NCBI RefSeq assembly: GCF_009720625.1
Contig: NZ_CP046266.1
Location: 4,349,501 to 4,413,500 of the forward strand
Source: Metabacillus sediminilitoris
GTDB taxonomy: Bacteria > Bacillota > Bacilli > Bacillales > Bacillaceae
DNA: 64,000 nt
Direction of reading: 5' to 3'
The translations under genes were made by a program, and so were the position numbers. Below, in pieces: positions 1 through 64,000 of this stretch (position 1 is its first letter; the number at the start of each line of letters is the position of its first letter). The notes under the pieces were generated by a model. The model ran no database searches. It was not told where the DNA came from and saw only the letters and a list, made by a program, of their open reading frames with translations.

Positions 1-561
1 CTCTTTTTTAATTAATTGATCATAGATTGCACGGTTAATCATTGTTCCGACAGTAAATGTATCATAGCTAGTTGAAATAATCGGTAACTCAAGCTCATCT
101 GCTAATTTTTTCACACTCTCGTCTGTATCAAAACCACCTGTAATTAAGACCGCTGCCCCAGCTTCCAAAGCAAATTGATGTGCATTTGTCCTGTTACCAA
201 CGATTAATAAATTACCTGCACCTGTATAGCGCATCATTGCATCAAGTTCCATTGCACCGATCACAAACTTATTTAATGTTTTATGCAACCCTGCTTTTCC
301 GCCTAAGACATGTCCATCTACAATGTTAACAACCTCTGCATATGTTAATTTTTCAATATTTTCTTTTTTCTTTGTTTCAATTCTAATTGTTCCAACACGT
401 TCAATTGTACTGACATAACCTTTATTCTCTGCTTCTTTAATCGCTCGATATGCAGTCCCTTCACTAACATTAATTTCTTTTGCAATTTGCCGAACAGAAA
501 TTTTTTCACCGACAGCAAGTGAATTTATATATTGTAAAATTTGCTCGTGCTTCGTAGCCAA
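1..561 (-). CDS. ytoI: YtoI, HTH / DRTGG / CBS-domain protein (3' part beyond window)
   Basis: Partial gene; the first 187 codons are visible and the frame stays open to base 1. The product starts with a GntR-like winged helix (about residues 5-55; VRQIAKEINVSEGTAYRAIK is the recognition region) and then enters a DRTGG domain (about 75-185; GNRTNAHQFALEAGAAVLIT). In B. subtilis YtoI these are followed by CBS domains. I chose a TTG start at 561 because an AAGGGTGA ribosome site lies 6 nt upstream; the ATG at 567 is out of frame. The neighbour order ytoI-ytpI supports the assignment. The ligand is unknown; DRTGG and CBS modules often sense nucleotides (inference). Confidence 0.85.
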   Translation of the reverse strand, partial: MATKHEQILQYINSLAVGEKISVRQIAKEINVSEGTAYRAIKEAENKGYVSTIERVGTIRIETKKKENIEKLTYAEVVNIVDGHVLGGKAGLHKTLNKFVIGAMELDAMMRYTGAGNLLIVGNRTNAHQFALEAGAAVLITGGFDTDESVKKLADELELPIISTSYDTFTVGTMINRAIYDQLIKKE

Positions 562-627
562 GCTGCATCACCCTTTTTATAAAGTACCAATTATAAATAA
601 ACCATTTTAGTATGTTTATCCACTTTT

Positions 628-656
628 ATTATAAGGGTGGTACATATTTATATCAA
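628..656 (-). promoter_or_regulatory. Sigma-A promoter of ytoI
   Basis: On the minus strand TTGATA (651-656) and TATAAT (628-633) are separated by exactly 17 nt, about 65 nt before the TTG start of ytoI. This is a near-consensus housekeeping promoter. Confidence 0.6.
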
Positions 657-762
657 CGAACTGTTTGTCCTGCTCTAGATAGATTTATACTGGCTCTTAA
701 AAAATACCTGACAAATAGATTGTAAGATCTTGCTTATTTTAGTCAAATTGAAATGATGAATA

Positions 763-1014
763 TTAGTTACCTCTTCTTTTTATATATTGCCGTTTATTTT
801 TCAAATTGTTCTTATATATTTGTATTTGTTTTGCCTGAACTTGCTTCTTAGGTCTATATAGGTAATGGGCAAAATTTCCGCCGATAACAAAAATCGCTAA
901 GCAAAGCCAACTCATTGCAAAGACTGTTTGTAATTGGTCTCCAGATAATGTTATTTGCCTCAATCCTAAATAAAGCATCCCTAAAGCGATCAATGCATAC
1001 ATTAAATTTTTCAT
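763..1014 (-). CDS. ytpI: YtpI-like small membrane protein
   Basis: An 83-residue protein with two predicted membrane helices (about residues 4-20 and 28-50) and a strongly basic C-terminal tail (LYRPKKQVQAKQ and onward). Length, topology and position next to ytoI match B. subtilis YtpI, whose function is unknown. The gene sits alone between ytoI and ytkL and starts with ATG after a GGATGA ribosome site. The assignment rests on synteny and topology more than on a diagnostic motif. Confidence 0.7.
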   Translation of the reverse strand: MKNLMYALIALGMLYLGLRQITLSGDQLQTVFAMSWLCLAIFVIGGNFAHYLYRPKKQVQAKQIQIYKNNLKNKRQYIKRRGN

Positions 1015-1070
1015 TCAATCATCCTTTCAAAATAGGTTTTGTTTATTTTATGCATGTACAATAAAAAAAA

Positions 1071-1106
1071 GAAGTGAATGACAGTTAACTGCTATCACTC
1101 ACTTCT
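1071..1106 (-). terminator. Terminator, probably of ytkL
   Basis: A GAAGTGAATGACAG arm pairs with CTATCACTCACTTC and is followed on the minus strand by eight T residues. It lies 219 nt past the ytkL stop because the element at 1118-1320 sits between the gene and this hairpin. Confidence 0.7.
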
Positions 1107-1117
1107 TTAAAAATTAA

Positions 1118-1320
1118 GGCTGTTTTCGTAAACTTTGTTGCTATTTACCAAGTTGTGCGGTGTGGTTTATTGCAGCGAGAGGATGCTCGCTTTTTAGCGG
1201 TGCGGCGGTGAGCCTCCTCGGCGTATACACCTGTCCCGCTACACCCAAAGGAGTCTCGCAATCTGCTCCAATCAACTTTAAATAGTTTTCGTTTTAAAAG
1301 CTACATTTTAGAAAAGAGCC
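1118..1320 (-). mobile_element. MITE-like element, copy A
   Basis: A 203-bp member of the five-copy family (others at 13611, 40278, 42101, 56438), in reverse orientation relative to copies B-D. It runs from GGCTGTTTTCG to GAAAAGAGCC, imperfect terminal inverted repeats. It is flanked by a perfect 8-bp direct repeat AAAATTAA (1110-1117 and 1321-1328). The right copy contains the TAA stop codon of ytkL. There is no coding capacity. Confidence 0.8.
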
Positions 1321-1324
1321 AAAA

Positions 1325-2005
1325 TTAAAGTTCTAACGATTCTCCAATTTTCAATGGAATACCGACTCCATTTGGCAACATCTTTGTAAATTCATTTGGG
1401 TTTTGTTTTATTGCAGGAAATGTATTGTAGTGGATTGGTACTACCTTTTTGGCTTTTAGCCAGTCTGCAGCATCTACTGCATCTTCTGGACCCATTGTTA
1501 AGTTATCTCCAATTGGTAAAAATGCTACATCGATTGAATTTCGTTCACCAATCATTTTCATATCTGAAAATAAAGCAGTATCTCCAGCATGATAAATCGT
1601 ATTCCCTTCAGAAGTTAATAAGACACCTGAAGGCATTCCAGTATAAATAACCGTTCCGTCCTTTTCTTCATAACTTGAGCCATGAAAAGCCTGTGTCAAT
1701 TTAACTGTACCAAAATCAAATTGATATGCCCCACCTATGTTCATTGGATGAATAGTAATATTATTTTTACCTATGTAGACCGCTAACTCATACGGAGCAA
1801 TGACTAATGCATTATTTTTCTTAGCAATTTCCACTGTGTCACCGACATGATCATTATGACCATGTGTTAAAATAATCACATCTACTTCAAGATCTTTTAC
1901 ATTTAAATCAGTTAATTCATTTCCATTTATAAACGGATCAATGATAATTTTTTTATTCTGTGTAGATATTTGCACAACTGAATGCCCATGATATGAAACT
2001 TGCAT
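1325..2005 (-). CDS. ytkL: YtkL, UPF0173 metallo-beta-lactamase-fold hydrolase
   Basis: A metallo-beta-lactamase-fold protein of about 226 residues with the metal motif THGHNDH (about residues 47-53), a later HAGDTALF and the terminal histidine motif VPIHYNTFP. Length and sequence match UPF0173; the physiological substrate is unknown. The family normally starts at MxVxYHGHSVV, so I place the ATG at 2005 with AGGTGA upstream. A GTG at 2014 preceded by GGGAGGG is a plausible alternative adding three residues. Its stop codon is part of the target duplication of the adjacent element. Confidence 0.88.
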
Positions 2006-2039
2006 TTTGTTCACCTGCTCCCTCCCAATTTTTTCTTAT

Positions 2040-2055
2040 AGAAGCTATAGCTTCT
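2040..2055. promoter_or_regulatory. Perfect 16-bp palindrome upstream of ytkL
   Basis: AGAAGCTATAGCTTCT is perfectly self-complementary and lies 35 nt before the ytkL start. It could be an operator; no known regulator is recognised. Confidence 0.25.
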
Positions 2056-2096
2056 CCTTCAAATCTTACCCTAATTGGTTACAATTTTAAACACTA

Positions 2097-2127
2097 AAAT
2101 GGTCTGATCAAAGATTTGACAGACCAT
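2097..2127 (-). terminator. Terminator of ald
   Basis: ATGGTCTG pairs with CAGACCAT around a 12-nt loop, and TTTT follows on the minus strand, 22 nt after the ald stop. Confidence 0.7.
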
Positions 2128-2148
2128 AATAAACAAGTTTGTTCCCTT

Positions 2149-3270
2149 TTATTTACCATTTAATATACTGCGCGGGTCCGAATATGTTAAACCATGTGCT
2201 TGTGCAACTGCTTCATATGTTACAAATCCATCTAATGTATTAATTCCTTTTAATAATGCTTCGTTTTCTAAGCACGCTTTTTTATAACCTTTTGTTGCAA
2301 TCTGAACAGCATATGGAACTGTTACATTTGTAAGAGCAATGGTGGATGTCCGTGGAACTGCTCCAGGCATATTTGCAACAGCATAGTGTACGACACCATG
2401 CTTCACATACGTTGGATTATCATGTGTTGTAATTTTATCTGTCGTAGCAAAAATTCCACCTTGGTCTATAGCAATATCAACAATGACCGAACCATCTGAC
2501 ATCGATTGTACGACATCTTCTGTTACAAGTTTAGGTGCTTTTGCACCTGGAATTAATACTGCTCCGATAACTAAATCTGATTGACGAACAACATCAGCAA
2601 TATTAAGCGGATTCGACATTAATGTCGTAATTTCACGATTAAAAATATCATCCAGATGTCTTAATCGATCAGGATTTACATCTAATATCGTCACATCGGC
2701 ACCGAGTCCAATCGCAATTTTGGCCGCATTTGTACCTGCAACTCCTCCGCCAATGATGGTGACTTTCCCCCGCTGAGTTCCTGGTACTCCTGCTAACAAA
2801 ATCCCTTTTCCACCCTTTGGTTTCTCTAAAAACTGCGCACCAATTTGAGAAGCCATTCTACCAGCAACTTCACTCATTGGTGTGAGTAGCGGCAAAGAGC
2901 CATTTGGGAGTTGAACAGTTTCATAAGCTATGGCAATCACTTTATGTTCTATTAAAGCAGCTGTTAATTCCGGCTCAGGTGCTAGATGCAAATAAGTAAA
3001 TAATAATAAGCCCTCACGAAAATATTGATATTCTTCTTTAATAGGCTCTTTTACTTTCATCACCATATCCATTGACCATGCTTGTTGGGCTGAATCAACA
3101 ATTTTTGCTCCTGCTTCTACATACTGTTCATCTGTAAAACCTGAACCAGCACCTGCATTTTTTTCGATAAATACTTCATGACCTGATTTTACAAGATGAA
3201 AAGCCCCTGCTGGAGTCATTGCCACACGATTTTCATTATTCTTAATCTCTGTAGGAATGCCAATTTTCAC
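2149..3270 (-). CDS. ald: Alanine dehydrogenase
   Basis: NAD-dependent alanine dehydrogenase converts L-alanine to pyruvate and ammonia and serves alanine catabolism and sporulation in Bacillus. The 373-residue product has the catalytic Lys74 ([10 protein letters not shown] region) and His95 ([10 protein letters not shown]), and a dinucleotide-binding [18 protein letters not shown] segment. The open frame extends upstream, but the true start is the GTG at 3270: AAGGAGG lies 8 nt before it and the protein then begins KIGIPTEIK as in the family. The upstream in-frame residues look like non-coding leader. It is monocistronic with its own terminator. Confidence 0.97.
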
Positions 3271-3490
3271 GAATAGTCCTCCTTTTATCATCATTTCCAT
3301 CGAACGTCCTTTAACAGTATGGCCGTAATTTATCATATGATAACTCCATAACGCAGAACTTCGAAAACAAAAATATTCTAACATAATACTTACTAACATT
3401 ATTATCCAACTTAATATGACCAATAATCAAGTTTTATCCACATCTATTTTTCATTTAAACTTATATGCCATACATTTGAGAATAGAAAAA

Positions 3491-3512
3491 GCTGACCTTT
3501 TCAAAGTCAGCC
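3491..3512 (-). terminator. Terminator after the small ORF at 3523
   Basis: GCTGAC pairs with GTCAGC; the minus strand continues with TTTTTC, 11 nt past the small ORF stop. Confidence 0.65.
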
Positions 3513-3522
3513 TTTATTTTGC

Positions 3523-3681
3523 TTAGTCTTTCTTAAATTGTAAATGCTCCTGAAGGAAGTTTTGTTCATATTGCAGTTCAACAACACCACTTTCATATGC
3601 ATCTGTAATTTGCTGCATCGTTTCTAGTTCACCAAGATGATCATAATAATAAGTCTGTCTCGTCACTCTTTTCTCTTCCAA
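3523..3681 (-). CDS. Small hypothetical protein (52 aa)
   Basis: A short ORF with a TTG start at 3681, a GGAG ribosome site 11 nt upstream and a good terminator right after the stop. The soluble product is acidic and tyrosine-rich near its N-terminus (QTYYYDHLGE) and predicted helical. I do not recognise a family. The ribosome site, terminator and isolated position argue that it is a real gene; the TTG start and long spacing weaken this. Confidence 0.5.
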   Translation of the reverse strand: MEEKRVTRQTYYYDHLGELETMQQITDAYESGVVELQYEQNFLQEHLQFKKD

Positions 3682-3750
3682 AACTATTCAACTCCTTATT
3701 TTTCAATTACTCGCGATTAGTGTCTCTGAAAATAAGGAGCTTATACTAAT

Positions 3751-3780
3751 AGAAAAGCGGAAGCGCTGAAGCTAGACATT
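3751..3780. repeat. Fragment of hairpin-repeat family 2
   Basis: AAAAGCGGAAGCGCTGAAGC resembles both ends of the elements at 48724 and 62781 (AAAAGCGCAAGCGCC and GGCGCTGGAGC) joined without a middle. It looks like a collapsed or solo copy. Confidence 0.4.
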
Positions 3781-3818
3781 TAGAAAGGGCGGATGCACCT
3801 TGTACACAATAAGTAAAC

Positions 3819-3869
3819 AAGCCACTCCTTACCGAAAGATGAATATACCTTTCAGAATGGAATGGCTTA
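3819..3869 (-). terminator. Terminator of argGH
   Basis: An imperfect long stem in which AAGCCACTCC pairs with GGAATGGCTT, with an inner GAAAG/CTTTC pair, 28 nt after the argH stop. The T-tract is weak (TTGTTTACTT). Confidence 0.5.
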
Positions 3870-3896
3870 GATAAATATATAGCTTCACAAAACGAT

Positions 3897-5270
3897 TTAA
3901 TTGAGTGTAGCTTTTGCTTTTTCAATCGCTATTTTCACCATTTCGAAGCCTGTTCCTCCAGCACTCATCCGTTTTCTTACGGCTTCAAACGGATTAATAA
4001 CTTCATACAGGTCTTCCTCGAACAGATCAGAAGATTTTTTGTATTGTTCAAATGGTAAATCTTTCAAATATATTCCTAATTGGATACATTCGTAAACAAG
4101 AGTACCAACTACTTCATGAGCTTCTCTGAACGGCATTCCTTTCGTTGAAAGATAATCCGCAAGTTCAGTAGCATTTGAGAAATCTTCTTTCGTTGCTTTT
4201 TCCATCTTGTCTTTATTTACTTTCATCGTATCAATCATACCAATAAAGATTTGCAGGCTGCCTTCAATTGTTTTAACTGTATCAAACATACCCTCTTTAT
4301 CTTCTTGAAGATCTTTATTATAGGCTAATGGAAGGCCTTTTAAAATAGTAAGTAAAGACATCAAATTACCATAAACTCTTCCTGTTTTCCCTCTGATTAA
4401 CTCAGCCATATCAGGATTCTTTTTCTGAGGCATGATGCTTGAGCCTGTTGCATATGTGTCATCGAGCTCAATGAATTGAAATTCCTGTGAGCACCATAAA
4501 ATAATTTCCTCACAAAAACGAGATAAATGCATCATCAATAACGAGCTATTACTAAGAAATTCAATGATAAAGTCACGATCGCTAACACCATCAAGACTAT
4601 TTTCGTAGATCCCATCAAATCCTAATTTTTGCGCTGTATACTCGCGGTCAATTGGAAAGGTTGTCCCAGCTAGAGCGGAACTCCCTAATGGAGATATGTT
4701 TATACGTTTTATTGACTCTTTAAATCTTTGTTTATCACGATCAAGCATCCAAAAATAAGCCATTAAGTGGTGAGCAAAAGAAATTGGTTGTGCTCTTTGA
4801 AGATGTGTATAGCCTGGTAAAATTGTTTCGACATGTGCTTCAGCCTTATTTACTAATGATTTTTGCAGACCTTCAATAAATTCAACAATCAATGCTACAT
4901 GATTACGTAAATATAAATGCATATCTGTAGCAACCTGATCATTACGGCTTCTTCCTGTATGCAGCTTTCCGCCGACAGGGCCAATTTCATCAATTAACAT
5001 CTTCTCAATATTTAAGTGAATATCCTCATAATTCACTGAAAATGTAAGTTCATTTTTCTTCGCTTTTTCTAAAAGCGTTTTTAAGCCATTGGTAATTTGA
5101 CTAGCTTCTTCATTACTAATAATTCCACATTTACCTAGCATATCAACATGTGCAAGGCTGCCTGTGATGTCTTCCTCAACTAACTCCTGATCAAAATGGA
5201 TGGATGCGCCGAACTCATCCACCCATTGTTCAGGGGTTTTTTGGAAGCGTCCACCCCAGAGTTTTTTCAT
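3897..5270 (-). CDS. argH: Argininosuccinate lyase
   Basis: Last step of arginine synthesis: argininosuccinate is split to arginine and fumarate. The 457-residue product carries the fumarase/aspartase signature [12 protein letters not shown] and the usual conserved [12 protein letters not shown] segment; length is normal. Its ATG overlaps the argG stop by 4 nt (ATGA), so the two are translationally coupled, with AAGGTGG inside the end of argG as ribosome site. It is transcribed from the argG promoter. Confidence 0.98.
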
Positions 5271-6466
5271 ACTTCCACCTTCTTATTTTTCACCATGCTG
5301 TTCACTTTCGTTGGTAGTCCGAATAATTCAATAAATCCGATTGCTGCATTGTGATCAAAAGCATCGTCTTTTGTATATGTCGCAAGCTTTTCGTCATATA
5401 AAGAGTACTCAGATTTTCTTCCTTCAACAATTGCATGCCCTTTAAATAGTTTCACACGAACTGTTCCAGTTACATATGTTTGTGTTTCTTTTAAGAAAGC
5501 ATGTAATGCATTTTTTAATGGTGAGAACCAAAGACCATTATAAATAAGCTCTGCTAATTTTTGCTCAATTACTGGTTTGAAATGAGCCACTTCTTTTACT
5601 AATGTTAAGTCTTCAAGCTCTTTATGTGCTTTAATAAGTGTCATCGCACCAGGGCACTCATATACTTCACGTGATTTAATTCCAACAAGACGATTCTCAA
5701 CGTGGTCAATACGTCCGACACCATGTTTACCTGCTATTTCGTTTAGCTTAAGAATTAACTCATGAAGTGGATAATCTTTGTCATTAATTTTCACTGGAAC
5801 ACCTTGTTCGAATTGAATTTCAATGATTTCCGCTACATCTGGTGTTTTTTCTAATGGAGCTGTTAATTCATATGCACCTTCTGGCGGCGCTGCCCATGGA
5901 TCTTCTAAAACACCGCATTCATTACTTCTTCCCCATAAGTTTTGGTCAATGGAATATGGGCTGTCTAAATTAATAGGAATTGGAATACCATGTTTTGATG
6001 CGTATTCGATTTCCTCTTCACGTGACCAACCCCACTCTCTTACTGGAGCAAGTACTTCAAGATCTGGATTTAGTGCTTTAATGGATACTTCGAAACGAAC
6101 TTGATCGTTTCCTTTTCCTGTACAGCCATGTGCAATCGCTACTGCATTCTCTTTTTCAGCAATTTCCACTAGTTTTTTCGCAATTAGTGGACGAGATAAA
6201 GCTGAAATTAATGGATATTTACCTTCGTATAACGTATGTGCTTGAAGAGCAACTAACGCAAAATCTTTTGCATATTCTTCTTTTGCATCAATCATATATG
6301 ACTCAACTGCACCAACTTGAAGAGCTTTTTGTTGAACGAAAGCAGTATCTTTCCCTTCACCTACATCTAAACAACATGCAACAACTGCATAACCTTGTTC
6401 TTGTAACCATTTAATTGCAACAGAGGTATCTAATCCCCCAGAGTAAGCTAACACAACTTTTTTCAT
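5267..6466 (-). CDS. argG: Argininosuccinate synthase
   Basis: ATP-dependent joining of citrulline and aspartate. The 399-residue product starts with the PP-loop [15 protein letters not shown] (about residues 7-21), typical of the family, and later carries the conserved [15 protein letters not shown] segment. AAGGAGG lies 10 nt before the ATG. First gene of argGH; the promoter and two ARG-box-like sites upstream indicate control by AhrC/ArgR with arginine (inference from sites). Confidence 0.98.
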
Positions 6467-6485
6467 CTATATGTTCCTCCTTGAA

Positions 6486-6500
6486 TGTATAAAAATTAAT
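6486..6500. promoter_or_regulatory. ARG-box-like operator 1 (proximal to argG)
   Basis: TGTATAAAAATTAAT fits the ArgR/AhrC half-operator pattern TGAATWWWWATTCA at most positions. It lies between the promoter and the argG start, and an identical 15-mer occurs at 6595. Confidence 0.6.
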
Positions 6501-6536
6501 ATATGTTTATAAAAATACAATTGCTATCTAGGTAAC

Positions 6537-6565
6537 ACTTTACAACTGTATCCCTATTTCGTCAA
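6537..6565 (-). promoter_or_regulatory. Sigma-A promoter of argGH
   Basis: TTGACG (6560-6565) and TAAAGT (6537-6542) are 17 nt apart on the minus strand. The promoter is bracketed by the two identical ARG-box-like sites. Confidence 0.65.
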
Positions 6566-6594
6566 TAGAAAAATGCATATTTTCTCATATTTTT

Positions 6595-6609
6595 TGTATA
6601 AAAATTAAT
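6595..6609. promoter_or_regulatory. ARG-box-like operator 2 (distal)
   Basis: Second exact copy of TGTATAAAAATTAAT, 109 nt from the first and upstream of the argG -35 box. Two spaced sites suit hexameric ArgR/AhrC looping. It also lies upstream of the divergent gene at 6700. Confidence 0.6.
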
Positions 6610-6699
6610 CTTGATACAATATCATTTGTATTCAATAATAGAAGTTTTATTTAAACTATAGTAAAATGTGAAAAAAATAGTGATTTCGGGGGAATAAGT

Positions 6700-7017
6700 G
6701 TGAATAATTACTTTTCCTATGATCCAAGACTAAAAATAAGGTTACCCTTATTAAAGAAAGATTGGGAAATGTATAGTATTTCGTTTCAGAATAGTATCCT
6801 GGCTGAATGGGAGCAAATTCGCGGGTCTATACCTGATCGAATTAAGGAACTTGAGGAAGAAATAAATAAGAAACAAGCTGTACTTAATCAAGAAGAAAAT
6901 TTCACTCATAGTTGTATATTAAATGAGGAAATTGCTAATCTTGCTTCAATCATTAATGATTTATGGATATGGTTTCGAATGACACAGGATATTACATCAG
7001 CAAAAAGTCACTCATAA
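6700..7017 (+). CDS. Hypothetical protein divergent from argG (105 aa)
   Basis: A 105-residue soluble protein with a charged, probably coiled-coil centre (about residues 45-65, KELEEEINKKQAVLNQEEN) and a tryptophan-containing tail (DLWIWFRM). No family recognised. It starts with GTG after GGGGGAATAAGT and ends at a strong hairpin. It is divergent from argG and shares the intergenic region with the ARG-box-like sites, so it may be arginine-regulated (inference only). Confidence 0.7.
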   Translation: MNNYFSYDPRLKIRLPLLKKDWEMYSISFQNSILAEWEQIRGSIPDRIKELEEEINKKQAVLNQEENFTHSCILNEEIANLASIINDLWIWFRMTQDITSAKSHS

Positions 7018-7023
7018 AAAGCG

Positions 7024-7068
7024 AAGCACCTTGTTAGCTCTATTTTCTGAGCAAAACAAGGTGCTTTT
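7024..7068. terminator. Bidirectional terminator between the 6700 gene and moaB
   Basis: AAGCACCTTGTT pairs with AACAAGGTGCTT, followed by TTTT on the plus strand. It can serve the upstream plus gene and the convergent moaB. Confidence 0.75.
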
Positions 7069-7114
7069 ATGTAAACATGTATAATAAATGCTTTATTCTT
7101 CACTTGTACCAAGA

Positions 7115-7627
7115 CTACAAATCTTTTCTGATTTCTCTTACAATATGACCAAGCTCAGATAGAATGAGTTTTTCCATTGCTAATTTAACAGCCCCAGTCG
7201 ATCCGGGCATGGCAAATATAGCCGTATTCATTGAGATACCTGCAATTGCTCTGCTTAATATTGCAGCAGAGCCAATATCTTCTTGATAGCTCAGCATTCT
7301 AAAAATCTCCCCAAACCCTGGTATCTCCTTCTCAATCAATGATTCAACCGCCTCGATTGTGACATCTCTTTTCGCAATACCAGTGCCGCCATTTGTAATG
7401 ACAACATCAACATTACTTGTTTCACACCCTTTTAAAATAGAACTGCGGATAAGCGTTTTTTCATCTCTGACAATTTCGCAATCTACAACATTGTGTCCAT
7501 TCTCTTCCAGCAGCCTTTTTATTAGTTGACCGCTTTTATCAGTTTCTTTATCACGAGTATCACTAATTGTAATAACTTTGCAGGAAACTGATTGAGGAGC
7601 TTCTAATTTATGTTCAATACTACTCAT
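7115..7627 (-). CDS. moaB: MoaB/MogA family molybdenum cofactor protein
   Basis: A 170-residue molybdopterin-adenylation-type protein with the MPT-binding motif TNGGTGIAKRDVT and the C-terminal PGSTGAVKLAM helix. It acts in the cytosol on molybdopterin. AGGAGGG lies 7 nt before the ATG. It follows the EcsC-family gene after 15 nt, suggesting co-transcription. No other moa genes are near, as in the equivalent B. subtilis locus. Confidence 0.93.
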   Translation of the reverse strand: MSSIEHKLEAPQSVSCKVITISDTRDKETDKSGQLIKRLLEENGHNVVDCEIVRDEKTLIRSSILKGCETSNVDVVITNGGTGIAKRDVTIEAVESLIEKEIPGFGEIFRMLSYQEDIGSAAILSRAIAGISMNTAIFAMPGSTGAVKLAMEKLILSELGHIVREIRKDL

Positions 7628-7642
7628 AAAACCCTCCTAAAA

Positions 7643-8479
7643 TTAGTGTGATTTGTCATTAATAAACCTGTATTGATAATATTTATTAGCAAATTCAGTG
7701 ATTCGACGAGTATGCTGATAATTCATACCTGCTCCGATCATCATGCTCACCAGTGGAAGTCCGGCTACGAGCTTTCTTTTGAAAAGTGATAAAACAGAGA
7801 GCTTTGCAACTTGTTTTACTATATACTCCAAGCTGTTTCTATTCGACAAGTCTTCTTTTCCTTCATAAAAGTAAAAAATGTCATCATCAGAATCAATTTC
7901 CTTTTTCAATTCATGCCATTGGTTATATTGCAAGTGTTTCGGCAATAGTGAAGCATGATAAACCTTTAACGATGTCATCATCTCATAAGGATTGTTGATT
8001 TCATATCCATAACACATTGACACCATTTGAATCGATCGTAAATTAAGAATCGTTTGTATGGGAATATCAATACCGGTTAATAGAATTCCGCCTGTTCCAG
8101 TTAAACCACCTTGTATAAATGAATAGAGTCGATGCTTTGATGTTTGGAGATCTGCTAAGTAATGAAGTTGATCGATATGAAGTTTATGTAAATCATTTAT
8201 TTGAAAGATTTCTTCGTTCAATGCCTTTGCAGAAAGGAGGATTTGTTTTTTTGCATCTTGTTGAATCAATGAATTTTGAATAAATGAATGTAAATTAAAA
8301 AGACTAGCATCAAGCTTCTCAAAAAATATTTGTTTCATGGAGTCTGGGATTTCATCCAGCTTGCGTTTGATCCATCTATCAAAAGTCCGGCCTAAGTCTG
8401 TGCGAACATCATTTTGTAGTTCTTGCTCCCACAATGAAATTTCATTTAAAATAGTCTTTTGACGTACAGTCTTATTCAT
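7643..8479 (-). CDS. EcsC-family protein
   Basis: A 278-residue protein with the EcsC-family core: a long helical N-terminus, a glycine-rich SFIQGGLTGTGGILLTGIDIP segment (about 125-145), then RSIQMVSMCYGYE (about 150-162), and a second hydrophobic glycine-rich stretch (GLPLVSMMIGAGMNYQHTR, about 243-262). EcsC homologues are of unknown biochemical role; in B. subtilis EcsC belongs to a transport locus. Here it stands apart from ecsAB and just upstream of moaB. AAGGAGA precedes the ATG. Confidence 0.75.
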   Translation of the reverse strand: MNKTVRQKTILNEISLWEQELQNDVRTDLGRTFDRWIKRKLDEIPDSMKQIFFEKLDASLFNLHSFIQNSLIQQDAKKQILLSAKALNEEIFQINDLHKLHIDQLHYLADLQTSKHRLYSFIQGGLTGTGGILLTGIDIPIQTILNLRSIQMVSMCYGYEINNPYEMMTSLKVYHASLLPKHLQYNQWHELKKEIDSDDDIFYFYEGKEDLSNRNSLEYIVKQVAKLSVLSLFKRKLVAGLPLVSMMIGAGMNYQHTRRITEFANKYYQYRFINDKSH

Positions 8480-8679
8480 CCGGTTATCTCCTTAATTCAA
8501 CTTTAAAAGTTGGATAGTAATGGTTGAATCTGGTTACCTTTATCTTAACACAAAATGCTATGACGAGATAATCATCCCTAATGTGTTCGAATCTAAATTT
8601 GAAGTAAACGATAGCACTTAAAGTTTTTAAATTGATTTTCACTGAATTTAGGATTACTCAAGCGAACCTTTATAAAAAA

Positions 8680-8705
8680 AACAGTCGACTTAATCGACTG
8701 TCTTT
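8680..8705 (-). terminator. Terminator of ackA
   Basis: ACAGTCGA pairs with TCGACTGT around CTTAA, and the minus strand then reads TTTTTTTAT. It lies 9 nt after the ackA stop. Confidence 0.8.
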
Positions 8706-8713
8706 TCTAGTCC

Positions 8714-9901
8714 TTATTTAGCTAAGCGTACAACATCACGTGCAATCATTACTTCTTCATTTGTAGGAATAATTAAAACTTTTACAGGTGAATGTGGATA
8801 GCTGATAAATGTTTCTTGACCACGTACATTATTAAGAGTAGGGTCCCAATAAATTCCCATAAATTCTAAACCCTTTAATACTCTTTCACGGATTTCAATG
8901 CTATTTTCACCGATTCCGGCAGTGAAAATAATCGCATCGACACCTGACATTCTCGCTGCATAAGAACCAATATACTTATGGATACGGCTCGCAAATACTT
9001 CAAGGGCCATTTTCGCTCTTTCATTACCTTCTTTTTCTGCTTGGATATTATCACGTAAATCACTTGATATTCCTGATAAACCTAAAATTCCGCTCTTTTT
9101 GTTAAGTATATCTAATACTTCATCAGCAGACTTACCTGTTTTATCCATAATAAATGGAATTAAAGCAGGATCAATATTTCCGGAACGTGTACCCATCGCA
9201 ACTCCTGCTAGAGGTGTGAATCCCATTGATGTATCAATCGATTTTCCACCTTCAATTGCCGCGATACTTGCACCATTACCTAAGTGACAAGAAATTAAGC
9301 GAAGATGTTCGATTGGTCTTCCTAAAATTTCAGCAGCACGTTCTGACACATATTTATGTGATGTTCCATGGAAACCGTATTTACGAATTCCAAATTTTTC
9401 ATAATACTCATATGGTAAGCTATATAGAAATGATTGTTCAGGCATTGTTTGGTGGAATGCTGTGTCAAAAACAGCTACTGCCGGAACTTTTGGTAAAACC
9501 TCTTGGAACGCTTTTATACCTACTAAATTTGCAGGGTTGTGTAGTGGAGCTAATTCAGAAAGATCTTCAATTTGTTTTAACGTTTCTTCTGTTATGATGG
9601 CAGAATCATTAAAAATTTCCCCGCCATGTACAACACGGTGGCCAATTCCTTGAATTTCATCAAGTGATTGAATGATTCCCAAATCTGTTAATTTAGATAA
9701 AAGAATTTTTACTGCTACTGCGTGATCAGTGATATCACTCACTTCAGTTTGATTTTCGCCATTTACTGAAATTGTAAAGACAGAATCACCGATCCCAATT
9801 CTTTCTACTAATCCTTTTGTTAATACCTTCTCACTTGGCATATCAAAAAGTTGAAATTTTAATGATGAACTACCTGCATTAATTGCAATAATTTTTGCCA
9901 T
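8714..9901 (-). CDS. ackA: Acetate kinase
   Basis: Acetyl-phosphate plus ADP to acetate plus ATP, the last step of overflow metabolism. The 395-residue product has the N-terminal [12 protein letters not shown] phosphate loop and the conserved [10 protein letters not shown] and [12 protein letters not shown] motifs; full family length. AAAAGGAGAG precedes the ATG. A cre-like site 167 nt upstream suggests CcpA control, as known for B. subtilis ackA. Confidence 0.98.
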
Positions 9902-10067
9902 TTAGTTACTCTCCTTTTATACCGCTCTATATGATGTTTAATGTCAATAAACGAATCCATTTTGCTATAAATGTTAACATCCTTATTCTTCACAAAATGC
10001 TACCGATTATTATCTGCCTTTTTCATTTAAACACTGACTTTTAGACATTTCAAGAAGTTGATTAAAA

Positions 10068-10081
10068 TGCAATCGTTTACA
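10068..10081 (-). promoter_or_regulatory. cre site upstream of ackA
   Basis: The minus-strand 14-mer TGTAAACGATTGCA matches the CcpA consensus TGWAANCGNTNWCA at 13 of 14 positions. In B. subtilis an upstream cre is used for CcpA activation of ackA; ccpA itself is at 38901. Confidence 0.7.
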
Positions 10082-10148
10082 AACAAAAGTCTAACAATTC
10101 TCATAATTAAGCAGTTGTTTTAAGCGATTTTTAAACAAAAAAAATGAA

Positions 10149-10167
10149 GACATCACAGAATGATGTC
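10149..10167 (-). terminator. Terminator of ytxK
   Basis: GACATCA/TGATGTC hairpin with a 5-nt loop; a T-rich tract follows on the minus strand, 20 nt after the ytxK stop. Confidence 0.75.
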
Positions 10168-10187
10168 TCCTAATTAAGAAATTTATC

Positions 10188-11180
10188 TTATTTTTTATGT
10201 TCGCGAAACCAATTGTCTATTTGCTTCATTATCGTATTCATTGCCTCTTTATTAGAGAATTTTGGTAAGTCAACAAGCAATGCTTGCTTTAATGGGTTTG
10301 TGTTTTCACCTTTCTTTTGCAAAATCAAGATGCTTTTTCCATGTTTTTCATCTTTAAAAAGAGAATATGGTAATTGAATAAATCCTTGAATAACAGCCAT
10401 CTCTCGTAAATATTGATTAAGCTTTGGCGCTTCCTTCGTTTCAAATAATGAGTTAGGTACAATAAAAAATAAATAACCATTTTCTTTCGTGTGCTTAATG
10501 CTTTGCTCAATGAAAAGATGATGTGAATATGAGTGCCCTTCGTCAGCTTTTAGCATATATTTTGATGCTTCAACATCATTAGGATAATAGCCGACAGGTA
10601 AATCACATAAAACGATATCAACTGGATCTATTAATAAGCGTTCTAAGCTATCTTGATTAAAAAATTGAATTGGATGCTCTTGGAGATTTGAATTAATATA
10701 AGCTAGTTTAATAAGTAAATCATCTACATCAACACCATATGCATCAATATTCTCAATCGGTAAGTAATTTAATATCGTTGTAAGTAAATTTCCTGTACCC
10801 ACTGCTGGATCTAATATCGAGATGTCCTTACGATTCCCTGCAAATTTACTTACTAAATACCCTAAGAACAATCCTATTGTATCAGGTGTCATTTGATGAT
10901 TCGGATGTGCCCCTTCTTTTAACCCTTTTAATATTGACAACTGAAATGCTTTTCGAATCTCTTCTTTATCAAAAGATTTTATATTTATCGATTCGTATTT
11001 TCTTTTTAAACTCTTTTCAGCGATCTCACTCAGCTCTTCTTGTAAGATCGCACTATGGAACATATTTTCACCTGTTTCAGCAACTGCTTCTATGTAAGTA
11101 TACTGACACTCTTTTGCAATAAGTTCAGCCGTTTCATTTATTACAGTAAATAAGTTCTCTATTTTAGAAATTGTTTTCAT
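10188..11180 (-). CDS. ytxK: YtxK, class I SAM-dependent methyltransferase-like protein
   Basis: A 330-residue N6-adenine-methylase-like protein. The SAM-binding motif LDPAVGTGNLLTTIL lies near residue 125, and the catalytic-type motif reads DLPVGYYP instead of the NPPY of DNA methylases. A helical N-terminal domain precedes it, as in B. subtilis YtxK. No restriction partner is nearby, so restriction-modification is unlikely; the substrate is unknown. GAGGAGG precedes the ATG. Confidence 0.88.
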   Translation of the reverse strand: MKTISKIENLFTVINETAELIAKECQYTYIEAVAETGENMFHSAILQEELSEIAEKSLKRKYESINIKSFDKEEIRKAFQLSILKGLKEGAHPNHQMTPDTIGLFLGYLVSKFAGNRKDISILDPAVGTGNLLTTILNYLPIENIDAYGVDVDDLLIKLAYINSNLQEHPIQFFNQDSLERLLIDPVDIVLCDLPVGYYPNDVEASKYMLKADEGHSYSHHLFIEQSIKHTKENGYLFFIVPNSLFETKEAPKLNQYLREMAVIQGFIQLPYSLFKDEKHGKSILILQKKGENTNPLKQALLVDLPKFSNKEAMNTIMKQIDNWFREHKK

Positions 11181-11574
11181 TCCATTATCCTCCTCACCGT
11201 CATACCACCATATATTTTAGACATCTACCCAAAAAAGCGCAAGTTCTTGGTCAGCTTCGTGATAATAACTTGATTAGGAAAATTTTCTTTATGATTGCTA
11301 AAAACTTTTATCAGTTAATATAATTCCACTTAATCTGTGACTTCTATTCTTTGATGCAAGTCAAGGCTAAATAATTCTATCAGAGCCAAAAAATCGATAA
11401 TGCTCTGAATTATCTAAAGCGGAAACGAGGTAATCATTAAGGAACAGAAGAAATCTCAAACAAGCATGAGAGTTCTACTTGGTCCAGATTTATTTGACTA
11501 CATGTCTTATTTATGCCCACATACAAAAAGACTGCCTAACTGGCAGTCTCCATTTTCAAATTGTATTTTTCTTA
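11181..11574. other. Intergenic region between tpx and ytxK, no gene seen
   Basis: About 390 bp without a supportable ORF. It holds the tpx terminator (11530-11548) and a short AAAAAAGCGCAAG stretch at about 11230 that weakly recalls one end of hairpin-repeat family 2. Confidence 0.5.
11530..11548 (-). terminator. Terminator of tpx
   Basis: GACTGCC pairs with GGCAGTC around TAACT; TTTTTG follows on the minus strand. Confidence 0.75.
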
Positions 11575-12075
11575 TTATTGTGCTGTCTTTGCAGCTTCAA
11601 TTGCAGCCTCATAGTTAGGATGATTTGTTCCTTCACTTACATATTCTACATACGTAACTTTATCATTAGCATCCACAACAAATACTGCACGAGCTAATAA
11701 ACGTAATTCTTTCATGTGAACACCATATGCTTCACCAAATGAAAGATCTTTGTAGTCAGAAAGTGTTTTTACATTTTCTAGTCCATTTGCTGCACACCAT
11801 CTTTTTTGTGCAAATGGTAAATCAACACTGATAGTTAATACCTCTACATTATTTAATTTAGAAGCGTCTTCATTGAATCGACGAGTTTGCGCATCACACA
11901 CGCCAGTATCAATTGAAGGTACAACAGAAATAAGGCGAACTTTTCCTTTTGAATCTGCAAGTGTTACTGGTGACATATCGTTTGCTAGTACTGTAAAATC
12001 AGGTGCAGTGTCTCCTACTTTTACTTCATTTCCAACTAAAGTAATTGGGTTGTTTTTAAATGTAACTGATGCCAT
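11575..12075 (-). CDS. tpx: Thiol peroxidase, Tpx type
   Basis: An atypical 2-Cys peroxiredoxin reducing hydroperoxides in the cytosol. The 166-residue product has the peroxidatic cysteine in [15 protein letters not shown] (about residue 60) and the resolving cysteine in [10 protein letters not shown] (about 94), the normal Tpx spacing. AAGGAGG precedes the ATG. Single gene with its own terminator; same position as in B. subtilis. Confidence 0.97.
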
Positions 12076-12296
12076 ACCAAATTCCTCCTTTTAATTATGT
12101 ACAGTGTAAATATAGCCTAGCTGTTAATAATTATCAATTATTATGATTTAAAATCGAAGAAAAGCCCAAAAGGCAGGTTACTGGCGGTAAATTTAATAAA
12201 GTCAGGAATCAAAGGTGTTTTCTCCTTAATTCCTAACAGATAAATTAGGGCTAGACACTGGGTCTGTCTTTACAATCTTTTCTGCAAAAAAAATTT

Positions 12297-12316
12297 AACT
12301 GCCTAGTTAGGCAGTT
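12297..12316 (-). terminator. Terminator overlapping the ytfJ stop
   Basis: AACTGCCTA/TAGGCAGTT hairpin that begins in the last codon of ytfJ, followed on the minus strand by AAATTTTTTTTGC. Confidence 0.7.
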
Positions 12317-12770
12317 AAAAATCTAAATCCTGCTTTTGTTGGTTTTGAACATTTCCAGTTGCTGCAGAATTACTCTCTTTATTTTTTTTGAACATATTTT
12401 GGATTTTCTCAACTGTTTGCGGTGCAGCTTCTAATATTTTTTCATATAAATGCGTACTTTCATCTAAATGAAGCATTTTCACGCCTGTTGAAGAAACAAT
12501 TAAAAAGGCTATTGGTGTAATGGAAACTCCACCACCGCTTCCACCACCGAAAGGAAGCTTTGGAGTCTTTTGAGAGTCGCCTTCTTCAGGACTTGTAGCA
12601 TTAAATTCACTACCTCCCGCTGCAAACCCAAACCCTACTTTCGAAACAGTTAGGATCACACTTCCATCTGGTGTTTCAACTGGATCGCCAACAATCGTAT
12701 TTACATCAATCATTTGTTTTAAATTTTCCATTGCTGTTTTCATTAATCCTTGAATTGGATGATCACTCAT
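12315..12770 (-). CDS. ytfJ: YtfJ / GerW family sporulation protein
   Basis: A 151-residue GerW-family protein, made in the forespore and needed for normal L-alanine germination in B. subtilis. The conserved centre has VSKVGFGFAAGG and a glycine-rich PFGGGSGGGVSITPIAFLIV segment (about residues 74-95), followed by a charged C-terminal tail. AGGAGG lies before the ATG. It is downstream of ytfI on the same strand, 72 nt away. Confidence 0.93.
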   Translation of the reverse strand: MSDHPIQGLMKTAMENLKQMIDVNTIVGDPVETPDGSVILTVSKVGFGFAAGGSEFNATSPEEGDSQKTPKLPFGGGSGGGVSITPIAFLIVSSTGVKMLHLDESTHLYEKILEAAPQTVEKIQNMFKKNKESNSAATGNVQNQQKQDLDF

Positions 12771-12842
12771 GTTATGTAGCCTCCTACTCTTTATTTAACC
12801 GGTCATGCTCATTACATACTAAAAATAGGTGTCTTAACAAAG

Positions 12843-13526
12843 TTAGTTTGTAAAAAATGAAAATGGGTTATTTTTTAACTTCGGACGTCCACCTTTCCAA
12901 TATTTAATGAATCGAATACCTGCTAGCATAGCTTGCCCGATTCGAAACTGAATAATACATTGTAATTTTGTTTTTGAACAAAGCCTATTAAATTCAGGGG
13001 TAATGGTGACAACTGGAGTAATAAGTAATTTCATATACTGGCTGATGATACCTATGACACTTCCCTTAATTGCCCATGCTGCACCAGTTAATAATCCGGT
13101 GTGTGCTGCATCACCGATACCTAATTGTGAATGCCATTCTAATTTCTTTACTTTTACTTTCTTTAAAAAACGCTTCACAATTTTATGTAATCCAACAATA
13201 TGTTGTGTAATCTCTTTTACATCGCTTAAACTATTCATTACTTCATCAGGTGTTACCTTTTCTTCCTTGTTCTTCCCCTTATTATGCTCACTGTCACTTC
13301 CTAGTTTCTGTTTTTGCTTAACAATAAGGTTAGGGCCGGTATCATCCACTTTCACAAATGGAATGTCGATGGTGTATCGTATTAACCCATACCAGGCTCG
13401 GAATTTTATTTTAAAGTGGTCATTATCACCACTATGATTTAAATCTAGCGTCACTGTTATTTTAGTAAGAATAATCATAATAAATAGGAATAATAAAAAA
13501 AGTAAAATTACGATAAACCAAAACAT
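12843..13526 (-). CDS. ytfI: YtfI, DUF2953 membrane-anchored protein
   Basis: A 227-residue protein with one N-terminal membrane helix (about residues 2-22) and a soluble part with the DUF2953 features: KIKFRAWYGLIRYTIDIPFV, a charged low-complexity linker (about 70-95), and a C-terminal IRFIKYWKGGRPK. It sits upstream of ytfJ as in B. subtilis and may act with it in spores (inference from context). The ribosome site is weak (GGGATGTGATG). Confidence 0.85.
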   Translation of the reverse strand: MFWFIVILLFLLFLFIMIILTKITVTLDLNHSGDNDHFKIKFRAWYGLIRYTIDIPFVKVDDTGPNLIVKQKQKLGSDSEHNKGKNKEEKVTPDEVMNSLSDVKEITQHIVGLHKIVKRFLKKVKVKKLEWHSQLGIGDAAHTGLLTGAAWAIKGSVIGIISQYMKLLITPVVTITPEFNRLCSKTKLQCIIQFRIGQAMLAGIRFIKYWKGGRPKLKNNPFSFFTN

Positions 13527-13610
13527 CGGCTTTCATCACATCCCTTCAATTTACCATTATCACCCTTATAAAAGTAAAATAAACATGCAACCTCTGTGTA
13601 AGTTTTTTTT

Positions 13611-13831
13611 GGCTCTTTTCTAAGAGATTGTTGCTGTTAAAACGAAAACTATTTAAAGTTGATTGGAGCAGATTGCGAGACTCATGCGGGAGCAGCGGGA
13701 CAGGTGAGACTCATGCAGGGGTTTATGCTGAGGAGGCTCACCGCCCGCCCCGCTAAAAAGCGAGCATCCTCTCGCTGCAATCACCCCACAGCACTACTTG
13801 GAAAATAGCAACAAAGTTTGGGAAAACAGCC
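13611..13831 (+). mobile_element. MITE-like element, copy B
   Basis: A 221-bp copy running from GGCTCTTTTCTAAGAG to CGAAAACAGCC-type end (here GGGAAAACAGCC). Flanks are T-tracts (13603-13610 and 13832-13839, 7 of 8 matching), compatible with an 8-bp target duplication. It sits just beyond the yteJ terminator. Confidence 0.75.
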
Positions 13832-13894
13832 TTTTTTTAAGTCTTAGTCTATATGTTCTTAAATTCAAGGCTTTACTCAAAAATGAATAAAAAA

Positions 13895-13919
13895 AGCCTG
13901 CTGATCTATTCAGCAGACT
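13895..13919 (-). terminator. Terminator overlapping the yteJ stop
   Basis: AGCCTGCTGA pairs with TCAGCAGACT; on the minus strand TTTTTTTATT follows. The yteJ stop codon lies inside the loop. Confidence 0.75.
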
Positions 13920-14436
13920 TTACTTGATTGTGTTTCAATATATATAACTTTTCATGAATAACCTGTGTATCAGCAAAAATATCGTGAAGAGCTTGTTTTT
14001 TTGGGGTAAACGCGACAATGAGATAGCCAATCCAAATTGTTTTTGAAATGTAGCGTCCGATGAATTCTCTAAATAAAATTGTTCCCCAACTAATGTTTTC
14101 TTCTTTTATAGAAATTACTTTTATACCAAATATCATTTTACCTAGAGTTTGATTTAGATATTTTGTCATTAAGACAAAATAGGCGAAAAAGATAAGAGCT
14201 GTTGCGATTGAAACTGGTGAAAAAATAAACGATTTATTGTTATTTAAGCCCATTAATTCAAAGAGCGGATAAATTAAGATTCGATTGACACTGCTTACGA
14301 CAAGTAAATCAATTAGATAAGCCCATAGACGAATCCAAAAACCTGCCAGTAAATGATTGTAATCATTTGACTTTATCTTTTCTACTTGATCATAAGCTGC
14401 TTCTGAATTCTCTACATTTTCAAAGGTAGCATCCAC
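13906..14436 (-). CDS. yteJ: YteJ, RDD-family membrane protein
   Basis: A 176-residue RDD-domain membrane protein: the hallmark FWIRLWAYLIDLLVV (about residues 32-46), two further helices (about 72-90 and around 140-150), and the family loop NQTLGKMIFGIKV. GTG start with AAGGAGG upstream. It lies 12 nt downstream of sppA; in B. subtilis YteJ (SppI) is a membrane inhibitor of SppA, and the pairing here supports that role. Confidence 0.9.
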   Translation of the reverse strand: MDATFENVENSEAAYDQVEKIKSNDYNHLLAGFWIRLWAYLIDLLVVSSVNRILIYPLFELMGLNNNKSFIFSPVSIATALIFFAYFVLMTKYLNQTLGKMIFGIKVISIKEENISWGTILFREFIGRYISKTIWIGYLIVAFTPKKQALHDIFADTQVIHEKLYILKHNQVKSAE

Positions 14437-14448
14437 GATTTTGCCTCC

Positions 14449-15453
14449 TTATTCAGAATACAAGTACATAAGTCTTGGAGAGTTTGGTTGCGAAAGCATT
14501 TTATAAAGATTATTCAGTTCCATTTCCTCATTAAATACTTTACTAGCACCCATCGATAGGAATGAATCAAGACCTAATGATTCACCATACTCAACTACTT
14601 GTGCATTTTTTATCCCTAAATCTTTTTTCATAGCTGCAACTGTATCATCAAAATAACCTAACTCATCGATTAGTTTATTTTCCTTTGCTTGTCTACCATC
14701 ATAAATACGTCCATCCGCTAATTTACGAACCTCTGCTTCTGGTAATGATCGACCTTCCATTATGACATTTACAAACCCGTTATATGAGTCATTTACCATT
14801 GTCTGAAGGATTTTTCTTTCATCTTCTGTCATCTCACGTGCCGGAGAGAAAATATCCTTGTATGGACCACTTTTAATTGTCTCAAATTTCACGCCAAACT
14901 CTTCAGCTAATTTACTATAATTAATTGATTGCATAATAACACCGAGAGACCCTGTCATCGTGTCTGGTGCTGCAAATATTTTGTCTGCTGGTGTAGCAAT
15001 GTAATATCCGCCAGAGGCTGCAGTTGTTCCCATTGATACATAAAGAGGTTTTTTACTATTTTCTTTTAATTCAATCAGTTTTTTATGTATTTCTGCACTT
15101 TCAACAACACCGCCACCAGGTGAATTGACTCTAAGAATAACACCTTTGACATTTTTATCTTCCCCGGCCGCCTCAATCATATCTAAAAACGTTTGGTGAT
15201 GATAGCCCGGAGAACTAAAGAAAGATGTAACATCTTCCCCAGTATCTTGAATGACTCCATTAATATTTAAAACTAGAATTTTATTATCAGGTGAACCTTC
15301 TTCCATAATTTCCTCCGTAAAAGAGGCATTTGCTGCAAAGGGATCTGAAAACATTTCACTGTTCTTAATAAACATCATAGTTGAACTAGTAATAATAGAA
15401 AACACAAATAAACAACTTGCTATTGCAATTGCTCCCCATCTTTTTCCATTCAT
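14449..15453 (-). CDS. sppA: Signal peptide peptidase SppA
   Basis: Membrane-bound serine protease degrading cleaved signal peptides and, in B. subtilis, linked to lantibiotic resistance. The 334-residue product has one N-terminal membrane helix (about 8-28), the catalytic serine at residue 147 (MGTTAASGGYYIATP) and the general-base lysine at residue 199 (SGPYKDIFSP), exactly the B. subtilis positions. GGAGGAG precedes the ATG. Operon with yteJ. Confidence 0.97.
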   Translation of the reverse strand: MNGKRWGAIAIASCLFVFSIITSSTMMFIKNSEMFSDPFAANASFTEEIMEEGSPDNKILVLNINGVIQDTGEDVTSFFSSPGYHHQTFLDMIEAAGEDKNVKGVILRVNSPGGGVVESAEIHKKLIELKENSKKPLYVSMGTTAASGGYYIATPADKIFAAPDTMTGSLGVIMQSINYSKLAEEFGVKFETIKSGPYKDIFSPAREMTEDERKILQTMVNDSYNGFVNVIMEGRSLPEAEVRKLADGRIYDGRQAKENKLIDELGYFDDTVAAMKKDLGIKNAQVVEYGESLGLDSFLSMGASKVFNEEMELNNLYKMLSQPNSPRLMYLYSE

Positions 15454-15616
15454 TAACTCTTTCTCCTCCTTAATCTGGTGATTATTATGCTATGATTAAC
15501 TTACTTATTACCATTTTTTATGTAAAGTGATAAACTAAACAACATAGAGTATTGTACCATTAACAAGGTAAAATGTGGAGGTATACTACCAATTATTACT
15601 AATAGGAGGAATCATC

Positions 15617-16417
15617 ATGTCAGATCGTCGTAATGTTTACTTTTATTACAAAAAAGAGGAAGGCTTACTAGAAAAAATTAATTCTATTATAGAATTTGCA
15701 AAGAATCATGATTTTAATGTCGTGGAAGATCCTGCACTCGCAAATATTATTGTAAGCATAGGGGGCGATGGAGCGTTTTTACAAGCTGTTCGTAAAACAA
15801 ACTTTCGATCAGATTGTTTGTATGCAGGAATTGGTATTGATGAGACGATAAGTTTGTATTGTGACTTCCATATTGACGATCAGGATAAAATGATAACTGC
15901 CATTACTGAATCACAAATTGAAGTTAGAAAGTATCCTGTTATAGAAGTTAAAATAGACGACTCTACTACATTTAAATGTTTAAATGAGTGTTCGATAAGA
16001 TCAAGTATTATTAAAACATTTGTCATTGATGTTTTCATTGATGCGTTACATTTTGAAACATTTAGAGGCGATGGCATGTTAATCGCCACTCCAACAGGAA
16101 GTACAGCCTATAACAAATCAGTAAATGGTGCTGTTGTTGATCCAATGATTCCTTGTATTCAAGTAAGTGAAATAGCATCCTTAAATAATAATTTATATCG
16201 TACTTTAGGATCTTCCTTTATTTTAAGTGATAAACGAAAGTTACTTCTAAAAATTGTACAAGATGGTAACGACTACCCTATTATCGGTATGGATAATGAA
16301 GCATTAAGTATCCGAAATGTTAAACAGTTAGAATATACTCTATCTGACCAACCAATAAAAACGGTAAAATTAAAAGATAATTCTTATTGGGAGAAAGTGA
16401 AAAGAACATTTTTATAA
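15617..16417 (+). CDS. nadF2 (ytdI): NAD kinase 2
   Basis: ATP-dependent phosphorylation of NAD to NADP. The 266-residue product has the diacylglycerol-kinase-like GGDGAFL motif (residues 49-55) and the ribose-binding TPTGSTAYNKSVNGA segment (about 158-172). The frame is open to 15575, but MSDRRNVYF at 15617 is the right start: AGGAGG lies 8 nt upstream and the family begins there. Single plus-strand gene between sppA and the acyl-CoA synthetase, as in B. subtilis. Confidence 0.95.
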   Translation: MSDRRNVYFYYKKEEGLLEKINSIIEFAKNHDFNVVEDPALANIIVSIGGDGAFLQAVRKTNFRSDCLYAGIGIDETISLYCDFHIDDQDKMITAITESQIEVRKYPVIEVKIDDSTTFKCLNECSIRSSIIKTFVIDVFIDALHFETFRGDGMLIATPTGSTAYNKSVNGAVVDPMIPCIQVSEIASLNNNLYRTLGSSFILSDKRKLLLKIVQDGNDYPIIGMDNEALSIRNVKQLEYTLSDQPIKTVKLKDNSYWEKVKRTFL

Positions 16418-16498
16418 TAAGTTTTGAGGCACAAAGTGACTTAGATAAATATGACAATAAATGGAAACATGAACAAATTTAATTTAAGTACGTAAAAA

Positions 16499-16519
16499 AC
16501 CAGGTGGGGAACACCTGGT
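16499..16519. terminator. Bidirectional terminator, nadF2 / ytcI
   Basis: ACCAGGTG pairs with CACCTGGT; TTTTCT follows on the plus strand and GTTTTTT on the minus strand. It serves two convergent genes. Confidence 0.8.
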
Positions 16520-16530
16520 TTTCTGTTTCA

Positions 16531-18114
16531 TTAACCTAATTTTAATTCTTCCTCACGTTGGCGCAGCTCAATCCGGCGAATTTTCCCTGATGACGTTTTT
16601 GGCAGCTCCTCAATAAATTCAATTTCACGAGGATATTTATATGGAGCCGTTTGATTTTTTACATACTCTTGTAATAATGGAATGATTTCACGGTCTACAT
16701 GTTTTGAATGATCTTTTAATACGATATAAGCCTTAACGATATTACCTCTAACTTTATCAGGGCTAGCAACAACTGCACATTCCTTTACTAAAGGATGCTT
16801 AACTAATGCATCTTCAACCTCAAATGGGCCAATTGTATAGCCAGAACTAATGATTATATCATCACTGCGCCCTTCAAACCAAAAGTAACCGTCTTTATCC
16901 ATCTTAGCTCTGTCACCCGTTATATAGTAGTCGCCTCTATATTGTTTTGCTGTCCGTTCATGATCTTTATAGTATTCTTTAAATAAAGCAGGTGTATCTT
17001 TATGAACGGCAATGTCTCCTACCTCATCAATAGAACATGGCAGGCCTTCTTCATTTATAATGATTACATCATTTCCTGGTGTAGGCTTGCCCATTGAACC
17101 AGCTCGAATCTCCATATCCTTCATGACACCTACAAGCAGGGTATTTTCTGTCTGACCATATCCATCTCTGACTTTGACATCAAAATAATGCTGGAATGTT
17201 TCTATTACCTCACGATTGAGAGGTTCACCAGCTGAAACAGCACTATGTAAGGCTGAGAGTGAATAGTTCTCTAAGTTATCAACCTTAGCCATAATTCGAT
17301 ATTCTGTTGGTGTACAACATAACACATTTACTTTGTATTCATCTAAAAGCTGTAAGTATTTTTCAGGATTAAATTTCCCATTGTAGATAAGACCTGTTGC
17401 TCCAGAACCTAAAACAGATAGAAATGGACTCCAAATCCATTTTTGCCAGCCCGGACCTGCTGTGGCCCACACAACATCCTTTTCCTCGATGCTTAACCAA
17501 TTTTTAGCGGCAGTTTTTAAATGAGCAAAAGCCCATCCATGTGTATGTACAACACCTTTTGGATTACCTGTTGTTCCTGAAGTATATGATAAAAAGGCCA
17601 TACTGTCTGACTTTGTTTTTGCTATATCCATTTCTGTACTTTGTTTTGTCATCAGCTCTTCTAACGATAACCAATCAGCTTCAGATCCATTTACAACAAT
17701 TTTGATTAGGTTTTCATATTCTCTAATCTCTTTAAATTCATTCGTGTAAAGCCCGTAACATATTACTGCTTTTACATCACCATGTGTTATTCGATACTGT
17801 ATATCCTTAGTTCGTAACATCTCAGAGCTAGGAATAACTACTAAGCCTGCTTTCAATGCACCAAGATAAACAGCATATGCATCTATTAATCTAGGAATTA
17901 TCACTAGAACCTTATCGCCAACCTCTAATCCCTGGTTTAGAAGAGCGTTTCCGATTCGATTTACTTTGTCTAATAAGGATCGGTAAGTAATCTCGCTTCT
18001 TTCTCCTTGCTCATTTTCCCATTTAAGAGCAATTCTTGTCGCATCTTTTGCATGCTTTTCTATCTCTTCTACAAGATTATAGTTTAATGGTGCAAGTAGT
18101 TCTTCTCTTACCAT
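16531..18114 (-). CDS. ytcI: Acyl-CoA synthetase (AMP-forming), YtcI
   Basis: A 527-residue ANL-superfamily enzyme that activates a carboxylic acid through an acyl-AMP to the CoA thioester. The P-loop SYTSGTTGNPKGVVHTH is near residue 175, the GYGQTEN motif near 325, and the catalytic C-terminal lysine lies in SSGKIRRIELR. The substrate is probably a short or medium-chain acid, but this cannot be read from the sequence. AAGGAGG precedes the ATG. Related to AcsA at 34014 but clearly distinct. Confidence 0.88.
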   Translation of the reverse strand: MVREELLAPLNYNLVEEIEKHAKDATRIALKWENEQGERSEITYRSLLDKVNRIGNALLNQGLEVGDKVLVIIPRLIDAYAVYLGALKAGLVVIPSSEMLRTKDIQYRITHGDVKAVICYGLYTNEFKEIREYENLIKIVVNGSEADWLSLEELMTKQSTEMDIAKTKSDSMAFLSYTSGTTGNPKGVVHTHGWAFAHLKTAAKNWLSIEEKDVVWATAGPGWQKWIWSPFLSVLGSGATGLIYNGKFNPEKYLQLLDEYKVNVLCCTPTEYRIMAKVDNLENYSLSALHSAVSAGEPLNREVIETFQHYFDVKVRDGYGQTENTLLVGVMKDMEIRAGSMGKPTPGNDVIIINEEGLPCSIDEVGDIAVHKDTPALFKEYYKDHERTAKQYRGDYYITGDRAKMDKDGYFWFEGRSDDIIISSGYTIGPFEVEDALVKHPLVKECAVVASPDKVRGNIVKAYIVLKDHSKHVDREIIPLLQEYVKNQTAPYKYPREIEFIEELPKTSSGKIRRIELRQREEELKLG

Positions 18115-18320
18115 TTTTCCCCCTCCTTAATGTTTGTACTATCATTATAACCTAATTGTGAAATTTATTTAAATATCACAATTGAACAATGATTATATGT
18201 TCAGTTAAAAAGCTGCATATATTAGAAAAATGTTTTATTCATTATTTTATTCATGTCTAGCTTCACACTTGCTGGAAAGTTTCATTAATTACAACTTAGA
18301 ACGTTATTACATACATGAAA

Positions 18321-18343
18321 AGAGCGGGGTTTCCCCCCGCTCT
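18321..18343 (-). terminator. Terminator of sspA
   Basis: AGAGCGGGG pairs with CCCCGCTCT; TTTTCATG follows on the minus strand. Confidence 0.8.
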
Positions 18344-18370
18344 CGTAGCCATTCTTTTATGAAATTCATA

Positions 18371-18574
18371 TTATTTGAAAGAACCACCCATTTGTTGTTG
18401 AGCGAAAGATACTAAACGTTTTGTGATTTCACCACCAACAGATCCGTTAGCGCGTGAAGTCGTTTCTGCTCCTAGGTTAACTCCAAATTCAGAAGCAATC
18501 TCGTATTTCATTTGATCGATTGCTTGTTGAGCACCAGGTACAACTAGTTGGTTACTGTTATTGTTTTGTGCCAT
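18371..18574 (-). CDS. sspA: Alpha/beta-type small acid-soluble spore protein
   Basis: A 67-residue DNA-binding spore protein that coats and protects DNA in the dormant forespore. The germination-protease site EIASEFG is near residue 27, and the conserved [15 protein letters not shown] segment is near residue 41. The frame is open upstream, but MAQNNNSNQ at 18574 follows a perfect AAGGAGGTGAT ribosome site. A sigma-G promoter precedes it. Symbol by synteny; other alpha/beta paralogues would look alike. Confidence 0.97.
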
Positions 18575-18596
18575 GTGTATCACCTCCTTGTGAGTA

Positions 18597-18626
18597 TAGA
18601 ATGTGTAAATACACATGGCTTCATTC
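18597..18626 (-). promoter_or_regulatory. Sigma-G promoter of sspA
   Basis: Minus strand GAATG (18622-18626) and CATTCTA (18597-18603), 18 nt apart, match the forespore sigma-G pattern GNATR and CATNNTA, as expected for an ssp gene. Confidence 0.65.
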
Positions 18627-18660
18627 ACTTTAACAATTAGTAAATTTTAGCAATTTCGAT

Positions 18661-19860
18661 TTAAAATAAGCTGCTAAATTCATCTTTTTGTTCTTGTGAA
18701 ACTTCAATTGATTCAATATTTTCTATCGCATCATTAATAAGTTCCTCAAAATCGACGAAACTTTCAAAACGCGATACTTTTTCAAGCTTTGGTTTTGTTT
18801 TCGGACTTGCTGGTGTGAAAATTGTACAGCAATCCTCATAAGGACGGATCGATATATCGTGCGTACCAATATTTTTGGATATAGCGATAATCTCAGTTTT
18901 ATCCATCGTGATGAGTGGTCTAATGATCGGTGTATTCGTTACATCATTAATAGCAACCATACTTTCTAATGTTTGACTGGCAACTTGCCCAAGACTTTCA
19001 CCAGTAATTAAAGCTAGAGCTTGCTTTTTTTCACGAAGTTTGTCTGCTATTTTTAGCATCATTCTTCTAGTCGATGTCATCGTATAATTTTCAGGTACTT
19101 GCTGTTGAATTTTTTCTTGTATTGCTGTAAATGGGACAATGTGAAGATTTATTTTCCCACCAAATGCAGTCAGCTCCCGTGTTAAATCAATAACCTTTTG
19201 TTTAGCACGCTCACTTGTGTATGGTGGACTAAAGAAGTGGATAATTTCTAACTCTACACCCCTTTTTAATGACAAATAACCAGCTACCGGACTGTCGATA
19301 CCTCCAGATAGTAATAACATCCCTTTCCCACTGGAACCAACCGGCAGACCACCTGCCCCTTTATAATCAAAACAAGTGATGAATGTTGCCTCACTGCGAA
19401 CCTCGACACGAACGTTAATTGTTGGATTTTTTACATCTACCGTTAAGCCTTCCGTATTGATGAGGATATGACTTCCAATTTGATAATTTAATTCATTCGT
19501 ATCAAGAGGAAATTGTTTATTCGCTCTTTTTGCAGTTACTTTAAATGTATCATTTGGTTTATATAGCCCTTTAACAGCTTCTAATGCACTTTCTTTTATC
19601 TTTGATAAATCACTTTCACATTTAATAGCTAAACTAAATGATTGTATGCCGAATATGTGCTGTAACTTGTTAACGATTCCTTCATGATCCTCACCATGTA
19701 AATGAATATATAATCTATCACGTGTTCCCTCATATTCTAGGTTAGTGTATTCAGGTAGCACTACTTTTATATTTTGCTTTAATCTATCAACAAATTTTCT
19801 GCGATTACGTCCTTTAGTAGATATTTCCCCAAATCGAATTAATATGTGATCAAATTTCAT
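18661..19860 (-). CDS. thiI: tRNA 4-thiouridine sulfurtransferase ThiI
   Basis: Adenylates U8 of tRNA and transfers sulfur to give 4-thiouridine. The 399-residue product has an N-terminal ferredoxin-like/THUMP domain (about 1-165) and the PP-loop LLSGGIDSPVAGY near residue 185. No rhodanese domain is present, as usual in Bacillus ThiI. The upstream desulfurase gene ends 4 nt before its ATG, so the pair form an operon and the desulfurase supplies the sulfur. Confidence 0.97.
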   Translation of the reverse strand: MKFDHILIRFGEISTKGRNRRKFVDRLKQNIKVVLPEYTNLEYEGTRDRLYIHLHGEDHEGIVNKLQHIFGIQSFSLAIKCESDLSKIKESALEAVKGLYKPNDTFKVTAKRANKQFPLDTNELNYQIGSHILINTEGLTVDVKNPTINVRVEVRSEATFITCFDYKGAGGLPVGSSGKGMLLLSGGIDSPVAGYLSLKRGVELEIIHFFSPPYTSERAKQKVIDLTRELTAFGGKINLHIVPFTAIQEKIQQQVPENYTMTSTRRMMLKIADKLREKKQALALITGESLGQVASQTLESMVAINDVTNTPIIRPLITMDKTEIIAISKNIGTHDISIRPYEDCCTIFTPASPKTKPKLEKVSRFESFVDFEELINDAIENIESIEVSQEQKDEFSSLF

Positions 19861-19864
19861 TTTA

Positions 19865-21010
19865 TTACCTCATTACCTTCATTAATTTTTCAATTCCCTT
19901 AGAAAGAGTGTCTATAAAAGTGAGAATCATCTCTTCATTGCTTTCATATGATAAACTTACTCTAATTGCACTTTTTGCAATATCTTGAGGTTTATTCATG
20001 GCAAGTAATGTTTGACTGTTTGTTTTACTTCTAGACGAACAAGCAGAGGTGGTTGAAACATATATATCGTGTTCACCTAAAAAGTGAATGAGTACTTCTG
20101 CTTTCACTGCAGGTACTGAAAAATTAATAATATGTGGTGCTGCGTTTTTTAACGGTGTATTTATAACAACACCTTCTATATTCATTAATTTTACTCTTAA
20201 CTGCTTGTGAAGATTTTCTAAATGCTGCCCTCTTTTTGCTGCTTTCTCAGTTGCCATCCGAAGAGCTTTCGCTAATGCTACATTTCCTGCAAGACTCTCT
20301 GTCCCTGATCTCATCTGAAGCTCTTGTGAACCGCCCGAAAAAAGAGGAAGCAGATCAACTCCTGACCTCTTAAATAAAACCCCTGATCCATTTAATCCAT
20401 GAAATTTATGGCCTGAAATGGTACATAGATCAATATTTGCATTTTTTAAATCTAGAGGGACTTTTGTTATTCCTTGCACATTGTCTACATGAAAAAGGAT
20501 GTTCTGATTATTTTTTAACATTTGTCCAATCTCGGCAATAGGTTGAATCGTCCCCACTTCATTATTCACATGCATAATTGATATGAGGATTGTATCATCA
20601 CGGATTGCTTTTTCCAAATGTTCAAGTGAAACGATACCTTCTCCGTTAACAGGTAAATATGTAACGTTAAAGCCATGGAATTCTTCAAGTTGTTTAAATG
20701 ATTCTAAAACGGAAGGATGTTCAATTGATGATGTAATAATATGCCTTCCTTTATGTTTATTTGCTAGTGCAGCACCTTTAATTGCAAGGTTGTTTCCTTC
20801 AGTGCCCCCGGAAGTAAAAATAATTTCCCCTTGTTGTACACCTAAAAGGGTTGCCACTTGCTTTCTAGATTGATTTAGAAGCATTTCGGCTTCACTGCCA
20901 AGTTTATGTAATGAAGAAGGATTTGCAAAATAATCCTCTGTTACTTTTAAATACGTCGATAACACCTCTGGATAAGGTTTAGTTGTCGCACTATTATCTA
21001 AATACAACAT
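19865..21010 (-). CDS. nifZ: Cysteine desulfurase dedicated to ThiI (NifZ/IscS-like)
   Basis: A PLP-dependent desulfurase of 381 residues. The PLP lysine lies in SGHKFHGLNGSG (about residue 200), and the persulfide-forming cysteine in STTSACSSRSK (about 325). In B. subtilis this homologue directly feeds ThiI, and the 4-nt spacing to thiI here supports that. AGAGGAAATACGGC precedes the ATG; note that bifunctional naming (iscS, nifS, nifZ) varies between annotations. Confidence 0.93.
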   Translation of the reverse strand: MLYLDNSATTKPYPEVLSTYLKVTEDYFANPSSLHKLGSEAEMLLNQSRKQVATLLGVQQGEIIFTSGGTEGNNLAIKGAALANKHKGRHIITSSIEHPSVLESFKQLEEFHGFNVTYLPVNGEGIVSLEHLEKAIRDDTILISIMHVNNEVGTIQPIAEIGQMLKNNQNILFHVDNVQGITKVPLDLKNANIDLCTISGHKFHGLNGSGVLFKRSGVDLLPLFSGGSQELQMRSGTESLAGNVALAKALRMATEKAAKRGQHLENLHKQLRVKLMNIEGVVINTPLKNAAPHIINFSVPAVKAEVLIHFLGEHDIYVSTTSACSSRSKTNSQTLLAMNKPQDIAKSAIRVSLSYESNEEMILTFIDTLSKGIEKLMKVMR

Positions 21011-21365
21011 GCCGTATTTCCTCTTCTCATATTGAATTCCGCAAAGATTCTACTCAGCACGAGCATACAAAATCCTTAGAGAAATAAAGTGATGTTAACC
21101 ATTTATTCAAGAAATATTAGACAGAGCAGCTGTTACAAATTTGAAGTATACTCACTGTAACCGCACTGGCTGTATATCCTCTAGTCTAAGGTAATGTGCT
21201 TTGGCTAAATGACCAATACTAAGTAAAAAGAACTTCTGTTCTAGATGATGAACAATTCTTCTTCCATCATCATCAACATGTAATATTATCATAACAATGT
21301 ACAAAATTAAAATATTACTATGCTCATTTTTTATTCTTGTAAAATGGTTATCGATTTAGTTCTTT

Positions 21366-21454
21366 ATAGCTTTGATGAAGGACGTCTTCCTCGATGCTCA
21401 CCATACTTTTGCCCTGCATAGCTTTGATGAAGAACGTCTTCCACGACGCTCGAA
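21366..21454. repeat. Two direct repeats, 52-bp period
   Basis: ATAGCTTTGATGAAGGACGT (21366 on) and ATAGCTTTGATGAAGAACGT (21418 on) begin two roughly 37-bp copies that differ at a few positions. Each holds an imperfect palindrome around GACGTCTTCC. Confidence 0.6.
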
Positions 21455-21506
21455 CCTTTCTGGTCTTTTTAAGCCTGATAACAAAGCCTATTTCTTAAAA
21501 TAAAAA

Positions 21507-21585
21507 ACAGAATGACTAGATGAAATGATCCATGTATTAAGCTGTTTACTTAGCTACATGGGATTGATTTCACTAGATCATCCTG
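21507..21585 (-). terminator. Long stem-loop terminator of ezrA
   Basis: ACAGAATGACTAGATGAAAT pairs imperfectly with the complementary strand ending ATCATCCTGT, an arm of about 30 bp, directly after the ezrA stop on the minus strand; the T-tract is TTTTTTATTTT. Confidence 0.6.
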
Positions 21586-21597
21586 TATTTAATCGTT

Positions 21598-23295
21598 TTA
21601 TTTAAGCTTTTGTTCATTTATGATTTCTTGTATTTTTGATAGCGAGCCAGGTTCAATTTGTTCAAGGGCTGCTGCTGCTGCTTCTAATGACTTCCTGTAT
21701 TCATAATTTCTAAACAATTCCTCAGCTTCTCTAAACTTTGTGGCAAGTTGAGAATTTCGACTGCGATACCTATTGCCATATTGAATAACCTTTTCAACTA
21801 ATGTGACTTGTTCAATTATTTCATCAGCATATTGTTTTAGAGATTCTACTGTTTGAACTGCATCTTCAAGCAATTGATTTACGACAATCATATTAAGTGG
21901 AATTTCATCTAATTTTAATGTTACTTTTTGAACTTCTATTCTTGCTTTGTCAATAAGCTCAACGAAATCAACAGGCAAACCAGGTATATTACTTTGATGA
22001 ACCGCTCTACTTGCTTCTAATAATACTCTCTTTAAATTATTTAAACTCTCTCGTGCTTGTAGCTCGTCTTTTCTAAGAGTTTGAAGCATATCACGATATT
22101 CGTTATGATCGTCTAAAAGCTGAGAAATTTGCTTATCTATTTCTCCAAGTTCATCTTTAATAATCGAATGTGCAACATGGTCATTTTGTAAATTTTGATT
22201 GATATGCTCGAATTTCTTTACAATTTGTGACAGTTGTTTTTCAATTTGTTTTTGTCTATCAAGTTCAGTGTTAGACAATTGATAGCTTTGTTTGACGAGA
22301 TTGGTTTCTTCGATCGTTGCTATATTCTGTTCAGATAGTTCAATCAATTTATGATTAATTGTTTCTTTCGCTTGCTTAACAAATTGATTTGACTCAACTT
22401 CTTTTTCTAATAGATCATAAATTGTATCAATTGATTCTTGTATGGCTTGCAAACTTTCCGCGACATCGTCAATCTCAGCATTTTCAAGTTGCTTCCGATA
22501 TCCTTCTATTTGCTTGTTAATTTTGTCGATTTCTATTTCAACTTGAATATGTTCTAAATAATAGCCATTACCAACCATTTCTTTATAACCTTCTTCTAAC
22601 TCATTTAGAAGGTTAGGTAATGTAATATTACATTCGGTGAGCAGTTTAGGGATGTCATTTGTTTTAACCTGAAGATGCTCAAGTTCCTTCTTCACTTTTA
22701 ACAGTATCTCCCTAGCAGCTAAATAGTTTCCCTCTTCTGTTTCGGAATCAAATTGTTTAAGAACTTCTGAAACTTCAGCTAATTTCTCCTCTAATTTTCC
22801 ATGTGCTTTGCCAAACTGATAACTGTGTGCTAGCAATGTTTTTTTCACTTTTTTGACTTGTTGCTTGATTTCTTCACTCTCTACCTTGTTTTTTTCCTCA
22901 CTAGAAACTAGTTCATTTATTTCCTCGATGATTTTATCAATATTTTCATCAACTGTTGTCAAAACTTTTTCGATATGTCCAAGAACATTTCTAGCTTTTT
23001 TAAATCGATATTTATCAGAGTGATCCTCTGCATCAAAGAGGAGTTCCTCTACTTCAGGTAGCTGAGTTGTGATAATTTCATCCCATTCATTTCTCCATTG
23101 ATCAAATAGTTCCTCTGCTTGGCCCACCATTTTTAATTCTTTAACTTTTGATAATTCATCAATTATCGACCGATTCATGATTTGAATTTTCCAAGCTTCT
23201 AACCGATCAACATCTTTATAGATTCTTCTTCTATAAATGTATCCCACACCAAACAGAATACATAGAAGGAGAATTAAACCAACTATTACTTCCAT
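21598..23295 (-). CDS. ezrA: Septation ring formation regulator EzrA
   Basis: Membrane-anchored negative regulator of FtsZ ring assembly. The 565-residue product has a single N-terminal membrane helix (about 3-18), a short cytosolic RRRIYKDVDRLEAWK segment, then long spectrin-like alpha-helical repeats rich in E, Q, L and K, and the conserved C-terminal YRSRN/FREAEELFRNYEYRKSLE region. Length is that of the family. GAGGGGG precedes the ATG. Confidence 0.97.
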   Translation of the reverse strand: MEVIVGLILLLCILFGVGYIYRRRIYKDVDRLEAWKIQIMNRSIIDELSKVKELKMVGQAEELFDQWRNEWDEIITTQLPEVEELLFDAEDHSDKYRFKKARNVLGHIEKVLTTVDENIDKIIEEINELVSSEEKNKVESEEIKQQVKKVKKTLLAHSYQFGKAHGKLEEKLAEVSEVLKQFDSETEEGNYLAAREILLKVKKELEHLQVKTNDIPKLLTECNITLPNLLNELEEGYKEMVGNGYYLEHIQVEIEIDKINKQIEGYRKQLENAEIDDVAESLQAIQESIDTIYDLLEKEVESNQFVKQAKETINHKLIELSEQNIATIEETNLVKQSYQLSNTELDRQKQIEKQLSQIVKKFEHINQNLQNDHVAHSIIKDELGEIDKQISQLLDDHNEYRDMLQTLRKDELQARESLNNLKRVLLEASRAVHQSNIPGLPVDFVELIDKARIEVQKVTLKLDEIPLNMIVVNQLLEDAVQTVESLKQYADEIIEQVTLVEKVIQYGNRYRSRNSQLATKFREAEELFRNYEYRKSLEAAAAALEQIEPGSLSKIQEIINEQKLK

Positions 23296-23690
23296 AATGA
23301 GCCCCCTCGTTGTTACACAAAATCCTCATGACAGGAAGAAAACTCCCTACTGATCAAAATTTCACAATATCATGCTGATAAGCGTTTTTCGAAAAATCTA
23401 TGTAATAAGTATTGTTCATTTTTTAACATTATTTTTAATTATGCAAAACAAGTTTAAGCAAACGATTCTTTTTTCACCTGAGAAGAAAGAATCTTCTAAA
23501 TTAAGTAATACTTTTTTCATGTTATTTTCAATGTATTTATGATACCATGTAAACGACAATTTTTGAGCAGAAATTTTATTTTTTTTACATTAAATGTCCA
23601 ATTCCGATACTTAAAAGGTTTCTTACTTTTAAGTATCGGAAAAATTATAAAAACGGCCTGCCGCCATGTTTTTTGAAAGGATGATTTTTG
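23296..23690. other. Intergenic region between ezrA and hisJ with a 16-bp inverted repeat
   Basis: A divergent region of about 395 bp. TTCCGATACTTAAAAG (23602-23617) pairs perfectly with 23626-23641, 8-nt loop, ending 49 nt before hisJ. It lacks a T-tract, so it may be an operator or leader hairpin. No gene seen. Confidence 0.55.
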
Positions 23691-24497
23691 ATGGATAAAA
23701 AAGATGGACATATTCATACACCTTATTGTCCACATGGGACGAAGGATAAGCTTGAAGCATATATTGAGCAGGCAATGAAAGAAGAGTTTAACTGCATAAC
23801 TTTCACTGAACATGCACCACTTCCCAAAACATTTACTGATCCCACTCCAATGAAAGATAGTGCAATGAAATTAGAGGATATTGAAGAATACATAAGGGAC
23901 ATTGAAGCATTAAAAGTTAAATATCGAAACAAAATCACGATAAATATTGGATTAGAAGTCGATTATATAAAGGATTATGAGGCTGAAACTAAGCAATTTT
24001 TAAACCAATATGGAAAGTTCTTAGATGATAGTATTCTTTCCGTTCATTTCCTTAAATTCAATCAATCATACTATTGTATGGATTATGATGAGAAAACGTT
24101 TGGGAAGATGATTGATATTGCTGGATCTATACAAAATCTTCATCTTTCTTATTATCAGGAAGTTTTACATTCGATTCATAGTAACTTGGGGAAATATAAG
24201 CCAAAGCGTATTGGCCACATTACTCTCGTAAATAAATTCCAAAAATTGTACCCTTCTCCTTTTTCAACAGAAGAATCTATTAAAGGGATTTTACAAGCTA
24301 TAAAAGAAAAAGGTTTGGAAATTGATTATAATGTAGCCGGTTTACGAAAAGAGTTTTGTGGTGAAACATATCCAAGTGAATGGATTGCTAAAATGGCACG
24401 CCAACAAAAGATCCCTCTTATCTATGGTTCAGACGCCCATAGTGCAAGGGATGTTGGGAAGCATTACATATATTATGAGAGATTAGCGAATAGCTAA
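23691..24497 (+). CDS. hisJ: Histidinol-phosphatase (PHP type)
   Basis: Dephosphorylates histidinol phosphate in histidine synthesis. The 268-residue PHP-domain product begins MDKKDGHIHTPYCPHG with the first metal-binding histidines, and later has EHAPLP and YGSDAHSARDVG. TTG at 23688 is in frame, but the ATG at 23691 has a better distance to AAAGGA. The 3' end overlaps the convergent refZ by 15 bp. The histidine operon is not nearby, as in B. subtilis. Confidence 0.94.
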   Translation: MDKKDGHIHTPYCPHGTKDKLEAYIEQAMKEEFNCITFTEHAPLPKTFTDPTPMKDSAMKLEDIEEYIRDIEALKVKYRNKITINIGLEVDYIKDYEAETKQFLNQYGKFLDDSILSVHFLKFNQSYYCMDYDEKTFGKMIDIAGSIQNLHLSYYQEVLHSIHSNLGKYKPKRIGHITLVNKFQKLYPSPFSTEESIKGILQAIKEKGLEIDYNVAGLRKEFCGETYPSEWIAKMARQQKIPLIYGSDAHSARDVGKHYIYYERLANS

Positions 24498-25133
24498 TAG
24501 TTTTCCATCTAAGGAATGATTCTCGACCCGTAATGTGTTCAACCAAAATTTTAGCTCTTTATAATATTGATGGACAAAATAGGCTTCATGTGGTTGGATA
24601 TGAAGTACTTCACTCATATATTGCGGTTGTAAATAGGGCATATGCAAAAGGCTTCTTAATTGTATGATCATATGTGATACAATCCCTTTACGATAATACC
24701 CTTCCTGAATCCCTTGATCAATGACTGACTTAATGAAGTATTTTTCTTTCGTTAAATAAGTTGTCATCACCTCTCGTATTAGTACTGAATCTAATGTGAC
24801 TTCACGGTATACTAATCTTGAAAGTTGACGATTTTCGTGTTGATAATTTAAAATGTCCAAAATCATTTTACTTAATATATTGTGGGCATTTCCAAAATTA
24901 AGCTGAGAGTGGTTTTTTTCAATCACTTCCAAATAGCCTTCGTAATATTGTGAAATAAGGTATTCTAATAAGCCGCCTTTTCCTTTAAAATAGTAAGAGA
25001 TATGAGCCACATTTACATTTGCTCGTGACGCTATTTCTCTTACAGATGTACCGTTATACCCCTTTGAATTAAACAAGTACATTGCAGCATGAAGTATTTT
25101 TTGTTTTGTGTCTCGTAAGGATTGTTGAGTCAT
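24483..25133 (-). CDS. refZ: RefZ (YttP), TetR-family regulator of FtsZ
   Basis: A 216-residue TetR-fold DNA-binding protein. The N-terminal helix-turn-helix contains GTSVREIASRANVNVAHISY (about residues 32-51). In B. subtilis RefZ binds motifs near the origin and repositions the Z-ring early in sporulation; its location beside hisJ is the same. I start at ATG 25133, with AAGGAGG 8 nt upstream; the in-frame GTG at 25142 lies inside the ribosome site. A Spo0A-box-like TGTCGAG lies upstream. Confidence 0.88.
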   Translation of the reverse strand: MTQQSLRDTKQKILHAAMYLFNSKGYNGTSVREIASRANVNVAHISYYFKGKGGLLEYLISQYYEGYLEVIEKNHSQLNFGNAHNILSKMILDILNYQHENRQLSRLVYREVTLDSVLIREVMTTYLTKEKYFIKSVIDQGIQEGYYRKGIVSHMIIQLRSLLHMPYLQPQYMSEVLHIQPHEAYFVHQYYKELKFWLNTLRVENHSLDGKLLAIR

Positions 25134-25256
25134 ATGATTCACCTCCTTTTTTCATATATTTATACATTCCATTGATATTAGGAAGATTCCTTTATCTTTC
25201 GCTCGACAAAGTTCTTTTGGACTTTGTTAATTCTTCTCAAAAGGTAGGTTTTTACG

Positions 25257-25736
25257 ATGTTTCATGTCGAAAAATATAATGGCAATAAAGTTGAACAATA
25301 TCAATTAGTTATTAAACAGCTACAAGCATTGCTTGAAGGTGAAAATGATCAAACAGCAAATTTAGCAAATGCTTCCGCTTTATTAAATCAATTTTTAAAT
25401 GATATTAATTGGGTAGGCTTCTATCTTTTAAAGAAAAACCAATTAGTACTAGGGCCATTTCAAGGTTTACCTGCTTGTGTGCGTATACCATTAGGAAGAG
25501 GTGTATGCGGCACAGCAGCAGCTAATCAAAAAACAGAACGAATAGCAGATGTACATCAATTTCCAGGTCATATAGCATGTGATGCTGCTTCTAATTCTGA
25601 AATTGTCATCCCACTCGTAAAAGAGGATCAACTAATTGGAGTATTAGACATTGATAGTCCTAGTAAAAATAGATTTGATGAGCTTGATCAAACTTATTTA
25701 GAAGAGTTTGTCAAAGTGCTAATCCAATATATTTAA
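25257..25736 (+). CDS. ytsP: Free methionine-(R)-sulfoxide reductase, GAF type (YtsP)
   Basis: A single GAF-domain enzyme of 159 residues that reduces free methionine-R-sulfoxide. The three family cysteines are present in ACVRIPLGRGVCGTAA and GHIACDAAS (about residues 78, 88 and 112). It starts with ATG after AGGTAGGT. Divergent from refZ. Confidence 0.93.
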   Translation: MFHVEKYNGNKVEQYQLVIKQLQALLEGENDQTANLANASALLNQFLNDINWVGFYLLKKNQLVLGPFQGLPACVRIPLGRGVCGTAAANQKTERIADVHQFPGHIACDAASNSEIVIPLVKEDQLIGVLDIDSPSKNRFDELDQTYLEEFVKVLIQYI

Positions 25737-25744
25737 ACCATAAT

Positions 25745-25777
25745 AAAAGTGAGCTGATTAACTTTCAGCTCACTTTT
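25745..25777. terminator. Bidirectional terminator, ytsP / ytrP
   Basis: AAAAGTGAGCTGA pairs with TCAGCTCACTTTT around a 7-nt loop, with T-tracts in both directions; the two genes converge here. Confidence 0.8.
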
Positions 25778-27580
25778 TTATGTAACTTCTTCTTGTATAA
25801 TAACTTGATTTTTCCCCATGTTTTTAGCAATATATAACGCTTTATCTGCTCTACTAAATAGTTTATTTGCGTTTTCATGGTTTTTAGCATTCCAGTAAGA
25901 AACTCCACAGGAAATCGTAATAACTGGACTTGTATTTTCTCTTACACACTTAACAATTCTCTCCGCTATAATAATCCCCGTTTTAAGGTCTACTTGGGGC
26001 AAATAAACAGAAATCTCTTCTCCACCCCAACGGGCGGCAACGTCATCCTCACGAATATTATTTTTAATAATATTCGCAACTTGAACAAGAACTTCATCAC
26101 CAGTTTGATGGCCATATGTGTCATTAATTCTTTTAAAATCATCAATATCAATTAACACGAAGGTACCTTGCCGATCCTTATTTATCGATTGCTCAATACG
26201 TTCATTAAAATAGCTTCGCGAGAATAATTGTGTTAAATGATCTGTTTTGACTAATGTTTCTAACTCCTCACGTAACAAAGAGTTTGTTAGTGCGAGCGTG
26301 GTATGATGTATTAATGATTGAAGCAATTTAAACATATCGAAGGAAAAATGATAAGGTTCTTTATGAAGAACCAATGCACATCCTTTTAGGTTGTTGCTTT
26401 GAACCATTGGAACAGCCATTACTGATGAATATGTTGCATCATGTATATATGATTTTATATCACCAATAAATAGACCTTCTAAATCCTTTTCAATTTTTTC
26501 ACGTAAATATTCAATATATACATTAATTTCTTCTGTGCTAAAGAATTTTGTACTTCCTGGAAAGAATTGAATCATCCCGTATTGATTAATATAGAAAAAT
26601 CCAACTTCTTCAGCATCGAATGAATCCATTATTTTAGAAGATAGATATGTCATTGTATCTGTAAATTTTAAGTTTTTATTTAATCGATGTGATATTTCAT
26701 TAATTAATTGTAAATCTTTTATTAATCTTTTAGACTGTTCATACAATTGAGCATTTTCCAATGCTGTTCCAGCTGCATTTGCAAGCATTGTTATGTAACC
26801 TTTATTTTCCTCATCAAGTTCAGTGTTGTGATTAATAACCACCTGGAGAACACCATACACACCTTGTTTTCCTTTTATAGGAAAATAAAACAAGGTTTGC
26901 AGATTCTTTTTATCAAAAGAAAGCTGGACGTTTCCGGTAACAAAGGCTTCCATTGCTATTTCATTTCCTTCTTGATCATCAAAACCTAAGTCTTTTATCG
27001 GTAAATCCCCTTGATTATCATTGTCATGTGATAAAAATAAGTAGAAAAGATAATCAGAATACATGGTTTTTAATGTTGTTATTAGCTCTGCAAGCACATG
27101 ATCTTTATTCATAAGCGAATGGAATTTTTCAGTCAAAAGATATAGCTGTTCAAATTTTCTTCCTTTTTGTGTAATTAGCAAAAATTGTGAAATACACGCG
27201 TGAAAAAATGTACAAGCTTTCACTATTTCATCTAAAGAAGCACTAGGAAAGCGACTTCTATCTAATCCTTTTAGCTCGATCAAAGCAAAAATCGTTTCAT
27301 TTTGAAATAATGGTATGTAATCAAATTCTCCAAAAGAAGATAATTTTCCTTCATGAAGGTCCTGTGGCAAAGACTTAATTGGACACCTTTCATTAAAAGG
27401 TGTAAGGTAATCTAATTGCTTGTTATATGTATAAAAAACTGCATGGCTAATATTCAGCCCACTTTTTAGAACATCTATAAGCTTTTCAATTATTTCGTTA
27501 ATTGAATATCGGTATAGTTGATTACTTAACAATTCATAAAGTTTACTTTTAACCACACTATCAACTGATTGACCACCCAT
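25778..27580 (-). CDS. ytrP (dgcP): GAF-GAF-GGDEF protein, DgcP-like diguanylate cyclase
   Basis: A 600-residue cytosolic signalling protein with tandem GAF domains (about 15-130, 150-285, 300-425) and a C-terminal GGDEF domain (about 435-595; KTDHLTQLFSRSYFNER, then IDIDDFKRINDTYGHQTGDE). The active-site loop reads RWGGEEISVYLP, so the fifth residue of GG(D/E)EF is isoleucine instead of phenylalanine. B. subtilis DgcP is an active diguanylate cyclase. I start at ATG 27580 because GGGTGA lies just before it; a GTG at 27592 is possible but has no ribosome site. Confidence 0.88.
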   Translation of the reverse strand: MGGQSVDSVVKSKLYELLSNQLYRYSINEIIEKLIDVLKSGLNISHAVFYTYNKQLDYLTPFNERCPIKSLPQDLHEGKLSSFGEFDYIPLFQNETIFALIELKGLDRSRFPSASLDEIVKACTFFHACISQFLLITQKGRKFEQLYLLTEKFHSLMNKDHVLAELITTLKTMYSDYLFYLFLSHDNDNQGDLPIKDLGFDDQEGNEIAMEAFVTGNVQLSFDKKNLQTLFYFPIKGKQGVYGVLQVVINHNTELDEENKGYITMLANAAGTALENAQLYEQSKRLIKDLQLINEISHRLNKNLKFTDTMTYLSSKIMDSFDAEEVGFFYINQYGMIQFFPGSTKFFSTEEINVYIEYLREKIEKDLEGLFIGDIKSYIHDATYSSVMAVPMVQSNNLKGCALVLHKEPYHFSFDMFKLLQSLIHHTTLALTNSLLREELETLVKTDHLTQLFSRSYFNERIEQSINKDRQGTFVLIDIDDFKRINDTYGHQTGDEVLVQVANIIKNNIREDDVAARWGGEEISVYLPQVDLKTGIIIAERIVKCVRENTSPVITISCGVSYWNAKNHENANKLFSRADKALYIAKNMGKNQVIIQEEVT

Positions 27581-27711
27581 TTTTTCACCCACTATTAAAT
27601 GACAAAATCCTTATAACATTATATCATAAAACCTACTTTTTGAGAGAAACTATAAGAGTTTTCTTACTATTAATAAATAAATCAATCAATAAATAAAAAA
27701 CACTAACCATC

Positions 27712-27740
27712 TTGACATTATACATATTAAAACATATAAT
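27712..27740 (+). promoter_or_regulatory. Consensus sigma-A promoter of rpsD
   Basis: TTGACA (27712-27717) and TATAAT (27735-27740) with a 17-nt spacer, both perfect consensus, about 195 nt before rpsD. Confidence 0.9.
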
Positions 27741-27749
27741 GTTCGTTGT

Positions 27750-28536
<787 letters not shown>

Positions 28537-28543
28537 TAAAAAA

Positions 28544-28566
28544 AGTCCTGGCCTTATGGCTAGGAT
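28544..28566 (+). terminator. Terminator of rpsD
   Basis: AGTCCTGGCC pairs with GGCTAGGATT around TTAT, followed by TTTTTTTTG, 8 nt past the stop. Confidence 0.8.
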
Positions 28567-28752
28567 TTTTTTTGTTATAGAGAGTTTATAAAAAAAGAAA
28601 ATCGATATTGGTTAAGCAGTCCCGATTTTGTCGATCGCAATTACGTTCTGGTCAAACCTTATTGTGGTTTTAGCACTTAAAACATTGTTATCTCACTAAT
28701 TATTGATTTTATTAATAGGAAAACACTCGCATATACATTAAAAAACGTCATT

Positions 28753-28772
28753 GTGACAATTGATATTGTCAC
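28753..28772. promoter_or_regulatory. Perfect inverted repeat upstream of the 28926 gene
   Basis: GTGACAAT and ATTGTCAC flank TGAT, about 155 nt before the zinc-ribbon gene. It has the form of a dimeric repressor operator; the regulator is unknown. The whole rpsD-to-28926 gap is about 380 bp and holds nothing else recognised. Confidence 0.4.
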
Positions 28773-28925
28773 TGTGTTGTATAGTATTTTCATAGAAGTG
28801 TCATTTTCTGTTACTATTACAATATGGGATAGTGAAATGATTAGTTAGCGAAGTATTCTCAAAAATATACATACTGGAATGTGGTAAGGTGCCTGAGGTA
28901 AAGAAAGGAGACATTTAATTTTAAT

Positions 28926-29219
28926 ATGACAACTTCAGAAAAAAATTTAAAGACCTGCAATAAAGGTCATAAATATTATAAAAGCAGTGATTGTCCAACC
29001 TGTCCGACTTGTGAGCAAAAACGCAAGCCTGAAAATGGATTTCTTTCATTACTCTCTGCACCAGCAAGACGAGCATTGGAACACAACGGAATAACTTCTT
29101 TACACCTGTTATCAACATATAGTGAGAAAGAGATTTTGAAACTTCACGGTATGGGACCAGCATTTTTACCTAAACTTAGGACTGCTTTGAAAGAAAATGG
29201 ATTATCATTCAAATCTTAA
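28926..29219 (+). CDS. Zinc-ribbon / RNA polymerase alpha-CTD-like small protein
   Basis: A 97-residue protein with two parts. Residues about 10-32 hold four cysteines (CNKGH, CPTCPTC) in zinc-ribbon-like spacing. Residues about 40-95 resemble the helix-hairpin-helix of the RNA polymerase alpha C-terminal domain (ALEHNGITSLHLLSTYSEKE, then LHGMGPAFLPKLRTAL). Such proteins are annotated as alpha-CTD-containing and have no settled role. AAAGGAGA lies 15 nt before the ATG, a long spacing. It could bind DNA or modify transcription (inference). Confidence 0.8.
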   Translation: MTTSEKNLKTCNKGHKYYKSSDCPTCPTCEQKRKPENGFLSLLSAPARRALEHNGITSLHLLSTYSEKEILKLHGMGPAFLPKLRTALKENGLSFKS

Positions 29220-29251
29220 ACACTAAGACAGATTAACCATTATTGAAAACA

Positions 29252-29296
29252 TAAAAGTAAAAAGCTTGGATATTATATCCAAGCTTTTTACTTTTA
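29252..29296. terminator. Bidirectional terminator between the 28926 gene and tyrS
   Basis: A nearly perfect 21-bp stem; TAAAAGTAAAAAGCTTGGA pairs with its complement ending TTTTTACTTTTA. T-tracts occur within both arms. Confidence 0.75.
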
Positions 29297-29395
29297 TATA
29301 CTAATGGATTGTTTTGGCATATGCTATTTTGCATTTTCTCGACTGCACAAAACAACTTATTTTGTTGTTCTGGAATTTGCATGTATTCCCTGAAA

Positions 29396-30655
29396 TTAGA
29401 ATCGAATTAGAAAATACTTCTTCTTCCCTCTTCGAATTACCGTAAACTGTCCATCAATTTTATCTTGATTAGCAATCACTTTTTCTAAATCTTGAACACG
29501 TTCACCATTTATATAAATGGCACCATTTGTAATATCTTCACGTGCTTGACGTTTTGATGGTGCAATTTTCGCCTGAATAAGGAGATCAATTAAGCCAATT
29601 TCAGCCTCTTCAATTTTTGTAGACGGTACATCTTTAAAGCCCTCTAATATTTCATTGCCAGTTAGTTCTTTAATATCTCCACTAAAAAGTGCAGCTGTAA
29701 TCTTAATTGCTTGTTGCAAAGATTCTTCCCCATGAACTAGTTTTGTCATTTCTTCTGCAAGTGCTTTTTGAGCTAAGCGTTTTTCTGGAGCAGAACTCAC
29801 TTCTTGTTCAAATTGCTCAATTTCCTGTTGTGATAAGAATGTAAAATATTTCAAATATTTAATTACATCGCGATCATCCGTATTAATCCAGAATTGGTAG
29901 AACTCATATGGCGATGTTTTGTCACGATCTAACCAAATCGCACCACCCTCTGTTTTACCAAATTTCGTACCATCTGCTTTTGTAACGAGCGGGATCGTTA
30001 ATCCATAAGCCTTTGAATTTTCTTCAGATTTACGAATTAGCTCTAATCCAGATGTAATATTTCCCCACTGATCACTTCCACCAATTTGCAATTTACATCC
30101 ATTATTTTGATAAAGTTTAAGAAAGTCAAATGATTGTAAAATCATATAACTAAATTCGGTAAATGAGATTCCAGAGTCAATACGTGTTTTAACTGAGTCT
30201 TTCGCTAGCATGTAATTGATACCGAAGTTTTTTCCAACATCACGCAGGAAAGAAATGACATCAAGGCTGCCAATCCAATCAAAGTTGTTTGCTATGATTG
30301 CAGGATTCACTTCCGCATCAAAATCAAGAAATCTTGATAATTGTCCCTTAATACGATTAGACCATTCTTGTACAATATCAGCTGTATTCAGTGTACGTTC
30401 TGCTTTTTTACCACTTGGATCACCTATTAGTCCAGTTGCACCTCCAACAAGAGCGATTGGGTGATGGCCATGCAGTTGGAATCTTTTAAGTGTTAAGATT
30501 GGCAATAAATGACCAATATGAAGACTATCTGCCGTTGGGTCAAAGCCTGCATATAACTTTATTTTTTCTTCCTCAAGTATTTTCGTCAAACCTTCTTCAT
30601 CTGTTACTTGATTTACAAGACCTCTAAATTGTAAATCATTTAATAATTCACTCAT
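29396..30655 (-). CDS. tyrS: Tyrosyl-tRNA synthetase
   Basis: Class I tyrosyl-tRNA synthetase of 419 residues. The HIGH motif is in LHIGHLLPIL, the KMSKS-type loop is KFGKT, and a C-terminal S4-like RNA-binding domain begins near residue 350 (APSKRQAREDITNGAIYING). The frame is open for 63 more codons through the T-box leader, but the start is MSELLND at 30655 with AAGGAGATAAAAGG upstream. Expression is controlled by a tyrosine T-box leader. Confidence 0.98.
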   Translation of the reverse strand: MSELLNDLQFRGLVNQVTDEEGLTKILEEEKIKLYAGFDPTADSLHIGHLLPILTLKRFQLHGHHPIALVGGATGLIGDPSGKKAERTLNTADIVQEWSNRIKGQLSRFLDFDAEVNPAIIANNFDWIGSLDVISFLRDVGKNFGINYMLAKDSVKTRIDSGISFTEFSYMILQSFDFLKLYQNNGCKLQIGGSDQWGNITSGLELIRKSEENSKAYGLTIPLVTKADGTKFGKTEGGAIWLDRDKTSPYEFYQFWINTDDRDVIKYLKYFTFLSQQEIEQFEQEVSSAPEKRLAQKALAEEMTKLVHGEESLQQAIKITAALFSGDIKELTGNEILEGFKDVPSTKIEEAEIGLIDLLIQAKIAPSKRQAREDITNGAIYINGERVQDLEKVIANQDKIDGQFTVIRRGKKKYFLIRF

Positions 30656-30689
30656 CCTTTTATCTCCTTTTTTTGTATTAACGTTCAGT

Positions 30690-30960
30690 AGGAAAAATGA
30701 ACAACAAAAAGCCCCTTCAAAACTGAAGGGGCGAATTATTCGCGGTACCACCCTACTTAGGATTAACTTAAAATCCTCGCTCGGCAATTTAACGGTTAAA
30801 CCGTCTTTTTCTACTAGGCTCACCCTTTCGAAAAAGAAGCTCATGGACGTAATTCACGGAGTATCTATATGCTGATTTCCACCGACCATCAGCTCTCTAT
30901 AATAGGGAGATCTCCACTACTGAACCCAATCTTAGCAATAACGTATTAATGTTGTTACAA
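30690..30960 (-). promoter_or_regulatory. T-box leader of tyrS
   Basis: The minus strand contains the T-box core AGGGTGGTACCGCGA (about 30739-30753), followed by the antiterminator partner and a terminator, CCCCTTCA/TGAAGGGG with TTTTTG (30707-30732). Upstream is a long paired stem region with an AGTGGAGATCTCCC helix. UAC tyrosine triplets occur in the specifier region (GATACTCC and AATTACGT); I could not decide which is read. Uncharged tRNA-Tyr would favour antitermination. Confidence 0.93.
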
Positions 30961-30963
30961 GCA

Positions 30964-30992
30964 TTTTAACCATAAATTCTACCTAATGTCAA
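30964..30992 (-). promoter_or_regulatory. Sigma-A promoter of tyrS
   Basis: TTGACA (30987-30992) and TTAAAA (30964-30969), spacer 17 nt, directly before the T-box leader on the minus strand. Confidence 0.65.
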
Positions 30993-31039
30993 TGGTAATA
31001 CATAGATTGACAAAACCATACAAAATATGCGTTCTCATA

Positions 31040-31048
31040 TGGTATAAT
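31040..31048 (+). promoter_or_regulatory. Extended -10 promoter of the PBP gene
   Basis: TGGTATAAT carries the TGN extension and a perfect TATAAT (31043-31048), 26 nt before the PBP start. A TTGACA at 31007 is too far away (30 nt) to be its -35 box. Confidence 0.5.
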
Positions 31049-31074
31049 AGGTAAGATTCGGGGGGATTGAAATA

Positions 31075-33909
31075 ATGAAAAAAAAGGAAGAAAAACTTAG
31101 GCGTTTCTCACCTTTTAACAAAGATATAATAAGAGGTTTCCGAATTTCATACAGTGTAATTGGAAGTCTGCTCTTATTATTCTTTATTATTGGCCTCATT
31201 GGTTTATGTTTTGCCGGAGGTGTAGGAGCCGGGTATTTCGCTTCATTAGTAAAAGACGAACCAATTCGTTCATACAATGTTATGAAAAACGATATTTACA
31301 ATTATGAAGAAACATCACAAGTATTTTTTGCAAACAATGTATTGTTAGGAAAAATAAATGCTGACATTGAACGTGAAGAGGTAAAATTAGAAGATGTTTC
31401 ACAACATGTCATTCATGCTGTCATTGCAACTGAAGACGAACTTTTTTATGAGCATGATGGGGTTGTGCCTAAAGCAATTATGCGTGCATTATTTCAAGAA
31501 TTTACAAATGCTGCTGTCAAGACTGGTGGAAGTACCTTGACACAACAATTGATTAAAAATCAGATTTTAACAAATGAGGTTTCATTTGATCGTAAAGCAA
31601 AGGAAATTCTTCTCGCATTAAGGCTAGAAAAATTCTTTGAAAAGGATGAAATTATCGAAGCGTATTTAAATGTTACTGATTTTGGCCGTAATTCAAACGG
31701 CCGAAATATAGCTGGCGTTCAGGCCGCTGCAAAGGGTATCTTCGGTGTGGAAGCGAAAGATTTAAATATCCCACAATCAGCTTTTATTGCAGGTTTACCC
31801 CAAAGTCCTTTCGGATACACTCCATTCTCTAATAAGGGCGGGGCTGTAAAAGAAAACCTTGATCCAGGTATTAACAGAATGAAAACCGTATTAAAACGAA
31901 TGTATAGTGGTGGATATATAACTGAAGAAGAATACAAAGCCGCACTTACTTATGATATACGTGCAAACTTAACTGATAAAAAGCCTTCTTCAATTGACCA
32001 ATACCCATATTTAACTTACGAGATTGAGGATCGTGCTAAACAAATCATTATGCTCCAACTCGCTACGGAGGATGGTTACACGGAAGATGAATTGGATAAA
32101 GATGATGTTCTTTATAACCAATACAGGGCTTTAGCAGACAATGAGATCAGACATAATGGCTATCGTATTCATACGACAATTCATAAAGATATATACGATA
32201 AAATGCAAGATGTCGTTGCCCAGTATGAATATTATGGCAGTGATAAACCAGAACAAATAAAAGACCCAGATACAGGAGAAACGATTACGATCCAGGAGCC
32301 TGTTGAAGCCGGTGGGGTTTTAATTGAAAATAGTACTGGAAAAATCATTAGTTTTGTGGGCGGCCGAGATTTTGAGCGTGAAAATCTTAACCATGCAACA
32401 AATGCTGTCCGCCAAAATGGATCAACGATGAAACCATTGCTCGTATATGCACCTGCTTTGGAATTAGGGCTAGTGCAGCCAGGTTCAGTTATTGCGGATG
32501 TACCTTACACAATAAATGGCTACAGTCCAAAAAACAGTGGTGGAAGCTATCATGGCTTAACAAGTGCAAGAACGGCATTGAAATATTCATATAATATTCC
32601 AGCTGTAAAAACATTTATGTCTGTGATAAATAAAAACCCAGCATCTTATTTAGAAAAGATGGGTATCTCCCAAATTCCTGATAGTTTATATCCTTCACAT
32701 AGTTTAGGATCATCAGGAGTAACAGTTGAAGAAAATGTCAATGCCTTTGCAACATTTGCTAATAAAGGAAAATTTGTCGATGCTTATATGATTGAAAAAA
32801 TTGAAAATAGTGACGGAAAAGTTATCTATCAGCATGAAAAAACCGCTACAGATGTATTTTCTGCTCAGACTGCTTATTTAACGATTGATATGATGAGAGA
32901 CGTTATTAGAGGTGGAACAGCCGCTTCATTAAATGGATTCCTTTCTTTTAGTGCTGACTGGTCTGGTAAAACAGGTACAACTCAAGATTATGGTGATGCA
33001 TGGTTTGTTGCAACCAACCCAAATGTGACCTTTGGGACTTGGATTGGATATGATACACCGAAACCACTAGAGAGAAACTATAAAGGGATGTCTTATAGTA
33101 AACGGAATATTCTTTTATGGGCAAAATTAATGAATGTATCTCATGATGTCAATCCGGAGTTAATTGCTCCAAAAGAACGCTTTGAAATGCCTGGAGGAAT
33201 TGTCGAACGCTCTTATTGTGCATTAACAGGTGAACTTCCTTCAGATCTTTGCCGAAGTGCTGGATTAGTAACAAGTGATCTTTTCAATGCAAAGTATGTT
33301 CCTACAAAAGTTGATGATAGTCTTACACATGGAAAATTTGTCGTTGTTAAAAACCAAGCATATAAAGTTCCTTCCTCAGCACCTTCCGAATTTGTTCAAC
33401 AAGGTGTCATGTTAAAAAAAGATATTCTAAAGAAACATGGAATTAGCAGTATTGGAGATTTAAAAAAATTACTCCCCAACACAGCTAAGTTTGGAAATCT
33501 TGTCGTAACTGAAAATAAGGAAATTTCTGATAATGGAGCGAGTCCAAAGCAAGTTAGCGGGGTTTCTGTTAATGGTCCAAAAATAAGCTGGGGTGCGAAT
33601 CCAGATAATGATGTCATTGGTTATAGAGTATATGCAGCAGCCAATCAAACGACCAACTTTAAAAAAGTAGCTAGTGTTCATGCATCAAGTACTTCCGCAA
33701 ATGTCGGAACAGCACCAGCAGCCTATTATGTTGTTGCGGTTGATGTAGCAGGGAAAGAATCAGCACCATCAGCAATAATTAAAGTTGGCAATTATGCAAA
33801 AGAGAAGAGTAAGCCTGTTGCAACTGAAACTGTCAAACCAAAAACACCACCAGCTGCTCCAGCTAAGCCAGCAAAACCTGCTGTTACCCCACCGTCTGAA
33901 GCAATATAG
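31075..33909 (+). CDS. Class A penicillin-binding protein (PBP1A family) with FN3 domain
   Basis: A bifunctional peptidoglycan synthase of 944 residues. One N-terminal membrane helix (about 25-50) is followed by the glycosyltransferase domain (about 80-270; ATEDELFYEHDG, GGSTLTQQLIKN). The transpeptidase domain follows (about 410-700): nucleophile in GSTMKPLL, SYN, then SGKTGTTQD. Residues about 835-915 form a fibronectin type III domain, and the tail is rich in proline, lysine and alanine. GGGGGG precedes the ATG. B. subtilis has no PBP between tyrS and acsA; other Bacillaceae may. Confidence 0.92.
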   Translation: MKKKEEKLRRFSPFNKDIIRGFRISYSVIGSLLLLFFIIGLIGLCFAGGVGAGYFASLVKDEPIRSYNVMKNDIYNYEETSQVFFANNVLLGKINADIEREEVKLEDVSQHVIHAVIATEDELFYEHDGVVPKAIMRALFQEFTNAAVKTGGSTLTQQLIKNQILTNEVSFDRKAKEILLALRLEKFFEKDEIIEAYLNVTDFGRNSNGRNIAGVQAAAKGIFGVEAKDLNIPQSAFIAGLPQSPFGYTPFSNKGGAVKENLDPGINRMKTVLKRMYSGGYITEEEYKAALTYDIRANLTDKKPSSIDQYPYLTYEIEDRAKQIIMLQLATEDGYTEDELDKDDVLYNQYRALADNEIRHNGYRIHTTIHKDIYDKMQDVVAQYEYYGSDKPEQIKDPDTGETITIQEPVEAGGVLIENSTGKIISFVGGRDFERENLNHATNAVRQNGSTMKPLLVYAPALELGLVQPGSVIADVPYTINGYSPKNSGGSYHGLTSARTALKYSYNIPAVKTFMSVINKNPASYLEKMGISQIPDSLYPSHSLGSSGVTVEENVNAFATFANKGKFVDAYMIEKIENSDGKVIYQHEKTATDVFSAQTAYLTIDMMRDVIRGGTAASLNGFLSFSADWSGKTGTTQDYGDAWFVATNPNVTFGTWIGYDTPKPLERNYKGMSYSKRNILLWAKLMNVSHDVNPELIAPKERFEMPGGIVERSYCALTGELPSDLCRSAGLVTSDLFNAKYVPTKVDDSLTHGKFVVVKNQAYKVPSSAPSEFVQQGVMLKKDILKKHGISSIGDLKKLLPNTAKFGNLVVTENKEISDNGASPKQVSGVSVNGPKISWGANPDNDVIGYRVYAAANQTTNFKKVASVHASSTSANVGTAPAAYYVVAVDVAGKESAPSAIIKVGNYAKEKSKPVATETVKPKTPPAAPAKPAKPAVTPPSEAI

Positions 33910-33940
33910 AATGTTGATTCTATCATAGTGAAATAAAAAG

Positions 33941-33981
33941 GCCAGAGATTTTCATTGGAAATATCCAAGAAAATCTCTGGC
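33941..33981. terminator. Bidirectional terminator, PBP gene / acsA
   Basis: GCCAGAGATTTTCATTGG pairs with CCAAGAAAATCTCTGGC around AAATAT, with TTTTTG on the plus strand and CTTTTTATTTC on the minus strand. Confidence 0.8.
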
Positions 33982-34013
33982 TCTTTTTGTTTACTACGCT
34001 ATTGCCACCATTT

Positions 34014-35726
34014 TTAATCTTCCATTGTAGAAAGATCACCAGTTGGTAAATCAAGCTCCCATGCTTTTAAGACCCGGCGCATAATTTTACCGCTTCTTGT
34101 TTTCGGAAGCTTATCACGGAAGTCAATTTCACGAGGTGCTGCATGTGCTGCTAAGCCTTTTTTCACAAATGTACGAATTTCTTCTTTTAACTCATCAGAT
34201 GGTTCATATCCTTCTCGAAGTGCAACAAACGCTTTAATAATTTCTCCTCTAACAGGATCCGGTTTACCGATAACACCAGCTTCTGCAATGGCAGGATGCT
34301 CAACAAGCTTACTCTCGACTTCAAAAGGACCAACACGCTCACCAGAAGTCATAATCACATCATCAATTCTGCCTTGGAACCAAAAATAGCCATCTTCATC
34401 CATATAAGCTGAATCACCTGATACATACCAATCACCAGGCATAAAATATGATTCGAATTTTTCCTTGTTGTTCCAAATCGTATACATCATAGATGGCCAG
34501 CCTTTTTTAATCGCAAGATTCCCCATTCGATAAGGTGGAAGTTCATTTCCTTGATCATCTACTATGGCTGCTTTTACTCCTGGAATTGGTTTGCCCATTG
34601 AACCAGGTCTGATTTCCATACAAGGATAATTACAAATGAGTTGTGCCCCTGTTTCAGTCATCCACCACGTATCATGGATACGTTTATGAAATACTTTTAC
34701 TCCCCATCGAACAACTTCTGGATTAAGTGGTTCTCCAACACTTAATACATGTCTTAATGAACTTGTATCAAATTGCTTTACAAGCTCGTCACCGGCACTC
34801 ATTAACATTCTAAATGCGGTTGGAGCACTATACCAAACCGTTACACCATAATCTTCAATCGTTTTATACCACGCTTCAGGCTTAAAGCGTCCACCGACAA
34901 TGACATTTGTTGCACCTGAAAGCCATGGACTAAAGATTCCATACACAGTACCAGTTACCCACCCTGGATCAGCTGTACACCAGTATACATCATCCTCCTG
35001 TAAATCTAAAACCCATTGTCCTGTTTGATAATGCTGCACCATTGCTTGATGAACATGAAGGACACCCTTTGGCTTTCCAGTAGAACCGGATGTATAGTGA
35101 AGAAGTAACCCGTCGGTCTTTTCAACCCACTCAATGTTAAGCTCTTTGCTTGCTGTTTTCATTTCAGCTAGAAAATCAATATATTTAGAATCAACAGATT
35201 CTCCTACAACGACAACATGTTTTAAGGCAGGTAATTCACTTACAGGAATTCGATCAAGCAATTCAGGTGTTGTAACGATCACCTTTGCATCACTATCTTC
35301 AAGACGATCTTTAACAGCACCTTCCATAAATGCTTCAAACAATGGACCAACAATTGCTCCCAGCTTAATCGCACCTAATAACACAAAGTATAATTCAGGT
35401 GTTCTAGGCATAAACACAAAAAGGCGATCTCCCTTTTCAAGATCAGCAGTTTTCTTTAACACATTAGCAGCTTTATTTGAGAGTTCCTTCATTTCTTTGA
35501 AGGTATACTTCTCATCACGTTCAGGGTCTCGATAATAAAGGGCGATTTTATTTTTCCGGAATGATTCTGCATGCTTATCAATTGCTTCATATGCTGCATT
35601 AACTCGACCAGTTTCTGACCATGTAAAGTTTTTTTCAACCTCTGACCAATCAAATGATTCATAGACAGCATCATAGTCTTGCAAATTAAAATTCCCCTTT
35701 GTTGGAGATAATGCTTCCAATTTCAT
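34014..35726 (-). CDS. acsA: Acetyl-CoA synthetase
   Basis: ATP-dependent activation of acetate to acetyl-CoA for growth on acetate. The 570-residue ANL enzyme has HYTSGSTGKPKGVLHVH near residue 215, WWMTETG near 355, and the C-terminal catalytic lysine in TRSGKIMRR (about residue 547). In B. subtilis this lysine is acetylated by AcuA and deacetylated by AcuC; both genes are divergent next to it here. AAGGGGG precedes the ATG. A cre-like site upstream suggests CcpA control. Confidence 0.97.
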   Translation of the reverse strand: MKLEALSPTKGNFNLQDYDAVYESFDWSEVEKNFTWSETGRVNAAYEAIDKHAESFRKNKIALYYRDPERDEKYTFKEMKELSNKAANVLKKTADLEKGDRLFVFMPRTPELYFVLLGAIKLGAIVGPLFEAFMEGAVKDRLEDSDAKVIVTTPELLDRIPVSELPALKHVVVVGESVDSKYIDFLAEMKTASKELNIEWVEKTDGLLLHYTSGSTGKPKGVLHVHQAMVQHYQTGQWVLDLQEDDVYWCTADPGWVTGTVYGIFSPWLSGATNVIVGGRFKPEAWYKTIEDYGVTVWYSAPTAFRMLMSAGDELVKQFDTSSLRHVLSVGEPLNPEVVRWGVKVFHKRIHDTWWMTETGAQLICNYPCMEIRPGSMGKPIPGVKAAIVDDQGNELPPYRMGNLAIKKGWPSMMYTIWNNKEKFESYFMPGDWYVSGDSAYMDEDGYFWFQGRIDDVIMTSGERVGPFEVESKLVEHPAIAEAGVIGKPDPVRGEIIKAFVALREGYEPSDELKEEIRTFVKKGLAAHAAPREIDFRDKLPKTRSGKIMRRVLKAWELDLPTGDLSTMED

Positions 35727-35820
35727 TTTAATTCCCCCTTATGTAAACTTTGGTACTGCTACTATATTACAATACTACATTTTTCATAATCTTTGAAAAT
35801 TTGTTATAATAATATTATAA

Positions 35821-35834
35821 TGTAAACGCTTTAT
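35821..35834 (+). promoter_or_regulatory. cre-like site between acsA and acuABC
   Basis: TGTAAACGCTTTAT matches the CcpA consensus at 12 of 14 positions, the last two differing. It lies in the 367-bp divergent region, as known for the acsA-acuA locus of B. subtilis. Nothing else is recognised in that gap. Confidence 0.5.
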
Positions 35835-36093
35835 CGTGTAAAGAATCTTGTATAATAGTATATAGGACAAACCTACGTAAAATCTTTCTTCTATATATAC
35901 TATGTAAATATGTGAACTTAACTCGCTTAAATTACTAAATATTTTAATATTAGCTGGAAATTTGATTAATTATACGGAACATCTCTTTGTCTCTTACTGT
36001 AATTAAACCCAAATTTCGCCTTCATTTTTTCATGATGGCAGTTTTTTCACCATAGGAGTGTTGTAGGTAATAATTTCGCAAGGCGGTGACGTA

Positions 36094-36726
36094 ATGATAC
36101 ATCATAAGACATATAATGCAATGGAAATAAAAACACCGAATGGAAGTATATTTATCGAAGGGCCTGTTTCGCAGGACAAACTAGCAAACTATGAATTTCA
36201 TGAAGGACTAGTTGCATTTAGACAGCCTAAACAGCAGCATAAAGCCCTTGTTGAAATAGCTGGTTTACCTGAAGGAAGAATTATCATTGCAAGACAGCGT
36301 GAGATGATCATTGGATATGTTACATATCTTTACCCGGATCCATTGGAAAGATGGTCTGAAGGAAAAATGGAAGATTTAATTGAATTAGGTGCAATTGAGG
36401 TGGCAGCAGAATTCCGCGGATATTCGATTGGAAAAAATTTATTAAGAGTATCAATGATGGATGATGCGATGGAGGATTACATCATAATCACTACTGAATA
36501 TTATTGGCATTGGGACTTAAAAGGTTCTGGTTTAAACGTTTGGGAATATCGAAAGATGATGGAAAAAATGATGAATGCCGGAGGGTTAAAATGGTATGCA
36601 ACTGATGATCCTGAAATCAGTTCACATCCGGCAAATTGCCTTATGGCCAAAATCGGAAAACGGATCGGCCAAGATTCGATAGAGAAATTTGATCGTTTGC
36701 GCTTTCAAAATCGCTTTATGTATTAA
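36094..36726 (+). CDS. acuA: Protein acetyltransferase AcuA
   Basis: A GNAT-fold acetyltransferase of 210 residues that inactivates AcsA by acetylating its active-site lysine. The acetyl-CoA loop is in VAAEFRGYSIGKNLLR (about residues 109-124). AAGGCGGTGAC precedes the ATG. First gene of acuABC; 96 nt separate it from acuB. Confidence 0.96.
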   Translation: MIHHKTYNAMEIKTPNGSIFIEGPVSQDKLANYEFHEGLVAFRQPKQQHKALVEIAGLPEGRIIIARQREMIIGYVTYLYPDPLERWSEGKMEDLIELGAIEVAAEFRGYSIGKNLLRVSMMDDAMEDYIIITTEYYWHWDLKGSGLNVWEYRKMMEKMMNAGGLKWYATDDPEISSHPANCLMAKIGKRIGQDSIEKFDRLRFQNRFMY

Positions 36727-36822
36727 TTATTATGAATAGGTGTTGTCAACATAGTTGACCTCCAAAATGGAAAATCCCATTTTGCAAAGAAAAATGCGTA
36801 AAATGTTTAAGGAGGCAGTTCA

Positions 36823-37467
36823 ATGATCGTTAGGCAAATAATGAATTCTAACGTGATAACCTTACGTGCTGACGAAAGTATACGAATGGCATTAAACACG
36901 ATGAAACAAAATCGAATCCGCCATATTCCTATTGTAAAAGATGACGACATTTTAGTAGGTATCATTACAGAACGGGACGTAAAGGATGCAAGCCCATCCA
37001 TTTTCCAACTAGAATTAAGAGAAGATTTTTTAGAGAGACCGATATCGAGCATCATGAAAACAGAAGTTATTACGGGACATCCGCTTGATTTTGTTGAAGA
37101 ATTAGCAGCCGTTTTAATTGAAAATAAAATTGGATGTTTACCAATTTTACAAGATGATAGATTAGTTGGCCTATTAACAGAAACAGACGTACTAAGTACG
37201 TTTGTAAAGCTTACCGGGGTTGAGCACCCTTCCTCACGAATAGAAGTGAAAGTACCAAATAGAGCTGGCATGTTAGCTGAAGTTTCTGCAATCTTAAAAA
37301 AACGAAGAGTCAATATTTCAAGTGTTCTTGTTTGTCCTGCTTCAAATAAAGATGCAAAAATTCTAGTATTTCGTGTACAAACGATGAACGTTTCGATGAT
37401 TATCAGTGATTTAAAGGCTGAAGGATATGAAGTTTTGTGGCCGAAAGTATTGGGGAATATGAAATGA
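36823..37467 (+). CDS. acuB: AcuB, CBS-ACT domain protein
   Basis: A 214-residue protein with two CBS domains (about 7-60 and 75-130) and an ACT domain (about 139-205; KVPNRAGMLAEVSAILKKRR). Its job in the acetoin/acetate system is unclear; nucleotide or ligand sensing is inferred from the domains. AAGGAGG precedes the ATG. Its stop overlaps the acuC start (ATGA). Confidence 0.95.
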   Translation: MIVRQIMNSNVITLRADESIRMALNTMKQNRIRHIPIVKDDDILVGIITERDVKDASPSIFQLELREDFLERPISSIMKTEVITGHPLDFVEELAAVLIENKIGCLPILQDDRLVGLLTETDVLSTFVKLTGVEHPSSRIEVKVPNRAGMLAEVSAILKKRRVNISSVLVCPASNKDAKILVFRVQTMNVSMIISDLKAEGYEVLWPKVLGNMK

Positions 37468-38621
37468 CCAAGAATGATACAGTTTTTATTTACACACCAC
37501 AATTTCAACAATATAAGTTTTCCACAGACCACCCTTTTAATCAGTTAAGAGTTGAACTGACATATGATTTATTAAAGGAAATAAAAGCGATTAACAGCCA
37601 ACATATTGTTACACCAAGAGTTGCCTCTGATGATGAACTTGCACTTGTTCATGATAAGAAATATATTCATGCAGTTAAAATGGCTGGATATGGACAATTA
37701 GATCTCCAAGAAGCTCTTAATTATGGAATTGGGACAGATGATACACCCATCTTTTCACTTATGCATGAGGCAAGTTCACTCCTAGTAGGTGGTACCTTAA
37801 CAGCTGTAGATTATGTAATGGAAGGAAAAGCAACTCACGCTGCAAACTTCGGCGGCGGTTTACACCACGGTTTTCGCGGTAAAGCCTCAGGGTTCTGTAT
37901 TTATAATGATAGCTCTGTGGCTATTAAGTACATTCAAGAAAAGTATGGAGCAAGAGTGCTATATATTGATACAGATGCACATCATGGTGATGGTGTTCAA
38001 TGGACATTTTATGATGAACCAAATGTATGTACTCTATCAATACACGAAACTGGAAGATATTTATTTCCCGGCACAGGTAATATAACAGAACGTGGAGCAG
38101 GAAAAGGATATGGCTATACTTTTAATATACCATTGGATGCTTTTACAGAAGACGAGTCATGGCTTCATGCATATAGATCATCAGTTGAAGAGGTTGCAGC
38201 CTTTTTTAAGCCAGATGTCATCTTAACGCAAAACGGTGCTGATGCACATTATTATGATCCATTAACACATCTATCTGCTACTATGGCCATTTATCATGAA
38301 ATTCCAAAGCTTGCTCATGAAATCGCCCATAAGTATTGTAATGGGCGTTGGATAGCTGTTGGAGGCGGCGGCTATGATATTTGGCGGGTTGTCCCACGGG
38401 CTTGGAGCTTGATTTGGCTCGAAATGAATAATATGACTGTTCCAAATGAACTGCCTAAATCATGGATTGATAAGTGGCAAAAACAAGCGCCTGTTGCTCT
38501 TCCTAATAATTGGTATGATACTGATGACTTATATAAACCAATCCCGCGCAAACAAGAAATCAATGAAAAAAATGCCTTAACCCTAACGAAAGTACTCCAA
38601 ATGATAAGGCAAAATAAATAG
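37464..38621 (+). CDS. acuC: AcuC, class I histone-deacetylase-like lysine deacetylase
   Basis: A zinc-dependent lysine deacetylase of 385 residues that reactivates AcsA. Hallmarks are GLHHGFRGKASGFCIYND, the zinc site DTDAHHGDGVQW, and GGGGYDIWRVVPRAW. The frame is open to 37437, but MTKNDTVFIY at 37464 is preceded by GGGGAATATGAA and overlaps the acuB stop by 4 nt, so the two are translationally coupled. Confidence 0.97.
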   Translation: MTKNDTVFIYTPQFQQYKFSTDHPFNQLRVELTYDLLKEIKAINSQHIVTPRVASDDELALVHDKKYIHAVKMAGYGQLDLQEALNYGIGTDDTPIFSLMHEASSLLVGGTLTAVDYVMEGKATHAANFGGGLHHGFRGKASGFCIYNDSSVAIKYIQEKYGARVLYIDTDAHHGDGVQWTFYDEPNVCTLSIHETGRYLFPGTGNITERGAGKGYGYTFNIPLDAFTEDESWLHAYRSSVEEVAAFFKPDVILTQNGADAHYYDPLTHLSATMAIYHEIPKLAHEIAHKYCNGRWIAVGGGGYDIWRVVPRAWSLIWLEMNNMTVPNELPKSWIDKWQKQAPVALPNNWYDTDDLYKPIPRKQEINEKNALTLTKVLQMIRQNK

Positions 38622-38667
38622 ATTCATATTTCTACTATTTTGAACGACTCATTAAATGCTGTATAAA

Positions 38668-38696
38668 TAGCAACCTATTTATTAATTAGGTTGCTA
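38668..38696 (+). terminator. Terminator of acuABC
   Basis: TAGCAACCTA pairs with TAGGTTGCTA; TATTTA follows. It lies 46 nt after the acuC stop. Confidence 0.7.
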
Positions 38697-38847
38697 CTTA
38701 TTTAAATATAAAACCCTTAGTTATACTTTAAAAAGTACGAAAACCTTAGTAGCGATCACAACAAAAAAGGCAAATCCCTCCCCTCTTCATTCACGTTGTG
38801 TAACAATCGATCGCTTTAACTATCGGTAATGTAATGACATTACAAAA

Positions 38848-38872
38848 ACGAGCTAACAAATGATTAGCCCGT
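38848..38872 (-). terminator. Terminator of ccpA
   Basis: ACGAGCTAA pairs with TTAGCCCGT, including one G-U pair; TTTTTG follows on the minus strand, 29 nt past the ccpA stop. The gene motS/motP pair seen here in B. subtilis is absent. Confidence 0.65.
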
Positions 38873-38900
38873 CATTATCTTCATAAAAATATCTTTTTTA

Positions 38901-39905
38901 TTATTGTTTCGTCGATTGTCTATATTCAATTCGATGTGGCAGCTCTACAATGTGATTATCCACTTCTTCTTTATTCATATACTTAGTTAGTAATCGCATG
39001 GCAACAGCACCAATATCGTATGTTGGCTGCACAACTGTTGTTAATTGTGGCCTAACCATTGTGGAAAGTCTCGTATTGTCAAAACCAACAATTTCAAAAT
39101 CATCAGGAATTGTGTAATTTCGGTCTTGTGCACCGTGAATAACTCCTAAAGCCATTTCATCTGTCCCAACGAAAATAGCTGTCGGTTTTTCGGTAAGTTC
39201 GTCAATTTTTTCAAACGCTTCAATACCTGAATCGTATGTATAATCACCTTCCACAACCAATTCCTCATCAAATGGAATGCCGGCATCCGCTAATGCTCGC
39301 TTATAACCGACTGTCTTTTTCAAACGATTAATCGGTTCTTCAGCTGGTCCTTCAACATAGGCAATTCTTTTGTGACCCTTTTCAACTAACATTGAAATAA
39401 CATCATATGCAGATTGTTCGTAATTAATGTTTACAGATGGTGTTGTTTCAGATAAGTCTACAGACGCTGCTAATACGATAGGAACTGGAGAACGCTTAAA
39501 TTGTTCGACAAGCTCTTCGGTCACATTTCCACTCATAAAAACAATCCCATCTACTTGCTTACCTAACATTGTATTTAAAAGATGCAACTCTTTATCCTTG
39601 TTTTGATCAGAGTTACTTAAAATAATGTTGTATTTATACATTGTTGCAATATCTTCAATACCACGAGCAAGTTCAGAATAAAAAGTACTTGAGATATCAG
39701 GGATAATAACACCAACAGTTGTTGTTTTTTTGCTAGCTAATCCTCTTGCAACTGCATTTGGGCGATAGCCTAAACGATCAATTGCATCAAGAACCTTTTT
39801 TCTAGTTGTAGGTTTTACATTTGGATTCCCGTTTACTACACGAGAAACAGTTGCCATAGATACACTTGCCTCACGGGCAACATCATAAATAGTAACACTT
39901 GACAT
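38901..39905 (-). CDS. ccpA: Catabolite control protein A
   Basis: LacI-family master regulator of carbon catabolite control that binds cre sites with HPr-Ser46-P. The 334-residue product has the N-terminal HTH ([20 protein letters not shown]) and hinge ([11 protein letters not shown]), then the periplasmic-binding-like core. I start at ATG 39905 with AAGGAG 8 nt upstream; the in-frame GTG at 39914 lies too near the ribosome site. Likely targets in this window are ackA and acsA/acuA. Confidence 0.98.
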
Positions 39906-40277
39906 TTTGAACACTCCTTCTATTCCAATAAAAACGTCTATTTAAAATTTCCACTTTAAATTTTCGTATTGTTTAACATGTAGATAATTTGCTACATTCT
40001 GTCTAAAAACCGTGTTTAATCACGTTCCATGTAAATAATCATACGATACTCTAAAAACCTCTGCAATCTATTTCAATTGTTTTTTACGTTGTTTTCACAT
40101 ATTGTTCGTTTTTTCACATATTTCTTTTGATATAGTATTACATTCTCTTGAAATTCAACCAATTCTTAACTTATTTCTTTAGGTGAAAAAGTTATACATA
40201 TAGTTTTCCCTTATTATTATACATTTATTAGAAAAACTTGGCTAATTGTCAAGTCTAATTAATTTTTTTTACAAATA

Positions 40278-40503
40278 GGCTCTTTTCTAAGAGATTGTTG
40301 CTTTTAAAACGAAAACTATTTCCGGTTGATTGGAGCAGATTGTGAGACTTCTGCGGGAGCAGCGGGACATGTGATGTGAGACTCATGCAGGCGTTTACGC
40401 CGAGGAGGCTCACAGCCCGCCCCGCTAAAAAGCGAGAATCTCTCGCTGCAATCAACCACACATCACTACTTGGTAAATACCAACAAAGTTTGCGAAAACA
40501 GCC
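40278..40503 (+). mobile_element. MITE-like element, copy C
   Basis: A 226-bp copy running from GGCTCTTTTCTAAGAG to GCGAAAACAGCC. It is flanked by TACAAATA (40270-40277) and TAAAAATA (40504-40511), 7 of 8 matching. It lies directly beyond the aroA terminator, between aroA and ccpA. Confidence 0.8.
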
Positions 40504-40508
40504 TAAAA

Positions 40509-40591
40509 ATAAAAAGGCTGACTCATATACCAGCTATATCCGAGAACAAGCAATAAAATGTAGCTTGTTCTTTTTCAGATATACTGTTGAG
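40509..40591 (-). terminator. Long stem-loop terminator downstream of aroA
   Basis: GGCTGACTCATATACCAGC pairs imperfectly with GCTGTTGAGCC-side sequence, with an inner GAACAAGC/GCTTGTTC stem; the minus strand ends CCTTTTTATTTTT. Confidence 0.65.
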
Positions 40592-40748
40592 CCAACCGTA
40601 TCCTTCTTATATTCAGTGCTGTGACCATAAAGCAAAGTACTAAAAGAAGGGCAATGACAATGATTGCAATGCCTCTAAATCCAGAAGAACTGAGGCTAAA
40701 AAACCTTTCAATTCCCCTTATAACTTTCACTGAAGACAAACTTAACAC
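40575..40748 (-). CDS. Possible small membrane ORF after aroA (57 aa)
   Basis: An ORF with a GTG start at 40748, 24 nt after the aroA stop. It encodes one clear membrane helix (about residues 25-45; GIAIIVIALLLVLCFMV) and a basic end (NIRRIRLAQQ). No ribosome site is visible, and the end overlaps the stem of the terminator. It could be a small membrane protein or a decayed gene remnant; I do not recognise it. Confidence 0.3.
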   Translation of the reverse strand: MLSLSSVKVIRGIERFFSLSSSGFRGIAIIVIALLLVLCFMVTALNIRRIRLAQQYI

Positions 40749-40772
40749 TTACAATTATCACATTAAAATGGA

Positions 40773-41849
40773 TTAAGCATTTACTTTAACTAAAGGTTTT
40801 AATTCTTTCATGAAATTATCAAATTGATCAAAGTCCATTTGTTGTGCAGAATCAGATAAAGCAACTGCTGGGTCTGGATGAACCTCTGCCATTACACCAT
40901 CAGCACCAATGGCTAATGCCGCTTTAGCTGTTGGAACTAGTAAATCTCTTCTACCAGTAGAATGAGTCACATCAACAAATACAGGTAAATGTGTTTCTTG
41001 TTTTAAAATTGGTACAGCAGAAATATCTAATGTATTTCTTGTCGCACGTTCATACGTACGAATACCGCGCTCACAAAGGATAATTTGATCATTACCTTGT
41101 GAGATGATGTATTCAGCAGCGTTTACGAACTCATCAATTGTTGCTGCTAATCCACGTTTCAATAATACTGGTTTACGAACAGCTCCTGCAGCCTTTAATA
41201 GATCAAAGTTTTGCATATTTCGTGCACCAATTTGAATGATGTCAACATAGTCTAATGCTAATTCAATATCAGCAGGATTTGTTATTTCACTAATAATCGC
41301 TAAACCGTACTCGTCTCCAACTTTTCTCAAAATTTTCAGACCTTCAAGACCAAGCCCCTGGAAGTCATATGGACTTGTACGTGGTTTAAACGCACCGCCA
41401 CGGAGAATTTTGATACCTTGTTTAACAGCTTGCTCTGCAACAGCAGCAGTTTGCTCATAGCTTTCAACTGCACATGGCCCAACGATGAATGACTGATTTC
41501 CATCACCGATACGAACTCCATTAACTTCAATGATTGTATTTTCTGGTTTCTTCTTACGGGAAACAAGTAAAGCTTTGCTATGGTCATCTTCCTGCAATTC
41601 TAAACTTGCTTTAAAAATCTCCTTAAAAATATGTTGTAAAGTTGAATCCAAAAATGGACCGTCATTATATTCTTTAATATTATTTAACATTTTGCGTTCG
41701 CGAACAGGATCATAACGATGAACACCCTGTGCTTCTTTTGCTTTACCAATTTCCTGAACAACTCTACCTCGCTCATTAATTAGCTTTAATATTTGTAAAT
41801 TAATCTCATCTGCTCTCTCTCTTAATGCCTCTAATTCCGCGTGACTCAT
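40773..41849 (-). CDS. aroA: Chorismate mutase-DAHP synthase fusion
   Basis: First committed enzyme of the shikimate pathway. An N-terminal AroQ-type chorismate mutase domain (about 1-90; [20 protein letters not shown]) is fused to a KDSA-type DAHP synthase (about 105-358; [27 protein letters not shown]). The mutase domain senses chorismate/prephenate for feedback in B. subtilis. Start at ATG 41849 (MSHAELEAL) with AAGGA 8 nt upstream, giving 358 residues as in B. subtilis; the ATG at 41858 abuts the ribosome site. Confidence 0.97.
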
Positions 41850-42100
41850 CTCTCTCATCCTTCCCTAAATAAAATCCTCAAAATAATTTGAATAATAAAA
41901 TATGTTTTTATATTATTTGCTATTATATACGATAAAAATGGTATTGTCATTAATAACTTTAATATTTAAACGCTTTTAAGCGGTAAAGTGTTTGGGTGTA
42001 CGATTTATTCATCGCCACTTTACAACGTATGCTTTTTAAGTCAAGATGATACCAAACCAATTAATGATTTTATTTATCGAATGAATGATTAATTTATAAA

Positions 42101-42284
42101 GTCTCTTTTCTAAGAGATTGTTGCTTTTAAAACGAAAACTATTTTAGGTTGATTGAGCGGAATTGCGAGACTCATGCTGGCGTTTACGCCGAGGAGGCTC
42201 AACGCCCCCATCCCCGCGGAAAGCGAGCATCAGGAGCGGCAGTCAACCACACCCCACTACTTGGTAAAGTTTGCGAAAACAGCT
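42101..42284 (+). mobile_element. MITE-like element, copy D
   Basis: A shorter, diverged 184-bp copy (GTCTCTTTTCTAAGAG at left, TTGCGAAAACAGCT at right) lacking part of the middle. It is flanked by TTTATAAA (42093-42100) and TTTTTAAA (42285-42292), 7 of 8 matching. It lies just beyond the ytxJ terminator. Confidence 0.75.
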
Positions 42285-42300
42285 TTTTTAAAAAATAAAA

Positions 42301-42334
42301 AGTGACTGCCAATCTTAAAGTAGTAGGCAGCCAC
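42301..42334 (-). terminator. Terminator of ytxGHJ
   Basis: GTGACTGCC pairs with GGCAGCCAC; CTTTTTATTTTTT follows on the minus strand. Confidence 0.7.
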
Positions 42335-42340
42335 ATTCTT

Positions 42341-42670
42341 TTAACCAATTGTTTCTTTTTTGAGTGAATCATAAGTGATTTTCCAATGAGAAGTATCCCA
42401 TACAACTTTTTTCCCTTTAAATAATAGGGCTTGAGGTGATTCATGCTTAATTCCAAATGTTTCTGAAATATAATTTGAAAGTGGTTTTGCATCCTGAACA
42501 TGTAAATGATAGCTTGGAAAGTCAGGATGTTTGTCCGTAAATTCTTGATATTCTTCAAACGCAGCCTGACTAATTGGACATGTTAAGCTATTTTTTACAA
42601 ATAAAAATGCATCATTGTTATTTAATACTTCCTCAAATTGTTCTATTGTCTCTATCGCTTGTTTACTCAC
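42341..42670 (-). CDS. ytxJ: YtxJ, bacilliredoxin-like thioredoxin-fold protein
   Basis: A 109-residue thioredoxin-fold protein with the single-cysteine motif SLTCPISQAAFEEY (about residue 31), matching the monothiol bacilliredoxin YtxJ that removes bacillithiol from proteins. GTG at 42670 is placed 8 nt after AAAGGTGA; the GTG at 42679 is inside the ribosome site. Third gene of ytxG-ytxH-ytxJ, 74 nt after ytxH. Confidence 0.92.
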   Translation of the reverse strand: MSKQAIETIEQFEEVLNNNDAFLFVKNSLTCPISQAAFEEYQEFTDKHPDFPSYHLHVQDAKPLSNYISETFGIKHESPQALLFKGKKVVWDTSHWKITYDSLKKETIG

Positions 42671-42744
42671 TTTCTTCACCTTTCTACTAAAGAGATACCG
42701 ATATCATGTTTCACAGTTCTCTTTCATACTAATAATTAGACCTC

Positions 42745-43248
42745 TTAAGAATTTGTTTTCAATTGATTTTCTGAGTTATCGTCAGCTTTAGCCTGTTGTT
42801 GCACCTTTTTATCATTATCATAACCGGAGTCAACTGGCTCTACAACTGCAACGGATTGATCTGTTTGTCCATTGTCTTTATTTGAAGTTGCTGAATCATC
42901 TGAAATTTGTTCCATTGCCTCTTCTATTTCCTTTTCAATGAAATCACTTTGTCCTTTTGTTGTACCTTTCATATCACGGACTTTATTCATAATCTGAGAA
43001 GATTGTTCAGTAACAGCCTGTGAAAGTGAAACGGTTTTCTCTTTTGCGGCACTTGCTATGCCTGAGCTTTTTTCAAGAGCATCACTAGTCATTCGTCCTG
43101 TACGTTTCTTTACCATTGTTGCTTGTTGCCCAAGATCATCGCGAATTTCTTTACCAGATTTCGGTGCTAAAAATAATGCTGTTGCCGCCCCGATTAATCC
43201 TCCAACTAGTGAACCAACAATAAAATCTTTACTATTATTTTTACCCAT
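42745..43248 (-). CDS. ytxH: YtxH, general stress membrane protein
   Basis: A 167-residue YtxH-family protein: a glycine-rich membrane helix near the N-terminus (IVGSLVGGLIGAATALFLAP, about residues 9-28), the family motif PKSGKEIRDDL, then a long charged, alanine- and glutamine-rich helical tail. Induced by general stress in B. subtilis. GAGGAGG precedes the ATG. 37 nt after ytxG. Confidence 0.92.
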   Translation of the reverse strand: MGKNNSKDFIVGSLVGGLIGAATALFLAPKSGKEIRDDLGQQATMVKKRTGRMTSDALEKSSGIASAAKEKTVSLSQAVTEQSSQIMNKVRDMKGTTKGQSDFIEKEIEEAMEQISDDSATSNKDNGQTDQSVAVVEPVDSGYDNDKKVQQQAKADDNSENQLKTNS

Positions 43249-43285
43249 TTATAACTACCTCCTCTAAATCAGATAATCGATTCGA

Positions 43286-43714
43286 TCAACCTGTCGTTTT
43301 GCTTTCACTTTTCTGCTTCCATTTTGCCCATATTTCCATCGCAGCATTACTCCATTGGACAACTTGATTTATTTTATCTTGATTTTGATTAAGACTTGTA
43401 GAAACAGAAGTTGTCACTCTCTTAACAGAATGATTTAACTGTTGTATTGTTGTACCTACATCTTGAACAGATTCAACAACCGTATTTAATTTTTCTGACT
43501 TATGTTGGATATCATCTGCAAGTGCATTTGTTTTATGTAATAATTCTGTTGTTTCAAGCGTAATTCCTTCCATTTGTTTTTCAAGTCCAGATAAAGTTCC
43601 TGCTACATTCGATAAAGTTTCTTGTAGAGCCTTTAATGTTTTCGACACATATACCACTAAAATCGTAAATGCTACAGCTATTAGAGCAACACTTAGATAT
43701 AAAATAATGATCAT
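43286..43714 (-). CDS. ytxG: YtxG, DUF948 general stress protein
   Basis: A 142-residue DUF948 protein with one N-terminal membrane helix (about 2-23) and a long coiled-coil-like region rich in T, L and Q. First gene of ytxGHJ, known in B. subtilis as sigma-B/sigma-H controlled; a sigma-B-like promoter lies 32 nt upstream here. AGGAGGTGT precedes the ATG. Confidence 0.92.
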
Positions 43715-43745
43715 GTCCTACACCTCCTAATGTCTTTAATGTTCT

Positions 43746-43770
43746 ATACCCATTATAATCTATTATAAAC
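43746..43770 (-). promoter_or_regulatory. Sigma-B-like promoter of ytxGHJ
   Basis: GTTT (43767-43770) and GGGTAT (43746-43751), 15 nt apart on the minus strand, fit the general stress sigma factor pattern. Confidence 0.5.
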
Positions 43771-43982
43771 AGAAACTTTACAATATAGATAAATTCTCTC
43801 CTATATTTGACAATTTTTATGACATTACCTGTATTTATCCATGAGCACATTAGTCCTTTGCCATATTGTAATAACTAAGACAAAACTCTTATGCTTTCTA
43901 TCTTTTTATCTTCTCGTTCGTAAGAATAATCCTGTTCGGGTAAAATAAATCTTGGAAGACTACTTTTTTAGGAGGTTTTATT

Positions 43983-45098
43983 TTGAAAGATCCACGTATT
44001 GAAACACTTGCAAAAAACCTTATTAATTATTCAATCCGTTTACAAAAAGGCGAAAAAGTATTAATTGAAAATTTCGGACTGCAAAGAGAGTTAGTGGTTG
44101 CTCTTGTTAAAGAAGCATATAAAGCGGGCGGATACCCATTCGTTTCCTTGAAGGATCACCAGGTTGATCGAGCGTTAATGATGGGAGGACAAGAAGAACA
44201 ATTTCAATTAATCGCAGATTTTGAAGCTGAAGTAATGAAGAAAATGGATGCTTACGTAGGTTTAAGATCTGGAAATAACATCAATGAATTTGCGGATATT
44301 TCAGATGAAAAAATGAAATTGCAGGGCCAAACAATTGGGAAAAAGGTACACCGTGAAATTCGTGTTCCAAAAACACGATGGGTCGTATTAAGATACCCTA
44401 CATCTTCTATGGCTCAGTTGGCGAAAATGAGTACGGAACAGTTTGAGGATTTTTATTTTGATGTATGCAATCTTGACTATAGTAAAATGGACATAGCAAT
44501 GGATCCATTAGTTGAATTAATGAATAAGACGGATAAAGTTCGTTTAACTGGAGAAGGAACTGATTTAACGTTCTCAATTAAAGACATCCCAGCTATAAAA
44601 TGTTCTGGTCAGATGAACATACCAGATGGTGAAGTATATACAGCACCTGTTAAAGATTCTGTAAATGGCAAAATTACATATAATACGCCTTCACCTTATA
44701 ATGGATTTACATTTGAAAATGTTCAATTAACATTTAAAGATGGAAAAATAGTAGAGGCAACGGCAAATGATACAGAAAGAATTAATAAAATTTTTGATAC
44801 AGATGAAGGTGCACGTTTTATCGGTGAATTTGCAATTGGAGTGAACCCTTATATCTCTCAGCCAATGCAAGACATCCTTTTTGATGAAAAAATTGATGGC
44901 AGCTTCCACTTCACTCCTGGTCAAGCATATGATGATGCGTACAATGGGAATCATTCAAACATCCATTGGGACATGGTTATGATTCAACGCCCAGAGTATG
45001 GCGGTGGTGAGATCTACTTTGATGATGTGCTTATTCGAAAAGATGGCCGTTTTGTCATACCCGAGTTGGAGGCTTTAAATCCAGAGAATTTAAAATAA
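43983..45098 (+). CDS. M29-family aminopeptidase (AmpS/PepS-like)
   Basis: A cobalt- or zinc-activated aminopeptidase of 371 residues, somewhat shorter than the typical 400-410. Metal ligands fall in MNIPDGEVYTAP, FIGEFAIGVN, GSFHFTPGQAY and SNIHWDMV. TTG start with AGGAGG 7 nt upstream. It stands alone between ytxG (divergent) and the ABC genes (convergent). The substrate spectrum cannot be read. Confidence 0.92.
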   Translation: MKDPRIETLAKNLINYSIRLQKGEKVLIENFGLQRELVVALVKEAYKAGGYPFVSLKDHQVDRALMMGGQEEQFQLIADFEAEVMKKMDAYVGLRSGNNINEFADISDEKMKLQGQTIGKKVHREIRVPKTRWVVLRYPTSSMAQLAKMSTEQFEDFYFDVCNLDYSKMDIAMDPLVELMNKTDKVRLTGEGTDLTFSIKDIPAIKCSGQMNIPDGEVYTAPVKDSVNGKITYNTPSPYNGFTFENVQLTFKDGKIVEATANDTERINKIFDTDEGARFIGEFAIGVNPYISQPMQDILFDEKIDGSFHFTPGQAYDDAYNGNHSNIHWDMVMIQRPEYGGGEIYFDDVLIRKDGRFVIPELEALNPENLK

Positions 45099-45155
45099 GA
45101 AACGCAAGCTCTTACTTTCACATTTCATTTCATCGTGGGTGAAAAAACAATCATA

Positions 45156-45196
45156 AAAACGAAACGCATGGATAATAAATCCATGCGTTTCGTTTT
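45156..45196. terminator. Bidirectional terminator, aminopeptidase / ABC permease
   Basis: AAAACGAAACGCATGGA pairs with TCCATGCGTTTCGTTTT around a short loop; T-tracts on both sides. Confidence 0.85.
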
Positions 45197-45200
45197 TAGT

Positions 45201-45965
45201 TTATACGTGTACATCCCTCTTCGTAAATGAGAGTAATGTAAAATAAAATAAAATGACAAGATGAATAAATATATTACAAATAGAGAATGGCAACGACATT
45301 CCTTCAAATAAAGGCTCTCCGAAGAAGTAAGGCATTAAATTTGTATTGGCAAATAGTAAATACTTTCCTGCCTCATAATGATAATGATCTAACAGTGTGA
45401 TAACCGCACTAGATGTAAACAGTAAAAATATAGGAAGCGCGATTGAAAAGACACTGCTTCGTGTTAAAGCAGAAAGACAAAATGCAATTGAACACATGAC
45501 AATCATTTCAATGAACTGAAACAAATAACCACCTAATCCAACTAATACTTTTTGATCAAGGTCAAATAATGTTCCAGAGTAAAAAATAAGCCCAAGTATG
45601 CATGACATCAATAATTGAAGTAACACAAATAATCCAGTAATATATAAAACTGTTAGATATTTGGATAGTAATATTTTTGCCCTTTTTACAGGCCTTGTAA
45701 ATAAAAACTTGATCGTACCTTTTTCAAATTCACTTGAAACAATGTCGCCAGAAACAATAATACACATTAACTGGATGACTATTAGCAAATAAGAGCTAAC
45801 TTGAATATAATCCCAAAAAGTAAAATCAGTACCTTTAAATAGAAATTTAAAAAATAAACTGAAAACAATATTTATTATAACCATTAAGCCAATTAAAACC
45901 CATATTCTAGGACGTTTAAATAGTTTCATATGCTCATTTTTAAGTAAGTGAAGATAAGACATCAT
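45201..45965 (-). CDS. ABC-2-type transporter permease
   Basis: A 254-residue membrane protein with about six predicted helices (near 20-38, 53-73, 100-125, 140-165, 172-192, 225-245) and the typical short hydrophilic SSEFEKGTIKFLFTRPVKR loop of ABC-2 permeases. Its ATG overlaps the ATPase stop by 4 nt (ATGA). It probably forms an exporter with that protein; the substrate is unknown. Confidence 0.9.
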   Translation of the reverse strand: MMSYLHLLKNEHMKLFKRPRIWVLIGLMVIINIVFSLFFKFLFKGTDFTFWDYIQVSSYLLIVIQLMCIIVSGDIVSSEFEKGTIKFLFTRPVKRAKILLSKYLTVLYITGLFVLLQLLMSCILGLIFYSGTLFDLDQKVLVGLGGYLFQFIEMIVMCSIAFCLSALTRSSVFSIALPIFLLFTSSAVITLLDHYHYEAGKYLLFANTNLMPYFFGEPLFEGMSLPFSICNIFIHLVILFYFTLLSFTKRDVHV

Positions 45966-46891
45966 GATCCTTCACCTCGCACTGTTTGTAAAAATAGCTC
46001 TTCAAGCGGACTACCAGTTCTCTCAATTCCGACTACATCGATTCCTGATGAGACAAGCAGCTTATTCAGCTGTGCAACATCATGTATCATTAATTCGATT
46101 GAAAAGCCACTCGAATGATAATGTATATTATTATGATCCAATTTATTTTCTATTATAGTTTTTAGTTTCTCTCCATTTAACACCTTAAAGGAATAAGTTT
46201 GCAGCGTGCTTGTACCCTCTTGTAAATCACTTAATAACCCACGTTGTATACATGTTCCATCATCCATAACTAATACACTATCACATATCAATTCAATTTC
46301 AGCGAGAATATGGCTTGAGATAATGATTGACACATTTTCTTCACGAGCAAGCTTTCTTAATGTTTCTCTCAGACTTTTAATCCCTTCTGGATCAAGCCCG
46401 TTAGTCGGTTCATCTAAAAGTAGTATGGATGGTCGATGAAGAAGTGCCTGAGCAAGACCAAGTCTTTGCCTCATTCCTAGGGAATAGGTATAAACCTTAT
46501 CAAAAATATAGTCATCCATTTTTAAGCGTTCAATCACTTCATCGATTCTTTTAGATGAAAATTGATCTGTCATTCGGAAAAAATGGATTAGGTTATCATA
46601 GCCTGATAAATAATCATACATAATTGGATTTTCAATGATTGCTCCGACATGCATGATTGCCTTTTCAAATTCTTTGTTGATATGATGACCTTCAATCAAT
46701 ACCAGCCCGTTTGTTGGTTTAATGAGACCAACAAGCATTTTTAAAATTGTTGTTTTCCCAGAACCATTCGGACCAAGCAAGCCAAGGATTTCCCCGCGAG
46801 AGAGTTCAAAACTTACATCTTTAATAATAAGGGATTTCCCGATTTTTTTACTTAGATGATCTACTTTTAGAACAATTTCAAATTCTTTCAT
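45962..46891 (-). CDS. ABC transporter ATP-binding protein (BcrA-like)
   Basis: A 309-residue ABC ATPase with Walker A GPNGSGKTT, signature YSLGMRQRLG, Walker B ILLLDEPTNGLDPEG and SSHILAEIE. A C-terminal extension of about 90 residues follows the ATPase core, as in the bacitracin-exporter type BcrA group. With the downstream permease it suggests export or cell-envelope defence, but no linked two-component system is present. AAGGTG precedes the ATG. Confidence 0.92.
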   Translation of the reverse strand: MKEFEIVLKVDHLSKKIGKSLIIKDVSFELSRGEILGLLGPNGSGKTTILKMLVGLIKPTNGLVLIEGHHINKEFEKAIMHVGAIIENPIMYDYLSGYDNLIHFFRMTDQFSSKRIDEVIERLKMDDYIFDKVYTYSLGMRQRLGLAQALLHRPSILLLDEPTNGLDPEGIKSLRETLRKLAREENVSIIISSHILAEIELICDSVLVMDDGTCIQRGLLSDLQEGTSTLQTYSFKVLNGEKLKTIIENKLDHNNIHYHSSGFSIELMIHDVAQLNKLLVSSGIDVVGIERTGSPLEELFLQTVRGEGS

Positions 46892-46916
46892 ACTAACACC
46901 TTCATTTATCTCACAC

Positions 46917-47906
46917 TTATTCAGTATGTTTATTTTGAAAAGCTGGAGCTATCACATCAATTCGATTTGTCCATATCCAGCCTTGATAATTAGCAGGAAG
47001 ACGATTAAGATCACTTTTTGAATCAAAGCCTTCTGAAAATCCACCGTCACCAGCAACAATAACAATTCTTGCATTTGATTTTTCCATGCGCTCTATAAAT
47101 TTTCCGGACCATCCCCAGAAAAATAGCGCAATTTTTTCTGGAATATGCAACTCTGTATTTTCACATGTTCCTGGAACATAGCCTGTCCAACCAGTTAATA
47201 TATATGGGATTAAACAACTTTTCATGGTTCCTTTTGACATGACCCTAATACTAGGTAATTTTTCATTTAATGTTTCAATTGGTTTATCACCGCCATAGAC
47301 AGTTAACAGCCTTAAACGGTCCTCTGGAAGCTTAGAAAGGATTTTCGCGAGTTGTTCCCCTTCCTTTGCATCATCACTTTTTATATGAATTAAAAAAGAC
47401 TTTTCTGGAAAATAGCTTAATACCTCATCAAGTGACGGCATTAATCCAATCCCTTTTCCACGGAAAGGGAAAGTTTTCCCATTATCGTATGTATATCCAT
47501 ATCCAATGTCAACTTTTTTAAGCTCGTCCATCGAATAATCCATTGTTGTTCCTTCAACATCTGTCCGACAATCTAATGTCCAGTCATGAAAGACGGCAAA
47601 TTGTCCATCTTTAGTCGGCTTAATATCCAATTCAACCATATTTGCGCCTTCTTTAAATGCAGCTTCCATTGAAGGTATTGTATTCTCTAAATATGAATGC
47701 TCAGGTTTATAAATCATCTCAGCCGTACAAGTATCATTGCTCACCTTACTTATATCAAAGGTTTGTGCCATGCCTCTATGAGCAAGTAACAATGGCTGAT
47801 GCTCCGATTTACCTGAAAAAAAATTGGTATTATTCAACACCATAAAAAGAATTAAGATGCCGATAAATATCATGATTTTTTTTATGTGTTTTTTCCTCAT
47901 TATCAT
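46917..47906 (-). CDS. Membrane-anchored glycerophosphodiester phosphodiesterase
   Basis: A 329-residue protein with an N-terminal signal anchor (about 8-24) and a GDPD domain: catalytic AHRGMAQ (about 43-49), SYLENTIPSMEAAFKEGA, MVELDIKPTKDGQFAVFHDW. It probably acts outside the membrane and hydrolyses glycerophosphodiesters. ATG 47906 sits 7 nt after GGAGG; the TTG at 47909 is an alternative. It precedes the ABC ATPase gene by 25 nt, so the three may be one operon. No signal-peptidase site is evident. Confidence 0.9.
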   Translation of the reverse strand: MIMRKKHIKKIMIFIGILILFMVLNNTNFFSGKSEHQPLLLAHRGMAQTFDISKVSNDTCTAEMIYKPEHSYLENTIPSMEAAFKEGANMVELDIKPTKDGQFAVFHDWTLDCRTDVEGTTMDYSMDELKKVDIGYGYTYDNGKTFPFRGKGIGLMPSLDEVLSYFPEKSFLIHIKSDDAKEGEQLAKILSKLPEDRLRLLTVYGGDKPIETLNEKLPSIRVMSKGTMKSCLIPYILTGWTGYVPGTCENTELHIPEKIALFFWGWSGKFIERMEKSNARIVIVAGDGGFSEGFDSKSDLNRLPANYQGWIWTNRIDVIAPAFQNKHTE

Positions 47907-48031
47907 CAATTATCCTCCAGTACATTTTACACATTTAAATAGTAATTCTTTGATTGCTCAGACTCAATGATTATGAGATAATATTTTGCTGATAAGATTC
48001 TGATAATTTATTTGGAGTTAGGAGTTAAAGA

Positions 48032-48721
48032 ATGGATTTTTCATCATTTCTTATAATTGAGCATGCACCAGAGCATGATGCTGGCGATATTATCTCATTA
48101 ACGAAAACAAACACCGTTTTTGGCAGAGAGTCATTACAATGGAAACCTGATATTGCATTCAACAATGTATATGTCTCAAGAAAACACTTTATCATTTACG
48201 TTGATTCAAAAAACCATTATTATATTGAAGATTTAACAAGTAAACATGGTACAGCATTGAATGGAATTCGTCTTAAACCAAATCAACCTAAAAAACTAAA
48301 TAACTATGACACCATTTCTTTTGCAAAAGATCTTATCGTTATGACTTTCTCGCTTAAAGGCATAGAAGAAACATTAGAATTAACACCTCTTCATCTTACA
48401 GAGTTAAAGAGAAGGTCCTTAAGTCCTCAGCTTGATCCACTAAAGCAAGCCATACTTTTTAAAAACACCGCTTATTCTTTAACGGATAAGGAATATAAGT
48501 CTATGGAACTACTCCTTCAAAATAATTATTTCGTCACGAAGGAAGAACTTATAACATATGTTTGGTCTGAGAGATTCACCACATCGACACTTGAACCTAT
48601 GGTTAGTCCAGAGGAAGTACATGCTCTTATTTATCGCTTAAGAAAAAAAATACCTGCTAATATAAACATCGAAGTGATTAGAGGAAAGGGTTACTCTTTA
48701 ACCATGAAACTAGACACATAA
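48032..48721 (+). CDS. FHA domain fused to an OmpR-type winged helix
   Basis: A 229-residue cytosolic protein with an N-terminal forkhead-associated domain (about 15-110; VFGRESLQ, VSRKHFIIYVDS, IEDLTSKHGTALNG) and a C-terminal transcription-factor-type winged helix (about 130-225; SLTDKEYKSMELLL, EVHALIYRLRKKI, EVIRGKGYSL). The receiver domain of response regulators is replaced by FHA, so the input may be phosphothreonine (inference). It is divergent from the GDPD gene. AGGAG precedes the ATG. Confidence 0.88.
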   Translation: MDFSSFLIIEHAPEHDAGDIISLTKTNTVFGRESLQWKPDIAFNNVYVSRKHFIIYVDSKNHYYIEDLTSKHGTALNGIRLKPNQPKKLNNYDTISFAKDLIVMTFSLKGIEETLELTPLHLTELKRRSLSPQLDPLKQAILFKNTAYSLTDKEYKSMELLLQNNYFVTKEELITYVWSERFTTSTLEPMVSPEEVHALIYRLRKKIPANINIEVIRGKGYSLTMKLDT

Positions 48722-48723
48722 CA

Positions 48724-48852
48724 AAAGCGCAAGCGCCTTGTACAGCCCCGACAAGCATAATCCAATTTGGAATAGAAGGCGTTCTTTGCCTTCTATTCCA
48801 AATTGGATTATGACCTCGAGGGGCTAGGCGCTGGAGCTGGATGTCGAGCGCT
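48724..48852. repeat. Palindromic repeat element, family 2, complete copy
   Basis: It starts AAAAGCGCAAGCGCC and ends GGCGCTGGAGCTGG. Inside, 48756-48780 and 48788-48812 are a perfect 25-bp inverted repeat with a 7-nt loop; an outer AGCGCC..AGCCCC / GGGGCT..GGCGCT pair encloses it. It directly follows the FHA gene and could also terminate transcription. Confidence 0.75.
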
Positions 48853-48893
48853 TATCCACAGTACAAGAATTTTATAATTTCCTAAACGATAAA

Positions 48894-48950
48894 AAAAGCT
48901 GACGTATTAAGGAATTACATGTCGTAATTCTCTAATAGCGTCAGCTTTTT
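48894..48950 (-). terminator. Terminator of murC
   Basis: AAAAAGCTGACG pairs with CGTCAGCTTTTT at the ends of a 57-nt stem; an inner GAATTAC/GTAATTC pair adds a second helix. Confidence 0.7.
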
Positions 48951-48963
48951 AGTTAAATAATGA

Positions 48964-50262
48964 TTATGCTAAAACCTTTTCATAAGCTTCTTGATATTTT
49001 TGAATATCTCCAGCACCCATAAATACTAATACAGCACCTTTATGTGTTTTCAATACAGAAGTGTGGTTTTCCTCAATTAATTGAGAATGATCAATTTTTT
49101 CAAGAAGACTTTCAATCGAGAGATTTCCGACATTTTCTCTAGCTGATCCGAAGATATCACATAAGTAAACAAAGTCAGCCTTTTGTAAACTCTCAGCAAA
49201 TTCTGATAAGAAAGATTGCGTTCTAGTAAACGTATGAGGCTGGAACACTGCAACAATTTCTCTGTCTGGATATTTCTGTCTTGCAGCATCAATTGTCGCA
49301 TTGATCTCTGTCGGATGGTGGGCATAATCATCTATTAAGATTTGATCACCAACTCTTTTTTCATTAAAGCGTCTCTTTACACCTTCAAATGTTTGCAGCC
49401 TTTGCTGAATGATCTCAACGTCAATTCCTTCATAATGACACAATGCAATAACTGATAGAGCATTTAAAATACTGTGATCACCATACGTTGTAATTTTAAA
49501 TGTTGCATAAAAATTGTTACGAACATAAACATCGAAGGTAGTTCCTTCTGTAGATTTTACAATGTTTCTCGCTTGAAAATCATTGTCATCACCAAATCCA
49601 TAATAAACAACAGGAACTTTTGCTTGAATTTTCTGCAGTTGCTTATCATCCCCACAAGCAATAATTCCTTTTTTCACTTGAAGTGCCATTTCCTGAAATG
49701 CACTAAAAACATCTTCAATATTTGTAAAATAATCTGGATGATCAAAATCAATGTTTGTCATAATCGCATAATCAGGCATATATGCTAAGAAATGTCTACG
49801 ATACTCGCATGCTTCAAATGCAAAGTATTTGCTGTTGGGAATCCCATGACCCGTTCCATCCCCAATTAAATAAGAAGTTGGTTCCGCACCTTGGATAACA
49901 TGTGATAACAAACCAGTTGTTGAAGTTTTTCCATGTACACCAGTTATCCCGACACTTGTATACATTTGCATAAAATCACCTAAAAAACGGTGATAACGAA
50001 TGACAGGCAGGCCAAGATTGAACGCTTCTTCTATTTCTGGATGCGTATCAGGAAATGCATTTCCTGCAATAATTGTTAACCCCTCTTTAATATTCTCTTT
50101 CGCAAAGGGTAAAATTTTAATGTTACGAGTTTCAAGGGCTTTTTGTGTAAATATTTTCTTTTCAATATCAGAGCCCTGAACTTCATAATTCATATCGTGT
50201 AAAATTTGTGCAAGGGCACTCATACCAGTCCCTTTAATTCCAACAAAATGATAAACAGTCAT
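48964..50262 (-). CDS. murC: UDP-N-acetylmuramate-L-alanine ligase
   Basis: Adds L-alanine to UDP-MurNAc in peptidoglycan precursor synthesis. The 432-residue product begins [19 protein letters not shown], has the ATP loop [11 protein letters not shown] (about residue 108), and [12 protein letters not shown]. The frame is open six codons further, but ATG 50262 has GGAGG 8 nt upstream and gives the B. subtilis length of 432. Confidence 0.98.
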
Positions 50263-50691
50263 AAATAGAACCTCCAACAAACGTCTATCTGATTAACAGT
50301 ATATGACGCTCATCTAGATTTGCAACCCATCTATATGAAACCAATAAGAATAGCGCTAAGAGCCATTTTTGGTAACAAGCAAAGGACATGTTCTTTCACC
50401 TTCTGACAGTTATTGCTTAAATGACCTCTTGCAGTCAGAAACGCGAAAGTCTCATATCTTGATTCACATACACACCCTGTGCTTTGCCAATGGCGCCTAG
50501 AGCAAAACATCGAAACTAAGTACAAAAAAAACGATACTTACTTTTCGTAAATTAAAGCTTAAAATACAACTCTAATTTTATGTTTTCTTATTTTTCACTA
50601 ACATATGTAATCAGCTTACGGTTGTATATTATATCACTTGAAAAAGATAATGACCATGAAAACTATTGAATATTAATAATGTCTAATCTTT
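50263..50691. other. Intergenic region with an unassigned 200-bp segment
   Basis: A gap of about 430 bp. The stretch 50331-50525 is open on the minus strand for 64 codons but lacks a ribosome site, and its product (cysteine-rich, no family) looks non-coding. It begins and ends with GCGCC/AGCGCT-type motifs like hairpin-repeat family 2, so it may be another repeat. Confidence is low. Confidence 0.35.
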
Positions 50692-51351
50692 TCAAGAGTT
50701 ATTCCAACAATATTTTATAGCAAATTTCTTTAAATATGTTCGCCAGTTATCAGTATTCGTTACACCTTGATCGACTAAATTGTTCAATTTCATATCATGC
50801 GGAACAAAAATTTCACTAATACATAATAGCTGATCTAGTACTGGAAGTGAACGTAAGAAGACAGTATGATCATTATATTTCATATCCTTCATCATCGTCT
50901 TAATCGTACAATGTTCACCAGTTACTATTTTCTTTGCAAATATATGATTTCCCTCTGATTTTATTACTTTAAAAGGTTCAAGTACACTTGCCATAAAAAG
51001 TGCATGGACAATCGAATGTAATGGATGTGTTCTATGCCCATGCTCTGCATATGTTTGGTACATTGTTTTACCTTTAATCGTTATATAATCGAACGTAAAC
51101 CAATCGAGAAAAAGCTGCTCTTCTATTTTAGAAAATATATGGGCGTGCCCACATCCGACTATTTCACTAAATATATATTTTGCCTTTACTTTCTCTCTAA
51201 TGTTTACATATCGATTTACATAATTTTGGATTAATTCAACCTGCTCAATTATAAAAGCAGACTGCTGAATTTCTTTTTCCTTACGCATTTTCTGAATCGA
51301 AATAATATTATCCATAATTCCCCAACTTTTTAAAGCAGCCTTTGCTTCCAT
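50692..51351 (-). CDS. Hypothetical protein with WFxFDY motif
   Basis: A 219-residue soluble protein not assigned to a known enzyme. FLDWFTFDYITIKGKTMYQTY (about residues 81-101) recalls the N-terminal motif of SEC-C-associated uncharacterised proteins; no SEC-C zinc motif follows here. HKH-type residues (GHGHRTHPLHSIVHALFMAS-like segment, about 106-125) are histidine-rich. Start uncertain: ATG 51351 lacks a ribosome site, and ATG 51315 (MDNIISIQ) has GGGGA. It lies between murC and sftA. Confidence 0.6.
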   Translation of the reverse strand: MEAKAALKSWGIMDNIISIQKMRKEKEIQQSAFIIEQVELIQNYVNRYVNIREKVKAKYIFSEIVGCGHAHIFSKIEEQLFLDWFTFDYITIKGKTMYQTYAEHGHRTHPLHSIVHALFMASVLEPFKVIKSEGNHIFAKKIVTGEHCTIKTMMKDMKYNDHTVFLRSLPVLDQLLCISEIFVPHDMKLNNLVDQGVTNTDNWRTYLKKFAIKYCWNNS

Positions 51352-51400
51352 TCTTAACTTGCAGCTTTGAACTAGTTTTATTCATCTGTTCAAAATCCAA

Positions 51401-53983
51401 TTAATTGGCGCTGCTTTCATATAAAGATTCTAATTGATCTTCAGAAATGAGGATATCTCTTGGTTTACTACCTTTATTTTCAGAAATAATACCTTGAATC
51501 TCCATCATATCAATTAGTCTTGCAGCACGATTATAACCAATGCGGAAATGTCTTTGAAGAAGTGATGTTGAAGCACCGCCTTGCTGTACAACAAATTCAC
51601 ATGCTTCTAGAAATAATTCATCCTCTTCTGCCTGAATATTGGCCTTTTTCACTAATTCATCCTGGTGAAATAAATAATTAGGCTTTGATTGGCGTTTTAC
51701 ATGTTTAACCACACGATCAATTTCATCATCTGTAACAAAGGATCCTTGTAACCTGACAGCTTTCGATGAACCATTCTCTAAGAAGAGCATATCTCCTCTT
51801 CCAAGGAGTTTTTCTGCACCATTAACATCAATAATTGTTCTAGAGTCTACCTGAGAAGAAACAGAAAAAGCAATTCTTGTCGGGATATTTGCTTTAATTA
51901 AACCTGTAATAACATCAACAGACGGTCGTTGTGTTGCAACGATTAAATGAATTCCACATGCTCGTGCTTTCTGTGCAATTCGACAAATTGCTTCTTCTAC
52001 ATCACTAGGAGCAACCATCATGAGATCTGCTAACTCATCGATGATAATCACTAAATAAGGAAGATGTTCTCCTTGTTTATGCTCTTTTACAAGTTGATTG
52101 TAACGGGTTATTTCTCTAGTGCCTGAATGAGCAAAAAGTTCATAGCGGCGCTCCATTTCCTCCACAGCCCATTTTAATGCAGCTGTTGCTGCTTTTACAT
52201 CCGTAATAACTGGACTTACTAAGTGTGGAATATCATTATATGGCGCCAATTCAACCATTTTCGGGTCAATAAGCATGAGCTTCACTTCATGTGGTGTAGA
52301 CTTGTACAACAAGCTAACTAAAATTGTATTAATACAAACACTTTTACCCGATCCAGTTGCACCCGCAATTAAACCATGGGGCATTTTCTTTAAATCTGTA
52401 ACCGCAGGCTGACCTGCGATGTCTAGTCCTAACACAGCTGTCATTGGTGAAGGATTCTCTCGAAATTCTTTACTTCGTAATATCTCTCTCAAGTAGACAG
52501 TCTTACTTATTTTATTCGGGACTTCTATACCTATTGTATTTTTCCCTGGAATTGGTGCCTCAATTCTAATATCTTTAGCAGCTAGGCTTAATTTTATATC
52601 ATCGCTTAAATTTGTAATTTTATTTACCTTTACACCTGGCTCCGGATGTACTTCGAACCTTGTCACAGACGGGCCTTGTGTCACGTTTACAACACTTGCT
52701 CGAACATTGAAATTACTTAGTGTCACATCTAAAAGTTCCTTCTGCTCATTCAACCATGTATGATCTTCCACTAATTCATTTTCAGGTACATTTAAATATG
52801 AAAGCGACGGAAACTGATAGCTATCTTTTCTAGCTGGAATGCTTTGCTTATCTCTACCAAACATCAGCACGTTGAAAGGATGAGAAGATTTTGCTGTTGA
52901 ATGATGGTTTATTTGTTTTTTTCTTTCAACTGTTTGTTCATCTTGGTGAAGATCACCAGAATGATGATCGGTTGGAGAATTTGTTTGTAAAACAGGTAAT
53001 TTGTCATTTGACTTCTCTACAGTTTTATCAACGAGATCGATTTCATAATCCGTTTGATCAATAGGTTCAATCTTTTCCAGATTACTTTCTTCTAGATTGT
53101 ATATTCTTTCCTTATGTTCTGACAAATCGATATGAACCTTTTCAATAGCTTCATAATCTTCAACAGCTAATTCCTCGTCATTATTTAAAATGATGATTTC
53201 TGGATGTTCTTCATATTCCGCCATATCCGTGACTTGTTCATTTACAATTCTTATCTCTTCATTTATTTGTAACTCTTCCTCTTCTGCCATTTCAACAATA
53301 TCTAAATGCCCTTTAGATTCCATTGAATCAAGCTCATCAATCGTGTAGCTCGATTCAATGGACATTTTTTGCTCTTCTTTTTCATTCTGTCTATCATCTA
53401 CATAATAATTGGTAGAATTCTTTTCAGCACCATGATCTTGTTGAATGTCATTTACGACGAAATCTGAAAGCTTCGCCTTTTCTCCTGTGGGAATATATTG
53501 ATCATTGACAGAATATATTTTATCTTTAGGTTGATGGATCTTCAGTGAACTTTTCTCTCGTGACTGAAATCCAAAAACAGGAGACGGAATCGCAGTTAGT
53601 TGAAAAGGCCGTTTTGGTTTCTCATCATCATTTTTCAATCTCTCATCTCTTGTTCGATTATTTGTATGGTTGGTAAAAGAAGCTATATTTCCGTTTTGCT
53701 TTTTCTTATCGTATGTACGTGATGGCTGTCTTGGACGTTCGTCACGGAAAGTTTGTTTCTCATCTGGTATCATTGGAAATTTAAAATTCCCCTTAGGGTA
53801 TTGATAAGAAATCCTTGCTTCTGCTATTTGATTTGCTCCACTTTGAGCACCCTCGGTTGAAGGGTTGTTAAGGACGTTTCGCGGGATATTATTTGTAGAT
53901 TCAGGTAAAACATCGTCCTTTTGCTCATCATCTTTCAGATCATCTCCAGATAAAAAGGAGACTAGCTTAGTTAACCAATTCAT
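51401..53983 (-). CDS. sftA: SftA (YtpT), soluble FtsK/SpoIIIE-type DNA translocase
   Basis: An 860-residue DNA pump that clears chromosome ends from the septum. It lacks membrane helices. A long, acidic, low-complexity linker (about 15-370) precedes the motor (about 390-745; Walker A GLIAGATGSGKSV, Walker B LVIIIDELADL) and the DNA-reading gamma winged helix (about 790-855; GGASTSLLQRHFRIGYNRAAR). ATG 53983 (MNWLTKLVSF) matches the family start; the GTG at 53992 is unlikely. Some 90 residues shorter than B. subtilis SftA, in the linker. Confidence 0.95.
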   Translation of the reverse strand: MNWLTKLVSFLSGDDLKDDEQKDDVLPESTNNIPRNVLNNPSTEGAQSGANQIAEARISYQYPKGNFKFPMIPDEKQTFRDERPRQPSRTYDKKKQNGNIASFTNHTNNRTRDERLKNDDEKPKRPFQLTAIPSPVFGFQSREKSSLKIHQPKDKIYSVNDQYIPTGEKAKLSDFVVNDIQQDHGAEKNSTNYYVDDRQNEKEEQKMSIESSYTIDELDSMESKGHLDIVEMAEEEELQINEEIRIVNEQVTDMAEYEEHPEIIILNNDEELAVEDYEAIEKVHIDLSEHKERIYNLEESNLEKIEPIDQTDYEIDLVDKTVEKSNDKLPVLQTNSPTDHHSGDLHQDEQTVERKKQINHHSTAKSSHPFNVLMFGRDKQSIPARKDSYQFPSLSYLNVPENELVEDHTWLNEQKELLDVTLSNFNVRASVVNVTQGPSVTRFEVHPEPGVKVNKITNLSDDIKLSLAAKDIRIEAPIPGKNTIGIEVPNKISKTVYLREILRSKEFRENPSPMTAVLGLDIAGQPAVTDLKKMPHGLIAGATGSGKSVCINTILVSLLYKSTPHEVKLMLIDPKMVELAPYNDIPHLVSPVITDVKAATAALKWAVEEMERRYELFAHSGTREITRYNQLVKEHKQGEHLPYLVIIIDELADLMMVAPSDVEEAICRIAQKARACGIHLIVATQRPSVDVITGLIKANIPTRIAFSVSSQVDSRTIIDVNGAEKLLGRGDMLFLENGSSKAVRLQGSFVTDDEIDRVVKHVKRQSKPNYLFHQDELVKKANIQAEEDELFLEACEFVVQQGGASTSLLQRHFRIGYNRAARLIDMMEIQGIISENKGSKPRDILISEDQLESLYESSAN

Positions 53984-54384
53984 TTTTATCACTCTTTCAA
54001 CAATTCAAAATATCATCTATCCTATTGTAACAATAAATACTAGTTTTGTAGACAAAAGTAAAAGTAGTTTTAGTAAAATAAAAGAAAAAAAGAGGATAAC
54101 CGATTTTATCAATGCTCCATTAGGATAGATACATTATTCGGTCGCCTCTAATTATTTTCTTTTATTTTCCTATTAAATCATTCGATCTATGAAAGGAGTT
54201 TATGGGTGTTTCCTCTTCCCGCTTAATCGGAAAGTAACATTCTACCCTTTCATAGGTTAAAGCGGAGCTTTAGGATAGCTGCTGTTGATGACATGATGTT
54301 CCGTGAGGGAAAGGGTGTTTGTATGACATTTCGAGCATGACAAGCCTAGCTATCAAACAACAGGTATAAAATGTTTTTACAGCT
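53984..54384. other. Intergenic region where ytpR is expected; possible structured RNA
   Basis: A gap of about 400 bp between ytpQ and sftA; B. subtilis has ytpR here. CTATGAAAGG (54187) and CCTTTCATAG (54246) form a perfect 10-bp stem. GATAGCT (54274)/AGCTATC (54348) and CTGTTG (54282)/CAACAG (54358) pair in a crossing, pseudoknot-like order. A 23-codon plus-strand frame begins at 54189, with no clear ribosome site. No protein is supportable. Confidence 0.45.
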
Positions 54385-55188
54385 TTATTTATACGGTTTA
54401 TTTTTCCCTAAAATAAAGATTGGTTCCAGCTGTTTATTTTCATATAAAAAAGACAAAGCCGTAATAGGGATTGTTCCACTTGCAAAAAAGCTCATTGTTA
54501 GTTGAGCAAGGATATCATAGCCTGTATCATTTCGAACATCTACGATAATAAGTACATCTTGGTGCGGGACAGCTACTGCCATTTCCCCTTCTATTTTATC
54601 TTCAAATGACTGAAGAAGATTTTCATTCAGGATGCGGCTTGCATCATAACCATCATTTGCATTAAAAAAATAAAAAATGTTACCTGCTACGATGTCTTCT
54701 TTTACACTTGTCTCTAATGACCTAATATTAAATAATGAGATTTCTTTTAATTGCTCACTAGTCCAATTTTCTTTTTTCATCATATTTTCATCTATTAATC
54801 GATATGTATTTCCAAGATCTAACCCATAATAGATTCTAGTTTCTGCTGTATGCTCGCTATAACACAGCTTAATACCTTCATTCGTTTCAGTAGGGAACGA
54901 GGTAGATCGAATCACTGGAAAAACGGACTTTTCTTTTCCTGTCAACTCTTGTTTTTCATTCATAACGGTTAACGCTTCTTCTACATAATAAACAACTTCA
55001 TCAATTGCTTTTTCCTTTGATGTTTCCCATTTCGCAATGATGCCTGGTAACGATAAGGTAACTCCTTTTTTCGTTGCTGCATCCTCAACTCTTAACATAT
55101 CTTTCTTACGATCAAATTCAAACGACCATTGTGTTTGTTGCAGCTTTTCTTTTAACATCTCCACCATTTTTCTTGAAGTCATTTTCAT
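54385..55188 (-). CDS. ytpQ: YtpQ, DUF1444 (UPF0354) protein
   Basis: A 267-residue protein beginning [18 protein letters not shown] and containing [15 protein letters not shown] (about 40-54), as in B. subtilis YtpQ. No membrane segment. Function unknown. AAAGGAGG precedes the ATG. It lies 35 nt after ytpP. Confidence 0.92.
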
Positions 55189-55223
55189 GTTTTGTTCCCT
55201 CCTTTCTATTTTATTAAAAGTAA

Positions 55224-55541
55224 TTAAATAGTAAGACTATTGATAAAGTCTTGAATTTGTTCTTGTGTTTTACGGTCTTTGTTTACAAAACGTCCGATTT
55301 CTTCTCCATTATGAAAAGCAACAAAGCTCGGAATACCAAACACATTTAAAACTGCACATAAATCGATAAACTCGTCGCGATCAACGTAATAGAACGTATA
55401 CTTGCTATTTTCTTCTTCTAATTGGGGTAGAATTGGTTCTATCACCCGACAATCTGGACACCAATCTGCCGAAAACATTAAGATTGTATTTTCACCTTGA
55501 ATAACTTGTTTATATTCATCCATTGATGTTAATTTCTTCAT
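55224..55541 (-). CDS. ytpP: YtpP, thioredoxin-like protein
   Basis: A 105-residue thioredoxin-fold protein with the active site [10 protein letters not shown] (about residues 26-35) and the cis-proline FGIPSFVAF. In Bacillus it reduces mixed disulfides (including bacillithiol) or serves as an accessory thioredoxin. ATG 55541 has GGAGG 10 nt upstream; the ATG at 55556 overlaps that site. Confidence 0.92.
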
Positions 55542-55584
55542 AAAAATATCCTCCATTTTCTATCATTGATCTATAGTATAAAAA

Positions 55585-55608
55585 AACCCTAGGTAAAAAC
55601 CAAGGGTT
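55585..55608 (-). terminator. Terminator of the lipoprotein gene or attenuator before ytpP
   Basis: AACCCTAGG pairs with CCAAGGGTT; TTTTTTTA follows on the minus strand. It lies between the lipoprotein gene and ytpP. Confidence 0.75.
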
Positions 55609-55681
55609 AAGGTTTTTTTATTCAAATCTTCATACTTTTTTCACCATAAAGTTACAAAGTAGTAGATTTAATCCTTTTTAG

Positions 55682-56182
55682 TTAATATTGTACTGATGCT
55701 GCAATATCCATCATATTCTTTGCTGAATCTGAAACTTTATTCGCCTTTGACACAGTTGTCAGCTTTGTTCCACCAATTCCAACTGTTACTTCATACTTAT
55801 TTTTTTCTAGCTTATTAACAAAAAGATATCCGAACCGATCATTATCACTAAATGTTTCCGAAATGAAAGGTTTTTGAAATTCTTCTGCTAAAGTATCATA
55901 GGATATTTTACTATTTTTCTTCTCATTTTCATTTACAAACAATATATAATCTTGATTATCTTTTTCAAGTAATACATTAAATTTATTTGTTTCTGTCACA
56001 GAAAAATCATCAGGCAAGTAATAGGAAAACAACGCTGTCTTTTCATTTGCTTTTTTAGGTTTACTCTCAAATTCTTTCTCCGTTTGCTCTATTGTTGTTT
56101 GTGTTAATTCTTCATCTGATATTGTACAACCTACTAGGGCAAGCACCATGAATAAAGTTATAACAAGAATAAATTGCTTCAC
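55682..56182 (-). CDS. Hypothetical lipoprotein
   Basis: A 166-residue secreted lipoprotein: a signal peptide with lipobox VLALVGC (Cys near residue 19), then a charged linker (EELTQTTIEQTEKEFESKPKK) and a compact soluble domain. No family recognised. GTG 56182 has GGAGG 6 nt upstream; the TTG at 56197 would include the ribosome site. It lies upstream of ytpP; a terminator separates them. Confidence 0.8.
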   Translation of the reverse strand: MKQFILVITLFMVLALVGCTISDEELTQTTIEQTEKEFESKPKKANEKTALFSYYLPDDFSVTETNKFNVLLEKDNQDYILFVNENEKKNSKISYDTLAEEFQKPFISETFSDNDRFGYLFVNKLEKNKYEVTVGIGGTKLTTVSKANKVSDSAKNMMDIAASVQY

Positions 56183-56374
56183 ATCATACCTCCTCAATTT
56201 AGTGTATCATACAGGTATCTTTTTTAATTGACAAGAATCACTACTTACATCTTCTGAAGAATGATGTTATAGAAGTAGTTTGACATTTATTATTTGATAT
56301 GTTGGTGTTATTCATACAGGACCAAAAGCTTATCTATCTTTCATTCTGTTACTTGAAAATAGAATGCACAAAAA

Positions 56375-56397
56375 GAGCGCTAAACATTTTAGCGCTC
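56375..56397 (-). terminator. Terminator, probably of ytoP-DUF84
   Basis: GAGCGCTAAA pairs with TTTAGCGCTC; TTTTTG follows on the minus strand. It lies 200 nt past the DUF84 gene because copy E sits in between. Confidence 0.65.
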
Positions 56398-56437
56398 CTT
56401 CTTATTAGCTTGATCTAAATGCTGCATTTTTAATTAT

Positions 56438-56592
56438 GGCTTTTTTCGCAAACTTACCAAGTTCAGATACTAGATTCCACGGGGCGGGCGGTGAGCATCC
56501 TCGGCATAAACCCTGCATAAGTCTCACAATCTGCTCCAATCAACCTTAAAGAGATTTCCCTTTTAAAAGCAACAATCTCTTAGAAATAAGCC
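56438..56592 (-). mobile_element. MITE-like element, copy E
   Basis: The shortest copy, 155 bp, in the orientation of copy A (GGCTTTTTTCGCAAAC to CTTAGAAATAAGCC). It is flanked by TTAATTAT (56430-56437) and CTAATTAT (56593-56600), 7 of 8 matching. The right flank contains the stop codon of the DUF84 gene. Internal parts are deleted relative to B and C. Confidence 0.75.
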
Positions 56593-56596
56593 CTAA

Positions 56597-57145
56597 TTAT
56601 TTACCTCGTTTATGTAAACGATAAGCAGCCAGACCATTGCCTTGTTCATATAAGAATTGTCCTACAAGTAGTTTAGAGAGTTGTGTAAACATTTCAGTTC
56701 GATCGACAGTACCATTGGTAAATATTCCGATGGCACCTTCATTTTGGCTAACATTTTTTTTTGCAAATTGTTCCATGATATCTCCCAATTCTTTACCAGC
56801 AAAGACTTCATTTCCTATTTCCTCAGGAATTAAAATCCTTGCTCCTCCTGCAACAATCGGCTGTAGCTGTTTGTCAATAATTGCACCCCAATTGCATAAG
56901 AAGATACCCATTTCATTTTTTACAACCCCACCCTCTAAGCCTACACCGATTTGTGCATTTTCTGCTTCAAGAGCGTTTTTGGCACGATTTATTGCTCCTG
57001 TCATTGTTTCTTCGTCAGTTAAGGGTTGTGCTGAGACATTAGACGATACTTTTGTAGCTATAAATTCTCCTGATATATACGGGGCAAATGCCGATTTCAC
57101 AGCATTTACCTTTGTTGGATTTTTCGTTCCAATTGCAATAAGCAA
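56597..57145 (-). CDS. DUF84 / YjjX-type inosine-xanthosine triphosphatase
   Basis: A 182-residue ITPase-fold protein that would remove damaged purine nucleotides (ITP, XTP). Hallmarks are IGTKNPTKVNAVKSAF (N-terminal loop) and GVGLEGGVV with the acidic metal site. I start at TTG 57145 because GGAGAG lies 7 nt upstream; the TTG at 57160 has no ribosome site. It lies 20 nt after ytoP and is likely co-transcribed. The exact substrate is inferred from the family. Confidence 0.88.
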   Translation of the reverse strand: MLIAIGTKNPTKVNAVKSAFAPYISGEFIATKVSSNVSAQPLTDEETMTGAINRAKNALEAENAQIGVGLEGGVVKNEMGIFLCNWGAIIDKQLQPIVAGGARILIPEEIGNEVFAGKELGDIMEQFAKKNVSQNEGAIGIFTNGTVDRTEMFTQLSKLLVGQFLYEQGNGLAAYRLHKRGK

Positions 57146-57165
57146 AATCTTTCTCTCCAATTTAT

Positions 57166-58239
57166 TTATGAATTATTTTTTATTGTTGCAACAGTTGTTG
57201 CATCACAAGCTTTTACGAGACAGACAAGCAATTCTTTTGCAGCAGCATAATCATCAACATGCATAATTGAGCCTGAGGTGTGAATATAGCGCGAACAAAC
57301 ACCGATTACGGTTGAAGGGACACCATGATTCGATACATGCACACGACCTGCATCTGTTCCTCCTTGGGATACAAAATATTGGTATGGTATCTGATTTGTT
57401 TCTGCCATATCTAGAACAAATTCTCTCATGCCGCGATGTGTTACCATAGAACGGTCATAAATACGTAATACAGCTCCTTTTCCAAGCTGCCCGAATTCTT
57501 TTTTGTCACCACTCATATCATTTGCAGGCCCTGCATCTAAGGCGAAGAAAAGGTCTGGCTTTATCATATTCGCAGCCGTTTGTGCTCCTCTTAAGCCCAC
57601 TTCCTCTTGAACAGTTGCTCCAGAATATAAAGTGTTAGAAAGTGTTTCACCTTTTAGTTCTTTTAATAGTTCAATTGCAAGCCCACAACCATAGCGGTTA
57701 TCCCATGCCTTAGCAAGAATTTTTTTCGGATTTGACATTGGTGTAAAAGGACAAAGCGGGACGATTTGTTGACCTGGCTTAATCCCAATCTTTTTTGCAT
57801 CGTCTCTGTTATCAGCACCGATATCAATTAACATATTCTTAATTTCCATTGGCTTTTTACGTTGTGACTCACTTAATAAATGTGGCGGGATCGAACCTAT
57901 GACACCAATAACTGGGCCATTATCTGTAATAATTTGAACGATTTGAGATAGCAGTACTTGGCTCCACCAGCCGCCAAGTGGCTGGAAACGCAGCATGCCA
58001 TTATCAGTAATCGCAGTAACCATGAAACCAACTTCATCCATGTGACCTGCAACCATAATGGTTGGCTCTTCTTCCTTACCACGGCGGACTCCAAAAATGC
58101 TTCCTAATTTATCTTGAACAATTTCATCTGATAATGGTTCAAGCTGTTTTTTCATAAACGCTCTTACTTGGTGTTCGTTTCCTGAAGCACCAGGAAGCTC
58201 TGTTAAGGTTTTAAATAACTCTAAAGTTTCATTATTCAT
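57166..58239 (-). CDS. ytoP: YtoP, M42-family glutamyl-aminopeptidase/deblocking peptidase
   Basis: A 357-residue M42 metallopeptidase, usually a cytosolic tetrahedral complex. Metal and active-site segments are AGHMDEVGF (about 65-73), [20 protein letters not shown] (about 210-221) and TDAGRVH. Length and neighbours match B. subtilis YtoP. ATG 58239 (MNNETLELF) is 6 nt after GAGGG; ATG 58242 is equally possible. Confidence 0.93.
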
Positions 58240-58372
58240 CATTAACCCTCTTTTCAGCGAATTTCTATCTATCATTAGTAATACAATGTTTTATGTACAT
58301 CCAAATCGTTATACTACATAACATGCTATAATGTGTTATAAATACATTATGCATAAATATAACGCGAGACTT

Positions 58373-58464
58373 ATCGGATCTTTACAGGCAGTTAGCTCCA
58401 CTACAAGTTTCTTTGTTTCTCTCTAACTCAAGATAGGTTTTACTGACTGTTAAGAATGGAATAA
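58373..58464. repeat. Solo, diverged copy of the structured tandem repeat
   Basis: GCGAGACTTATCGGATCTTT is identical to the array units at 59788-60571, followed by ACAGGCAGT, an internal diverged section and ACTGACTGT (one mismatch in the stem). It lies about 130 nt after the ytoP start and 30 nt before ytzB. Confidence 0.75.
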
Positions 58465-58496
58465 AATATAATCCAAACAATAAAGGAGTGACATGA

Positions 58497-58808
58497 ATGA
58501 AAGGCAAATATTTTTTACTCGGCTTAGGACTTGGTATTGCAGCTACATACATCCTTAAAAACCAAATAACACATAAGTCAATCTCCTCAGAAAAAGCATT
58601 AGATCTTGTTAAACAAGCATTTAAAGAAAAAGGGCCTATTGATGGTTCCTGGATTTATACAATTCCTGAAACATTTGAAAATGAACATTTATCATATGAA
58701 GTTTATAAAGCTGGTGTTTCCCGTACTGTCAGTGATCAACTAGAACAATACGAAGCTTTTGTTGATGTCAAAACCGGAACCATTATACATGTTGAAAAAA
58801 TTGCCTAA
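58497..58808 (+). CDS. ytzB: YtzB, PepSY-domain protein
   Basis: A 103-residue protein with an N-terminal membrane helix (about 4-20; FLLGLGLGIAATYIL) and a PepSY-like domain (about 30-100; SSEKALDLVKQAFKEKG, YEAFVDVKTGTIIHVEKI). PepSY proteins are often exported inhibitors or regulators of peptidases; function here unknown. AAGGAGTGACATGA precedes ATG 58497; an out-of-frame ATG lies 3 nt earlier. Confidence 0.85.
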   Translation: MKGKYFLLGLGLGIAATYILKNQITHKSISSEKALDLVKQAFKEKGPIDGSWIYTIPETFENEHLSYEVYKAGVSRTVSDQLEQYEAFVDVKTGTIIHVEKIA

Positions 58809-58831
58809 ATAAGAATTTTTATGAGTTAGTT

Positions 58832-58859
58832 AAGGGCTTTGTTTTCATAACATGCCCTT
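58832..58859. terminator. Bidirectional terminator, ytzB / ytnP
   Basis: AAGGGC pairs with GCCCTT around a 16-nt loop; TTTTTC follows on the plus strand. Convergent genes meet here. Confidence 0.55.
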
Positions 58860-58872
58860 TTTCAGTTAAAAA

Positions 58873-59718
58873 CTATTGTCTTATACGTTCAACCTTTTCT
58901 ACAATATCACCTTGATTATTCCATTTTATTCCTCGATAAAAAGCATCATGATAGAAAATAAACCACGCATGATGATCTTGTGCAAATTTAAGCCATTTCT
59001 GTTTTCCTGCAATTGATGTCATTGGGTAATCGTCATAAGCTAATACCCATAAAGGATTTTTATGTGCATGTGTAGGCATTAAATCCGCCATATGAACGAC
59101 TGTTTCACCACCGTCTTGGATCATTACGATACTATGTCCGTTACTATGTCCCCCAGTATGGTGCATCCAAAGGCCATCTACTATTTCTACTGATGTCTCA
59201 AACGTTACAACTTGCCCATCAATAGCTTCCCAATTTTCTTTCCAATATGTATTTCGTGAGCGAATGTTTGGATTTTTCATTTCTTCCCATTCGATCACTG
59301 AGGTTATAATTTTCGCCTGAGGAAATACAGAGATTAATTGTTCATTCTCCCATTTAGTTAGTCCTGATGCATGGTCAAAATGCATATGTGTCATGAGAAT
59401 ATAATGAATATCGCTCGTTGTGAGGCCAAGCTTAAGTAATGATTGTTCAAGACGTGATTCCTCTTTCACTCCATAATTTCTCAGCTGTTTTTCAGTTAGT
59501 TTACCAGACCCAATTCCCGTTTCAACGAGAATATTCAAGCCATCTTTTTGAATAAGTATTGGATCAGTCCGTAATTCAATTTGATTTAATTCATTAACAG
59601 GATATTTTTTAGACCAAAGTGGTTTTGGCACAACCCCAAACATCGCCCCACCATCAAGATATGTTACTCCACCATCTAACCATGTAATCTGTGTCTGACC
59701 AAATCGTAATGTCTCCAT
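58873..59718 (-). CDS. ytnP: YtnP, metallo-beta-lactamase-fold lactonase
   Basis: A 281-residue metallo-beta-lactamase-fold enzyme with the dinuclear motif [11 protein letters not shown] (about residues 110-120), [17 protein letters not shown] histidines ([13 protein letters not shown]), and [11 protein letters not shown]. subtilis YtnP is a lactonase that quenches signalling lactones. The frame is open to 59778, but ATG 59718 (METLRFGQ) has GGGAGGGG 6 nt upstream; the upstream residues are part of the repeat unit. The tandem array begins 33 nt before its start. Confidence 0.93.
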
Positions 59719-59750
59719 AACATCCCCTCCCAACTTTATCTTATCATAAA

Positions 59751-60616
59751 GCGAGACTTGAATCATTGGGGGTTTCAATGATTCTTAGCGAGACTTATCG
59801 GATCTTTACAGGCAGTTTTATCCACAACAAAACTTTTTTCTTTCTCCTTTATCTAAGATAAGGAACGAACTTACTGCCTGTTATGATGGGATAAAGCGAG
59901 ACTTGAATCATTGGGGGTTTCAATGATTCTTAGCGAGACTTATCGGATCTTTACAGGCAGTTTTATCCACAACAAAACTTTTTTCTTTCTCCTTTATCTA
60001 AGATAAGGAACGAACTTACTGCCTGTTATGATGGGATAAAGCGAGACTTCAATCAGGGGTTTTACTGATTGATAGCGAGACTTATCGGATCTTTACAGGC
60101 AGTTTTATCTACAACAAAACTTTTTATCTTTCTTTAAATCTAAAAAGTTTTACTGCCTGTTATGATGGGATAAAGCGAGACTTCAATCAGGGGTTTTACT
60201 GATTGATAGCGAGACTTATCGGATCTTTACAGGCAGTTTTATCTACAACAAAACTTTTTATCTTTCTTTAAATCTAAAAAGTTTTACTGCCTGTTATGAT
60301 GGGATAAAGCGAGACTTCAATCAGGGGGTTTTACTGATTGATAGCGAGACTTATCGGATCTTTACATGCAGTTTTATCCACAACAAAGCTTCTTTCTTCT
60401 ATATCTAAGATAAGGTCCTACTGCCTGTTATGATGGGATAAAGCGAGACTTCAATCAGGGGTTTTACTGATAGCGAGACTTATCGGATCTTTACATGCAG
60501 TTTTATCACAAAGCTTTTTTCTTTCTTCTATATCTAAGATAAGATTCTACTGCCTGTTATGTATGGGATAAGCGAGACTTCAATCATTCAGGGGGTTTTT
60601 CACCCACAATAGAGCG
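59751..60616. repeat. Tandem array of structured repeats, six copies
   Basis: Units begin at 59751, 59896, 60041, 60175, 60309 and 60443 (lengths 145, 145, 134, 134, 134, 129); a partial seventh begins at 60572. Each has GCGAGACTT, a hairpin, a second GCGAGACTT, ATCGGATCTTT, then ACAGGCAGT...ACTGCCTGT and ATGATGGGATAAA. It fills the gap between ytnP and trmB. No ORF spans it. Confidence 0.9.
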
Positions 60617-60643
60617 ATAAAATTAACAAAAGAGAACATAAAA

Positions 60644-60671
60644 AAAGAAATGACATTTCTATCATTTCTTT
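60644..60671 (-). terminator. Terminator overlapping the trmB stop
   Basis: AAAGAAATGA pairs with TCATTTCTTT around a 8-nt loop; TTTTTTATG follows on the minus strand. Confidence 0.7.
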
Positions 60672-61336
60672 TCATCGTTACTTATGGCATTATCTTCATT
60701 CTTATACTTTGCTTCTACACGATAAATTCGTTGCCCTTTACTTGAAAACTTTTCTTCATATTCGGTCATGATGTTTCCTTCAAAATGACTGTTATGAAGG
60801 TCAAGACTTAGGAATTTAAGCTCTAAACCGTATTCGGAGAAGCTAATTAATGAATATTCAAATAATCCTTGATTATCTGTTTTAAAATGAATTTCTCCGC
60901 CTTTTACAAGGATTTTCTCATACAAAGATAAAAAACTTTTATATGTTAACCTTCTTTTAGTATGACGCGGTTTTGGCCATGGATCGGAAAAATTCAAGTA
61001 AATACGGCTTATTTCATTGTTATCAAAATACTCAGCCAAATCTTTCGCATTAACATTAAGCAATTTCATGTTTGGCAACTGCAGCTCTACAACTTTTTGA
61101 AGAGCGGCTACAATAACACTATCAAATAATTCGATACCAATATAATTAATATCAGGATTTTGCTGTGCCATCCCTGTTAAAAATTGTCCTTTACCAGTAC
61201 CGACTTCTATATGAATAGGGTTGTTATTTCCAAATATTTCGTGCCATTTTCCTTTATATTGTTCAGGATTCGCTATGGCATATTGTGAATGCTCGGCAAT
61301 ATACTCACTTGCCCAAGGTTTATGACGTAAACGCAT
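60662..61336 (-). CDS. trmB: tRNA (guanine-N7)-methyltransferase
   Basis: Methylates G46 of tRNA at N7 with SAM. The 224-residue product has [15 protein letters not shown] (SAM motif, about 42-56), [13 protein letters not shown], and the signature [17 protein letters not shown] (about 112-128). AGGTGTCTTC precedes the ATG. Same position as in B. subtilis. Confidence 0.97.
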
Positions 61337-61532
61337 GAAGACACCTCAATTGAATTAATATCGCTCTAAAAGATAACATGAATTAAGTATGTATGCAAGA
61401 TCAGAAATTCGAAAGGCTTAGATCACCCCTACGTCTTAATTAGTTTTTTATTGTTACGATCAGTAAAGAAAAGGATCCTCATCGCTTAACACACCTTGTC
61501 AACTTATGCACCTGAGCTACCTATAAACTCGG

Positions 61533-61562
61533 AAGGACTGACTATACATATAGTCAGTCCTT
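61533..61562. terminator. Perfect 14-bp palindrome between trmB and ytzH
   Basis: AAGGACTGACTATA pairs perfectly with TATAGTCAGTCCTT with only 2 nt between. No T-tract follows. The gap (61337-61654, about 320 bp) has no gene. The element is a hairpin or operator of unknown role. Confidence 0.4.
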
Positions 61563-61654
61563 CTATATTAAAATCGATTATTCTTTATCAGTTACCTTCG
61601 TATAAATCTATCATAATAAAGACAAGTTATATTTATATCGGTTAATGAAAGGAT

Positions 61655-61942
61655 GTGTTTATTATTCCAATACAATATCATGATCAAGTTAGTTTATTAA
61701 AAGATATATTATCAGATCATCAAAGTGATTGTTGTGGTACAGTTGCAGAGTGCGAACAGCTTGAAAGAGTCATTAAATCACTAATTGGGAACTCAAACAC
61801 TGATCAACATGTAAAAGGAATTCTTGAAGATATTTACACTTACAGTCAGAATGGAAAAAACTCAACTTCACTTGATCAGCATATTGAGTCGCATCAAGAC
61901 CAATTGTCTCAATGGATCCAAGATATTGACTCATATACTTAA
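61655..61942 (+). CDS. ytzH: YtzH-like protein
   Basis: A protein of about 93-95 residues with SDCCGTVAECEQLERVIKSL (about 23-42) and a C-terminal LDQHIESHQDQLSQWI segment, as in B. subtilis YtzH. Function unknown. The start is odd: GTG 61655 is only 1 nt after AAAGGAT, while homologues begin at the residue corresponding to the ATT at 61664, suitably 9-10 nt after AAAGGA. Its end overlaps the convergent ytmP by 4 bp. Confidence 0.85.
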   Translation: MFIIPIQYHDQVSLLKDILSDHQSDCCGTVAECEQLERVIKSLIGNSNTDQHVKGILEDIYTYSQNGKNSTSLDQHIESHQDQLSQWIQDIDSYT

Positions 61943-62751
61943 TGTCCGTTCATTTTACCAAGCATCATTCTAATACGCTCAATCCACATTTGTTTATCTT
62001 TTTCATTATTTTTTGCATGGTACAATAAAACGGAAATTAATGCCTGTAAAAGCACATACCAATACATTCTTATTATCAGGTGATCATTTAGCTCTAAACC
62101 ATAAGCCGAAAGCCAGTCTTTCCAGTCAGTTTCGTCTATGTACCAATATAACAGAAGGCCGATATCATAAGCTGGATCAGCGATCATCGCTCCATCCCAA
62201 TCTATTAAGTAAAGTTGATTTGTTTCTGTTAATAGCCAGTTATTATGATTAACATCTCCATGGCATACTACATGGTCATCACATTGAACATCGGGAAGCT
62301 TTTGAATTAAAGCTGTAAGAGCTTGTGTTATTTCCGGCTGATCTATTTTTGCAAAGGCAACTGCTTGCTGTATATCTTCAATTATGAAGTTAGGAGTGAG
62401 TGGTTGCTTTCCTAATCGTCTTAACATATCCAGTAACTCTTTTGAGTGGTGAATTTTTTTTAAGAGTTCGGCAACATTTTGCCCTTTCATATCTCTTGGT
62501 TTTAACTCCCGACCGTTCAGAAGATGTTGTGCTGTAACAACATCACCATTCTCCATCCGCTTTGTCCAAACTAGCTTTGGAACGATTCCTTCTGCAGAGA
62601 GCACAGCTAAAAACGGTGAACTATTACGCTTTAAAAAAAGCTCCTGTCCATCACGTTTTGCAAAATAAGCTTCACCTGTCGCTCCACCAGCGGGAGTAAT
62701 TTTCCATTCATCACCTAATACTTGTTCCAACCAGTTCTCGTTCAATTTCAA
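61939..62751 (-). CDS. ytmP: YtmP, aminoglycoside-phosphotransferase-fold kinase
   Basis: A 270-residue APH/choline-kinase-fold protein with the catalytic loop VVCHGDVNHNNWLL (about 155-168) and metal motif LIDWDGAMIADPAYD (about 176-190). The substrate is unknown. ATG after GGGTTG; weak ribosome site. Position next to ytzH and trmB as in B. subtilis. Confidence 0.9.
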   Translation of the reverse strand: MKLNENWLEQVLGDEWKITPAGGATGEAYFAKRDGQELFLKRNSSPFLAVLSAEGIVPKLVWTKRMENGDVVTAQHLLNGRELKPRDMKGQNVAELLKKIHHSKELLDMLRRLGKQPLTPNFIIEDIQQAVAFAKIDQPEITQALTALIQKLPDVQCDDHVVCHGDVNHNNWLLTETNQLYLIDWDGAMIADPAYDIGLLLYWYIDETDWKDWLSAYGLELNDHLIIRMYWYVLLQALISVLLYHAKNNEKDKQMWIERIRMMLGKMNGH

Positions 62752-62780
62752 CCCAACATTTCATATAAGAATTTAATAAG

Positions 62781-62897
62781 AAAAGCGCAGGCGCCATGAG
62801 CAGGCCTCAGGCAATTAAGTCACTGATGAATAGTAGGTTCTTACCTTATTCATATAACGGCTTATGCTTTAAGGACTAGGCGCTGGAGCTAGACACG
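62781..62897. repeat. Palindromic repeat element, family 2, diverged copy
   Basis: AAAAGCGCAGGCGCC at one end and GGCGCTGGAGCTAGAC at the other match the ends of the element at 48724. The middle differs and forms its own weaker hairpin (ATGAATAGTAGGT/ACCTTATTCAT). Confidence 0.65.
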
Positions 62898-63067
62898 AAC
62901 ACTAAGTACATTTTATTTATCAAAAGTAAGCTCAGGTACTTTGTCAATCCTCCATCATCTAAGATGCATTCTTATTAGAAAGCAAAAAATAATATATGGC
63001 TCTGGATTATTCGCTTGAGCTAATAGACTAACATTTCATCATCAATAATCTTCATTTTGAAATAAAA

Positions 63068-63114
63068 AGGATCGCTATTGGTGATAATTGAAAAATGCAC
63101 AATAGCCATCCTTA
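63068..63114 (-). terminator. Terminator of the pullulanase gene
   Basis: AAGGATCGCTATTG pairs with CAATAGCCATCCTT around a 19-nt loop; TTTTATTTC follows on the minus strand. Confidence 0.65.
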
Positions 63115-63162
63115 TAAATTTTATCCTCTTATAATAACCTTAGTCAAGCAAAACTGAAAAAC

Positions 63163-64000
63163 CTAGTTTTTATAAAAAACATACGTACCTAATTTGTTTA
63201 TATTTATAATATTTTCTAAGTCAATTGGATCATGAATGGAAACTTTCTCCGGATTTACAACCATTCTCCATTTCCCATTTGGAAGGGCAATTGTAATAGG
63301 ATGATTGAGATGATGATTATGAACGACGTAAATAAAACGCCATGGGCCAAAATGATCAACTTCCTTTAATTGATAGCTGAGAAGCTGTGGATAGTGCTCA
63401 TTAAATGCCAAATGTTTTTTTATCAACTGTGCAGTGGGTAAGCGAAATGCCCCATGGAGTTTTCTTAGCTGTATCAAACCCTTCACATACTCAACATTTT
63501 CTTTATGAACAGAGCGAGAATTCCAATCAAGCCAATTAATTTCATCAGGTGAGTTATAACTATTTTCCACACTTTGCTTCGTCCTAAAAAACTCCTGACC
63601 AGCATGTATGAACGGTACACCTTGTGAAAGGATTACTATACTTGTTGCAAACCGATGTCTCATCTTTCTTATTTCTTCCAATTCTGCTGATGAATAGGAG
63701 AGAAATCGATCCCACATTGTATGATTATCATGTGATTCAACATAATTTATCGATTGATTGGGTTGTGTAAACAATGTTGGAGATCCACCAATAAGTCCTT
63801 TCATTTGATTAAGTTTCTCTTGATTGCCATATACAAATCCATAATCTTGAACGCTAAATGTACTTCCTTTTATGACATCGCGAAACTGATCATTAAAAAA
63901 ACTAATTGAGGGGATCTTATTTGCATTATGAATTGTTGCTTTCTTATCTAGTGGCAATGGTGTATTTAAGTCCCACCCTTCACCTAATAAAATGGCATCT
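63163..64000 (-). CDS. amyX: Type I pullulanase, C-terminal part (5' part beyond window)
   Basis: The frame is open to the window end. The visible 278 residues cover the end of the GH13 catalytic domain (LLGEGWDLNTPLP, SISFFNDQFRDVIKGS, SHDNHTMWDRF, VPFIHAGQEFFRTK, SPDEINWLDW) and the C-terminal beta domain. Type I pullulanases cleave alpha-1,6 bonds of branched glucans; no signal peptide can be judged. Same order ytmP-amyX as B. subtilis. Confidence 0.93.
   Translation of the reverse strand, partial: DAILLGEGWDLNTPLPLDKKATIHNANKIPSISFFNDQFRDVIKGSTFSVQDYGFVYGNQEKLNQMKGLIGGSPTLFTQPNQSINYVESHDNHTMWDRFLSYSSAELEEIRKMRHRFATSIVILSQGVPFIHAGQEFFRTKQSVENSYNSPDEINWLDWNSRSVHKENVEYVKGLIQLRKLHGAFRLPTAQLIKKHLAFNEHYPQLLSYQLKEVDHFGPWRFIYVVHNHHLNHPITIALPNGKWRMVVNPEKVSIHDPIDLENIININKLGTYVFYKN

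Follow-up and report, generated by a model that had tools for sequence, protein, structure and literature searches.

A tandem array of a small structured repeat in Metabacillus sediminilitoris that very probably consists of stacked copies of a bcr1-like mobile element

The bcr1 repeats of the Bacillus cereus group, which belong to group A of these repeats (bcr1–bcr3), are described in the available portions of two reports as having a TTTAT motif, conserved folding and MITE-like mobility, and as occurring in tens of copies per strain, mostly on the chromosome (PMC6542083, PMC3446304). Their length is given as 147 bp in a literature column and as 167 in the model in the accessible part of a third (PMC2267715), and in two B. 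cereus strains bcr repeats were often transcribed by read-through within mRNAs (84 of 165 and 62 of 155 copies, as far as PMC3446304 is available). The accessible text describes bcr1 as restricted to the B. cereus group, and the titles and abstract openings of the literature, which leave subscription papers largely uncovered, mention no bcr1-like repeat outside of it. Here we describe a tandem array from Metabacillus sediminilitoris which we compare with these and other repeats, and which lies in a stretch of 64,000 nucleotides referred to as the window (contig NZ_CP046266.1, positions 4,349,501 to 4,413,500; coordinates given below are window positions unless stated otherwise).

Tandem Repeats Finder reported a single array at 59746–60586 with a period of 134, 6.1 copies and 91% matches, and cutting at ATAAA divided it into six full units at 59746–60566 in which a single ATAAA is common to each junction. 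An earlier note made from the sequence alone had described a six-copy array with unit lengths changing stepwise (145, 145, 134, 134, 134 and 129), and both statements were borne out by the cuts, with a degenerate seventh unit in addition. The note had also based its units on a repeated GCGAGACTT, and this repeat is indeed present (14 occurrences in the window compared to 0.29 expected from shuffles, with 13 of them inside the array), but the unit begins at ATAAA (59746) and not at GCGAGACTT. The features of the array, and of a related copy nearby, are as follows.

58359..58465, + strand: short form of the element without hairpin 1 (hairpin 2 only); BLAST, covariance model E 8.7e-12
59746..59890, + strand: unit 1, from ATAAA to GGG, 145 bp; ATAAA cut, covariance-model match of 107.8 bits
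59760..59784, + strand: hairpin 1 of unit 1, GAATCATTG / CAATGATTC; fold, homologous helix covaries
59808..59881, + strand: hairpin 2 of unit 1; fold, homologous helix covaries
59891..60035, + strand: unit 2, 145 bp; identical to unit 1
60036..60169, + strand: unit 3, 134 bp; ATAAA cut, covariance-model match
60170..60303, + strand: unit 4, 134 bp; identical to unit 3
60304..60437, + strand: unit 5, hairpin 2 with one broken pair (ACATGCAGT), 134 bp; ATAAA cut, covariance-model match
60438..60566, + strand: unit 6, hairpin 1 shortened, ACATGCAGT, 129 bp; ATAAA cut, covariance-model match
60567..60621, + strand: degenerate unit 7, with ATAAA at its end; sequence, weak BLAST match (E 0.004)

The array sits between two genes which, from their ORFs, we take to be ytnP and trmB, and is located upstream of ytnP, 28 bp from the likely start of that gene; both genes are on the − strand while the element is written on the + strand. 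The short form lies 1.3 kb from the array and upstream of a 103-aa ORF starting at 58497. We note that the only Rfam match in the window at gathering score is a T-box leader at 30724–30942 on the − strand (157.9 bits).

Read 5' to 3' on the + strand, the order within the element is ATAAA, hairpin 1, the middle CTTATC, hairpin 2 and GGGATAAA. The core stem of hairpin 2 in unit 1 pairs ACAGGCAGT (59808–59816) with ACTGCCTGT (59873–59881), and in the fold it is enclosed by an outer stem of TTATC (59795–59799) and GATAA (59890–59894). As the earlier note had it, hairpin 1 is formed by GAATCATTG/CAATGATTC in units 1–2 and by CAATCAG/CTGATTG in units 3–5, with both arms changed jointly at two pairs when compared by eye (G-C to C-G and T-A to G-C), and an extra stem of 11 bp (AAAACTTTTTA/TAAAAAGTTTT) is present in units 3–4. 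The further claim that every unit holds the two hairpins needs qualifying at the end of the array, where hairpin 1 of unit 6 is shortened and the left arm of hairpin 2 in units 5–6 is ACATGCAGT, so that one G-C pair is broken. Hairpin 1 extends outwards by AAG/CTT, and in many lineages also by GACT/AGTC or AACT/AGTT, with 10–11 bp of pairing in the extensions of five collected loci (L036, L049, L093, L096 and L101); in the units of the window, GCGAGACTT appears as a direct repeat because five bases in the middle of this extension are mismatched. The middle CTTAT could, we infer, pair with either end of the element.

The view that the structure has been under selection, also put forward in that note, gained strong support from covariation in three alignments. 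When 45 diverse copies were aligned with MAFFT alone and the structure was hand-written from the consensus and folds, 24 of 43 pairs had changed on both sides (16.5 when shuffled and 11–20 when slid), with 112 double-change cells compared to 50.7 shuffled and 23–47 slid. A structure-fitted alignment of 54 matches, which includes distant ones and six antisense rows, had 39 of 43 pairs changed on both sides (26.7 shuffled and at most 25 slid) and 387 double-change cells (112 shuffled and at most 61 slid). Copies from outside the class Bacilli, although largely different in the sequence of hairpin 2, folded on their own into the same two hairpins with double changes in 22 of 40 predicted pairs; for this third alignment copies were fetched from 15 of 19 genomes and one copy each from 14 was aligned, omitting G813, whose copies resemble the Bacilli form, and the second copy of G741.

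The element is not confined to the array. BLAST found 63 matches to unit 1 in the M. sediminilitoris genome (5.60 Mb in one contig; E ≤ 10) and the covariance model 119 (E ≤ 1, including overlaps on the opposite strand), and the 69 best model matches (E up to 1.9e-8) were taken as the list of copies. These are dispersed and mostly in intergenic DNA, with dispersed copies up to 96.8% identical (genome positions 5071064 and 5549131), and there are further tandem arrays of two to six units. Three forms can be distinguished, a short form of about 100 bp, a standard form of about 155 bp and a long form of about 210 bp, with a median length of 155 bp over the 70 copies cut out by script (59 further core matches stayed uncut). 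The short form consists of one GCGAGACTT and hairpin 2 and is an imperfect palindrome bounded by TTATC/GATAA, and the long form has an extra module after CTTATC; no terminal inverted repeats were seen by eye at the ends of aligned standard-form copies. Long forms are clustered in two regions of the genome, at 2.10–2.18 Mb and 5.06–5.08 Mb (L313, L315 and L316). Deletion forms of 51–53 bp, in which the left arm of hairpin 1 is joined to the right arm of hairpin 2 at GTGGGG, occur in different species (L058, L073 and L304). Additional modules made of a G+C-rich mini-hairpin, with loops resembling ACATCCTGT or GACGTCCTGTC, are found in L039, L049, L058, L078 and the long forms of M. sediminilitoris; they are located within either of the two main hairpins or between them, and are perhaps a second, nested repeat.

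Insertion was examined by comparing the joined flanks of seven sites with seven genomes, source genomes included, and empty counterparts could be aligned for six of them. Two are cleanly ATAAA. The L241 site is exact, reading ggctATAAAgtagagg when empty and ggctATAAA-element-ACAAAgtagagg when filled, and five genomes have an empty L231 site, which reads gATAAATAAATTC in four of them; the targets at L238, L237 and L245 are TTAAA-like or diverged, and the L246 counterpart is too diverged for reading. At the clean sites insertion thus targets ATAAA, or TTTAT when read on the opposite strand, and this pentamer flanks the element on both sides once the site is filled. Of 71 stand-alone copies, 58 carry ATAAA as the left pentamer, and the 15 bases preceding the pentamer show no strong preference; the right pentamer is less clear (the script read two registers). 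The array itself is missing, by eye, from the trmB–ytnP spacer of all 18 relatives having both genes; in one further relative ytnP was not found near trmB, and another gave no match to trmB.

Retained orthologous copies in sister species (three sites and five pairwise comparisons) are 94.8–96.8% identical, and their 150-bp flanks 85.2–96.0%, which suggests that the copies diverge roughly like their flanks. It should be noted that drift is not proven, since in two of the five comparisons the element is more conserved than one flank (96.1% and 94.8% compared to 85.2% and 86.7%). Relative to the element, the flanking ORFs at 49 sites in the M. sediminilitoris genome are oriented (−,−) at 17, (+,+) at 13, (+,−) at nine and (−,+) at nine, with one undetermined, and hence there is no orientation bias at these sites; 38 of the 49 touch no ORF call of at least 70 aa and 11 touch one, mostly short (ORFs were called by a simple script rather than a gene caller). 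Drift after insertion fits the copies better than a host role, and it is possible that some copies have a role, for example through an effect on ytnP.

The family has a patchy distribution across the Bacillota. The covariance model matched 18 of 21 Metabacillus genomes (E ≤ 0.01), and copy number among relatives, a comparison which the earlier note had proposed, ranged from 0 to 117 matches per genome with antisense overlaps included. In wider samples, matches were found in 105 of 348 genomes of the order (E ≤ 1e-5), in 43 of 398 of the class (E ≤ 1e-6; 31 of the 43 outside the order) and in 22 of 398 of the phylum (E ≤ 1e-8; 19 of the 22 outside the class). A core pattern was present in at least 120 stretches from named genomes, and the 80 listed have Bacillales names bar one, with hosts among the matches listed including Metabacillus, Cytobacillus, Oceanobacillus, Priestia abyssalis, Ammoniphilus and others. 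One copy (L093) is on a contig labelled Pseudomonas sp. ISL-84, which is likely to be a mislabelled Bacillaceae genome. Phage records gave no BLAST match to the element and viral contigs no exact match to the core or end pattern, and two of 72,556 plasmid records were matched, one over the full length (Pseudalkalibacillus hwajinpoensis) and one in part (Klebsiella grimontii). The latter, CP079755.1 (L311, from 1501), holds a degraded element-like stretch far beyond the host range seen otherwise.

In our view the array very probably consists of stacked copies of a small mobile element that is non-autonomous and site-specific and whose folding is maintained by selection for mobility. The folded single strand, either DNA or RNA, would be recognised by an enzyme acting in trans and joined to ATAAA, and because every inserted copy again ends in ATAAA, further copies could pile up head to tail. 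Unequal recombination or slippage may then double units, as is indicated by the identical pairs (unit 1 and unit 2, unit 3 and unit 4), and selection for mobility would keep the pairing while copies drift once inserted. A selfish repeat was one of three options offered by the earlier note, the others being transcribed RNA and a protein-binding array, and it is the one that best suits the dispersed copies, the empty sites, the variable numbers within the genus and the lack of orientation bias. The note had also seen signs of recent local duplication, and this is right for the array itself, in which neighbouring units are identical; elsewhere, a site with a single full unit in G005 has three in its sister species G011. 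As a complete explanation, plain tandem duplication with chance hairpins would draw on the same identical units, and its probability is negligible given that copies are dispersed in the same genome and over the phylum, which rules it out; the sporadic presence in one strain that the note had named as grounds for such a reading is not what is seen.

The strong covariation across the phylum, and the frequent occurrence of bcr repeats within B. cereus mRNAs (PMC3446304, available part), would also suit a locally amplified structured RNA, regulatory or non-coding, that serves the host. We judge this highly improbable, as copies have no orientation bias, numbers range from none to 117 within one genus, sites are found empty and divergence is roughly flank-like. 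A simple scan of the array returned no promoter or terminator match (2.9 and 0.4 expected), leaving the transcribed-RNA option so far unsupported, and no Rfam family scored above its gathering score for the element (a permissive scan gave three weak matches, the best with E 0.29).

Searches for Y1 transposases, IS110 and reverse transcriptases, together with a loose scan of the collected loci for element ends, found no mobilising enzyme or autonomous partner. The scan gave 850 right-end and 394 left-end matches with 222 and 28 orphans (overlapping loci counted twice), and those listed are mostly the palindrome middle read backwards, deletion forms or chance. A match in the M. sediminilitoris genome that reaches into a 478-aa ORF was also set aside; it is situated at the end of that ORF, which we read as an amino-acid permease. 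IS110 numbers were not significantly correlated with copy number in the genus sample (rho 0.34, p 0.13); M. sediminilitoris has 28 IS110-family matches, the highest of the 21 genomes. The transposase of group A IStrons is of the IS605 type. These insert downstream of TTGAT, ATTAT or TTTAT (according to the accessible part of PMC4227781), and the hairpin ends of our element and its − strand TTTAT would fit a DNA element moved in trans by a Y1 (IS200/IS605-type) transposase, with subterminal hairpins, no inverted repeats and a T-rich pentamer target. We regard this as possible but rather unlikely, as Y1_Tnp is absent from the one-contig M. sediminilitoris genome (E ≤ 0.001) and from G004 and G015, which with it are the three match-richest genomes, as well as from G018 (three matches), whereas G016 and G020 with five each and G006 with three have no element matches at all (Spearman −0.44, p 0.047, n = 21). 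Reading the + strand, G-T outnumbers A-C by 46:21 in 21 stem pairs of one alignment (A1) and by 100:44 summed over 26 selected pairs of the model-fitted alignment (A2), but only by 152:125 over all 43 pairs of the latter, and these counts are not independent because the copies are related. The excess in the better stems weakly suggests that the folding strand may be the one whose target reads ATAAA, which would speak against Y1. The same excess would suit a SINE-like retroelement, in which a folded + strand RNA ending in AUAAA would anneal to TTTAT at a nick and be copied by a reverse transcriptase in trans, with tandem arrays made by template switching; the standard form has no inverted repeats, its 3' end is perfectly complementary to the target, and reverse transcriptase domains are found in 19 of the 21 genus genomes. 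We nonetheless think this origin very unlikely, since the ratio over all pairs is small and G-T forms in single-stranded DNA too, G014 (23 element matches) and G018 have no RVT_1 match, reverse transcriptase number is not significantly correlated with copy number (rho 0.17, p 0.46), and the two window units that were folded were more stable relative to shuffles as the − strand (z −3.65 and −6.81) than as the + strand (z −2.07 and −4.95).

There is a small chance that the family represents a phylum-wide class of mobile element that is RNA-mediated (SINE-like) or works by some other new mechanism, with two abutting hairpins bounded by ATAAA, no inverted repeats in the standard form, no known transposase, pentamer-specific insertion and self-stacking into tandem arrays. 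Returning to the stacked mobile element that we favour, compensatory changes have preserved its structure through a large replacement of the hairpin 2 sequence, and the data suffice to fix the active fold and to seek the mobilising enzyme by co-occurrence. This raises the question of how an element that lacks inverted repeats moves and stacks in a genome with no Y1 transposase of its own.

Among known systems, the non-autonomous elements derived from IS200/IS605 and the REPs share with our element the hairpin ends, a pentamer target and, in the standard form, the lack of inverted repeats, but the M. sediminilitoris genome has no Y1 transposase and the folding strand may read ATAAA, to which the evidence points weakly. 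Classical MITEs moved by DDE transposases are likewise small, non-autonomous and flanked by a repeated target; however, our standard form has no terminal inverted repeats, while the short form is palindromic. Compared by description, the pneumococcal BOX is also a modular structured repeat of variable length, regarded as mobile and as a rule under 200 bp, but is reported with terminal inverted repeats and has another host range (PMC3049150, as far as available). The closest known kind is bcr1, whereas for Rfam at curated thresholds the earlier note was right in recognising no named family. Our element and bcr1 are similar in size, conserved secondary structure and MITE-like mobility and share TTTAT, which in our element appears as the left ATAAA of most stand-alone copies and in the clean empty sites, but bcr1 is described as confined to the B. 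cereus group whereas our element is found in many Bacillota families. Two full-length copies used as queries matched no B. cereus group plasmid (E ≤ 1e-5 and E ≤ 1), and a B. cereus 16S probe matched none of the 348 order-sample genomes. Likened by description, the element is best regarded as bcr1-like and not as bcr1, and it appears that elements very similar to a kind of repeat described as peculiar to the B. cereus group exist from Metabacillus to beyond the class Bacilli.
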